Part shown: one piece after another, positions 1 through 64,000 of the stretch
Layout of the letters: the number at the start of each line of letters is the position of its first letter
Numbering within the stretch: position 1 is the stretch's first letter
NCBI RefSeq assembly: GCF_037975245.1
Contig: NC_092575.1
Location: 2,175,001 to 2,239,000 of the forward strand
Direction: 5' to 3'
Length of the DNA: 64,000 bases
From: Apostichopus japonicus
Lineage: Eukaryota; Echinodermata; Holothuroidea; Aspidochirotida; Stichopodidae
Made by a program: the position numbers and the translations under genes
Notes under the pieces: generated by a model
What the model was told of the DNA's origin: nothing
Seen by the model: only the letters and a program-made list of their open reading frames with translations
The model's database searches: none

Positions 1-55
1 ACGTACGTTGTTAATGCTAGTAGTAGTACGTACATACAGTAGTATAAATAATGGA

Positions 56-266
56 CCCTTCGAAGTTCGAACACTTTAGCACTAAAATGCTCTAGAATTG
101 TATCTGTTCACACTTCTTTTAAAATGATACTATCGATGGCAGAAGAAACATTCTCGTTAGAAAAAAAGTCGCTTCATAGGTTTCGTCAAATTGATCCTAT
201 TGTAGCCTATTTGTGCCATGGTGAAATCATGCATTCGTTAGGGGTGTCCGAACTTCGAGGGTTTTT
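56..266. mobile_element. short inverted-repeat element (MITE-like)
   Basis: The left end CCCTTCGAAGTTCGAACAC and the reverse complement of the right end near 248-266 (GTGTCCGAACTTCGAGGG) match except for one indel and one substitution. The roughly 210-bp interior has no reading frame. I see no convincing target-site duplication, so the superfamily is open. Confidence 0.4.
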
Positions 267-502
267 CAAACTTCAAAGAAGCCTAAGTTAGGCCTGGCAT
301 TTAATGAGTTCTAGGCTATAATAATATTAGTATAGCATAGAACATCAGCGCTAGTAATGTTATAGGCCTATAATGCTGTTTGCATATTTTTCTCTTTCCT
401 ACAAGTAGAACATACAGGACTTCGAATTATTACAAAAACCAACTGCCAACAAATTATACAACAGAGTGGGATATTTGACAATGGACATTTTGTGCTATAC
501 AG

Positions 503-1703
503 GCGATCATCCCAAACTGGCCGAACTTTTTGCATTTAGAGAAGACGTTGGATGCACTGACTGATGGTAAGCCAAATTTATTGTATAGTCATGGCCTGTG
601 AATTCATAGCTAGCTTCATTCAGAGCTTATGCCATGACAATATAGTTTCTCTTTCCAGTATGTCTGTAAAGATGGGTCAATATTTGGATTAACCTTCAAA
701 ATATGTTTTTGGTGGTTTGTTACTTTTTAAAAATCTATCAAAATCAACTGATCTGAATTGACCAAATCAGCTGGTTAATGTCAAATGGTGGCTTCTGAAC
801 CTTTCTGCAAACTTTCTCCAAACATTGCACTCAATATGATTAATTGGCTACTATTTTATTTGTAGTCGTGTTCGGGTTTGTGTGTGGTTGAAGTGAGACC
901 CAGCCCTGTTATAATATTAACTCAATGACAGTCACTTGGACATGTATCAGTGTTGTTTGCCTGTTCCACATAGGGTTTGAATAATTCCTGTTGATTTCTC
1001 AACAAGTGAAATGATTTTTTTGACAGCAGGAGTAATGACTGAAAACCTCATTATTAGCCTTGTTTACTCATTAATGCTCAATTGAATATAATATTTGGAT
1101 TAATTCTACTGTCGATAAGCACAAACTTGAAAATGGCCAATGAGATTGATTCCTTATGTGTATACTTTTCCAATGCTGAGGAAAAGAAATTAGCTTGTTG
1201 TGTTTTGTACTCTTCTCAAGATGATTTATGAGCAGGAAGATTAAACATGTTAAAACGTCTAGAAGTTGATTTTTCCAAAAATCTTTGGACAATTGTATTC
1301 AGATTTTAGTACGACTGTGTCAATGAAAGGTTAGCACATACTATGAGCTTTTTCATTTTTTTCCTTCAAAGTCTTATAAAATTTGGCTTGAAATTAGTGT
1401 GTAGGGTAGGTAATTAAGTCTTCTAAAACAAATGTGTAGGTCCCCTATGAGTACACATGCCACATTAACTTTCATGTTGCTGTTATTAATGTGTATGAGC
1501 ATAAAGTTGTGGAGCACATTTAGGGCGGTGTAGATCCCTTGAATTTTATCCTCAGTCCTTGAAGTTTTATATGGTCAGACTATAATGTGCCTTATTAATA
1601 TTTTTGTCGTTTATACCTGCAAGCATTCTCATTTCTTGCCTTAATCTATTTTACAGATGAAAAGAAGAACTTAGCTTTCTTTCTGTTGCCATTGCTTTTT
1701 TGA
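503..1703 (+). CDS. weak candidate exon pair, unrecognised product
   Basis: The first piece (503-566) follows an acceptor ending ctatacag and is followed by donor gtaagc. It encodes a proline/tryptophan-containing stretch (IPNWPNFLHLEKTLDALTD). The second piece (1657-1703) follows a pyrimidine-rich acceptor ending ttttacag and continues in matching phase with DEKKNLAFFLLPLLF, then a stop. The phases agree (64 + 47 nt = 37 codons) and both borders are good splice signals, but I do not recognise the protein and the upstream part would lie outside the window. This could be the 3' end of a gene entering from the left, or chance. Confidence 0.2.
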
Positions 1704-3765
1704 GGATGGGCAAAGAAAAGCGGATCTGCTACGGTGACTAGTTGCCTTCAAGCATTCATATAGACGATCAGCCAGTAAGCAAAATCATTAATTATATATA
1801 TTTTTTGGGTATTCTTTTGGTGGTACACCTTTTGGTTCACACCAGCTCAGCTGAAACTTTGTTTAACCTCATAAACTTGGTGTGTTGTTGTTTATAGTGA
1901 GTAGAAGAATGCTACTTATTGTGCTAGTGGTCAAAGGTCATGTGAGGTTAACAAGGGCCAAACACTTAAAACCTTGAAAATATGCTAACTTAAAGAGTGA
2001 AAGTTAGATGAATCTCATATGTGATGCATATAGGTTTGCCAACATGAGTACATGAATCCCATTGATTATAGTAGAGGTCAGAGGTCATTAGAAGCCACCA
2101 GGGCAATTTTTTTTTAAATTAGACTAGTGATGAAATTGGGGGAAGGTTCAATAAATTTCATCGTCGGTATGTAAACCCTGGTCATAATAATGAAGTGATC
2201 CGGTACTTGATAGTGCAAGGGAAAGGTCATTTGACATTAATGGGGTGGGCGTTACACTTTGAAAACCTTCAAGATAACTATGTTGACTTTCCTGACCTGT
2301 TTTTTCTTTTTAATTATACTGGTCCACAGTATCATAGCATTGTGCAGAAGTCTTAAAACTCTGTCTATCCACCTGTTTTTGTTACATTTTATTTGCAGCT
2401 CGAGGAGTTTATTTTCTTTAATTTGCAGTCGGTGACAAGTGTTAGAGGACTACTGCAAGACAATATCGAAGGATGAGCGACCACAGCCATTCCTTCTGTG
2501 CTTAGGAGAGAGCAAAGGTTCCCCTCAGCATTTTTTTGTGATAATTGAGAGACGTCCAATAATGCAGTCCTCACTCCTAACGGCAGTAGACTATTTGTTT
2601 TAAAGTCATTATGTGTTGGACATTAACTTCCAAACTCAATGTAAGGGGGTTTGGGAGTTTTTTCATGCTGAGGTATATGAACTTGGTTTTATCAAAAGTC
2701 GTTCACTGGGTGCCTTTGGAGCTTTCGTAGCAAACAGAAGTGTTTAAGGGTCAAAGTGTCTGCAACAAACTTTTCAAATGGTTTCTCGGTATTAACCTGA
2801 CATGTTTACATTTTAAGGTTGCTTTAGTTTCATATATATATTTAAATATTAAAGGGAAATAGTAACTGTTTGCCTTGGCAAACTGTACCTACAAAAAATC
2901 TGTATTTTTTTTGGGGGGGGGGGGGTGGGGGTAGATTTGTTATTGTATACAGTTGTGAAAGGTTGAGGCAGGGTTGGTATATCAAACAAACATTTAATTT
3001 TGTGTGTTTAACAGATCAGGTGCCAGCAGTGTCCCTATATGATCACTTATAATTGTGATCTTGAAGCTGCTTTTATTTCTAGTATGTAGAATCAATGTGG
3101 GATGTGTAACCATTTGGCTTTTGTTTGAAAAGATGTCTAAATTTCACAGTTCATCAAGCATCTAAGCACAATCAAAATGTTAGCAAAATATGCCTTGGCT
3201 CCTGTTAAAGCAATTGCAGATACAATGGTGTATCAATATTTTTCGGTTTGTGTGTCCTTGTTTAAAACATAAAATGGTTAGCTTCAATTGACCAGAGTTG
3301 CTTGAAAGAGACCAACATTAAGCTGTACATGATTGTGTGTTGCACCTGTACCTTGTGTAGTTGATGTCAACATACAGGAGGTCTTCTGTGGTCAACACAT
3401 TTCAAGAAATGAATGTAGTAAACAATGGCAAAATATGGATAGCTAATATTTTCAGCTTTAATATTGTTAATATGTGTTTATCCCCATTGTGAGTTTATGA
3501 AATTATTGCTTTGGATGGAAGTCACAGATCATTTAACTAGGTAAATAGAGGTCAAGCACTGAATGCTGTGAGAATTCATACCGGAGGAACAATCTGAAGT
3601 CGGCAAAGACCAGAAAAAATAAAAGTATGAAAAACATGTATTACTTGTTTGTTCTTTATCATTCTCTGTTTAAGCTTTATAACCTATTAAATAAACCCAG
3701 TTGTATGAAAAATGTTTACAATCCAATGTTGGTATTGTATTAGTTAACCAACCATTATTATTTTT
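1704..3765. other. non-coding stretch, nothing recognised
   Basis: No supported gene. It holds a poly-T/poly-G run at 2907-2932 and short AT-rich sequence. An acceptor-like site before 2430 leads into a short open segment, but without partner exons. Confidence 0.4.
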
Positions 3766-3769
3766 AACT

Positions 3770-4045
3770 AGCTGTTGGGCAAGAATCATTGGGTAAAGAA
3801 AAATCCATTGGTAAAAGGTTTCACACAACCATTGGGCAAATCGCTGACCAACATTGTTGGGTAAAGGCGTTGGGCAAAGGTGTTGGGCAAAGGTGTTGGG
3901 TATTTATTTAACCGTTTGCTGGGCAAAATCATTAACCAACTTAGTTGGGCACTTTTTTGCCCAATATCAACCAGGAGGCATACGGACCCAACGGTTGTGT
4001 AAATAATTGCCCAGGTTGGGCAATAATTTGCCCAACAATTTTAAG
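3770..4045. repeat. cluster of TTGGGCA / TGCCCAA motifs
   Basis: TTGGGCA or close variants (TTGGGTA, CTGGGCA) occur about a dozen times in 270 bp, with several inverted copies (TGCCCAA) near the right end. The spacing is irregular, so this is a degenerate motif cluster rather than a clean tandem array. Confidence 0.45.
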
Positions 4046-4054
4046 AGTGTTGTT

Positions 4055-4252
4055 AAGTCTTTTTAAGACTTTATATGAGACTTCCTTTCCCATTGTACAC
4101 AATTGGCGGTAAAATATATATATATATACAACAACAAAACACTCAATAGTTTTTAGCTGGCTTTTACTTTTGTTATCTCTTCGCAAATAGAGAAAGCCTA
4201 AGTGTGTGAAGTTGCTTTTATGCACTGTTTGGCTGTAACGCGGAAGTACTTT
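4055..4252 (+). repeat. first copy of LINE-tail/dispersed repeat
   Basis: This segment is nearly repeated at 4690-4936: both start with AGACTTTATATGAGACTTCC, carry an (AT)n tract and end with TTTGGCTGTAACGCGGAAGT. The part before the (AT)n tract matches the 3' end of the LINE fragment at 4463-4740, so this is probably a second, heavily truncated insertion. Confidence 0.5.
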
Positions 4253-4462
4253 CAACAGACTTTCAACAGAAATGAATAGATGAATGAATGACCACGCACA
4301 GAATAGCGGGATGAGTAAATGACAAAAATGAATAAAACACAAGAACACAAATACAAGTACAAATACAGAGTAGATAAGGAGGATCACCCAATAGTTTATA
4401 TTTGGCTTTTACTTTGTAGTCTCTTCGCATATAGAGACTTTTAATGTAGTAACAGAGTCTTA

Positions 4463-4746
4463 CATAACCATCACACAAGACAATCCTACAGCGCTCATTG
4501 CAATTTTTACCATAGTAACATAGGGAAATTCGGTCTTCGTAACAGAGCAATACAAATTTGGAATGATCTATCAAAAAATTTGAAGTCTATAACTTCAAAA
4601 TTACTGTATATTTAATCCTTACCTATACTGTATTACATATATTTGTATATATATATATTTTTTTTCTCCTAGGGAGTCTCCTACCTTCTTAAATCTTTTT
4701 AAGACTTTATATGAGACTTCCTTTCCCATTGTGCACAATTGGCGAT
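4463..4746 (+). mobile_element. CR1-like LINE 3' end (C-terminus of reverse transcriptase protein plus 3'UTR)
   Basis: Frame 4463-4615 reads HNHHTRQS...NIGKFGLRNRAIQIWNDLSKNLKSITS then a stop. This is the characteristic tail of many CR1/L2-type non-LTR retrotransposon proteins (an H-N-x-x-T-R-Q block followed by W-N-x-L-x-x-x-L-K). The stop is followed by a 3'UTR with AATAAATA and then a pure (AT)n tract, as expected for a LINE with a microsatellite tail. The catalytic domain is absent, so this is a dead 5'-truncated copy. The family call rests on motif memory. Confidence 0.65.
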
Positions 4747-4748
4747 AA

Positions 4749-4809
<61 letters not shown>
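4747..4809. repeat. (AT)n microsatellite
   Basis: Uninterrupted alternating AT over about 60 bp, directly downstream of the LINE 3' end. It probably began as the element's tail and expanded. Confidence 0.9.
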
Positions 4810-4811
<2 letters not shown>

Positions 4812-4988
4812 AAAAATAATAATAACTCAATAGTTTTTAGCTGGCGTTTACTTTGTCTTCTCTTCGCATATAGAGAAAGCCTCAGTGTGTGAAGTTGCTT
4901 TTATGCACTGTTTGGCTGTAACGCGGAAGTACTTAAAACAGACCAGGCTATGAATGAGCTAGGTAACACCTGGAAGGAGGAATTATCT

Positions 4989-5307
4989 CATGTGGTATAT
5001 CTAAACCAGAATTTCATAAGGAAAAAGAATATCTTGGATTAAAAGCCCAAATCCTGAACGCAGTCCCCGAAAAGGGTTTTTTTTTTCTGGGGGCCATTTT
5101 TTAAGGAAAAAATACCAGAGGTTACATTTACACACAAAAAGGATAAAATGTGGTTTTTCTAGACCATAATTTCATAAGGAATAAGAATATCTTGGGTTAA
5201 AAGCCCAAATCCCGAACGCACCCCCGTAAAGGTTTTTTTCGGGGGGGGGGTCCATTTTTGAAGGGAAAAATAACCATTAGTTACATTTACACTCTAATAA
5301 GATAAAA
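4989..5307. repeat. two tandem copies of a ~159-bp unit
   Basis: 4989-5148 and 5149-5307 share AATATCTTGG(A/G)TTAAAAGCCC, a poly-T/poly-G run, and GTTACATTTACAC in the same order. Divergence is perhaps 15%. No coding potential. Confidence 0.65.
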
Positions 5308-6854
5308 CAAACTCTTATTAACCTCAAAATGCAAACCGAGTTAGTTAATTAAACCTTATATATTGGATGTGGTAACACTGTGGTGGTGGGGGAGTATTAA
5401 GGGGTCTCTAAAGTACCCCCTATTTAACCCTAACTGCACTGGGAGGAGCATTATGACAGTTTTTGCCACGGATTTGAACCGTTTGAGATATGAACTAAAT
5501 TCTATCATGACTTTTTCCCCACGTCTTGCGCACATTTTGACACCACTTTGTCCATATAGGACCCCTGCAGGGTGAGTTATGTACCAATGTGTGATGACGT
5601 CACAGAAATGTTTTCAATTTTTACATTGACTGTACAAAACGTTAGTATAAATAGGATACAAATACTCTAACTTGGGACAAATTTAAAAGTCTGTTTGCTT
5701 TAAAGTACATACCAATTATGATTACTTAATCTTCTGAATTGCTTTATCATCACTGTCGCCTAGAAAGTCTTCACAATCATTTTCTAGAAACAGTTCTTGC
5801 ACATCGTCAGGTATTAAGTTAAACCTTCTCGGGCCATCTCAGCTCTAGTGATTCTGTCCATCCATTGTACGTTAACAATGTTTTCCAGCTTTCATAACAA
5901 CTGAGCGCCATTCTCTAGCAATGAAGTTTGATCTAAGAATGTGTAGCTTAAGAATCTGCTGGCATGGTGGTAGCAATGACATATCAATGGTCTTGTTCTG
6001 CTTTGTAAATTTGCGATCAAGGATTGTATATCTGGCTGTCAGTGTCTACTTTGACCTGATGGGATTCCGGGGTTCGCATAATCTTTACTTACTGTTCAGT
6101 TTTAGTCTTTACTTATAAGGCACAAGAAAATGGTCATGTTTAAAACATACCACCACAGACGGACAAAACCGATCAACAGTAAAGATGTATAAGGTAGCAA
6201 AACATATACCACTCAATTCAGGAGAAATGGAGGACACAGAATTGAGAGACCAAATGAAGATTTCTAGATTTGACTTAGTTCCCATTTTGTTTACCCGTTA
6301 TTGCGATCGAAACCACAGCTGCTCGTAGCTAATTTGACTGTACCTTTCTTCTTAAACAAATGCGGAATCAAGTTAAAGGGGAAAATATTTTGAAAATTAT
6401 AGAACCAATTTGATTGAAATACGAATTTGTATTTCCAGATTGAGAAAGACATTTGGCTGTTCGACACATAGATGTATGTGGACATTTGGTTATGAAAGGT
6501 TTCCAGACTTTGACCTATAGTATATCTACAAGACCCAAATGACAATTGACCTCCTATTTCAACAGGAGTGTTGTAGAAATACCCCCTTTCGTACTGAGAA
6601 AGTGTCCTTTTGTGAGAAACAAAGAAATATAATGTAAAAGTCCCTGTTGTTAAAAATCTTTCAACTGAAGACTCTGTTCCTAAAAACACATTCAAATAAT
6701 GCATCTTCGTATAGTGTATAAGGAGTACTTACAAAATACAAATTTAAATAGTTGAAAGTTAAAAGGTCATGAAAGAGCATAAGCAAAACTTGAAAGATAA
6801 TAATTGCAAAATTTGGTATTGCAAAGTAGAAATTAAAGTTATATATAAAGCCTA
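5308..6854. other. intergenic stretch downstream of the 71-aa gene
   Basis: No supported gene on either strand. The longest frame (6291-6704, minus) has no recognisable domain and lies just past the stop of the small gene, so part of it may be that gene's 3'UTR. Confidence 0.35.
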
Positions 6855-9800
6855 TTAAGTTTCATCATCGCTGGAAGGATGGGTGAGGGGAAACCCCTTC
6901 TCCGTCATCCACTTGTATGGGTTCAGCTCAGTTAACTGAAGTTCTGAGAATTAAAAGAAGATGACAAAAGATACATGGTTATATTTGGTTCGGTTGTCTA
7001 TCCAGTTGTGTATGATGCCAGTTAACAGTGATTCTAACGATTCTAACAACCCCCCCCCCCCCTTTTTTTATCATAAATGGGAGATATAAACCGGGAACGC
7101 ATTGATGTTATTGAAACAGCAAGTTCCAAATACCTAGTAAACTTTTCACTAACCCTCAATCAATCATTGTTTATCCATATAATGTGTTTAACTTTTAAGA
7201 ATCTTACTTACTGTTTATACACATATATTTAAAATTGTTTTGGTGGTTGTAGTGAGGGCAAGTGGTGGTGTGACTGAAGGCATCTTCTCTAAACCAACTT
7301 ACCTGGTTTGATGCATTCAAGCTCTTGTTTCAGGAACAAATGGAAGTGAGCGTCTTCTCTAACTTCAAGATGATGATCACTGCATTGGATCGGTGGTGAA
7401 GGAGGATCTCCTAAAAGAGACACATGGTGAAATATTTTCAAATGCTTTTGTTTTCTCGAATTAGATGAGATTGCTTTAAGCTAGCTAAAGCCGGTTACTA
7501 TTCAATAATAATCAAGTATGTTCTTTTGAACAAAACTTTCCATTTCCCTGCGCATCACCATCAACTGATGTACTTTTGTACCAACCATACGATTGTATTT
7601 AACATCACTATGTAAGTAGTGATCCTTATACTGATGCGGATATTACCTGTCCTACGTTGTCAGGGACCATGGTCATGTCTGGTAGTGTGTTCATGATAAC
7701 ATATTCTAAATATATATGAATGTCATTTGCTATAGGAAATGGTGTTGCCTCGACATTTATGATTACAAGCATGCACCTTGATCCCACAAAGTGACCAATA
7801 CGCAAACTTACGAATGGGTTTGACAAAATAGCCTTTAACGTACGACAATGTGAGGATACCAGTCCTATTAATTTAGTAGCTCAGGATAATCCGTGTAACA
7901 GCTCTTTTGCTAGTTTTTACAAGTTGATGAGAATAAAATACAGTATGCTTTGACTTTTGGAAATTTGCCATTTAGTAAAACAAATATATGTTGGTAGATA
8001 TGTCGGTTACATATATTGGTGATAGTATGATTTAGGAAATGACAATATCATTATCAAAGTATAAAGATGAAGGGCTAAAATGGGGTGGCTACATGATTGT
8101 TAATATGACTGTCAATTATAGCGATGATTGCAAAAAAATATTGACTATACACAGGTGTAACATTGACCTATTTAGTAAATAAATAGAAGCATTAACTAGC
8201 ATAGAATATACATAGCTTGTGTATGTATGTGTCATGTACTGCATAAAATCCTTACTGTAGTTCAACGCAAATGTTTCCACAACAAGGGAAAGACTCCAAT
8301 TTTCATGCACAATGAAATTTATTATGTCAGCGAGACGAATTATTTCCTCTACATTTGAATATGCAACACAATACTTCATGTAATGCTATGCAATGCATGT
8401 TAACTAATGTCCAGCAGAAGCAGCTGAATACTATGTTTGACTTTGCATGAGAAATTGACCATAAATATGTGAAATTTTAGACGGTAGAAGTAGGCACATT
8501 ATCAATTAATGTTTAAAGATAGAGGTATCCTAAGAGTATGGAGCAAATATTGGTATTTGAGTGATTTCTTCATTGCAAACTTAAGGGTAAGGGGTGCTTT
8601 CTCTTTTATCTGAATATCATCTGCTTTAATGTGCAAACAATCTGAACAAAACCTGCTATATTACGCTTACCATTATATACTTAGAATTTAGCTGTAGGGT
8701 ATAGTGTTAGTAGATCCATGCACCCTCATAATGTTACAAAAGTAACTCAACACAGGCCTACATGCAGACATGTGGGCACTTTGACAACGGAACGACATCT
8801 TGTTCCTATCTTTATTTGTGTTCAGTCTTAATTTCCTGTCCGGTACATTGCAATAGCATTTCCACCTTTTTCACTGAACTGAGTTTAGTGCAAGTCTCAA
8901 TGAAATTTAGCCTGATGTAAAATACCACCTTAAAAGAAAATAAGTTCTTTCTCTACTTGTTAATAATCAGGTCAATATTAGCTGTACATATATCAGCTTA
9001 ACTTGCTTATTTGCTTAACACAGTTTGCATTAATATTTTGTTGCAACAAACATGATATATACTGTATACTGTAGATAATTTAATTTTGTTCATCTTTTCA
9101 AGGTGCTCATCTCGGTAGAGTTAAAACCAGAAAATAGATAATGTCCAGATACTATTGGAAAACTCTTAATACTGATGTGTCAAAGCTTGTCTAATGTTGC
9201 AATGTGTACCAGGAGACAAACATTACATTATCTCGACCCAGAACAAACCTACATAGCATTCCAGTAACTGGATTGTGGCAATAGGTATATGTACCCATTT
9301 CTGATGTTGAAAGAAACAGGTATATGCACTGGGGGATTGGGTCTGTTCTTGATTGGGTCTTGTTCACATTGTTCACAGCCCATAGGGCTGCCTTTTGAGC
9401 TGACGGTATGGAAACACACATTTTCCGAACATGCGTCCATCAGTTCGATGCTTCGGAGTTCGTATTGGCAGTTTGAGCACAGGCGGGAGGGGGGGTGGAG
9501 CTGCAGCCTCCCAATCAAATATTTTTGTGATAATTCGGGCAATATGCTGATAATTTTCGGGCACCTACTGAAAGAAAAATAAATTGCAATGTGTTTTTCA
9601 ATGATTAAACTTATATTATTATTATCATTATTATTGTAACGACTTCCCCCAAAATGGTAATAAGACGGCAAATGATTGTATGCCATTGGCATGCGAAGTA
9701 ATAACCGAGAAACCCCTAATTCTTAGTTTACCAAGAAATTTTTCAGTATGTGTTAATTAATGAGCTGATGTTTTGGTTAGTTCTGTTTTGTTAATTGGTT

Positions 9801-12800
9801 AAGGTTTTCTTTTGCTTTGTGGCATCAATTTGCCTACCTCAGTGTTTCAGAAAATGGTAAAAAGTTGGGTTTCACTTCCTGCCTTTGGATGGGGATTGTA
9901 TTAATACCATTACTAGGTTTCAAATTGGCAAATGATTAACTTAACTAGACTATGTAGTTTGAATTCCTGTAAATGCATTAAAATACATGATAAAGTGTAA
10001 AATGTTAATTGTCTTTATTTCAGGAAAGTTCAGCAACAAGTGAGGAAAGCACTTCTGATGAGGGAAGGACTGAAGAAGTTCAAGGGTCAGTTGGAGAAGC
10101 CATTGATGAAAGTGCAGCCTCCATTTCCCATGAGGCGAATATTCAGGTAAGAAATAATATTTCATTAGTATACATTAAACATTCACACACTGTTCTCGCA
10201 AGTAAGAATCATATTTACAGTCTTCCTGGACAAAATTTATAGAACAACCCTGATCTGCTGATCAAAACCATTTTGTCTTTTAAGGAGTAATTTATCCAGT
10301 ATGACATAGCAAATTGGTATGCAAAATGGGCAAAAGTGCAGAGTTGTAAAGATGTATCGTACTTGAATACACACTGAAACATACAGTACTATTTGCAGTA
10401 GCATAGATAGGACCAAGATTCATAAATCTTCAAATACCTTCACAAAAAAAAAATTAACACAAAATATTTGTGTTCACTATCCTATAAGATCCCCTTATTC
10501 TGTATTTCACTGCTTACAGTAAACAATGTGTATATCTTGTCATTGTTCCCCATGTGGTACTTACATGACCCAATTGTTTGCAATATATTATCCAAATTCT
10601 GTGATATGAGGTTTTTATTAAAAACCTCATATCCACTTAAACTATCAGATTAACAATATGTAATACTATTCTGAATAAGTATGCAATGTGAAATATGATA
10701 TGCATAACATGTGGCTCATATTCCAGTGTTTTCATTTTCTTGTGGTAATTAAAGATAATTATGAGGGCATCTACGTACGGTACTTGATTAATCGGGCACC
10801 GCAGTTGTTGCCGTTAATACTTCTGCTAATAAAATAGACAGCGTCTTTTTCTATGATTTTTTTCAACCTCATTGACTCCACGATGCCATAACGACATACA
10901 TAACTAGCTTATCTATTCAAAGCTTACTTCAAAATGTGGAATGAAAGTCTAAAAGTTTACAACTTTGAACGTTGTTTTTCTCGAAGATATTTTCCGTTAG
11001 GATAGCATAAACCCCACCCATAGTATGAATATTTAAATTCTATGAACGTCATTGAATAATGAGGTAAATAATTGTCACTTTGCCGCGTCGTAAGCAACCC
11101 AGTACAACGGTATGTACTACAACACCATATGATTTTTGTGTGTACATTGTGTATGGCTGTGATACGCGGGCGGAACTTTTTCGGATTGCTGTGAATTAGT
11201 CTATTGTAAGCAACGGCTCATAAGTAAACATGTTACCTATTCACTGATTGCTTGAATTCAAACAATTTCAAGCAATGACACATCGGTGAAACGCTGTCAA
11301 TCTATTATCATTTAGTATATAACTGATCCCCTTTATTAAAGTGTACTCGTCCAACGCGTCTGCATAACTTTTCCCGCCTTTGTCACCTTTGTGTATATTG
11401 CACTCTGTATGTGAAATCTTACTATAGCAGAGCTTTTGAGGCTGTTACAAAATGAGATCATCCTGCATTTTTAAACTCTCAGTAATTAGCCAAGTGTGCA
11501 AGATAAAAACAATATGTGTCTACGATTACAAACTTATAAAAGCTCCAAGCAAGATATGTTGTCCAATTGACATTCACATTAGCATGTGAACACTTATTTC
11601 CAAAATCAATTCCAATCAATGACACATCGGTGGAACGCTGGCAATCTTTAATAATTTGGTATCTTACTGGTCCCCTTTACTAAAGTGTATTCGTCCACCT
11701 TTGTTTGGACAACTTTTCCTGCCATTACCAAATTTATCTGGCAAATTGTAAGTGCAGGAAGGGAAATTTACTTTTTAAAATGAAAATATCAGGTTATTGT
11801 AGGCCTAAGCCATAAAACTTATTAAGACTGGTCGGTAGTATTGGCTGATAATTGGTTTAATGGGAAAGAGTTTTATCCGTGATAGAATTTCGTCGTGAAG
11901 TTGTTGTTTGCTGTATATGGCAGGCATTGCGACAAGAAAATTAATATATTGTTTCTTGTCTAAAGTTCTAGCTGCATCATAATTAAATATTTAAGAAAAG
12001 GTGCCTCCAGATGTGATTTGTAGTGTTAACAAAAAATACTCAAACAAAAACTATTTTTTACAAAGGACGAAACGTATTATGATCATCAGTAAAATTTCTT
12101 TCCACCGACCATCACAATAACCAGTTGTTTTCTCACTAACAGGTTCACAGAAGCCCCGACGTGAACCGCTAGTGCTTAAACTTCACTACTACCATGCATG
12201 AATTTAAATTTCATATTTTCAACACTTCTATCTAAATCAGTATCAAAGCAAAACGGTTAATTTCCATTTTTTTGTATAATTTTTTATCCTCCTCAATTGA
12301 AAACAGTGGCGGCCTGGCCACACGGGCATTTAGGCAATGACCGGTGGGCTGGTGGGCTGGGGAGCCTGGTAAAAATTGCAGCCCATTTTCACATTAGTTA
12401 ATAGAATACAGACGGGCTGTGTAGAAATATATTTTAACTGTGGGAATCAGCTCATGAAATCACCATGTTAATTAGTCTGTTAGTTCGTAACACTTTGAAA
12501 AACTAAATAAAATCCAGTCTACAACATATATGTTTGTCTATTTTTGTTTACATTTTTAACTTTCCTCAGTTTAATCAAGTGTTGCTTCTGGAAAATTATT
12601 TTGGGGCCATTTTTCAATGATTATTGTAACCTACAAAATTGAGAAATATAGCACCATTTTGCATCTAGGCATTCCTTAACTTCAATAAAAATCTCAATGG
12701 GTAGGGGGACACCCCTTTCCTTAAGGATTGTCCCCCAGGACGGCGATCACTATGTCAGTAGCATATCAATGAATAATGGGCCGGTCTAGGTGGAAAATGC

Positions 12801-12931
12801 CCGGGCCGGTTTTAAGACCCAGTCCGCCCCTGATTGAAAACATACATACCGGACAGACTAAGCCCGGAATTCTTGAACATAAAGTTACATAAAGTATTAA
12901 ACAGAGACTTACCTTTACTCTGCGAAGACAT
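6855..12931 (-). CDS. small three-exon gene, 71-aa unrecognised protein
   Basis: Exons read on the minus strand: 12931-12913 (start, 19 nt), 7410-7303 (108 nt), 6943-6855 (89 nt with stop). All borders are canonical: donors GTAAGT and GTAAGT, acceptors ending TTTTAG and TTCTCAG. The phases (1,1) join without a break to exactly 72 codons. The protein is soluble-looking: a short Ser/Gln start, a proline patch (DPPSPP), a helix-prone middle (FLKQELECIKP), an aromatic motif (NPYKWM) and an acidic end (SSDDET). It has two cysteines, no signal peptide and no membrane segment. I do not recognise the family. Exon 1 encodes only six residues and is 5.5 kb away, so it is less certain than the other two, but it has a promoter-like region just upstream. 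Confidence 0.6.
9822..10360 (+). repeat. split, diverged SINE body
   Basis: 9831-9905 (TTTGCCTACCTCAGTGTTTC ... GGATGGGGAT) and 10315-10358 (TATGCAAAATGGGCAAAAG ... AAAGATGTAT) resemble consecutive parts of the tRNA-derived SINE at 56.3-56.8 kb. There the two parts are roughly 90-100 bp apart; here about 400 bp separates them, and that interval contains the candidate exon 10024-10146. Confidence 0.4.
10024..10146 (+). CDS. orphan candidate exon with strong splice signals
   Basis: 123 nt between acceptor tgtctttatttcag and donor gtaagaa. Two frames are open. One is acidic and Ser/Glu-rich (ESSATSEEST...SHEANIQ). The other is basic and helix-prone (KVQQQVRKALLMREGLKKF...PMRRIF). A possible downstream acceptor lies at 12142 (tttctcactaacag) but no full gene can be assembled. 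It lies antisense inside intron 1 of the small minus-strand gene. It may be an exon of an unresolved gene, or of a transcript spread over the left end. Confidence 0.3.
10604..10632. other. perfect inverted repeat (hairpin)
   Basis: ATATGAGGTTTTTA and its exact complement TAAAAACCTCATAT flank one central base. The 14-bp perfect arms could form a cruciform or hairpin. No T-run or gene context explains it. Confidence 0.7.
11273..11723. repeat. two diverged direct copies of a ~107-bp sequence
   Basis: 11273-11380 and 11617-11723 both begin CAATGACACATCGGTG and share GGTCCCCTTTA(C/T)TAAAGTGTA(T/C)TCGTCCA-type text (GTCCCCTTT, AAAGTGTA, TCGTCCA blocks). The spacing is 344 bp. They are probably remnants of one dispersed repeat family. 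Confidence 0.5.
12304..12832. mobile_element. non-autonomous hAT transposon (MITE), intact ends
   Basis: The element starts CAGTGGCGGCCTGG and ends CAGTCCGCCCCTG, so the reverse complement of the right end begins CAGGGGCGGACTGG. Both ends are flanked by the identical octamer ATTGAAAA (12296-12303 and 12833-12840). An 8-bp target duplication with CAG...CTG termini and a GGCGG block is the hAT signature. The 529-bp interior has no transposase frame. It lies in intron 1 of the 71-aa gene. The perfect duplication indicates a fairly recent insertion. Confidence 0.85.
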
Positions 12932-12959
12932 TTCTCTAGTGTAACAAGCACAAAATAGG

Positions 12960-13265
12960 CTGCCTGGATCTAGTGAGACAGTATCCACTCTGAGTAAATC
13001 TCATTGCGAACCAACGCGTTGTAACGTTGTCAAAATTTCCACAAAAAAAAGAACACATGTTCCTGTTTGTGCACGCCTATCTTTTGATACAAACACGAGA
13101 AAACGTCGCTCGGTTTTCTCGTGCTCTCATTGGACGAAAGATTCACAGGGCGGATCCAGACTTCTGGCGGGAATTATTTTTCCCACTTCGACGCGGCATA
13201 TTAGCGTAATGGGCGTGGACTATCGGTCGTTGTTACGGCTTATTGGTCCACGTCACAGACTATGC
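12960..13265 (-). promoter_or_regulatory. probable promoter of the 71-aa gene
   Basis: Directly upstream of the first ATG (12931) lie motifs typical of TATA-less promoters: CCAAT-type sites (CATTGGAC at 13129, TATTGGTC at 13241), an E2F-like TCTGGCGGGAA (13163), a GC/KLF box GGGCGTGG (13211) and a half-CRE ACGTCAC (13250). An 11-bp perfect inverted repeat (CACGAGAAAAC ... GTTTTCTCGTG, 13095-13124) sits in the middle. The motifs are read by eye; the transcription start is not known. Confidence 0.4.
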
Positions 13266-13342
13266 AGTGATATCTCTCGGGTGTTTGTTTGGGTGCTGGA
13301 AGTTCTCAATTAAGTTACATGTCAGGGATTCTAGTACACGTA

Positions 13343-13752
13343 TATGGCAAGCCATGTGGGTCAAACACTGCATAATATATCCGCGTATTAATTTATCTGT
13401 GCAACCGATGTGAATGCTCCGCATTCGAATACGAAGTGCTAAGCACACAAGTAATACACGTCCGTGTCGCGGGCATATGGCAAGCCGTTTTAACATTTAC
13501 CTCGCAATTCGACTTAAGTCGAATACATTTCACTTAAGTGGAGTTCAATTTCACTTAAGCAGAATACTATTTAACTTAAGTGGAATTCTATTTCACTTAA
13601 GTGGAATACCATTCCACTTAAGCTTAATTGTATTTTACTTAAGCTGAATTCATCAACTTGTCACTGCATTTTACTTAAGCTAAATTCTATTTCACTTAAG
13701 TGGAATTGCATTCCACTTAAGTGGAATTGTATTCCACTTAAGTGGAAATGCA
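13343..13752. repeat. CTTAAG-core array, 21-bp period, with TATGGCAAGCC end
   Basis: From 13508 to 13745 the palindrome CTTAAG (usually within CACTTAAGTGGAAT) recurs eleven times; almost all intervals are 21 bp, one is 20 and one 36. The array is preceded at 13476 by TATGGCAAGCCGTTTTA, identical for 17 bp to the left end of the GATATC element at 17262. A second TATGGCAAGCCA occurs at 13343. I do not see a matching right end after 13752, so this may be a one-ended or decayed relative of that element. Confidence 0.7.
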
Positions 13753-15050
13753 TTTTGCCCACCGAAGAAAACGAAACTTGTATTTTTCTTAGAAGACATT
13801 CGATTGGATTGTACTTGGTCCGATTGAAGATAGTGACCAATGAAAATGAATTTAACATCAATTTAAAGTTAAGAAAAATCCTTTCCAAAACCGTTTGAAC
13901 TAAATTTGTCAGATCACCGGAAATGGCAGTTCCAGAGCTTGAGAATGACCAACCCGATGTACACTTTGGCCTGAGAACCAAGTATTTCCCACTAGTTTTT
14001 TTTTTTGGTCAATTTGTTTTAGTGCTCTGACTATACGTCAGTCTGCCCTCTATCGTCATGATCATTGATGTTGCATATGTTAGTTTCACTGTCCAGTCGC
14101 TTACAACAACTTCATTGCATTTCGATTAACTCATTTTAATCAAACCCCTTATTTTGTAGCAGAAATACGACCGCATTCTATAGCTTTACGGATCCAGTGT
14201 TATATATACCTTGTCGATTTTCTGACGACTTTTCTTTACCAGCTGCGATCCACGTTTAGTTGCATAGTACATATAGCATCCAACATTGTCAAGTATATTG
14301 TCCACCGACACACTTCTCCCCCAAAAAAATCAAAATATGCAGACATTCTGGAATAAATCTGGTTTCCCATCTGGTTTTACTCTTCAATTTTGCATGACTG
14401 AATGAATGAATATCAGTGCTTTGTAGTATAAGGCAGAGGAAGGGCTGTTTCTGTCCACTCCCGTACGTACATTGTTGACATTAACATCCGGGTAGTAGCA
14501 CCACAGGCATATCTCTCTCTATATATATAACACACGCTAGACTGCAGAATAGAGATCATTCCAACTACACTGTCACAAAATAATCTGAAAACACTAGGAA
14601 TAAAGGAAGGTATTTGTTCACAACCTGTAGATTCAGAAACATTAATTCAATTAACATAAACTTAGGAGAAATCCAGGATTCATAAAAGAATGAAACGTTT
14701 TTGAAGTTAAAAACATGTCATCACTTCCTCAATTACATAGCTAGAAAACTGCAGTGTATCGCGGTAATTACACGTTCTTTAGTATCGATACATACATACC
14801 CTATACTAACTGATGTGCTTTTACCTGGTGTACAATAGAACCAGTAACCGTGACGGAAATAGGTTCAAAGATCGTTGTAGGGTATAGTGTGAGTGCTATC
14901 AACGATTGACGAATATAGGCTGCAGTTATTTGAAAATTGTTAAAGGACTTAACACAACTGATGCATTAAAATGTATTAAGCCCAGCTCGGGAGAACGAAT
15001 GCAAATAACTCACACACATGTTCCACATGACGTAAAGTTTACGTTTAGAA
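13753..15050. other. intergenic, nothing recognised
   Basis: AT-rich sequence with a short TA microsatellite near 14520. No splice-consistent exon and no domain found. Confidence 0.35.
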
Positions 15051-15058
15051 TGAATTCG

Positions 15059-15325
15059 TGAACAATTAAACATTTTGCAGAAAAATGAGTTGACGAAAAT
15101 TTTTATTTGTTTACTTCATTCTAAATGCTCAATTGGACAGAAACATGTTGAATTGACGAGATACGATAAGTTTTCAATTAACAATTTTGCAGAAAATTGT
15201 TCAATTGCTCAGTTGGAATGAAGTGAACAATTGAACATTTTGCAGAAAAATGTTGGATTGACGAGATACGATAAGTTGTCAATTGAACATTTTGCAGAAA
15301 ATTGTCCAATTGCCCAGTTAGAGCA
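15059..15325. repeat. repeat cluster around CAATTG / TTTTGCAGAAAA
   Basis: The block CAATTGAACATTTTGCAGAA occurs with variants four times, followed by A/T-rich arms that pair back (AATTGTTCAATTG). A larger unit containing ATTGACGAGATACGATAAGT occurs twice (about 15157 and 15254). It looks like a third palindrome-based array, but without the strict 21-bp spacing. Confidence 0.5.
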
Positions 15326-16234
15326 ATTATTGAGCAACCCAACAGTTCCGGATCTTTAATAAGATATTATCTTGTTATCTAAACAATTTACTGAAAAATG
15401 TCAACTTATGGGGCAAAGTTTTTCTGATGTTGAAGTAACTTTGAAGCTTCCGTAGATTAGCATTTAGCGTTTTATGAATAGAGACAATACATATCCTGAA
15501 TTTATTGAAGCTAGCGAACAGGGTCAATTAACCCAATATATGAATAGGCCTAGGTAATTTAAATTTCCGACTGTCGCACTCCAATTTTCCAACTATCGTC
15601 AGCTTTACCAAGTTTGGGGTGAGATCCCCACACCCCTCTCTAGCGACGTCCCTGTGCCCACGTGAGTACTTTCAATTGACAGTTGCTTATTTCATAACAT
15701 TTTATATACTGTCATGTTAAACCAATCATCCTTTTACCTTTCATTAATCATGTACGGTACGTTTTATTTCAGTGTAGCGAATCCAACGAAGACCGGAAAG
15801 TAACTCGTTCCTTATCGACCGCCGCTCCGTTTGCTAAACCTTCTGGTTGATGTCCTTTTAATATTTGATCGTTGGGTCACGTGCGGAGTGCGAGGGATAT
15901 CACATGATGGGATGGGGATCAGGATACGAGAGTTCGGTGAAAGCTGGATAGGCATTCATTCGTCATTGATTCCCTCTGATCATTAACGTTCACAAATCAT
16001 CGATTATTCTTCACATTTAAAATATACTTCGATGTAAATATTACATAGGCCTAACGGTTATTTTTGTAAATGATGACCACATTCAAATCAACATCCACAT
16101 TCAAAGAATTGAAAAGAGAACTTACATACTGAATGAAAGATTGCTTCCTTGTTACGTTAATGTATGGTGTGATCGAAAATCAGATAAAAGCCAATACCCA
16201 GATTCGTTTTACTCACCAAATTTATATCTCCGTC

Positions 16235-16318
16235 TAACTGTGTATTATTTAAAGTTGATGACGTCACAATTTTCTCTTGACAGCCGCTCGTGACGTTGCT
16301 CGATCCTCTGATACCATC
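16235..16318 (+). promoter_or_regulatory. CRE-containing leader of the small + strand gene
   Basis: A perfect palindromic cAMP-response-type element TGACGTCA lies at 16258-16265, about 55 bp before the first ATG. A second TGACGTT and an acceptor-like cttgacag follow. The region may be a promoter with a short leader; a CACGTG E-box lies further up near 15877. Confidence 0.3.
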
Positions 16319-19300
16319 ATGGCCGCCAAGAAAATACATCAAGATCTAAAAGAACTCAAGACCTCATGTCTTGATACGAGAGAAAAGTTACATTTTCAGG
16401 TGAGGGTAAAGGTCTAATAATTATTTTAATTGGCATTGATGATGTCACGTGATATATTGTGTGTAAACTGGATTTAGAATATTTGCAATCAAGAGATCAC
16501 TTTTCGATATGATAGGTATTCGCTGATGAAACATTTATTGTGGACACCGAAGAACAACTGGTAGAGAGAACTGACTCAACCCTCAAAACAGGTAAGGAGA
16601 AATAAATTCCTATCCATTACTATTTAATACAAGGTTACGATGAAAACTTTTCTAGGTATTTTCACCTTGGAAGGTTTACCAAAGGCCTTTTATGAATTCG
16701 ATTAAATTTTTGTAATATTTCGTCGCCAACTCACATTTCCATCAAATAACAAATCAGGTGAAAACTTCAAATAAAATTCGACTTCATTATTTGACATGAA
16801 CGTAAGTCATGTTATTTAACCAGATTTTATGCGATGTTAGTTCGAATAACATCTCTTATGTCAAACCAAGTAAAAAAAAAAACACTGTTTCCAAGACCTA
16901 ATGAGAAAATCAATTTTAGCAAATGAAAGTTAAAAAAAAGTAACATAGGATCTCGTTATAAAAAGGATTAACACATATTCCCATCAATGGCAACTGTTTT
17001 CACGATAATTTGTTTCTTCTAATAGCCCGGCAATTAGCAAGATCGGAAGTGATGCTTTGTCGCCCTCACATTCCATTTGTCGTTAAAATGGGACGTAACA
17101 AGTGAACTTGGTCAGCAAATTTGAGTAGATGACATCTGACTCCCCCGTTCTTCATTCTGGAGAAACAAAAATATATTAAGTTGTTATTTTAAAATCTGAA
17201 CATGCGCATTTGTCAATCTGTCCTTTCTTGTCTTTTCAATAGCTGCTTGTGACCTTGCTCGTATGGCAAGCCGTTTTACTTTTTATTCAATATTTAATGA
17301 TATCTTTAATTATTTGATGATATCATTAAATCAATTGTTGATATCAAGAATTCGAATTGTTGATATCATTAAATCAATTAATGATATCATTAATTCAGTT
17401 CATTTCTTGATATCAATAATTCATTTAATGATATCATTAAATGAATTAGTGATATCAAGAAATGATTTAAAGATATCTTTAAATGTATTTGTGATATGTA
17501 CATATCACTAATTCGAATTGGTGATATGTACATATCACTAATTCGATTTAATGATATCAACAAATATGACGTCATATTTACTGATATCACTAATTCGAAT
17601 TGGTGATATGTACATATCACTAATTCGAGTTACTGATATCATGAAATATGACGTCATATTTACTGATATCACTAATTCGAATTAATGATATGTACATATC
17701 ACTAATTCGATTTAATGATATAAACAATTATGACGTACATATCAAGAATTCGGCCATATTTAATGATATCATTAAATATGGCTGCGATATGTCTGGTTAT
17801 ACGGCGTAGTCTCAGTAACTCATCCGTACATAGGCCTAATGGAACTAAGCTGGTGGTAGTTGGTATGGGTCTAGTGCAGTGCAGTATACATTACATTAGT
17901 TATACGGTAGGCTCAATACGTAAAACTACTCTTAATATGGCGGGGATTGAAGCTCAACCAGTTCTAGACAGAATATAATGCACTAACCGCACTGCACTGT
18001 ACTTCCCGCCACATAATCCCAGGCGCTCAAACTGAGAGCGTAATTGATGATATCATTAAATATGGCCGAATTCGTGATATGTACGTCATATTTGATGATA
18101 TCATTAATTGGAATTTATGATATCAAAAATTCTAATTAATGATATCATTAAATATGGCCGAATTCGTGATATGTACGTCATATTTGATGATATCATTAAC
18201 TGGAATTTATGATATCAAAAATTCGAATTAATGATATCATTAAATATGGCCAAATTCGTGATATGTACGCCATATTTGATGATATCAATAATTGGAATTT
18301 ATGATATCATTAAATATGGCCGAATTCGTGATATGTACGTCATACTTTTTGATATCATTAATTTAAATACAGATATCTGAAATTGCATTTATGATATCTT
18401 AAATTGAATTATTGATATCTATAATAGTTCATCTATTTTAAGATATCACAAATTCAATTCTTGATATCAGAAAGTTTAATTATGATATCATCAAATAAAA
18501 TAATGATATCAATAATTTCCTTGCACCAATTAATGATATCATCAAATATGACGTACATATCATTAAAACAATTTCAGATATCATGAAATAATTCATGATA
18601 TCATGAAATAATTGTTGATATCATTAAATAATTGTTGATATCAATAAATACTGAATAAAAAATAAAATGGCTTGCCATATGCTCGCGTGTTTCAAAACAT
18701 GCTTGCTGCCCACTATTCATCACAATCACGACTCAGAAACACATGAAGGATATTGCGCCTGCTGGAATGGAAGTTGTGGTTTACAGACCTCGCCACTTCT
18801 GCCATGGATTGACCCTTCATCACAAAGGCGAGTTAATTCCTGCCAAGTTAAATAGGTTTTGCATAACTTGACTGACGTCATCAAATTGTAAGTGATCTAT
18901 GCATAATCTTAGAAGGCATATCAAGTGATGGATTTATTGTAAAATAAATTAATTGTTGTTACAATAAATTAATAATATTACTTCTTCCTTACTTTTTTTC
19001 ATAGTTGTATGTGACGTCGCCCGGAAGAAAGGGGAAAGCAGAAGTGGAAAAAAAAGCTTAAGAAAAAAAAGGTGATATGTAGCTAGCGCCCTCTATTTCA
19101 GATGTAGGATAGCTAGGCAGAGGTTATGGTTGAAAAGAGGACAACATTATGTAAGTCTATATAGTATATAGGTTTATTATTCATATTAAATTTTATTGTA
19201 TCATTCTTGAGCAATAATAAAGAGATATGCAAATCGGTGCTAATACTGAGAAACAGAAATTATTTAATTTCTTGATTTTGAATAAATTACAGCCACAACA

Positions 19301-19381
19301 AACAGCAGACTGACGCCACTGGACTGGACACGTCACAGAACAGAAACGATGTAAAAGAAGGAAACCAAGATTCTCACCAAG
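16319..19381 (+). CDS. candidate small multi-exon gene, unrecognised; one possible exon split by a transposon
   Basis: Exon 1 (16319-16399) opens with ATG in good context (atcATGG) and encodes MAAKKIHQDLKELKTSC...HFQ; its donor is gtgagg. Exon 2 (16516-16591) continues in phase (VFADETFIVDTEEQLVERTD...) to donor gtaagg. Two third exons fit the same phase: 17243 onward (AACDLAR), which the inverted-repeat element at 17262 interrupts, and 19005-19071 (VVCDVARKK). The second leads in phase to 19293-19381 (HNKQQTDATGLDTS...), after which I lose the gene. The product is hydrophilic, first acidic then Lys-rich, suggesting a nuclear protein, but no domain is recognised. Splice signals and phase agreement are the support. 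Confidence 0.4.
17262..18679. mobile_element. 1.4-kb inverted-repeat element filled with GATATC repeats
   Basis: The outermost 43 bp at each end are inverted copies with four mismatches, beginning TATGGCAAGCC(G/A)TTTTA. The hexamer TGCTCG flanks both sides (17256-17261 and 18680-18685), a probable 6-bp target duplication. Inside, about 35 GATATC palindromes recur mostly every 20-22 bp; the right arm shows a roughly 92-bp higher-order unit (27+21+22+22). The centre (about 17790-18030) is single-copy, with GTGCAGTGCAG and CGCACTGCACTG facing each other. No transposase frame, so non-autonomous. The superfamily is not recognised. Confidence 0.75.
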
Positions 19382-19905
19382 GTTAGCTCAAATTACTTTA
19401 TTTTTAAGGTTACATATCATCATAATTTGCACGTATTTTGTGGAAGCAGCCCCTGTATATTTTATGGGACCGCCATCAAATTCCATTACATTTCCACTTC
19501 TACCGTGAATATTAAGCTTTCAATGACTTGATTTATGTTGCCTCTACTGCCTTCCTTTACGATGAACATATTGCCAAAACACCCATTCGTCGAACCAATC
19601 AGACCGCAAAAACTGGTCAAGTGGGAGGGGCCTAGTGACGTATCTGACAATGACCTCGATTAACATCAGGTATATTATTATTTTTCTTCTTTTCTCGTTG
19701 CACATAATTTTATGACGTCACACGATGGTGTCCAGCCGACTGAGCCGAGCCATAGTGTTAAAGAAAATCGACCGTGCGCGAACACTTTTAATTTTTTTTC
19801 CTTCAACTTTTAATGTACAATAATTGCAGATGTTTGAACATATTACTTTTTTCTTATTACGATACTTATGTAAATGAAATAATGGAGATTTTAGACAATC
19901 GAAAA

Positions 19906-20302
19906 GCGCAAAGAAATGTAAGTCAAGAATGTGACCTCTGGAATGTTAAAAGTCCACCGCTCTACCAACTACAGCTATCCAGCAATTAGTTGGTGGCGAT
20001 CCCGTGAAAGCCTACCCTACCGCTCTCAGGATTGTATCGCATGAAACTGGGGCGTGATCAGTGGTTACACGGTATGCAATGAACTGTGGCTTCTGACTGG
20101 CGCCCCAAAGAAATGTAAGTCAAGAATGTGACCTCTGGAATGTTACAAGTCCATCGCTCTACAAACTACAGCTATCCAGCGATTAGTTGGTGGCGATCCC
20201 GTAAAAGCCTACCCTACCGCTCTCAGGATTGTATCGCATGAAACTGGGGTGTGATCCCTGGTTACACGGTATGCAATAAACTGTGGCTTCTGACTGGCGC
20301 CC
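19906..20302 (-). repeat. tandem pair of a ~195-bp tRNA-derived SINE unit
   Basis: 19906-20099 and 20100-20302 are near-identical head-to-tail copies. On the minus strand each holds a tRNA-like stretch: TAGCTGTAGTTGGTAGAGCG is an A-box, followed by an anticodon-arm-like GGACTTTTAACATTCC. The B-box part is degenerate. Low divergence suggests a recent tandem duplication. Confidence 0.6.
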
Positions 20303-20330
20303 CCAGCAAACAAATGGCTATACAGGGATC

Positions 20331-20410
20331 GCCACCAAACCAAGGGCTAAATAACTCAGTTGATAGAGCGCTGGACTTGTAACCCAAAGGCCACTGGTTC
20401 GGATCATGTT
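20331..20410 (+). repeat. tRNA-like (Thr-type) pseudogene or SINE head
   Basis: CTCAGTTGATAGAGCGCTGG is a near-consensus tRNA A-box/D-arm, CTTGTAA is a plausible TGT anticodon loop, and GGTTCGGATC resembles a B-box. The anticodon and acceptor stems do not pair well, so it is more likely a tRNA-derived repeat than a working tRNA gene. Confidence 0.45.
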
Positions 20411-20522
20411 AGCAAATAATTGCCCTTTTCTGTGTACGATTGGACTTGATGTATTAATTGTTCTGTTACTGAATGTGTTTCTACAAGCTTCAACTAAATT
20501 GATGTAATTTTACCTATATCAG

Positions 20523-21376
20523 CAGGGTGAGGCCTGGGACGTGAACGATATGTTTGCTACAAACGAGGCTGGCTTTGGTTATAAATCATCCTTTGATGGA
20601 ACCATGTCTGAGTGTACACGTAAGTGATTCTACTTCTGTTAAAATCATCATGGAATTAGTCTGGTCAATATTCGTCCAAGGAACACGGAACATAATTTTA
20701 AAGATTGGTTCAGGTGAATGTGCAATGCATCCACTGAGTGTGTACCTTTCTATAATTGGACTTACTACAGACGGGAGAGGGCCTGTCGTCCTGCTAAAGC
20801 AGATCAAGGCAACAGGGGCGTAGCGAAGGTTTTTTTGTTGGGGGGGGGTAGAGAATTTGATTTGCCGACGGATCTGGAAGTGGTGACTGAAATGGGGGAG
20901 GGGTCTAAGGGGAGGGGGTGTCCCCCTCACCTTTGGCAATTTTTTAGTTTTGAAACGTCCTTAGATGCAATCTGGTGCATATTTTAAGTCAAATTTGATT
21001 TGCCGACGGATCTGGAAGTGGTGACTGAAATGGGGGAGGGGTCTAAGGGTAGGGGGTCTACCCCTCCCCTTTGGAAAATTTTTAGTTTTGAAACGTCCTT
21101 AGATGCAATCTGGTGCATATTTTAAGTCAAATTTGGCACGGAAGAAGCTCCCGTTCTCCTTTTCTCTATTCAGCTTTCCTTCTTTCTTCCCCTTCCGCTC
21201 TCTTCACCTTTTCTCCTTTTGCCGACAGACCCAAAATTTGCCGACAGCGACCAAATTATTGGTCGCTACGCCCCTGCAAGGCAATGAAGAAAGCAGGGCA
21301 AGCCAATCAGGCCAACAAAATCAAAAAGCGTACAAAGAAAACCTGTCAGTCAAAGAAAACAGGCATTCCCTCCTGA
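20523..21376 (+). CDS. LsmAD-like exon pair interrupted by a hAT MITE (probably broken)
   Basis: Exon 20523-20619 follows a tandem NAG acceptor (atcagcag) and ends at donor gtaagt. It encodes WDVNDMFATNE..FGYKSSFD..MSECT, which resembles the LsmAD segment of ataxin-2 (W-D-x-N-[DE]-M-F-x-x-N-E); about half the positions of that 28-residue block agree from memory. A second exon starts at 20714 after ttggttcag, in phase, and runs into the hAT MITE 20813-21276. Past the element the same frame continues, Lys-rich, to a stop at 21374. A neighbouring frame (CNASTECVPFYNWTYYRRE) also looks protein-like, so a frameshift is possible. No Lsm domain is found upstream. It could be a gene fragment. Confidence 0.3.
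20813..21276. mobile_element. second hAT MITE, intact ends, inside an exon-like region
   Basis: It begins CAGGGGCGTAGCGAAGG and ends GGTCGCTACGCCCCTG, and is flanked on both sides by the octamer CAAGGCAA (20805-20812, 21277-21284). The 464-bp body contains a 138-bp tandem duplication (20854-20991 and 20992-21129, starting AATTTGATTTGCCGACGG). No transposase. Its terminal CAGGGGCG is shared with the element at 12304, so both could be moved by one hAT transposase. Confidence 0.85.
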
Positions 21377-23311
21377 TTAAAAAAAAAAATTCAAAACTTA
21401 GAATTCAAAATAAAAGAATTCAAAACTTAGAATTCAAAATACAAAGATTCAAAAAATTCAAACTTCAAATTTTAAAAATTAAATATTAAAAATTTAAAGA
21501 AAAAAAAAATTAAGAGAATTTTTCACAATTGTCAGTTTTGTCTTGTATTGTATTTAATGTTTGTACCTCAAAAAATAGATCAAAATTATATGTGTATTTC
21601 AAAATGTATTTTTCTTATTGTTTTGTAATTGTTACTAGACAATTGTACCTCGTGCCATCCTGAAAACACCTAAACAAGTTGTGAACTATAATTATTGTTT
21701 TCCAGAATTGTAATCACTCAAGTAAAAATATGGCTGTGGAGGATGAGGTGGGTATGTGAATGGGGTGGGTACTCTGGGGAGGTTTCCATTGTGGAGGGGA
21801 ACCAGAAAAGGGAGGCACATACAATTGCCTTTATTCTATAACTGGTAAAGGGTGGTGCCATTGTGGCAGGGTAACGAAACACAGCGGAAGATGCGACTGA
21901 CTGTCTGTACTATAATAGCTGACTTTCTGTAGGAACGTAGGTAGTTAGGCAAAGCCACTGAAGTGCTGCTTAAAGTAGTGAAGTAGTAATCAACATACAT
22001 GACGAAATCATGTCTTCCTTAAAAAAAAATCTTTTATATTGCTTGGAACAGCTGCATTTCATTACAAACCTTTTTCCATTTCCTGATCAGTGGCATGCAC
22101 AAGCCACGAATTCCCCCCTCCCCCCCCCCATTGTTAGTTGTGGAAATGGTTCATTGGGGGATTGTTTACATTCAAACGTGGAAGAATTACACCGCTACTA
22201 CTTGTGTACACTGCCCCTATTCCCCTCCCGCCCCCCCCCCCTTCATAAGTGGGCGAAATATTCCATTTGAAGGATTTTTTACATTCAAATGGGGAGAATA
22301 ACACCCCTACTCGAGTGTACACTTCCCCTCCCCCTCCCTTCCCCTTTTTAAACCTCACACAATAAAATAAAAGTTAATTTATCACAACCTTGCATATAGA
22401 GCTCCTTATAGAACTAATTTATAGTGTAAATATGCTACAAAATGCACCATTTGATATTTAAACTATTAACATTTTCTTGTGGTGATGCCCCAGATCCCCC
22501 GACACAGACGTCTTCTTAAACGACACCAGGGCTGCACCCCTTCCTTTATAAAATCCTTCATTCGCCTGTGGCCATTTCACAAAAGGTAAAAAGGCCCTAG
22601 CTAAAACTGTCAGGGACAATTTGTCATTTTTGTCCCTCTCCCCCTCCCCCCCACCCCCTCATCTTCAACATGTCCACTCCTGTCTTGTTCAAATACCAAA
22701 GATGTTAAGTAATATCTCCTGGAAAAGAAGTTGCCACCAAGGAAAAGATACATGCTTTACAGTTTAACCCACTTTCGGTATAATATTTTACTTGTACCAT
22801 ACAAGATAAATGAATCCCTTGATGAATTCACGTGGGGTAAACTTCCTTACAACTCAAAAACCAACCATGTGAACTGGTTTGTCCAAAAAAAGCACACGAT
22901 CGCAACATCTTTCAAAAACCTATACGGCACCCACAAAAAAAAACTGTTAAGCTACTAGTACTTGCTATTGTATTATATTAGTCACACATGTCGAGGCTAC
23001 TCAGGTTACCCATATAGCAACTGTATACAATAACCGTGCAAATCCCACTTCCTGTTTATACAGGGAGTGGGAAGTGTTACATCTACTTGGTTCCACTAAT
23101 TTAAAAGGTATTCACATTTTGCAGTGCTGACAGAGTATTTGCCCCAAAGTGGCACGTTCCAGGTAAATTTCCCCCTTGCCCCAAAGTGAAGCAATCCAGG
23201 TAATAGTTAGCCTAACTGCCTGGTCCTGAGATGGCAACGGCTACTGTCTCCAAACCTATTACGTGGATATCATAGTAACAGCCATGCAGGTCCCCGTGGA
23301 TGTCCGGTCGA
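21377..23311. other. repeat-rich intergenic stretch downstream of GUCD1
   Basis: It holds an A/T-rich (AATTCAAAA)n-like tract at 21395-21490 and two direct copies of a ~105-bp C-rich sequence at about 22120-22335 (shared TTTACATTCAAA, GTGTACACT). The short doublet GCCCCAAAGTG occurs at about 23140 and 23178. No gene. The part nearest 23311 is presumably the GUCD1 3'UTR; I could not place a poly(A) signal. Confidence 0.4.
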
Positions 23312-29254
<5,943 letters not shown>

Positions 29255-29355
29255 TTTCAACTGTAGTATATACAACATGAAAATAAAAGGGCTATGAAGT
29301 ACCGTTTCCAATTGATTTGGTTCAGTGCATATAACCAAGTCTCAAGTGATTAGTA

Positions 29356-29838
29356 CTTATATCTTCATGGCAATGTGCATAAGTAACTCAATAATAATAA
29401 ACTCGGAATCTCTGCAAACATTACTTATCGTTTCATTTCCTGCCTGGAATATATAGCAAACCTGCCATTGTCACTGCATCATGTTAATTTATTATAAGTG
29501 ATGAGTCAGTAACTTACACTATACAGAGTAGTTTACACTACATAGTCCATAGGCCTGATTAGGGGAGATCCTTATATCTTCATGGCAATGTGCATAAGTG
29601 TGCATGGCAATGTGCATGGCAATGTGCATAAGTAATGTGCATAACTAACATAAGTATAAACTCGGAATCTCTGCAAACATTACTTTTCGTTTCATTTCCT
29701 GCCTGGAATATAGCACACCTGCCATTGTAACTGCATTTTACATACATCATGTTAATTTATTATAAGTGATGAGTCAGTTACTTACACTATACAGAGTAGT
29801 TTACACTACACAGTCCATAGGCCTGGTTAGGATAGGGG
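29356..29838. repeat. tandem duplication, ~215-bp unit
   Basis: 29356-29562 and 29571-29838 share CTTATATCTTCATGGCAATG, AACTCGGAATCTCTGC, CATCATGTTAATTTATT and CACTATACAGAGTAG in order. The second copy has an added internal expansion of GCATGGCAATGT. Located upstream of the GUCD1 start, probably in its first intron. Confidence 0.75.
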
Positions 29839-31766
29839 AGGGAGGTGGAGTAGGGTACAGTAATCGCTATAGCAACCATGGAACTTCAACTTGCACCTTC
29901 AATGGTCTTTAGAATTAACTGTAAATATGCTAGCAAGACAAACAATGGTCACTCATGCTCCAACTTCCAAGTTCAACGTACACCACTCTAGTAAAATTTC
30001 TTTTCCCCACTTTGTAATTAAATCTTCCAATTTAAAACTCCACCCTCCCTTTAAAGCCTAACAGGTACTAACCCTTGCGGGAGCCAACATTATGGGGTAT
30101 ATTGCAAATGCAATTGGCTTGATGCCAATACAATATAGTCAAGTGTGCAAAAGTGCAAAACATTACACAACATTTTGGCTTTTGCTTGCCATGGAGGCAA
30201 AGTGTGTCACGTAAAGGTAATATATGCCTATGCCAAAAGCGTAGCCTATTTTAAACTGTAGTGTTAGGCTAACACTAGTAACATTATAACACTTACTTTC
30301 GATACTGACTTCTAACAATAACAGAGTACATCGAGGGTTGCAAAGCACAGTCCAAATGTTCCCATAGTCGTATGTACAGTACCAACCTACCTGAACTTCG
30401 AAAGACCAAAGACAAATGGCGTAGAACGTGCGATGATTCAGGATTTACATTCTTAAACCGTTTCCCGTCAAACGTATTTTCTTGGTATCCATTTCGTGAA
30501 CTTGAGGGTATCCGGAAATCGTCCAAATGTCACATTGCGCCTGTACCCTCACTTTATCGGTGTACTTTGTAGTAGGGCAGCCGTGTGTACTTTTGGTTAG
30601 GGTTAACCTTGCCGTTTGCCTGAAAATGCACCTGTTAATCGGAAAGGTGCCGAATTATTTACATGAAAATGACAGATGAAGATCAGGGAGCGGAATCACG
30701 TATATCTTTAGAGAGCGGGGGAGAGGGAGGGTGGGAGGGGGGGCTGGTATCTGATTTAGATAGTACGATCTCGAGTTCAAAGAAAATTATTATTAATATT
30801 ATTATGTGCGGGTCACCCAGTTACGGTGGAACACATGTTTCGTGATACTAAACAAAAAATTCATTCCATTTTGACTAGGAAATCAGTGCGCAGTATTTTT
30901 GCCCAATGAAATTTCTATGGACCGTTTTAAGGGTAATTACTGTAATTTAAAAACATAACCTCGAGATTTAACATGGATGGTTCGTTGGGAACCAAAGTTG
31001 CTACATGTTCATCGTCAAACAATTACCATCTTCTGGAAATGTTTAGTTTATTTCGACACTTCGAATTATATCTCAAACTTTACATCATCACATATTTTCG
31101 ATGATATATTCTCGAATTTTCGTGTCAAAATCCAAGTTAACTCCTTTCACTCATTTTCCTCGAAATTAAGAGGGATAGTTGAAGTTTGGCCTTTTTGTAT
31201 CAGTGGAAAACAGAAATTTTGAGCAATTTATTTCAACTTTCCACAACATTCGCCAAGTAACAACATTCACTCTCAAAATTTCGACTTTGTGAATAACAAA
31301 TTAGGAGTACATCCACAGTTTATTTGATTACAATTACAAACTTTCTGACATTTTCTACAAGAAAGTTCCTTTTCTGGGTATTTCGACTGTTTATGTGAAA
31401 TATGTCGAACGTGAAATATGTCGAACGTGGAACCTTCGACCGCGTTTATCTTGAATTTTACAATCATATGTTTTTTTATTGGGTTTTATATCCTGGCAAT
31501 TGTGACTTCATTGTAGGGCCATTGATCATATTGCTGTATTGGCCCCAATATGTTATATTCAAATATAGTCACCTAATTAGGTCAAATTTCTTATACTGTA
31601 TTTATTCGAGGAACGTTTCATCACTGGGACATTCAGTCATCTTATTGTGCGTTCCTTAAAAATTCTGCGAAAAATATGGAGAGTAAAGACCTCCAGCGGA
31701 AAGCACTTTTCAAAACTTCTAGCAATTATAGCATGCTATAATTTTGGGCCAAGTATACTGACTACC
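29839..31766. other. upstream region of GUCD1, no further gene found
   Basis: A GTAGGT donor on the minus strand near 30390 may end a GUCD1 5'UTR exon. Sequence around 30300-30600 has modestly higher GC and could hold the promoter. The rest is AT-rich with no exon I can support. Confidence 0.35.
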
Positions 31767-31767
31767 T

Positions 31768-32120
31768 TTAAAGGGTGTGAAGACTCGCGCAAAAAGAAAC
31801 GTCTTATGCCGGTAATCTGACCTAGTTTCGAATGAGGTGTAACAGAAATGTAAGACATCACCATCGATGCCAGAAAACACACACAGCTTGCTACCGTCGG
31901 TAATTAGACACTAGTGCACAGTCAGTACATACAACTGCGGTCAATACCCACAACTTAACGAAACACCGATGGACATCTCAGGTCCAGCTAGAGATAACAA
32001 GGTATCACGTTTCATTTCTGTCTGCATTTGGTAGCGACACGAACAAACCGTCACTTGCAAGCAACAGAAAGTTTACTTTTTCAGATGGCCGCACGCGGTT
32101 TGGGGCGAGTCTTCAATGCC
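31768..32120. mobile_element. TTAA MITE, copy 1
   Basis: The left end TTTAAAGGGTGTGAAGACTC and right end GCGAGTCTTCAATGCC are imperfect inverted repeats. The interior matches copy 2 (41666-42021) over essentially its whole length. The right TTAA is lost in this copy, which runs straight into unrelated sequence. No transposase frame. Confidence 0.75.
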
Positions 32121-32391
32121 AAGTGTGTCATTGTTATGTCGAAATTCTTACTTTCATGTCAAAATGATGACGGAGCTTTTGTCGAATTTGTGGATCGATG
32201 CCAAGAGTAAATACACAAGCTTTTCAAGTTCACTTAAGTAGTTTCCCCTACGCTGGAAGTGATTGATTTCAATTTCTATGGTTTTTGCTCATAACACAGA
32301 CTTTGTATGGCCATTTTTATAGTCAACACGTAATGTAGTTATACCAGGGAGTTGTTCCATAACAACTCACTGGTTTATACTTTTCACCATG

Positions 32392-33910
32392 ATATGGTAG
32401 TAGTAGTAGTAGTAAGTTGAGTCTCGTCTATCCGACATGCTCAGTGATTAACCTCCGCCACGTATCACGATCTTGCGCAAGGTTTATTGCTTCTTCGAAA
32501 TTGTTAATATTAATGTCCTTGAATTGCGATTTTATTTTCCCAAGCAATGTAGTCACGGGCCTTCCAACTGGTTTAGCAGTATGTCTCAGTGCTTCTCTTA
32601 AAGCAACCTTTGCTGGAGCGTCCTCTTGGAGTCTTGCTACATGACCGAAAAATCTCAATCTTCTGTGTGCGACTATCGATGACCAAGGTGTTTGGTTGGT
32701 TTCGTTGTAGAGCTCATCATTTGATAACCAATTATTATTGGTCCATCTAATGTTGAGAATATTTCGAAGTAGTCTCCTTTGAAAAGTGTCAATTTTGCGA
32801 TCAAGATCCTTCGTTGTGCCCCACAGTTCGCAATTGTACAAAAAAATACTCTTTAATAAAGTCTCAAAGATCCTAAGCTTAATTTTCCGGCTTATGTTTT
32901 TGCTTTTAAAAATGCTTGACAGTGTGTTGAAAGCACCGTTGGTTATACCAATTCTTCTGTTAATGTCTTCTTCGGTCCCCAGCAAGCTTCCAACATATTT
33001 ACATTTCTTCCAACTGTCATTTCCTTTTCTTTTTATTGTAAATTTCTCAGTTTTTGTGCAATTGATTTTCAGATTTCTTACTGCCAGTTTGTCAGAGACT
33101 CGTTTTTCGATGTCTTGCAGTATATGCTGACCAGTTGATGCCCAAGAGATATCATCAGCGTATTGTTGGTCTACTGTGAAAAAAGAATTAGTGGTGGTAG
33201 TGCTGTAATCATGATCAACTAACTGCGATGGCAGGATAACTGCATCGATATCATTATCATCTGATTTCATAGAGTTGGCTAGATAAGTTATAAAAAATAG
33301 TGCACTTGCACTATCTCCTTGTGGTGAACCAATGTTAGTGTTAAAAGGAAGTCCTAGTTTGCCCTCTAATTTGACGGTGTAAGAGACGTTATCGATTAGT
33401 AGTGATATCAGGTGAAGTTCGTCGTTGTCAAGAACCTGTTCTAGGTCAGTTAGCAAGGATCCTCTTTGAATTGTGTCGAACGCCTTGCTCATATCTAGCA
33501 TCAATAGATTTATAGTGTAACCTATGGATGTTATAGCTTTCTCTGCTAGCACTTTAAAAGCAAAGACAAGTTCAGCTGTGCAACGTCCTGAAGTGTAGGC
33601 AGTTTGGGTAATGGGGAGGATATGCTCATCAATTGACGGACGAATCCTCCTGGCCACACAAACCGCAAGAATTTTCCTCAGTGTTGATAATAAAATTACT
33701 GGTCTTAAGTTTTCTGGTGGACCTTTAGTCTTTCCCGGTTTTTGGATAGGAGTTAGGATTCCTTGTTTAATTTCAATTGGGAAATCTCCTGATTCGGCTA
33801 TACTCTTTAAGATATTTGCTATGTGTTTGTGTGTGCATGGGGCATATTTGAGATGTTCGGCTGTGACCTTGTCGAGCCTGGTAAATTTATGTTGGTTGTG
33901 TACTACTGTT
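32392..33910 (-). mobile_element. 5'-truncated non-LTR retrotransposon (reverse transcriptase and C-terminal region)
   Basis: An uninterrupted minus-strand frame runs from about 33910 to 32428. It shows RT landmarks in order: LDKVTAEHLK, RPVILLSTLRKI, LMLDMSKAFDTI, GSPQGDSAS and the catalytic YADD (QQYADDISW). A post-RT region follows with RRLRFFGHVARLQ and DRDTWRRLI, typical of LINE proteins. No endonuclease is present; the frame loses similarity upstream of 33910, so the copy is 5'-truncated. Past the stop is a short (ACT)n tail (32397-32415). The intact frame suggests a young insertion. Confidence 0.85.
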
Positions 33911-34062
33911 GGCCATACAATGTAAGTATATGTATGTGTTACGCGATAAACTGAAGATCAGGTGTGCTTCGTCTATTACTAGTAGTTACTTGTACATATC
34001 TTATTTATATGCTAATTGAGTTACAACCCTGTCTTATTTATTGTTGAATTTCGTTTTGATAG

Positions 34063-34202
34063 GGAGCCAAGTCCGAAAAAAGAGACGAGGAAGGAAACCG
34101 CTTAATCATAACACCCTTCAAAGTAAGCAACGAAGAATGGAACGATCCAAGAACTATTGCAAGGCTCGTGGGCATATTCTCCATAAACAACACGAAAGAT
34201 GA
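34063..34202 (+). CDS. weak candidate terminal exon, basic, AT-hook-like
   Basis: After acceptor cgttttgatag, a 46-codon frame reads SQVRKKRRGRKPLNHNTL...RMERSKNYCKARGH... to a stop. It is strongly basic with an RGRKP core like an AT-hook. No upstream exon was found: the preceding 2 kb is MITE and LINE. It may be the end of a gene disrupted or displaced by these insertions, or a transposon fragment. Confidence 0.25.
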
Positions 34203-35403
34203 ATGTCACTGATATTTTCCTTCGGAGTCAAGACGTATGGGGCAGTTGCAAGGATTTTGTTGGATAGGTATTAATGTTCGCGCCTTAAAATTAAAAAGAA
34301 AACGGTCTAGTAGATGCTGGAACATACCATTATTTTGAAGGGTTATGTATTATTAAATGGCACATTTTCGTAATATGTAATGGAAAGTAACGTTGTGACT
34401 AGGTGACGAGTCCAGGCCTAGTCCTAAAAAAGCGAATATTAGCCACAGCAACGTCCGTTTTCCTTACTTGATGTAGCGTCCAACTAAGTGAGATTTGGCC
34501 TAGGTCTAACCTTTAAATTTATACTTAAGAAAACTTACAGGCAATCTATTCTTCCACACACAATAGGCCTAGGCTATAGTACTACTACGTGTGTGCAATC
34601 AACCAAAGAGGTTGTACTGTGCTAAGTAACAGTAACAATCGTCGAAGTAGTTAGTTAGGAGCTCTTAGTTGAAGCTAAATTACTAGACTAGCCAAGGGTA
34701 GTTAAATTAGACTCCAGTAACTTAAGTCTACTGTAGACCTAAGACCAAAGAGTAACAGTATAATTAATGGCCTGAAATAACATCTAATGCATCACAATTT
34801 TATCAAGGACAAATGGTTATGTTTGTTTATTAATGTCAGTTAAATGAAATTGTTTTGTTTTTTTAGGATTAACTTCAATTAACATTGAACACCTAATGAA
34901 CACCTAATGAGTTGACGTCATCATTAATTTAGCCATAGAAGTATTACACAGAGTTACAGTACTATGTTTTAAAGATGAAATATCTTGAAATTAGGAATAA
35001 ATATACCCTGAAACCTTACTAGCACTCAATTTTATTCATTCGCTCTTAGAGTAGACTGACATATCAAGACAAAAAATTCTGGCAAATTCATCCTTTTACG
35101 GTTGTTAGTCTTTTGATTTCTGGTAAAGAATGAGTCCTCATATCTGATCACTCAAATGACCAATCATGAGCCTTCTAGTGCATCTGTAGTGATGCATATA
35201 CTACCAGCATAGTTTTCACTATTTCGATAATGAAATAGTGAAAATAGAACTCCTTCATAGTTCTCGTTCATAGAAAATAGAACTCGTTCATAGTTCGTCT
35301 GGTGTACCCCTCCTAGGTACGGATGGACCCTGCCTTTATCTTAAGATTCTGTAGAATCAGAATCAGTTCTGTGGAATCATCAAACATATTTTTCTCTTTT
35401 CAG
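34203..35403. other. region upstream of NUDT6
   Basis: No gene supported. It contains a perfect 13-bp inverted repeat at 35213-35244 (TTTTCACTATTTC / GAAATAGTGAAAA, 6-bp loop). The NUDT6 promoter and a first exon carrying a mitochondrial presequence may lie here but I cannot place them. Confidence 0.35.
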
Positions 35404-35413
35404 CTTGTACGAG

Positions 35414-38400
35414 ATGGACACTTTACTTAGTACACCTGACATATACAGTGGAATTCACCTTTCTTCTAAAGATATCAAGAGTAGAAATTTGGAAGAGTTT
35501 GGAAAGAGGCTCAAAGGTTATATTGAAGTCACTTTTAATTTGAATTATTCTGATTTCTGAACTTGAACTTCCTCTACATGTTTTCCATTGAATTTTCTTG
35601 CAGTCTACTGCTGTGAGTAAATTGAAATTTTGTATTGATTTTGATCAATTGATGAGGTCAATCAATACTAAAAGAGTAAACTCCCATTTAGCTTGACTGG
35701 TCAGTATTAGCTTGAGTAGTTATTAGTCAATATCCACCTCAAATAGTCAAAAAAATATTTTCCCGATTTGTGTTAGAATTTGTGACAAATATGACCAAAA
35801 TGTATTAAGCAGATGATAGATTGTGAAGAACCAAAATGGAATCTTGGTCATTAACTTTCATTTGACGACAAAAAGGATTAAAATTAAAATGGTATCTTCG
35901 ACTGAGCAATTGCTTTGGACCATGTTTATGCAGAACTTGGCAGGTTAGAAAGTATTGTCGAACAAAGATTAAAATTGCTTGAAAATTCCACCTAACTGCT
36001 TAAAATTCCCATATTACATTCAAGTACATTAGCATTTAGTGTTGAAAGAACTTCCATAATATACCATACCTAAGTTTGAGGTGCTTATATGTTAATGGTC
36101 TTTGTAATAGACTAAGTAGTCCCTGCTGTGTTTATACATATCATACATTCCAGGAATATGCAATCTAGATTGATAGCATTTAATGTTAACGGGGCTTCCA
36201 TAATATATCAAATTTAGTTTTGCATCTACAGTCACCCCGACATGTGAACTGCTATCAGGGATTCTTCCTTTATAAAACAAGGAGTTTCTTATTCTGAATT
36301 TTTCTGTTCTTGCCTTCAGAGAGTCTGGGAGTGTGGAGCAGCGAAGGTGTCCGAGGAGTGTGGATCAAAATATTCCTTAAAGATGCAGATCTTGTCGGTG
36401 AAGTGGCAAAGGTACATCTCAGACGATGACACTTAGCTCTTTAGAATAATTTGATGTGAATCAATGATGTCTTTAAAAATTATCATGCTAGAAAGTTATG
36501 GTCACCAATCATTAGTTTGTCGTTATGTCACACTCTCAGAAATTGAGAATATTCTTGTTCCTTCAGTTTCTTACAAGTAATGAAAGATTGAGATTTGGAG
36601 TTTTAAAATTTTTATTGCGACAGTTTTTTTGTCAAGGTCATCGCAGAGTTTTGAATCCTTACAGATATAAATGCACTGACATATTTGCATTTTGAGGTGA
36701 TTTTCTGGTGATAGGTACTTGATATTAATGTGTTACTAAAATGCCATTACAATGGAGTTCATTAGCTTGAGTAACCAAGTTTCCTTTTACAAATGAAAGG
36801 AATAACCAAACAGGTCAATAAGAATTATTGTTTTGCTTACTGCAATTTCTGGATGCAAATAGTGTCTAGCCATGAAATATTCCAGAATTTGGGGGGGGGG
36901 GGGGAATCAATAATATTACAAATTTGAAATTGCAAAAATTCTTTATTCCTTCACTGTGTTACAAGTAATGAAGATTTGGCTTGGAATTTGTTTTATTGTT
37001 GCACTTCTGTTGTCAAGGTTACCACAGAGTTTTCAATCTTTGGAGATATAACTGAAAGCTCCAGTGGGTTCACTGACGTAATCATTTTGAGGTGAATTTT
37101 CAATTAATTAAAATGAATAAATTAACAAAGATGTTCGAAACATATCTTTCACTCAAGTCTAACTTTCCTTTTTGTACTATAATCATAAATATTATATAAC
37201 ATTCCGTTTCGTTTGTAGCATGGTTTCAAATTTCATCACGCTCAAGAAAATTATGTGATGATGACAAGATGGCTGCCTCAAACAGAACCAAATATGCTAC
37301 CATCCTTTGCGAACCATTATATTGGTACGTGTGTCTGCTTTGTGTTTACAAATAGTCCAGAGGTATAGGCAGACTTACTTTTTAGGGTAAGGGCTGTTAA
37401 GGGGGGAGGAGAGGGTGGGGGAACTCAGAATCCATTTACTAAAAAAAAATTATAAAAAAAACACCTTGGGGCAGACAAATAATTAGGGTGAGGGGTCTCT
37501 CTAGGCCTAATTTTGAACAATACTTGCAAATTTGCAATAAAAAACGAACAGAGTTCTTGTCATGATTTGACACAGTCTTACCAGCAAAGTTTCTTCAGGA
37601 AAATGATAATTTTTATATTTTCCCTTCCCACAGGTGTTGGAGGTTTAGTTATCAACAGTAAAAATCAGATATTAGTCATACAAGAGCTCTATTCTACATC
37701 GCCAAGGAGATGGAAGCTTCCTGGTGGAGCAGTGGATAAAGGTGAACTTGAAGGACTACTTGCTTTTGGGCGGATTTACATTTACAACGTCGCAATTGTG
37801 AATGAAATGTGACTGGTTCCGTTTAGTAGTAGTTTTGATTTCATTTCCCTTCAGTCTCACTGGAACAAAAGCTTTATATTGATCTTTGTTCTTGGTAATG
37901 TTGTTTATTCAGACAATCAATAATCAGGTCAGGTCATCGGGAAAAAAGTATGTTACCGGGGCCCCCTTCTTAAAGTCTCTGTTAACTCATAGATAGCCAT
38001 ATGAATTAGTTTTTAAAAACAATGAGAATAAAAAAAATTCCTTATCACATATATCTCTGTGCTTCCTAATTCTAATGGTGTAATAATTAGCTATCAATCC
38101 TTTAAGGGTCCTTTTAACCAATTTCTTCCTCCGTTTTTCTATTCTCTCTTTTTTCCCCCTCCCCTGTCGCTCTCAGGCGAATTTTTATCCAAAGCAGTGG
38201 TGAGAGAAGTCCGAGAAGAAACAGGCATTGACTCGGAATTCCAGTCCGTTCATTGCTTCAGGCATCTTCCAAATTTTAGATACAAGCAGTCCGATTTTTA
38301 TTTTGTTTGCCTCTTAAAACCACTGACAGAAACTATCAAACACTGTCGTGCTGAGATAGCAGCCTGCCAATGGATGGATGTGAGTCAGTTTAAATGTGTT

Positions 38401-39209
38401 TTCTTCTTTAATTTATCTGCATATATGTCACGATGTTCGTGCATGCGTGTGTGTGTGTGTGTATTTTCCTTCATCATCCATGTTCACTTCTGTTGTGTTA
38501 CTTAAAGCCTTAAGACATTCAGAACAAATTCTTCCCAAATGGAAGAAAAAATTTTATTCTTGAAGAGTCACTAGTATTTCCATTTAGGTGTTCCTCTCAT
38601 ACCCAGGGGAGGGGTAAGTTTGCTGATTTTGTGACCTTAAGATTATATGAACCGTTACAATCCAAGAACAGCTGGGTACCTCACAATGTTTAGTCCATGT
38701 ATCCATATGTGACAATCCTGTGAATTTTTTTTGAAATGGACTTCATAGGATTCGCTGGCTCAATATGGGTGGGGGTAGGGGTGGGGTGGGAGGGTTGGAA
38801 CAAGGTTCAGGAACTGGGTACCTGATCCTCATATATGGGAAAGAACCAACAGACTTGGATACAATAACAGAGTCATTTTGTTACCATGATGTTTCCTAGC
38901 CATTGTTCTGATCACCCCTTGCGCCAATTCAATGGACTTTTGGATATGTTAGTATTCCCTGCCTTACTCCGTTTGCTTCTTTTGGGCGTATTCCCCAAGA
39001 TAATTGAGGGACTTTTGCTTGTCTCTTCTCAACAGATGGATGACTTCCTAGCTAACGATGAGGTTTATCAGTTGAATAAGAAAGTGGTACTCCTGTACAG
39101 AGAGAAACTTGGCGGGATAAACTTACTCCGATCAGATCAGTATGAACTTTACTCGACAGAGAAAACTTTGTCGGCATTAGCTGAAACTACAGATAAGCCT
39201 AAATCATAG
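35414..39209 (+). CDS. NUDT6: NUDT6, Nudix hydrolase 6, six exons
   Basis: Exons: 35414-35516, 36320-36411, 37219-37324, 37634-37741, 38177-38379, 39036-39209. Total 786 nt, 261 aa, all GT-AG with consistent phases. The N-terminal part matches the NUDT6 leader domain (GVWSSEGVRGVWIKIF, then HGFKFHHAQENYVMMTRWLP). The Nudix fold starts at GVGGLVINSKNQILVIQE. The Nudix box spans the exon 4/5 junction: GGAVDKGE (131-138) then REVREETGI (146-154), with all metal-binding glutamates present (Gx5Ex7REUxEExGU). Family members hydrolyse nucleoside-diphosphate derivatives; NUDT6's own substrate is poorly defined. The first coding exon follows an acceptor at 35403 and its frame is open upstream of the ATG, so a 5' coding exon could add residues; human NUDT6 has about 50 more. 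Confidence 0.9.
36525..37100. repeat. two diverged direct copies in NUDT6 intron 2
   Basis: About 36530-36710 and 36935-37095 share TACAAGTAATGAA, GTCAAGGT(C/T), CGCAGAGTTTT/CACAGAGTTTT and ATTTTGAGGTGA in order. An old segmental duplication; no coding role seen. Confidence 0.5.
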
Positions 39210-39215
39210 TATTTA

Positions 39216-39790
39216 TTAAAAATAATCATAATAATAGTGATTTATAACGTGCGCATATCCACCCGGAAGGGTGCTCAAGGCACGGGAGAGAAAAAATGAA
39301 TGAGAAAATGAATTACTGCTTAAGATTGATGAATGCTTGACGTACAAGATGAGTTGCAGAAGTTTTTTGAACGGAGTGAGGGAAGCACAACATCCCAGTT
39401 GTAGCGGTAATTCCTACCAGAGGCGAGGAGCAGCTACTTCAGATGATCTGTCACCCCAATCCATGTATGTTTAGGCCGATGTTCTTGAAGAAAATGCATG
39501 TTACTGGAGCGAAGATGTTGCGTCGGAATGTGTATGCCTGGAGCATGTCATAGATATAAGAGGGAGCTAAGCCATTCAATGATTTGTAGGTAATTAACAG
39601 GAGCTTGTAAATAATTCTGTGAAAGACTGGAAGCCAATGTAGCTCTTTAAGAATTGGTTTTTTGAAACAAGACTTTTTAGATAAAGCAACAATCCGTGCA
39701 GCGGTATTTTGAAGTCGCTGAAGTCTAGCGAATTGATTCTGTGGTAGACCGTTATCGATGCGTGAAGTAATAAAGTAATTAAGTATGTAT
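39216..39790 (-). mobile_element. CR1-like LINE 3' fragment, decayed
   Basis: On the minus strand from about 39780: RLQRLQNTAARIV...KELHWLPVFHRIIYKLLLITY, SLNGLAPSYIYDML. This is the classic post-RT region of CR1-type retroelements. A stop follows, then a frameshifted RSSEVAAPRLW. The 3' end (rc of 39221-39290) is GGATATGCGCACGTTATAAA followed by a TTATTA-rich tail, shared with the fragment at 52737. It lies just past the NUDT6 stop, so it may be part of that 3'UTR. Confidence 0.75.
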
Positions 39791-41665
39791 AAAGGTTTTT
39801 ATTCCCGTTTTCATTCAGCTCAGGGATTAAGTATTCTGTGTGTGTCATATCAGGCTGGACACTGATATGTCATCAAAACAGAGTACACCTCCAGAAGTAT
39901 CAAGAACCCCAGGGCAAGTGTCACTGGGTCCCCTTATTTGTATTCTTCATTTTATTTAGTGTCAAGCCTTGATATAGCACCATTTGCAGTTAAAGCACCC
40001 TCCATTTCACCCAAGATTTCATGATCACAATCAACAGTCATTGACTAAGATTGACACTATGTTTGTCCCAGACTTTAATTGAGCCTGTAATTTTACCCAT
40101 TAATTATTTACCCATGTAATTTTACCCATGTAATTTTACCCATTTTTTAACATAGTCACAGATAGTTGTGTACTTTTAATGTAATCGGTTAGGGCCTGTT
40201 TTTTGGAATTATAGTACAGATACTTCTGCTAGATTCAGTACTCATATATGTACTTACAGCTTTGTGCACATACCACAAGGAATTTTGACTTTTACTCATA
40301 CTCATGCTGTTGCTTTTGTAAAAAATAACTTTTGGTTATTTCCCATTGTGTCTCTGAGCTCCAGCCCATTTTTCTAATATATGACAGCTGTACCTATATT
40401 ATTTCCACACAGATAATGTTAGTACCTCTTTGCAACAGGTGGATGTCCCATCTGATTAGTTCAGGTTCAAAAAGATGAGTATCAACTACAAATGATTTCT
40501 CTGAAGTCTATGTATAGCTATAAATATATATGTAGATATATATATGTAGATTTTTATTTATTCGATAAGGTGTGAAATATTTATATTGATGTGGCCTTTG
40601 TTGAAATTAAATGAGACATTGTCATTATTTCTTACCTAATTTTTTATGACATTTTTAAAGTTCTTTTGTATCAATTCTATAACTATTCTCGTGGCCAGGG
40701 GTTGAGGGACGGCCTCGTTTAACAGCATAAAACTGGTGCTGCTTTCAATCTACTGACCTATACGACCTAGGGGTTCCATAGTCCACCTAGGGGTTCCATA
40801 GTCCACCTAGGGGTTTCATAGTCCACCTAGGGGGTCCATAGTCCACCTAGGGGTCCATAGTCCACCTAGGGGTTCCATAGTCCTCTAATATTTCCAGACT
40901 GAATAACTAATTGCCTAAGAACCTAGTGGCTATGTGAAAGTAAAACTGTGTTCTGCTTTGACAGAAACAATGAAGAGAATCACAGGTTTAGTTTGATTTG
41001 AGTGTGCATCACCATAGTGACCATACCGGCTCTGTGGGAGGGTCACCTGGGGGAGGGGGGGGGAGAGGAAAGGACAGAGAATGGGTGCTAGGAGAGGAAG
41101 GGAGAGAATGGGTGCTCGAAAGTAGTGTGCAATTTGGAAGTAGTTAGTATAGCAAAGAACAAGCAAATACTAAGTTGCATATATTTTTTTATGCATTGAT
41201 TTTATATTTGATTCTATATTACTGCTTTACAGGGCTTAGCCAAGAATTCCACAGTGATGCATTGGCATGGAGAAAAGTTTGCAATTTGTGAAAATGCTAC
41301 ATGTATTATGAAAAAGTACATATAACTACTTTACTGTACGTGTCTATTATAAATATAGTGTACCTTCTAAACTGTATGTTTACAACATCTGAATAACTGA
41401 TTTTAGAGAAGCTCAATTTGCAGGAGCAATAAGTGTAAATGTCCACACATAAAACTCAAATGTCCAAAAAAACATTCATGTAAGCTTAATTTTGCCAGAA
41501 TGATCTGTTTGCAGACCCTTGGATACATATCTTTATCGTACAATTTATAATATAAATGGTTTATCAAGATGATGATACCTGTACAATTGTCCATATATAA
41601 CAATAACAGATTTTCCTGACAGTCTACTATTTTAGTAGCAGTGGTTTGGACACAGATCGATAGTT
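39791..41665. other. intergenic stretch with a 20-bp tandem repeat
   Basis: At 40763-40885 the unit CCACCTAGGGGTTCCATAGT is repeated six times with small length changes (AvrII palindrome CCTAGG in each). The rest is AT-rich without exons; a (TATA)-type tract lies near 40530. Confidence 0.5.
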
Positions 41666-42021
41666 TTAAAGGGTGTGAAGACTCGCGCAAAAAGGAAACG
41701 TCTAATGCCGGTAATCTTACCTAGTTTCGAATGAGGTGTAACAGAAGTGTTAGATACCACCATTGATCCCACAGCTTGCTACCGTCGGTAATTAGACACT
41801 AGTGTACAGTCAGTACATGCAGCTGCGGTCAATGCCCACAGCACAGTGTACAAACGATACAGCTATGGACATCTCAGGTCCAGCTAAAGATAATAAGGTA
41901 TCACGTTTCATTACTGTCTGCATTTTGTAGCGACAAGCAGAAAACTTCATTTGCAAGCAACGGAACGTTAACTTTTTCAGAGCCCGTCACACGGTTTGGG
42001 GCGAGTCTTCAATGCCTTTAA
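41666..42021. mobile_element. TTAA MITE, copy 2 (complete)
   Basis: A 348-bp body bounded by TTAA on both sides (41666-41669 and 42018-42021). The terminal inverted repeats AGGGTGTGAAGACTCGC and AGGCATTGAAGACTCGC match at 14 of 17 positions. TTAA duplication points to the piggyBac or Kolobok type. No protein-coding capacity. Confidence 0.8.
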
Positions 42022-45000
42022 AGATCAAAACGTGGAAAGACGAAAAAATACCAGATAAAAAACAATCCAACGACGTCTACCAGCTAAAATAATCACAACA
42101 CAAAAGAGAAGAATCGTATGTCTTTACATTACTCTTAGGGCCAAATGTTAATATATTTTGGAAACATCACAGATAATAAACTTTATCCCTTTTCATGCGA
42201 GCTATACACAATGCTTTCGAGCTTAAAATTTTGAAAAATTGTACTTAAGATATTAACAGCAAATTTGTGCAAAAAATGCTTTTAACAACTCAACTGACTG
42301 AGGTTTGTGTATATTTAGTACTTGGAGACAGTAAAAGAAGAATTGCGACAACAGGTATACCATCTATTATTTTCAACTTACTTTCAACTCGTATCTACCA
42401 TTGTTTCATGTGCTCAAGATACCTTCATGATTTAATATAAAACATTTCAACTTGGAAAAGACGTTATAACGCACCAACCCAGCTGAGGCTGGTGTAATGG
42501 AACATGCTAGAACAACTACTGAGGTTGAGGTGTGGAGATGAGGGTCAAACTCTGGAGGGCTTGAATTTGTGACTGAAGTATAAACATTTTACAAAGCACA
42601 AAGTTGATATCATTGGTTCAAGAACAGCAGAATTTGGTGATATGAAAAACCTTACTTTGATACACTACACTTCACCATCTTGAAAAATGTAGGTCATAAT
42701 CAACAAGGTCAAACCTGAGACTAGACTAGCTCCACAACATTTCTACTGAACACAAAAAGCACCCTAATACAATGGAAAACCTCACGATAACATTCATTTA
42801 AGAAACAAGATGGAAGAACATGTTGTACTTGAGGTGTTAGCTCCAACAAATTTGGAAAGGAGTGGTGCAGTAACACCACTAACCCACCCTGTTGCCTGCC
42901 CCTCCCTCCCTCCCATCACCTGTAAACCAGGGAAAACTGTTGCTCGCTACACTTCCCTACTGCCCCCCCCCCTCCCCCAAATCTACTCTTCGTGCATTCT
43001 TCAAATTTAACTTCAGGAAAATATCACTAAAACCAAACTAAAGTCATGACCTTTGACCTGTCCTCCAAACTAGCAAAAATCAACACTGTTGACAGACTGG
43101 AGCATAAATTGAGAAGGAGCATCTTCTGAAACCAACAGGAAACCCCAACCTAGCATCGAGGCCTCCAATATAGCGGACCACTCAGTTCCGGAACCAATAA
43201 ACCCTTAGGCTTACTATCCCTGGTCAGCACTAAGGTTAAAGGTCATCACCATTGGTCGCAAAGCTAAGCATGCTAAAACTTGCTTGAAGTTTTCAAAAGT
43301 ATTTTTTGCTGTCTAGAGACATGATCCACAAAATGTATTCCTAGCCATTCAGGAGTATAACTAAAAAAGTAGTCAATTAAATATCTGTGTGGATATTAAC
43401 TATTTTTAAAGTGGCAGTAAAAAAAGAAAAAAAAAAATTTGACTATCTGGCATATTTGTGGGCAATACAGACGACCTTTACAGCAAGAATCAGAAGATGA
43501 CACAGTACAAATATTGATATTCTTAGCTGAGAGCTATCCAATATAATTCTTATACATCTTGCACAATACATATCAATGATGATTAAATATTAAGCAAAAA
43601 AAAGTCTCCTCAAATATATTTCCCCTTCAAAATGACAACGATCACCTAGACCTACGTTTTTCATTTTCTTCACATATTTGAATCAGTACCACAGTTTACA
43701 ATGGACAATGCAAAGCCAAGTAAGAGATTACACCAAGTGTACTTTGAAAGACTGTAGAAGTAACTTGCATTACTATAAAACAAAAAATATGAAAAAAAAT
43801 TAATAACTTGCCAACAATTGAACAAGCATGATAATCTTGTATATCAGAATCTATGTAAAGCTGCCAACTATGAGGAATGACAAATTTGTGACAAAAGAAA
43901 AAGCTTAAAATAAGGCAAATTTGTGTGTGTGTGGTTTAAAAGATGGTTGCATGGGACGGGGTGGCATCGAGTATTCACCTGACAAAACAACCACCAATCC
44001 AACGTTCTATATTCTTTTCCAGGAAATCCCGTGGAAATATTTACCGGCAGGAAATGGACATTGTGTATTGGTTACAGGATATCCTAACACTTGGGGGGGG
44101 GGATCTAAATTCTATCGTTGTAACAGCTTGACCTTCCTGACTTCAGTGAGAGAGAGACAAACGTTGGAAAGGTGAGCATTTGATTTCCATCTTTGAAGCC
44201 AATAAGAATTATTTTACATCTGACATTTTTTAACATTATGTCCCATCATATGGAATACATGATTTCACCTGTTTTGAGCCACATTTTTTACACAGAGGGC
44301 AACCAGAGCACCAATGATGAAAAGCTTCACTGACATGACAATAACTAAACTAAATAAAAGAAGTTTCTTAGAGTCTTCTTGCAGCATTTTGGTCAGCCTA
44401 CATTTGTTTAAAAAATGTATATTAACTGTAGATTCAAGGCTTCATACCCAGATTTATTGGAACAGAATATGGCCCTTTTATTGTTGCACCAGAATATGTC
44501 CCTATATTATTGGACCAGAATATGGCCCTATATTGTTTGGCCAGAATATGGTCCAATCAAGGACCACAAATCCAGTCAGGAAGTTTGCCATGAAAATATT
44601 GGTGTTCACATTCGATCATCCATGACCATTTGTGGACTTGTCTAGCATAATTGGATGTAAAACTGGAGCAAAAATATTAGGCTCATCAGAGAATTATTTG
44701 CATACCTGGCTTGGATTCCTATTGAGTCTAAGAAGAAAAAAAAACTGTCTTCTACATTCACATGAATAATTTTTAATATAAGTACTATCCAATGTGTATT
44801 ATCAATTCAACACAAACTTTTATTAAACATGTACAACCTAGCTTTCTTATGATATCATATCAATAATTGTAAACAACACATTTTTATGGCCAGAAAGAGT
44901 GGAGATAATTCCGAATAGTCACCTTTCTCTTAGACATCATCAATCACATTGGAATAAACCAAAGCATTACTAGCAAGTTTTCTGGAAATGACAATGAATT

Positions 45001-46093
45001 TGGGATCAATTTCATACTTTTTTTTTAATTCACTTAAAAGTGCAGCTAGAAACCAATTGTCTTCATTAATGTTCAGTGTTTAGTTACAGTTAATTTATTG
45101 ATAGAGAATGCACTTTTTAAGATTAATGTTACCATTAGTGTCATGAGCTATCCAGAAACTTTAACGATACAATGTGTACTTTATGGACCTGCAAAATCAA
45201 AGAACAAAAGGTCCCTCCAATTGTAATATTTGTTTTTATTTTCATTGTGCATAGAGAGATTTTTGTTCCCCTTAGGGATAGCAAACCTGACAATATCTGA
45301 GAGTGGGAAATGCTGCTGTAGACGACGATACCCTGAGCGCCCGCCCATCGCCCGGGGAGTGAAAATAATCCGGGGCCAAATATCAAACTCTACTTTGGCA
45401 GGTAAAGAAGCAAAACCAGAAAAAACATTGAAAATCTTTCAGATTTTACAAATTAAAGAAAGAAAAAAAAAATACATAGCCTTGCCACAAGTAAGAGAAA
45501 CTTGCCCTTTCGATTAATGTTCACCATTAATACACGTTGTACTACTATGAAGATTATTATCTATCCCTAAATCTCTAAAACTACTTTTCACACAAGCCCA
45601 CCCCAGAAAGAAACTGGGCACAAAATACCAGACAACTGATCTGCTCTCAACCCCAGTCACCCCTCGCATCGAGACTGTGACTGTGTGATCATGGTCAGGT
45701 GTGTATTACGATTCCCCTGGGAAGGAGATGGATAGTAGAAACGACCATCTCAGCTTGAGTTTTAATAACTAACACCTTCAGCAGAGCAACTAAATGTAAC
45801 AAACAAATTCACCCCCTTTTGAGACCTGATGGGTTGACCATTCCAAATTCATGGTCACAAAAGTTTGGCACGTAATATTGTGTTGGTTTCCCTGACACCC
45901 AAATGATGATTACAAACCAAGGAGGAAGAACAGATAAGCGCAGGTATGCTAAAAAGGAGAGTTAATGATGAATAAATGCCAACATTCAAGAACTATCTTT
46001 GGAAGTGCTCTCTTTGGAATCCAAGGACCCCCCTTACTTGGAGTGATATTCCATACGGCTGAGATTGTAAATATCTTTCTATTCATTATTCTT
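42022..46093. other. intergenic between NUDT6 and NUDT9 3' ends
   Basis: No gene supported. It contains homopolymer runs and, at about 44455-44560, three to four copies of a ~27-bp unit (core CCAGAATATGGCCCTATATT). Confidence 0.4.
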
Positions 46094-46099
46094 TTTATT
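46094..46099 (-). terminator. probable NUDT9 poly(A) signal
   Basis: AATAAA on the minus strand, about 255 bp after the NUDT9 stop codon. It is the first canonical hexamer I find downstream of the stop. Confidence 0.4.
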
Positions 46100-46353
46100 T
46101 GACATAGTAGAAATATTAAAGCAAAACCAAAAAAATACCCGCCTTATACTAATACAGAAGTGGATATATCACGTTAAAGCAGCAACTCCTCCCCCCTTAA
46201 AATGAAAAGCAAGACTGAGGATAAAAAATAAAGGAAGTGAGAAAAACTTGGCAGGTGGGACAGGGGCTTGGGGGGAGGGAGGGGGGAATGTTTGATAAAA
46301 AGAAAAGGAACTTGGGCAACAAATTTCTGAAAGAGCTACCATCTTTGATTAAG

Positions 46354-49300
46354 TTACGATTTGGCGTCCCAATGAGCTTTACGGTGAACAGCTGTTATGT
46401 GTATAAACTCTTCGTGACTCGCGTATAGAGACAGGTCAGAGCTTATGTCGGCCCAGTGGGCATCCTGAGCATCGTCTCCGGCTGTTAAATTGAACTTTCC
46501 GACGCTCTTGCCTTTCTCATCGTGAAAATTGACCGCGATAGTTTCCATCCAAGCATTGTCAGTGTTCCTTGGATCGTCCACATAACCTCTGTATACCTAA
46601 GGAACAATAAAACAAACAAACAAATCCAAATCACTGATTCATAGAATAACATAAAAAAGAATTCTAATTCCTACCCCCCCCCCCCCCTCCCATAGATGCT
46701 ATCAAGTTATTTTCCTTCTCTCATAAAAAGGTACCAACAGCTTAATTCAGAACAGTTAGATAATTTAACTAGGTTAACTTGGTGTTGGTGAAACAACTTT
46801 GACCAACAAGGCGGGCCTCCCCGAGTACATTTTATTCTGTTTTCTGAAAAAAGCATTGGAGGGGTACTAGGTTAATTGTTGTCATCTTTTTTCAAAAGTA
46901 ACAAAAATTCTTGCGGTATTAATAAAATCTGTAAAATATATTAAAAACAAAAAAGAGGATTCTTGTTACTATATGGGTATTCCTAGGGAAAACTGGATTT
47001 GGCTTACTTGATGGAATTTAGCCGACCGTCAATAAGGTGCATGTCATAATAGCAATGAAACTCAAATAGGTTAGGAAAACCACTCATAAGGATACAAGGA
47101 GAAACAGGGAAGGGTATGCCCCTCTGTAATCCTTTATAACACCCACAAGAAAAGTTACTGGGCTTTCCTTCAGCAGGCCGTTGGCCTCTTTCCATCTGTA
47201 CTGTTCACCTTACCTCATAACCATGTTTGAATAGTGCAGCAATCTCCTTCTCTGTGGATTTTCTCTCTTTATCTGGTATGTCTATGCTGTTAAGTGCTTC
47301 CTCTCCAAACTCTCTCTTCAGGGTGACTGACACTCTTTCTCCTGCGTCTACCATACCCTGTAGACGAGAGACGATCAAACTGAAACTCGTAAGAGAAGGC
47401 CAATATGTAATACAGAAAGTCAAGTAACAGGCAGTTCATTCTGCATAGAAGAACAGTCAAGGTCATAGAAGTACAGTCAAGTGCATAGAAATAAAGTCAA
47501 GTGTATAGTCAAGGGCATAGAAATACAGTCAAGTGCATAGAAATATAGTCAAGGGCAAAGAAATATAGTCAAGTGCATAGAAATATAGTGAAGTGCATAT
47601 AGTACAGTCAAGTGCATAGAAATATAGTCAAGGGCATAGAAATAAAGTCAAGTGCATAGAAATATAATCAAGGGCATAGAAATATATTCAAGGGCATAGT
47701 AATATAGTCAAGTGCATAGAAATATAGTGAAGTGGATATAGTACAGTCAAGTGCATATAAGAACAATCAAGTGCATTGAAATACAATCAAGTACATAGAA
47801 GTACAGTACAGTATATATAAGTACAGTACAGTGCATAGAAATATAGTCAAGGGCATAGAATTACAGTCAAGTGCATAGAAGTACAGTCAAGAACATGAAG
47901 TTTGCAATCAAAATAGTACCTTTTTTAGTCTCATACCTAAAAAAGACTTGGCATTTGAGTCAAATCATCCCCTACTATATAGTATAGCCACTACTGGAAC
48001 AGTCCATAATCAGCAATACTGTACAACACATGTAGGGAAGTACAAGGGCGGATTAAAGGGGGGAGGGGGCTGGGAGTAAAAACTGGTTGATAGGGCAGGG
48101 TGGGCGAAAAGAGGGGCGGGCCAGGCTGCCCATGTCAAACAGCAAAGCTAAGGCACTGGGCCACCTGCCCTTTATATTGTGTATAACATTCACAAAGAAT
48201 AGGCAGTGATATGATCGCATCATTACAACTACACTAGTTAAAGTAGGTCACATAATAAATGCAATTGGTATTCAATCCGGACTCAAGCTTTTTTTCACGG
48301 GACGAAACATTTGGGGGGGGGGGCTTGCGTCCCTGGGACGCAAACCTTTTTGTTTAAATGTTTACTCACCCCTGGTATAGCCCATACTCCTGAATCTTTC
48401 CGCATTATGGATACAAATTGTAGCACTGGTTTTCCTGAGGTAGGATCTAAAATCTGTTTACCCTTCTTGTCTCGCTTCCATCTGAAAGGGACGAAAAAAT
48501 GAAGAGGAACTAACGCATCAAAGTATTTTCACAGTTGACATGGATCAATAAGTTATGTTGACCTGCCCATGGTTGACTCACCACACACCATCCCAAAAAT
48601 GCTCTTGCCACCTTCCAAACACAGTGCTTAGAGAATAGGGTCAAGACAGGTATATGATGAGCTCAACAGGTTTCTCCTACGCAAAGTCACCTTGTTTGGA
48701 ATAGTTTGTAGGTGTACTTTCAAGTCCCAAAAAGTATAGGTTAGGCTGTGCAGGGTTAAAAAATCTCACGTTATTTTGTGCATTGGTGGTATCCCTATCA
48801 TGTTTGTATATGTATAGTATCTTAGAAAGGTTTGCACAGTGAACAGCATATAAAAAAAAATTTAAAATTTAAATACCGTTCTAAATACAGAACATTTTTA
48901 ACTTGTGTAATAGACTTGTTGACAATTATATTTTAACAGCTATCAGACGTAAATAAACGCAGTTTACTGTTATTATACAGTACTTTACCTCTGACTCAAG
49001 TGTAACTTTTCATGACATATATGGCAAAACTTGGTCACCACTGCAAAGAATCTACTGTAAGTTTATTCCATGAACAAACACATTCTTTGTAACTTAGAAA
49101 TTTAATGAGAATTAAGCAATTTACCATAAAATCCAGATCACAACTGTACAACAAGTACAATTCACAAAAAGACATAATGTTAGATAGTAAAAAATGTGTT
49201 CTTTTGTTAAAGTATCTTGGAAATAACCTCTAAATCAAGTGTGGAATGTGACCATACGACGTCCATTGTCTCGTACACCTGCGAGCATACTTCGTACATC

Positions 49301-52300
49301 ATGTGACTGCATTTTACACCATGTGACTATGCATTTTTTACCCATGTAACTGCATTGCACACAATGTTACTATGCATTTTACACCATGTGACTATGCATT
49401 TTACACCACGTGACTGCATTGCACACCACGTGAATATGCATTGCACACAATGTTACTATGCATTTTACACCGTGTGACTATGCATTTTACACCACGTGAC
49501 TGCATTGCACACAACCTGAATATGCATTGTACACCATGTTACTATGCATTTCACACAATGTCACAAAGTGCATGTGTGAAAGTCTCACCTAGTGACAATG
49601 GGATCAGCTGCATGATTCGGTCCCCATTTCCCTAGAAGACCTCTTCCATTCATTCCTGTTCGGCCGTTTGGATTCCTATCAAAATGGAAAAAAAAATTAC
49701 ATAGTATATCATCTGAGTGGTAGATTTGGAAGAAAGAGAAATTGGGCGTTCTCCTAAAGATTGTGGTGGGCGGGTCAGTCATGTAGCTCAAAGATAAATT
49801 GGGCGGTCTTCGAGGATGTGGTGGGCGGGGCAGTCATGTAGCTTAAAGGTACAGATTGGAATGTGCATATGTATGAAGAGTAGGAGACGGGTAGAGATTG
49901 GAATAAAGTAGACTGCATACAACGCACGTAAAAAATATTCAATCCTCCCAAAAACTCTGGATGTATCAGAGTTTACAGACTTACTGGTTGGCTGAGAATA
50001 ACGGGAAAACTATTAATAGGCTTGATGTATTGGAATTTACAGTACAGGTACAGAACTAGAGCATGCATAGTCTATAAAAAGTGAACAGAAGATATCTTCA
50101 GTTATAACAGGAGACCGATGTAACTTAGAGCAGGCATCAATTTTCACTTTACCTTGGAATTCCACCTGGCGTTGTATACTTTGAACAGTGACTTTTCCTA
50201 TTCACTTTCCCGTCAATCAAATTAAACTTGAATTTCTTGCTGTCATTTTCCCTGTTGAATAAGCCCAAGAAGAAAATAAAGGGTAAACAAAACTATTAGT
50301 TTATTGTCTAGTACTATGAGTTGACTATAAGATAAACAAGGTATAATTGTGAAGGTTACCTCTTAGGGTTACTTCTAAGAAGGTACAAAATATGAATAGT
50401 ATATAGTTTTTGTTTTGTAGCCTGTTCTTGAACAAAGGTGTACAGAACTGTGCTTTTCCATTCTCATTTCAAATATTGACACAAACATGTTTTATACCTG
50501 GTTAGGCTGGTTTACATCATGTACAGTACAGTATATATTCTTAAACTTAATACTACCGGTTAGAACAGGCAACGGTAGACGATTATTAGTCCTGATGTGA
50601 AAAGCTCCAATGAAAAACGGATAGGTTGCCTTTCAATGAACAATAAATACTTTCTAGAAAAATGAAATGTTTTTACACTTTTGCTAATGGTACAATGTGC
50701 TATAGATACACTGTACACTATGGTACATATTATACATAGCTCTGCCTACTGTTACAGGGCGCAGTCATTTTGGCAAGTGAGAGAGCAGCTGGGATTTTCT
50801 TACAAAAGTTATCTCTGGATTGGCGCTATTGATTACAGCTCGCAACAAACATTAATGTTTGATCAAACATTATCTCTGGATCGGCACTATTGATTACAGC
50901 TCGCAACAAACATTAATGTTTGATCAAACATTATCTCTGGATCGGCACTATTGATTACAGCTCGCAACAAACATTAATGTTTGATCAAACATCTGGAGGT
51001 CTCTGTCCTCTAGCACATTAATCAAACTTATAAGTTTGAGAATGATGGCACAAGTGTGAAAACAAGTACAATTCCCCTATTACCACCCCTCCCTCACCCC
51101 TGTGGTACGGGTACCAGTACCCTCCTCCCCACCCATGGGCTCTAAGCATGGATACAAGTACTGCAGGTAATTTGGACTATATACAGTAGAGTGGTATCCA
51201 CACTAGACCCCATGTGAATGAGTACCAACTGGTACAAATCTATGAGATTGAGTATTAGCAGTACAAATCTATGAGATGAGTAATTCTGGCAGTACAAATC
51301 TATGAGATTGAATACTGGCAGTACAAATCTATGAGATTGAGTACCAGTACAATCCATGACATTGAGTACAAGCATCGGTAATGTAACTATGCTAGAATAA
51401 GAGTACCAGGATGGGCTCACATTAAACCGACAGTAAGTCAGAAATCAGAAAGGAAAAATGGGCAATTGATAGCATTCCTGGTAACTGTGTCTAATGTGTG
51501 TTCAATTGCACTGTGTGCTTAATGCACACATACTGTACTGTATACACATACTGTATACAGTATCAATCTGAACAACAGAATTCAATGACTGACCGAGGAG
51601 GGCAAATTTGAATACTCTAAATATACTGTAGTGCAGTAAGTACACTCATACAGTATGTAAATAATATGTATGTGTTATATGCAAATACAGTATTGTATCG
51701 TTGAGACTCCTTCACTATATATTTGTCAGTTGTCACAGGCACTGTTTGGTGCAACAAAAAAGCTTTTCTTTAACACAATTTAGGGAACAGTACAATATAA
51801 CTTAACATCACATTGATAAACAGTTAAATATTTGACTTACGATGTTATATCGACGTCTGCCCATACAGGACCAGCCTTCACGGACGGTGCTGTGTATTCC
51901 ACGGGGGAATAATCCTTCCACTCTGCTGACCAATCCACCTTATCGTCAGGAACGGTCGTGCGGTTCACAGTGGACCCAGGATATGGAGATGAACGGGCCT
52001 TGGTATGGACCCCTGTCGTGGTAGCCATCTCGGACAGGTGTCGAATGTGGCCAAAGTAGATGAGCCCGCTGAAGAGCCTGGAAATATAATCAAAACACAT
52101 CCTGTTTACTAGCAGGATTGCTACAGATTGTATTAAAGGAAAGTGAATGTTTGCTTGAAGTACTATATATAGCACACTGTGTACAGTACTTAGTAGCATC
52201 CACCTTCCACACACAGCATTCTGTATACAGTTGTACAGTAGGCATACTGTAGTAGTACAAGTCATATGATGTGCACAAGGTCTATTGCGAAACTAAATTG

Positions 52301-55300
52301 CAAACTGTTTATGCTGCAGTTATTATTCTACACTATGGGCAGTGTATTGGCAGATCATTGCACTGTAACAGCAGGAAGGAAAGTAAAATTGAAGTGCTGG
52401 TATGATTATATGGCAAACTGCCATCCAGTCATGCTATGTACAGCAATTCAATATGACAGTAGGATACACTACAGTAAAACCAGTATCAATGTCCTTCACC
52501 ACTACTACTACTACACAACTCACAGTACAGTGAACGCCTGGTAACAGACTCTACCATTTCATGTCAAAGGGGAATAACTTCTATGCCAGAGTAAAAACTC
52601 AATGGTGAATGGGTTTATTATTGAAATATATATGCTACTTTTGTGACTGACATACGGTAATGGGTACTAATAGCTCTTACTATCTGCAGGCCATACAAAG
52701 TCACAATTACAGGCTTAATAGTTTAGTTTTAGTTTAGTAATAATAATAATAACTGTTATTTATATAGCGCAGGTATCCAGAGCACAAGGCAATGTTCAAA
52801 TGCGCTCCCATGTAGAAAAAAAGGATCAGGAGGGACACTTAAGTCCCCATCAAGGACCCTATAGAGAGAGAAAAAACTGAAGACACAAACACTCAGACCT
52901 GATTACAATGCTTAAAGTGCTTGTCCAAGCATTCTTAAACCCATTGACACTACTTGCAAGTACAACTTTCTCAGGCAAACCATTCCACTTATTCACAACC
53001 CTATTAGCAAAAAAGTTATGCCGAATATTAATCCTACTATGTGACTTTTGGAGTTTAAGACAATGACCTCTGGTACAACTACTGTTAGCAAACATGATAA
53101 AGTCGGTAAAGGATAAATAGCATAATAACATAGCAACGTGTATTAATCGGCACTTTAAACAGAAACAGAGATTTAAATATAGATCTGGTGACTAATACTC
53201 ACTGCTTAATATCAGCTCTGGCTGATGTACAGTACTGTAGATAGGTTATAAGGTGAATACTGAATAGCCTAGTTTGCCGTTTACAGTGCAGTATATTTAC
53301 ATGTAGTAGATACAATCACGTAGAAATGCATCATAATCCTCAAATAACTTATTGAGATTACTACCATAGCTCAGCCTGTCCTAGAAACTTGTTTAGATCT
53401 CCCAGATTGGTAGCCAATCTGGGCATGAAATGATTTCAAATGACAGGACATGCATCACTACATATCTTGAACTGATAACCAGTTGCTTCACAGACACAAT
53501 GAACACATCCAACATACAGAACGGGAGGGGAAAAAACAGTCGACTACAGATCGCATCAAGCTGTATAAACTTCAGAGATTTGGCACCAGCCGACCTATTA
53601 TAATGAAGCTGAGCTCTGTATAAAAAGTACAGAAAAATAAAGTTTTGTATGCATGCCTGTATGATACAAACTGTCAACCTGTGAGTAGTCACCACTTCAT
53701 TAAAATGACTTAAACCTGTCCACCATACGGACTATTTATACCTTATGGTGGTGTTGAAATTTGGGACACAAACAAGGTACCACCACCTCTGCGATTAGTC
53801 AACATCTATAGTCACCAGGATTTAAGAATAGATACTTCCTTCTTACCCATGAAACCATAGCAACCATCGAAAACTTAACAACATAATATAGTATACATCA
53901 CTGCTATAAAAAGAATAAATGTGTACGGTGTTTACTTCCTTCTCGTGTTTCTACCACATATGGCACAATGAATATTAATGATCGACTCACTACCATATAT
54001 GGGCAGGCAGGCAGCCATTACTGCCCAAAAACAAATTTGTAATCATTCCAAATCAAAACATTAGTATATACTGTAATAAATTCTCAAAAATTATAACAGA
54101 TTGCAAGATCAATCAAGTATCCAATGAAAGCCATAATTTTAATTCAAAATTAGCATGATCAAGACTAATTAATATCAACCTTAAATACAAAAAAATCAAT
54201 GTTATCGATAAGAAATGAAACTATATGAAATAAACAGTTTGTAATTAAACACTGTAATTTAAATATTACATGAGGACACCTATTTACAATAGTTAAAACA
54301 AAAGCCAATCTGTCACAACCAAAATCAAGACATGGGAAGAAACAAACAACACAGCCTTAAAGAGCTACCGTAGCAACGTTATCACATCAAGTATTGAACT
54401 AACAACAGGAAAAGAACCTGTACAAAAATAAAATACAGAGGGCAGTAGTTAAAATGTGGTGAATATTGTAGTCAAATTTGATAAAGATATACAATAGAAA
54501 AGGTCACGCTTTTAAGGAAAATGACATCACAGACCAGATATTGTGATCTACTCCAGGAAAGACTAGAGGGTTTAGTAAGACAAAATAAGTTCCATTCAAT
54601 CAACTGTATCTTCAGTTAGATCCTTAGATATTGCCAAATTGGGATTTTCATTTGTAGTTTCAGTTGTCACATTGTCTTCCAATGCCCTATAATTACAGTA
54701 GGATAATGAATCATAACCCTATTTGTAGAAGTAATCATTAGATCTGACATGTAGAAACATTTGGCAAACTCCCTCTAGATATTTCTCCAACAAGCTGCTT
54801 TAAATGTGTAGTCTACTATACTGTACATGTGAGTCAGTACTTACCAACATTACAAAGGTTGCCTGATCCTGTATTAATACATTTATAATGTATAGATAAT
54901 AGATATGATCACTACAGGTACATATTAGACAGTCACTGCACATCTTGAATGCAACTAAATCAACAGAGCTCTACAGAAATATTCATTAAACCCTGCTACA
55001 GAAATGTTAACAATAATCCAATTCTATGTCAAGTGTACTGGCTGCAGCACTACATAACTGCACAAAACACATGAAAGATGAAATACGACTGAAAAAAATT
55101 ACATATCTCTTCTTACACAAATAGCTTGAGTAACTTGAGTAAGCTACATTGTCTCTAAAAGCAGGATGTGAAATGGCAAGGTCTGGTGTGAATGACAACA
55201 TGGGGGGGGGGGGGGGAGTACTGTTACTCAAACAGGAAATAGGTCCATCTAAATTACAGATTAAGTGACAACAGGGTATAGCCTGTCACTCAGTTAAGCT

Positions 55301-58041
55301 GACCCACAGGCTTAATTACTGTACATATTGTTTTCCTTGACAACCATTTGAATTTTGAATTACCAGGATTGAAGCCAGAAATGTGCTCTTTTAAGGCAAA
55401 AAATTATATATTACTGTATTGTGCTCAACATACCTTTAATAAAAACTGCTGTATGTAGCATCCCATCGGTCCGATAATATTTAATGATGATATTAATGAT
55501 GATGATGATATTAATGAAGCTTTCATTACAGGGCTATATTGTTATGTATGGGAGTCATGCCGATTCTTAGCTATCAATACGAATATTAACCGCCTTACCA
55601 TGTGTTAAGAGTTCATAATAATACTACTGGCAGAAAATTGAACTTGGCTTTATCCTACTGTACTGTGGGTTTTCAATCATTAGTATTAACAGGGATTCCT
55701 TTGCAGTTTGTTAATCGCTAATGTTCATAGCACTGCTCACTGGATTATATTATTTGATTTAAGCTCAAAATTTGACTTGAGCTACTGCTCGAACTATGTT
55801 TTTTATTATTATTTACCAGTAGCAACTCTATCTATTTAAACAAACTCAACCATTCAAGGGTATAGGCAAATATGGTCACTGAACATTGCCCATGATGTAC
55901 TATAGCATAGTGTCAGGTAGCCTGAGATTGCACAAACTTGCTTATGTACAATCATGTTGTATCATTTTCATTGATATTAATATTGTTTGCAAAAGATTTA
56001 CTGTACACTTGTGTACAGTAGCATGTATAAACTGAAATTTAAGATTATTCAGTAAAATTAACCTTCTGGATATCACTGACCTCACATGGATCACTGATCT
56101 TTCTAATGCATCATTCTTAAATTGCATTGAATAATGGTTAAATTGTCAAACAAGTAAAACATCAGTTTTAGGTGTATTCTAACATTGCTTAGACTGATAC
56201 TGTAAGAGGCATATCATCTTGTCTCTAGTAATCAGTACTGTAGCGCCTAGTTAGTAGTATAATACAGTGAGTCAGCACTTGACCAATTTATCCGGTATTG
56301 CTTCACTAAGGCAAAGGCTTGGTTCAGGGGTTAGAGTGTCCGCTTCACAATCGCTAGGGCCCAGGATCAAAATTCTGCCAGGAGCCAGATTCTCTTGACC
56401 TATTAAAAAATCACTGCAGTGCAGTGGTGATGTGCGTATTCTTCCGTGGATTTGGTATTTCTGATTTGTGAACTTGGGAATAGGGTTTTGTTTCTGTTCT
56501 TCACTTGGTTTCGAAACAACTTTATTCGTCATGGCTGTACTACAGTGGTGTCAAATGGGGGTGCCTTTGCCTACCTGAGTATTTGAGAAAGTGGTCAGAT
56601 GCTGGGGGCATACACTCTTGTCCGTCGGATGGGGACGTTAAATGGCGGTCCTAGGAGCAGGAATGGGAACGAATTCACACCCGTCTTGTTAAGTGTAAGG
56701 CTTCCTGATTCTTGGGTCTCTAAACTAAACTTAACAAAATGCTACGCAAAATGGGCAAACTGCATGTACAAAGATGTATAACAGTTTCAGTACACAGGTA
56801 CTATAGTACTTAACTTTGACAGTTTAGATACACTTGCTTACAACTCTTGCAACTGTTGGAATTACCCAAGAAGCAGGACATTTTCTTAAAGTTTGTAAAT
56901 TCACCCAAAGGCTCACATCTAGGCCTAAGATGTAAAACATAGGACCGTCCGAGTAATCCGCTAACTACTGTACATGTGTCTGGGGATATTGTTAAGTATA
57001 TTTGAACTTTACTTTGATATCTACACAGTACTATGACAGAATGACAAGAATATGCGTGTTTCGCATAATTTTGCAGGGGCATTGGTTGAGCAGTTATAAT
57101 GAAATAATATAAGTGGCACCCATGTTGATAAAGGTGCATGTGAGAAAAAAACATAAGACAGAACGTTAAACCATTTGTATCATTTATTTTCGTTCTTGAA
57201 AACATGAACATCGATATTTCAAATCACTTATCCATGTTGGCAACATTTCTTCACTTTGATTCAGAGGTGAACTTGCCATGAAATAGGTCTCGGCTATATT
57301 GGTCTGAATGTATAATTGACATCTTAAATAACATTATCGTCTATTGTGTTTGTCATATATAATTATAATTTGTCTTTGACATCATACCATTTAGACTTAA
57401 TGCACCAACTGTATGATGGTCTTATGCATATTTCTCACAACAATTATCTGAAACTTTGTGTTTTTTCGTGCATATCCACTGCTTTTAATTTCCTGTGCAA
57501 TAGAGTAACTTTAGTCTGGTACAAAAGTGGTAGCCTATGACCACTTTTACCTAGGCCTAGAAGTACTAGGAGTACGCCTAGTATAATAACATAACAGTGA
57601 GGGGAACTACTAATTAGTTTCACTAGCCACTTTCTTTTTCTGTTAAATACTTGTTAAAAAACCCCTATCGGGTTTCACAACGAGGAAGTTGGTGTGCAGC
57701 GCAGCAGTGCTAGTAACAATGCGTGGGCAATATAGTTTTAAACACCTCAAGACTAGGGCTCTCCTTTACGGCCAAGGATTGCGTATTCCAGTCTTTTATA
57801 GTCCTAGGATAGAAACTTTCGTTACTTGTAAGTTGTAGCTAATATAATGTAGACTAACCTACTGTAACACTAACAGTAACACTAAAAGTAACAGCTTACT
57901 TATTCTATTACTACTACTAGCTCTACCGTCTACGGTAGCTTAATATGTGCCTAGCCTAATTTGTTAGGCTAGAAATAGATTCGAGAAAATGAATTCCACT
58001 TACCGTTTAGGAATGTAAGTAAAAGAAACACAACACGTCAT
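46354..58041 (-). CDS. NUDT9: NUDT9, ADP-ribose pyrophosphatase, seven exons
   Basis: Minus-strand exons: 58041-58004, 52077-51841, 50251-50153, 49675-49589, 48481-48370, 47357-47214, 46596-46354. Total 960 nt, 319 aa (human about 350), GT-AG throughout with matching phases. It hydrolyses ADP-ribose to AMP and ribose 5-phosphate, usually in mitochondria. Family blocks: [78 protein letters not shown]. The Nudix box is complete: G192, E198, then REFGEEAL (206-213). REF is the active-enzyme form, unlike the altered box of vertebrate TRPM2. Exon 1 gives [13 protein letters not shown], which with the next 16 residues forms a basic, acid-poor presequence. That exon is 5.9 kb upstream and is the least certain part; an internal ATG at 52028 is the alternative start. 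Confidence 0.9.
47441..47900. repeat. 20-bp tandem repeat in NUDT9 intron
   Basis: Around twenty diverged units of GTCAAGTGCATAGAAATATA with GGGC/GTGC alternation, in the intron between the exons at 47.2 and 48.4 kb. Confidence 0.85.
49290..49575. repeat. 22-bp-type tandem repeat next to a NUDT9 exon
   Basis: A dozen units of ATGTGACTATGCATTTTACACC with CACGTG and GCATTGCACACC variants. It ends about 15 bp before the donor side of the exon 49589-49675, so it lies directly in the 5' end of that intron. Confidence 0.85.
50809..50992. repeat. 61-bp tandem repeat, three copies
   Basis: Starts at 50809, 50870 and 50931. Copies 2 and 3 are identical where full length. Each contains AAACATTAATGTTTGATCAA, a palindrome-rich core. 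In a NUDT9 intron. Confidence 0.9.
51225..51370. repeat. ~28-bp tandem repeat
   Basis: Five units of GTACAAATCTATGAGATTGA plus a variable spacer, in a NUDT9 intron. Confidence 0.8.
52735..53131 (-). mobile_element. CR1-like LINE 3' fragment in NUDT9 intron 1
   Basis: The minus-strand frame reads [49 protein letters not shown]: the conserved C-terminal block of CR1/L2-type LINE proteins. Its 3' tail (rc of 52737-52790) GATACCTGCGCTATATAAAT plus (TTA)n resembles the tail of the 39.2-kb fragment. It is in the same orientation as NUDT9. Confidence 0.8.
53401..53423. other. perfect 10-bp hairpin
   Basis: CCCAGATTGG, loop TAG, CCAATCTGGG. In NUDT9 intron 1; no element boundary is evident. Confidence 0.7.
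53424..56289. other. NUDT9 intron 1, nothing further recognised
   Basis: AT-rich sequence with a G-run (55202-55217) and a (GATGATATTAAT) tract near 55480-55515. No exon fits either strand. Confidence 0.4.
56290..56795 (+). mobile_element. tRNA-derived SINE (Val-type head) in NUDT9 intron 1
   Basis: GGTTCAGGGGTTAGAGTGTC is an A-box and TTCACAA a Val(CAC)-like anticodon loop. The B-box region is degenerate. A long conserved body follows (TTGCCTACCTGAGTATTTGA, GTCGGATGGGGACGTTAAA, ACGCAAAATGGGCAAACTGC). Parts of the body recur at 9.83 and 10.3 kb, and a portion at 58.8 kb. Confidence 0.6.
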
Positions 58042-58789
58042 AGAACCAACTTGGGTCAATGAATCGGTGTAGCCACACACTGTATTTAATACTGGTTTAC
58101 AGCTGCAATTAAAATTATTTCTTTGCCGGGCGAAGTTCATTCACACTCAGTCACTGTCCCATACGTAATAAAATAGGCGTCCCTAGATTGATGAAGAAAC
58201 TAAGGTACAGTAGTTAACGTAAGAGGTCAACTAAGAATTTCTTTGGAGGTCAACCATGCACAAAACCCGTTAGAGGCGGTACATTAATATGGAGCGCCAA
58301 CAGAGTAAATATTTTTCTTTACTGCCTGCATCAGGGCAACGGCGCTGAGCCTGTATCATTGCAACCTCATGAAACTCAACTCATCATCCAAACCAATCGC
58401 ATCATCAAAGGCATTTACGCTTGAGAAAAGGCTCATGTCAAATAAAAACACCATAATACATCTCACAATAGATGGTACTCCGTGTAAAAGGAATAAGGCT
58501 TGTTTATTCAATACATGGTATTTGCAAGAAACTATAATTTGTCTCATGTCAACGCAATGTCGTGTAACTGAACAATTAACATCAGCCAATGAGTAAATAT
58601 TAAAATTCCAATGGACAATGTTGCTTCACTGCATTGCTGTATTATAAATTACTTTGAATGATCAAATCAAGAAAGTTTTGGGATTATTACGTTAATTATT
58701 ACGTTCAACCCTGTTGAAAAGAAATCATAAGAGGTAATGAATTATTAATCTTAATTAACTAGTATTCAGAATTTCTGATGTGAGTTTTT

Positions 58790-58890
58790 TGTGGATTAAA
58801 TATTCCTGCTTTATGAATTGAGAAAAGGGTTCGATTCTCTATCTTTCACTGGTTTCGAAGCAAACTTTGTTTTCTGCCATCTCGCCAACT
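58790..58890 (+). repeat. fragment of the 56.3-kb SINE
   Basis: GAGAAAAGGGTTCGATTCTC and CACTGGTTTCGAAGCAAACT correspond to 56475-56520 of the SINE at 56.3 kb, in the same order. Confidence 0.4.
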
Positions 58891-59137
58891 GTGTTTCTTC
58901 ACATCGTGTTTCAGTTTTCAGTTTATTTCTCCACAAACACAGTAAGGTATAAGAGACATTTACACGGTAAAATTCAATAACAATCCAGAGATTAACAAAA
59001 TGACAAATAACATATATCTTAAGAGCATAGGGAGTAAAAGGAAAGAGAAAAGAATGACACACGAATCTTTCAAAGATTTGTGCTGAAAAGTTTGAGAGAG
59101 GGAGGAAGGGGGGGGGGGGAGAGACTTTGGAAAAATC

Positions 59138-59480
59138 TCAAAGTGAAACGTGGCACCAGAGACTGTTATGAGAAAGATACGTTTTTAGAATTTTACTACC
59201 AAATTTATTTAGATTTACAAGGACATTTCTACATGATGATTGAAGCAAACGCTTCATTTTAGTAGAACTGGGTATTTTCCTAAAACATGGTTTCAAGAAC
59301 TCAATCTTATCGGCTGAAAAGTAAGGACAATAAAAAATGTAATGAAATTCGTCTCCTAAAGGGTTTTGGTCACATAAGTACTCACACACTCTTTCATGAA
59401 AATCAGTGTTTGTGAACCTTCCTTGTACGATAGGGAGTTGACTATTTACATAGCGGAATTTACTTAAGTTTGTTCTGTGG
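59138..59480 (-). mobile_element. LINE C-terminal fragment with GDEFHY motif
   Basis: The minus-strand frame from about 59480 reads LSKFRYVNSQLPIVQGRFTN, then RVCEYLCDQ, GDEFHYIFYCPYF. The C-x-x-C-like pair before GDE-x-H-Y-[LI]-F-x-C is a conserved zinc-knuckle-like end of a widespread class of invertebrate non-LTR retrotransposon proteins. The rest of the element is missing. Confidence 0.7.
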
Positions 59481-60001
59481 GGGAATTAAGTTAGTCAAAT
59501 AAGTTTCAAACTCAAGTTCCTCTTTTTGTATACATTCTGTAGACTTTGCATTGAGTGTTGTTCGTAACATCGCCTAGCTAGTCTTGTTCGTAAATATCAC
59601 TTAATCGTTGATCTATGGTCGCTTTGAGCCAATTTTTAGATATTACAGTGTACGGTAGGCCTACTGTCTGTGAAGGGTAGCAATGAGATCTTCATCAGGG
59701 ATATTCAAAACATAGGACATTCCACTTTTATCTTAAATATTTTTAACTTCAACTAACCAGGATGAACTGTAGAAACCGTTATCATGAAAAGATTTAACGA
59801 ACATATGTGAGTTTCTGGGTGTCGTTGTCCCTTTTTGGCGTTCCATGCGAACAGAAATTTGGGCGAACAATCTTTCTCTGGATAAACCGGCAAACTGGGC
59901 TTCACAAACTATCCGCGGCGGTACTTTATACACCACCAAACTAAGAAGAAGAAAACATCAAATCAGGTGACGATGATATTTAGATACGTTCCTTGACAGC
60001 G

Positions 60002-61243
60002 TTAACCCTTCTTTACATGGGGGGTTGGGCACACAATTAGGATTTGGGGCACTTATCTTGTTAGGGCTGGTTTATAAAGGTTAGGGACAACTTCTCTATT
60101 AGGAAGTTGATTTAGATCAATAGAGAACAAAATTTGGAATTGATAATTTTATAAAAATTGCAAATTATATGCAAATTTTAATATGCAAATTAGTTTTAAT
60201 TGGAAAACACCAAAATACAATAAAAATCCCTAATGACTTCAAAATTGACTTCAAATTGTATGATAAAGGTTCTTCTGGGGTTGCTCTTTCAGATGATACC
60301 TTATTTTCTGAAATCTATTGAGGATTGACAGAGTTATGACTGATTTCATTTAGTACAAATGATGTTTACTTTGTTTACTTTCGAAAATTACAGCCTAACG
60401 TTGGCATAACGTTAGGCCTAGCCTAGCCTTTTTTGTAAACAAAGCTATTGACTTACGATTTCTGGGTCCTCAAAAGGACCGAACCTTGATAAACTGGTTC
60501 GACCAGAAGGTCCTGGACCTTATCATGGTATCTGACCAATCGTCCCACATCTTTAGGGCCTATTGGACCGTAAATTTGGGCCACGGCCTATTGAAAGTGT
60601 ACACGTAACTAATTAGTCCATTGAGACTGTACACTAAACATTCAAAGACAATATTACGCAAGAACAGTGGTTGCTATCGACTTTACAAAGGAATGCGAGG
60701 GCGCTATGCCATAACTATCAATTACAAATGTTGCAGTGGCCTAAATATCTAAAATAAGAAAAAAAAACCACGTACGTAGGTTGAAGCGTTCGGGAATGAG
60801 AATTTTATCAAAAATGAACGGATTTGGACGATTTTGGTGTCAAATTACAGGAAATTTCAAGGTCATTTGCATTTTTCTCAGAGCTCTCTATAGATATGTT
60901 CCTGAAATGCTCAGAATATGTTCAAAACATGTTAGGGTTTATACCAAATATAATGGGGGGGTTTGTTCAACTCTTATTTTCTGTCACGATTTTTATGAAG
61001 CGAACATCGATTTTTAGCCAAATTACGTCATTTTCAGATTGACCTTTGACCTTTGAGCCCCACCCACTAAAAAAAAATCACAGTGACCCCCCTTTTTATT
61101 TGTTTTATACACAAACGTATGGTCTTAGCTACATTTCAATACCTTAATGAATGTTGTATGATGTAAGATGGCTGAGTACTATTTTTTTATAAATTCAATG
61201 ATTATTTGGGTCGATATCGACCCAGTGTGCATTTAGGGGTTAA
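60002..61243. mobile_element. possible piggyBac-like non-autonomous element
   Basis: Bounded by TTAACCCTTC on the left and AGGGGTTAA on the right, i.e. TTAA with CCC/GGG termini as in piggyBac. Next to the right end is the perfect palindrome GGGTCGATATCGACCC (61209-61224). The inverted repeats are short and there is no transposase. Confidence is moderate because the two ends match only over about 8 bp. Confidence 0.4.
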
Positions 61244-61254
61244 TAAATGATTAA

Positions 61255-61345
61255 AGGAAAGAATGAAAGAAGGAAGGAAGGAAGGATGGAACGGATGTAT
61301 GGATGGATGAATGAATGGTTCTGAGACGAATGGATGGATGGATAG
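61255..61345. repeat. (GAAG/GGAT)n-type simple repeat
   Basis: Degenerate runs of GAAGGAAGGAAGGA and ATGGATGGATGA beside the end of the piggyBac-like element. Confidence 0.7.
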
Positions 61346-61743
61346 CATGCATACAGTTCAAAATATATTATATTTTACTTACTCATTTGTTGTTGGTTTC
61401 TTTTTCAATCTTATTTTCTCATTTTTTCTTTGACCTTGGGCTAAAGAACAGCTTGATAGTAATCCTGGTGGATATCAGTCGGTATCTATTAAGGATCAAT
61501 CTTGCGCTATTGTCGGCTACCTGGATAATCTCCCTGACGTACGTCCCAACTCGACACACGTTCATGACCAGACACCCCCCCCCCCCCCGATGGAAGCATA
61601 CCTTCCCTGAAGAATATGATGATTAACAAAACCTTTATTTACTTCGATTCGCACTCCTGTGATTAGAGCGACTTAATCGACATCCTGATTATCCTTATTG
61701 GCATATGAGGGCATTAGGGCATGAAGGCTGAATCTTCTTCATA

Positions 61744-61797
61744 GGCTGAAACCATTCAGCCTCTGAAGAAGATCCTGCTAGGATCGAAACGTCAGGC
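61744..61797 (+). ncRNA. hammerhead-ribozyme-like motif, probably retroelement-derived
   Basis: After a perfect 7-bp hairpin (GGCTGAA / TTCAGCC, 61744-61761) comes CTGAAGA (61763, fits CUGANGA). Then a 5-bp stem GATCC-TGCTA-GGATC, then GAAAC (61786) and GTC. GCCT (59-62) can pair with AGGC (94-97) as stem I. This order matches hammerhead cores known in Penelope-like elements. Stem III is essentially absent and one unpaired A precedes stem II, so activity as a monomer is doubtful. Confidence 0.35.
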
Positions 61798-62526
61798 CCT
61801 CTTACTTTTACACACTTAATAACTGGTAATAGTAAGTAGTAATGCCAATGCAATTAATTTAAGATTGGCCAAGGCTATATATGCCTAAGTAAGCCTAACT
61901 GAGCAAGCCTGGTATCCATGGGCTTTAGTGAAGCGTGGAACCATGCACCTTCATTTTAAAGGGTACACTCTATCCACGGTGGTTATGTATCGCTGTGTTC
62001 GTATAATATGTACCGCATATACAGTGAACAATACAATTGCAAGTTAGAGAATTCAACTTCACCAGCATGCCTGAAATATGCGGGCATCATGACTTAGCTT
62101 TATAAGTGTGTAATGCTGGTAACTCCGGTTATTGAAGATAAAGCAAATTCTTAATCTTTTCTTTTGCATATTCAATATTGTCAGCGAAGCCATTCTTCAA
62201 CAAGTGTCCTAGGCAATTGAGAAGTAGTTATTGTATTCCTATAGTTTCTATTGTTTTTTATCAAACATGTAAGTACCGTTTCATTTGTTCTTGCACAATT
62301 TTATCGTTTGTAAAAATATATTGCATAGTGTCATCATTTTATGTAGAAATTGGGTGGAAAATGGGATTATGTTAGCAGAATTATGTGATAAAGGTATTAT
62401 ATTGTCATTATCTCATAGGTTATTTTATTGTGGAAAAATGATTTTGACTATCGTTACAATGTATATTAAAACTTTGGTTTTACTGGATTTATATTTTAAC
62501 TTTTGAGTTGTAACCTATATGTTAAG

Positions 62527-62734
62527 CTTTAAAGGGTGTGAAGACTCGCGCACAAAGAAATGTCTCATGCCGGTAATCTGACCTAGTTTCGATTGAGGTG
62601 TAACAGAAGTGTTAGACACCACCATCGATCCCAGAAAATACACACACAGCTTGCTACATTCGCTAATTAGACACTAGTGTACAGTCAATACATGCAGATA
62701 CGGTCAATACCCACAACACAGTGTACATATCAGG
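62527..62734. mobile_element. TTAA MITE, copy 3 (right half missing)
   Basis: Starts TTTAAAGGGTGTGAAGACTC as in copies 1 and 2 and follows them to about CACAGTGTACA, then diverges. The right terminal repeat is absent. It lies 260 bp upstream of the SLC35G-like start. Confidence 0.7.
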
Positions 62735-62993
62735 CATGGGGGTTAGGGGAGGGTTCAATAGCTCCGCCTATCTCCAGCCGACAATAATCCAATCTGACCT
62801 CACGATCAATTGTTAGAGGATAACAAAATGTTTCAAATAGAATGATTTGGAAAGAGAAACGTCTGGTGAGAGTGTCATTCGTTACATGAAATAATGTTGA
62901 ATAGCACGATGACATAGCGAATGCATCCTCTGGTCACCATGGTGATTTTTTATTTTATTTCTAATTTTTTTTATCTCCTCTGTGCAGTTTAAC

Positions 62994-64000
62994 ATGGCGA
63001 CCTCTGATCCTCTTCTACCAAAGAACGAAGAAACAAGTGAAAATTCTTCCGAGGATGACGATGAAAGAGATGAAGAGAAATGGAGGATGATAAAAGGATG
63101 TTCTCTGTCTCTCATTGGCGCCATCTGCTTCGCAGCGAGAAATTTCATCACGAGTGTACAAACGAAAGACATCGATCCAACCTTTGTGACATTCCTAGAG
63201 CGCGCATGGTGTATCCCTTTCGGGGCTGTATACTGTACATTACGCGGATGTTCCGTCAAGCTGGATAAGGTATTGACTCTTTCACTAATCGCTGGCGGAC
63301 TTCTCACGGGTATCTTGATCCTTCTTCTTATCTGGGCCTTCAGTCTCATTGCGGTCGGTGACGCCGTGGCTGCAGGTAGCATTGTTCCAGCATCTACGGG
63401 CGTGTTAGCCTGGTGCCTCATCGGTGAACGATTCACGTGCAAAGATGTTATATTCTCCTGTATAGGAATAGCGGGTGTAGTCTTCATATCCAAACCGGCT
63501 ATTTTCTTAGAATTAACCGATGAAAATATTCCCAAAGGACCACTTCTCGTCGGGACTGCCGTAGCGGCCTCTACATCTGTCATAAGGTCCGTCACCCAAA
63601 TTATGTATCGTTATGTAGGACGGTACGACGTGGATCCAAGTGTATCTGTTATGTTCGTGTCCGTCTTTTCAACAGTCCCCTCCATCGTCGCGTGTAGTGT
63701 ATTTGCCACGTGGAGTCTCCCCGACCGGAGGACATTCATGGTATCCATTTTGGCAGCAAGCCAAGGCCTTTCGGGAGCTCTTCTTTCGGCAGAGGCATTA
63801 CGTCGAATCAAAACGATGCATCACTCATTAATTCAGTTAAGCGTACCTATATTCACCTACAGCTTAGACATTATTTTACAAGGGACAGTACCGGATTGGC
63901 AGAGTGTCCTCGGTTGCGCCCTAATTATCACATCGAGTCTGGCAATTATAGGTGAACCTAAAGATGACAACGCCAAAAGCGACTCTAGCAAGTCTACTGG
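62994..64000 (+). CDS. SLC35G-like EamA/DMT transporter, 3' end outside window
   Basis: An uninterrupted frame of 335 codons runs from ATG 62994 past the window edge. An acidic cytosolic N-terminus (ENSSEDDDERDEE) is followed by about ten hydrophobic segments in two EamA repeats (roughly residues 34-170 and 185-320). The repeat-1 signature VPASTGVLAWCLIGERF, GIAGVVFISKP is typical of drug/metabolite transporters, and the overall pattern fits SLC35G1-type members, whose substrate is unclear. The tail after IIGEP is hydrophilic and likely close to the end. The first ATG lies seven bases after an acceptor-like tctcctctgtgcag, so the leader may be spliced while the coding part is a single exon, as in many SLC35G genes. 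GC is higher than in the surroundings. Confidence 0.85.
   Translation, partial: MATSDPLLPKNEETSENSSEDDDERDEEKWRMIKGCSLSLIGAICFAARNFITSVQTKDIDPTFVTFLERAWCIPFGAVYCTLRGCSVKLDKVLTLSLIAGGLLTGILILLLIWAFSLIAVGDAVAAGSIVPASTGVLAWCLIGERFTCKDVIFSCIGIAGVVFISKPAIFLELTDENIPKGPLLVGTAVAASTSVIRSVTQIMYRYVGRYDVDPSVSVMFVSVFSTVPSIVACSVFATWSLPDRRTFMVSILAASQGLSGALLSAEALRRIKTMHHSLIQLSVPIFTYSLDIILQGTVPDWQSVLGCALIITSSLAIIGEPKDDNAKSDSSKST

Follow-up and report, generated by a model that had tools for sequence, protein, structure and literature searches.

From their ends, target duplications and coding content, both palindrome arrays of the window (the whole stretch of 64,000 nucleotides of Apostichopus japonicus DNA analysed here) were assigned to sister families of IS3EU DNA transposons, which have the same ends but different repeated sites. 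The arrays are most likely family-specific binding sites of the respective transposases.

The two array-bearing units of the window

A sequence-only reading of this DNA had described two palindrome arrays sharing 17 identical terminal bases, and this identity was confirmed, positions 13476-13492 being equal to 17262-17278 and the complement, in an A variant, lying at 18663-18679. The TIRs and both arrays are present, although the start given for the first, 13473, falls 3 bp ahead of its TIR. The GATATC unit is a complete element flanked by a 6-bp TGCTCG duplication. The CTTAAG unit is one end only, and an end scan allowing one mismatch found no partner for it within the window.

Spacings between CTTAAG cores were of 21 bp in eight cases, 20 bp in one and 36 bp in another. 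Across the window CTTAAG occurred 28 times against 18.6 expected, a total reached in 1 of 100 shuffles, so that it is the clustering rather than the total that stands out. The array contained 8 perfect palindromes with arms of at least 5 (mean 0.37, maximum 3, in 300 mononucleotide shuffles). For GATATC, the 51 occurrences in the whole window (14.8 expected) were matched in none of 100 shuffles, and the element harboured 29 perfect palindromes by the same measure (mean 3.5, maximum 9) and 36 exact cores. In the GATATC element, 21 of the 35 spacings were of 20-22 bp. Regularity was strongest near both ends; from 17472 to 18351, 22-bp steps alternated with others that measured 30-100 bp and, once, 284 bp. 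This element retains the start of a transposase exon 1, with which exon 1 of locus L029 begins identically. It matched the right end of a 17.6-kb autonomous copy at 89.6% identity across 511 bp, by which it is classed as an internal deletion derivative of a full-length GATATC family (F).

Table 1. Features of the window (positions in the window) and full-length copies found in the genome
Feature	Position or length	Strand	Basis or remark
Fragment, other IS3EU-like end (TATGGCAAGCCATGTGGG...)	13343..13394	+	same TIR start; like L028 copies
TIR TATGGCAAGCCGTTTTA of CTTAAG (family A) element	13476..13492	+	sequence match, genome-wide count
Truncated family A end, TIR and array	13476..13760	+	97.6-99.6% to L003, L011 and L016 over 282-286 terminal bp
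11 exact CTTAAG cores	13513..13742	.	spaced 20-21 bp apart, with a single gap of 36 bp
Target-site duplication TGCTCG, left copy	17256..17261	.	duplication comparison
Family F element, complete but non-autonomous (1418 bp)	17262..18679	.	TIRs and duplication; homology to F copy
Left TIR TATGGCAAGCCGTTTTA	17262..17278	+	17 bp identical to TIR at 13476-13492
Left GATATC array	17299..17477	.	steps mainly 20-22 bp, one 26
Middle array: GATATC, GATATGTACATATC and TATGACGTCATA palindromes mixed	17490..17782	.	82-bp higher-order repeat
Transposase exon 1 remnant	17937..17978	+	ATG, 12 further codons M-A-G-I-E-A-Q-P-V-L-D-R-I, then TAA
Right GATATC array	18049..18642	.	inner 92-bp higher-order repeat; 20-21 bp steps near end
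Right TIR TATGGCAAGCCATTTTA (minus-strand reading), A variant	18663..18679	-	complement of 17-bp end
Target-site duplication TGCTCG, right copy	18680..18685	.	duplication comparison
Full-length A, CTTAAG arrays	22,667 bp		PF24764 core
Full-length C, GATATC arrays	20,435 bp		PF24764 core
Full-length F, GATATC arrays	17,568 bp		PF24764 core
Array units (A, C, F, K)			CTTAAG, TGATATCA and AGATATCT units

Ends, transposases and class of the elements

A genome-wide search for the 17-bp end TATGGCAAGCCRTTTTA gave 630 occurrences in the host genome and none in the reversed control. Among 20 element pairs bounded by this end, 16 showed an exact 6-bp target duplication; of the other four, L005 had five matching bases (GTGAC) that were shifted in register, L009 and L010 had one mismatch each and L015 had two. 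Seven nested pairs were excluded from the count because they had been chosen by matching flanks, and the full-length C and F copies, additional to the 20 pairs, both had exact 6-bp duplications. Since many copies derive from few founders, copy counts are not independent. The sequence TATGG..CCATA was found at both element ends. In L013, a C-type copy, the two ends were alike at 98% over 131 bp, and left and right ends of A- and F-type copies diverged more beyond the first 17 bp. The idea of transposons with conserved ends and differing internal palindrome arrays was borne out, the elements being of one superfamily.

The autonomous copy that the earlier reading had called for was found in triplicate: three full-length copies (17.6, 20.4 and 22.7 kb) encode a multi-exon DDE transposase (PF24764) with a helix-turn-helix exon. 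The catalytic exon of A matched PF24764, 'Integrase core domain', with an E of 3.1e-75, and PF00665 (rve) with an E of 0.042, below the cut-off; at E 0.05 or better Pfam returned nothing else for this exon, hence no hAT-type transposase domain. The catalytic spacing was D-39-D-34-E in A and F. Between families the catalytic exons were 42-51% identical, indicating divergence between separate families with their own transposases, and not, as had been suggested, replacement of internal sites within one family. The A and C copies hold extra ORFs, one of them HECT-like; for F exon 1 and one A ORF, no family was returned by Pfam at E 0.05. Two further pairs, L019 and L013 (9.1 and 9.5 kb), were considered as autonomous copies and rejected, no transposase ORF being seen on reading their translations; those of L013 include ORFs resembling a nested retroelement bearing a reverse transcriptase.

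IS3EU elements are described as having TA..TA termini and 6-bp target duplications, with TAYGG..CCRTA ends and TIRs of more than 30 bp in fungal families. The elements found here agree with the available IS3EU/GingerRoot descriptions in their termini and duplication length; their DDE core, integrase-like by Pfam and with D-39-D-34-E spacing in A and F, may be related to the IS3/IS481 type of core that defines IS3EU transposases. Those descriptions, as available, mention neither long arrays of phased palindromes nor a register fixed at 40 bp, nor array classes that differ between sister families; likewise, no such arrays in IS3EU were described in the titles and abstract openings of the open-licence PMC literature searched, a statement confined to that material.

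Target duplications of hAT elements are usually of 8 bp. A hAT6 group with 6 bp is also described, so that duplication length alone does not exclude hAT; on the domain evidence above, the elements are nevertheless not members of hAT. The hAT element Hermes has subterminal repeats, including one quasi-palindromic pair near the tip, that are bound by several domains of a multimeric transposase, and differs, as far as its description goes, in its short scattered repeats, its BED zinc finger and its left end, where just two pairs are palindromic (PMC10368747). CACTA elements (Spm/En, soybean Tgm) resemble those described here in their working, combining conserved TIRs with subterminal repeat motifs that diverge between subfamilies of one genome, and with a DNA-binding protein encoded by the element; our elements are not members, since the account of CACTA gives CACTA ends, a three-base duplication and a separate binding protein, in contrast to the TATGG ends and 6-bp duplication found here (PMC2613891).

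Array register and units across families

On the forward strand, CTTAAG was present 12-40 bp from the TIR at 160 of 308 ends and GATATC at 106 of 308. The sequence-only reading would have been contradicted by end copies lacking arrays, and this was mostly not the case, even though 5 of the 24 ends on contig C1 had neither core in that interval. In 58 of the 62 exact ends examined, the last base of the first core was base 43 or 63; when the bases following the TIR were shuffled, a core fell at 38-43 in 4 of 12,400 trials. In six families, which between them have four cores (CTTAAG, GATATC, ACGCGT and TGCnGACA), the centre of the first core lay 39-40 bp from the tip, the register being less independent for E, and partly for D, as their core was picked after the repeat had been seen. 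CTTAAG arrays belong to one full-length family (A) and GATATC arrays to two (C and F), family K also having GATATC. Within this one genome, A, C, F and K have 21-bp units, the pair E and D has repeats of 22 and 42 bp, and a related clade (G) has 18-bp units in a different register. Exceptions were H1 (L034), whose TIR-like end has no tandem array, L002, which has an exact target duplication yet no core near the right end, and L009 and L010, with no core near the left end; these last two are 98.6% identical including flanks and therefore represent one event.

Cores and spacers had been called otherwise unrelated, which proved too strong: in the four 21-bp families the half-sites have AA in common at +7/+8 (93-100%). 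When units were anchored on the arms, the core was exact in 11 of 11 (the CTTAAG array of the window), 8 of 8, 20 of 21 and 13 of 15 units, L023 being excluded because its unit walk ran beyond the array end. Half-site positions 5, 6 and 11 were variable while cores stayed exact. Steps were mostly of 20-21 bp, those of 19-23 bp averaging 20.7-20.8 bp, and other gaps measured 26-38 and 46-52 bp. The proposal that all sites lie on one face of the helix therefore holds for neighbouring sites and was rejected for long arrays, over which such steps and gaps lose a single face. A preference of the irregular gaps for half turns (26-27, 36-38, 46-48 bp) was also rejected, as gaps of 30, 33 and 52 bp do not fit and the copies are not independent.

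Possible binders of the arrays

A helix-turn-helix exon matched in all 11 loci with a TIR and array (E 7e-47 to 0.0014). Against the Pfam HTH_7 cut-off of 23.8 bits, A and C scored 24.5, and F (15.6) and K (22.8) remained below. A profile of this exon found Hin (1hcr) in the PDB with an E of 0.021, the match spanning the GRP arm; a single-sequence PDB search gave nothing useful (best E 0.78), and the structure model was weak (pLDDT 69; best Z 6.8, all below 8). The likeness to Hin and gamma-delta resolvase, which comprises a helix-turn-helix with a preceding GRP[RK] arm, HTH_7 (above the cut-off in A and C) and the weak 1hcr profile match, is restricted to the DNA-binding domain, the catalytic core of the elements being of DDE type and not that of a serine recombinase. 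As each transposase gene has such an exon, binding of each array by its own, different dimer is plausible. For this exon, the closest pair between families was C-F by score and A-K by identity (49%), even though K has the GATATC core of C and F; the exon may therefore read the half-site arms and another factor the 6-bp core.

We consider it probable that family-specific arrays are bound by dimers of their own transposase while a shared tip serves catalysis. The 17-bp TIR would be the end that is cleaved and joined, kept the same across families by the conserved DDE domain that acts there, and the array would be a landing strip for the transposase of that family. A dimer would bind the 20-bp palindrome of each unit through the Hin/resolvase-like helix-turn-helix with its GRPK/GRPR arm, the first at a constant distance of 40 bp from the cut, with more every 20-21 bp, and the resulting nucleoprotein filament would recruit transposase, pair the ends and place the catalytic domain at the tip. 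Binding sites and DNA-binding part would change in concert and the tip would not, so that sister families would keep the same end with different arrays. The array adjoining exon 1 may also provide autoregulation.

Alternatively, the arrays could be promoters or enhancers whose phasing reflects cooperative host activators, the transposase using the TIR only. One array does directly adjoin the exon 1 ORF in A, C and F, and F contains TGACGTCA, which we take to resemble a CREB site. This is nevertheless unlikely, given that arrays are also found at the gene-distal end of the three full-length copies and at both ends of short ones (L015, of 204 bp, is barely more than TIRs and a GATATC array), that the register is counted from the DNA tip, and that cores vary between sister families, as the site of a host factor should not. 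Somewhat less probable still is binding by a second element-encoded protein, for which the TNPA of Spm/En, described as binding subterminal repeats, offers a CACTA precedent (PMC2613891). The additional ORFs of A and C could encode one, and the 6-bp core does not track helix-turn-helix similarity; against this, the HECT-like ORF of A had no match in the F copy, and a helix-turn-helix exon lies within the transposase gene at each of the 11 array-bearing loci. That the arrays are functionless, minisatellite-like expansions is very improbable: higher-order repeats of 42, 82 and 92 bp do indicate tandem duplication, and repeat growth inside transposon ends is known from other systems, but duplication alone does not produce exact cores among variable half-site positions, nor a fixed register and dyad symmetry recurring across families with different cores.

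If transposase dimers do bind the arrays, these may act as an identity key, a possibility advanced tentatively. The fixed chassis of one IS3EU lineage (the cleavage tip, a first dimer placed at 40 bp with others following two turns apart, and AA arms) would accept interchangeable cores, and a joint change of core and DNA-binding part would split a family into sisters with identical ends that do not mobilise each other within the same nucleus. The combination of conserved tips and rapidly changing subterminal repeats has already been described in CACTA elements (PMC2613891). Here, one genome offers several array families of one superfamily, three of them with full-length copies and DNA-binding exons, and these natural variants, differing in core and not in tip or register, make transposase-site co-change and sister separation directly testable.

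Of 16 loci examined, five (L025, L031, L034, L035 and L038) lacked the combination of a recognised TIR and a tandem array, their ends possibly lying beyond the stretch fetched; L035, where no TIR was found, has a 19-bp T-rich array ahead of an ORF. In the window itself, the additional end fragment in the first row of Table 1 was 94.2% identical to L028 over 52 bp and 94.6% to another copy over 56 bp.

Terminal sequences and core register

The genome (672 Mb, 35 contigs) was searched with the 17-bp terminal sequence (TIR) common to the CTTAAG and GATATC arrays, TATGGCAAGCCRTTTTA; exact matches numbered 308 on the forward and 322 on the reverse strand, and 0 in the reversed control. CTTAAG was present within 12-40 bp of the TIR in 160 and GATATC in 106 of the 308 forward ends; core counts use forward ends, listed one row per end, since two in-range cores list a reverse end twice. 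Among the matches listed, the first core ended at base 43 or 63 from the tip in 69 of the 71 distinct CTTAAG ends and 70 of the 74 GATATC ends. In a survey of 29 loci plus the window, 62 exact ends had at least 100 bp of sequence; 58 of them had their first core at one of these two positions, and one had it at 64. After shuffling of the 88 bases following the TIR, a core fell at 38-43 in 4 of 12,400 trials. The suggestion of the sequence-only reading that copies of the end carry phased arrays thus stood for most ends but not for all: no core was found within 105 bp at three surveyed ends (L002 right, L009 left and L010 left, the last two counting as one event because these loci are 98.6% identical including flanks), nor either core in range at 5 of 24 ends on contig C1.

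Among steps of up to 60 bp, 454 of 564 CTTAAG and 374 of 481 GATATC steps measured 20-22 bp, and the mean of the 19-23 bp steps was 20.84 and 20.67 bp, respectively; therefore, neighbouring cores lie about two turns apart. The proposed 21-bp phasing on one DNA face holds between neighbours, but over whole arrays it is broken by drift and gaps (26-38 and 46-52 bp).

The smallest of the examined pairs of ends spanned 204 bp (L015, hardly anything beyond its TIRs and GATATC array) and the largest 22.7 kb. The 6-bp target duplication was exact in 16 of 20 pairs (all except L005, L009, L010 and L015), and in a set of 23 targets, seven of them chosen for matching flanks, position 2 was G in 20 and position 5 was C in 18. 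By their ends and duplications, traits described in passages of PMC10045372 and PMC12730594, the elements are assigned to IS3EU. CTTAAG elements form clusters, apparently nested insertions, at L003 (C1:11.14 Mb) and L011 (C2:18.66 Mb), and a GATATC element contains retroelement-like ORFs, reverse-transcriptase-like by eye (L013, 1407-6949).

Autonomous copies and a common array plan

At least 143 matches to PF24764 were found in the genome, and 16 loci were opened for inspection. A TIR plus array was present at 11 of them (A and C twice, F, K, D, E, and G three times) and was not found at L025, L031, L034, L035 and L038, L034 having a TIR-like end without a tandem array. The autonomous copies that the earlier reading had proposed to look for were found, bounded at both ends, in families A, C and F; K, D, E and G are known from one end each. 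The transposase gene comprises, by putative exon borders, four exons: the first lacks any known domain, and the next three hold the helix-turn-helix, the linker and the catalytic part, with D-39-D-34-E in A and F. Two of the three full-length transposons also contain a HECT-like (ubiquitin-ligase-like) ORF: that of A (L021-L023) matches PF00632 (E 1.4e-11) and that of C shares 38.5% identity with the A ORF across 353 aa; a search with the A ORF found none in F.

The distance from first-core centre to tip was 40 bp in five families (A, C, F, K, E) and 39 bp in D, over four different cores (those of E and, partly, D chosen once the repeat had been seen); the G clade departs from this register. 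From the dyad outward, half-sites of A, C, F and K, taken by exact core, consist of a 3-bp core half, a mostly fixed fourth base (T in 82% of A and 96% of K; A in 98% of C and 88% of F), variable bases, AA at +7/+8 (93-100%) and W at +9; +10 is T in C, F and K, and in A only half the time. Arm-anchored units had exact cores in 11/11 cases for the window CTTAAG array, 8/8 for the left window GATATC array, 20/21 for C and 13/15 for K. Both arrays thus look like variants of one skeleton, the core replaced and the arms partly kept. The idea of conserved ends with differing internal palindromes was upheld, and the statement that cores and spacers are otherwise unrelated proved too strong, given the shared AA. 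K bridges both arrays, with A-like arms and the core of C and F.

Linker plus catalytic segments had sufficient length at 13 of the 16 loci; in an unrooted FastTree built from these, support was 0.94 for A+K+F+C, 0.91 for the nested K+F+C, 0.96 for F+C, 0.99 for D+E, 0.98 for G1+G3 and 1.0 for H1+H2. The 18-bp units of the G families keep a TTGTTGYCT-like half and differ in the other (AAACTTACG, CGATCGAGT, CTTTAATG), which may mean that cores are replaced in another clade as well.

A candidate binder and a possible mechanism

The first residues of the helix-turn-helix exon are GRPK or GRPR in families A, C, F and K; those of E are GSPK and those of D are GAPK. Pfam HTH_7 matched A and C above and F and K below the cut-off; D, E, B and G matched other helix-turn-helix models better. 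A five-sequence profile matched Hin (1hcr, E 0.021, the alignment spanning the GRP arm), and more strongly 2lvs (8.8e-7; by title a CRISPR repeat binding protein) and 8vd6 (4.5e-6; named CAP REPEAT). The nearest folds to an AlphaFold2 model (pLDDT 69) were helix-turn-helix, every Z below 8 (phage immunity repressor 6.8, SETMAR 6.3, Mos1 6.0, Tn3 resolvase 5.8, Hin 4.8). Between families, helix-turn-helix identity was highest for A-K (49%) and score for C-F. Since this similarity agrees with the fourth half-site base and disagrees with the 6-bp core, the exon may read the arms; the mismatch with the core counts against the simplest version of transposase binding.

Each palindrome could be occupied by a transposase dimer, with the first dimer 40 bp from the cut; the resulting chain would aid end pairing and position the DDE domain at the TIR. 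The tip would stay constant under the constraint of the catalytic reaction while the array diverged along with the DNA-binding part. In adjacent convergent pairs of core-bearing ends on C1-C3, the array class agreed between the two ends in 34/34 cases, which fits such divergence, but descent alone would yield it too. Conserved TIRs with diverging subterminal repeats, as here, are described for CACTA in part of PMC2613891, and binding of subterminal repeats for Hermes in part of PMC10368747. As far as searches of open-licence PMC listings reach, long arrays of phased palindromes, fixed in register and replaceable in core, are new for IS3EU.

Elements and repeats in the window

The window CTTAAG end was 97.6-99.6% identical to the terminal 282-286 bp of the L003, L011 and L016 copies. 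The right end of F matches the window GATATC element (89.6% over 511 bp), and because of this match and the retained exon 1 start, the element is an internal-deletion derivative of F. The end at 13343 matches L028 (94% over 52-56 bp); its relatives there have 22-bp repeats of the ATTCGAATTAATACGCG type nearby.

Elements, ends and repeats in the genome and in the window
Feature	Location	Length or unit	Ends and array	Duplication
Full-length A	C1:12260970-12283636	22,667 bp	CTTAAG arrays	CGGCCG
Full-length C	C17:6325041-6345475	20,435 bp	GATATC	CTCCCG
Full-length F	C12:2785093-2802660	17,568 bp	GATATC and GTAC-centred palindromes	CGCGCG
K	L037	21-bp units	TIR TATGGAAAGCCATTTTA; ATTTCA-GATATC-TGAAAT	
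D	L027	spacing 19/23/19 bp	TATGGTTGGCC; four ACGCGT sites	
E	L028	22-bp units	TATGGTTGGCC; TGCnGACA	
G1, G3, G4	L030, L032, L033	18-bp units	TATGGAACGCC or TATGGAACGCG	
GATATC element, complete	window 17262-18679	1418 bp	TIRs TATGGCAAGCCGTTTTA / TATGGCAAGCCATTTTA	TGCTCG
Exon 1 remnant in GATATC element	window 17937-17978	ATG and 12 codons		
CTTAAG feature, single end	window, TIR 13476-13492		11 CTTAAG cores as far as 13742	
Third IS3EU-like end, distinct sequence	window 13343-13394, just upstream of CTTAAG end		TATGGCAAGCCATGTGGG	
Tandem array	window 23609-24006	23.5 copies, 17-bp unit, 98% matches	GTGGATCCCTCGAGGGC; contains palindrome CCCTCGAGGG	
Array	window 49295-49561	22-bp period	TACACCATGTGACTATGCATTT; CACGTG and ATGCAT palindromes	
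Tandem array	window 47442-47891	20-bp unit		
Tandem array	window 15138-15312	52-bp unit		

A TIR scan of the window found no end adjoining the 22-bp-period array. The COX1 on contig C35 has AAA at a position normally taken by Asn (STNHKDIG) and ATA at one normally taken by Ile, as in the mitochondrial code shared by echinoderms and flatworms; since its protein resembles that of an echinoderm, the genome most likely belongs to an echinoderm. On contig C29, COX1 fragments with broken frames (14745-16086 and 30842-31219) may represent mitochondrial DNA copied into the nucleus.
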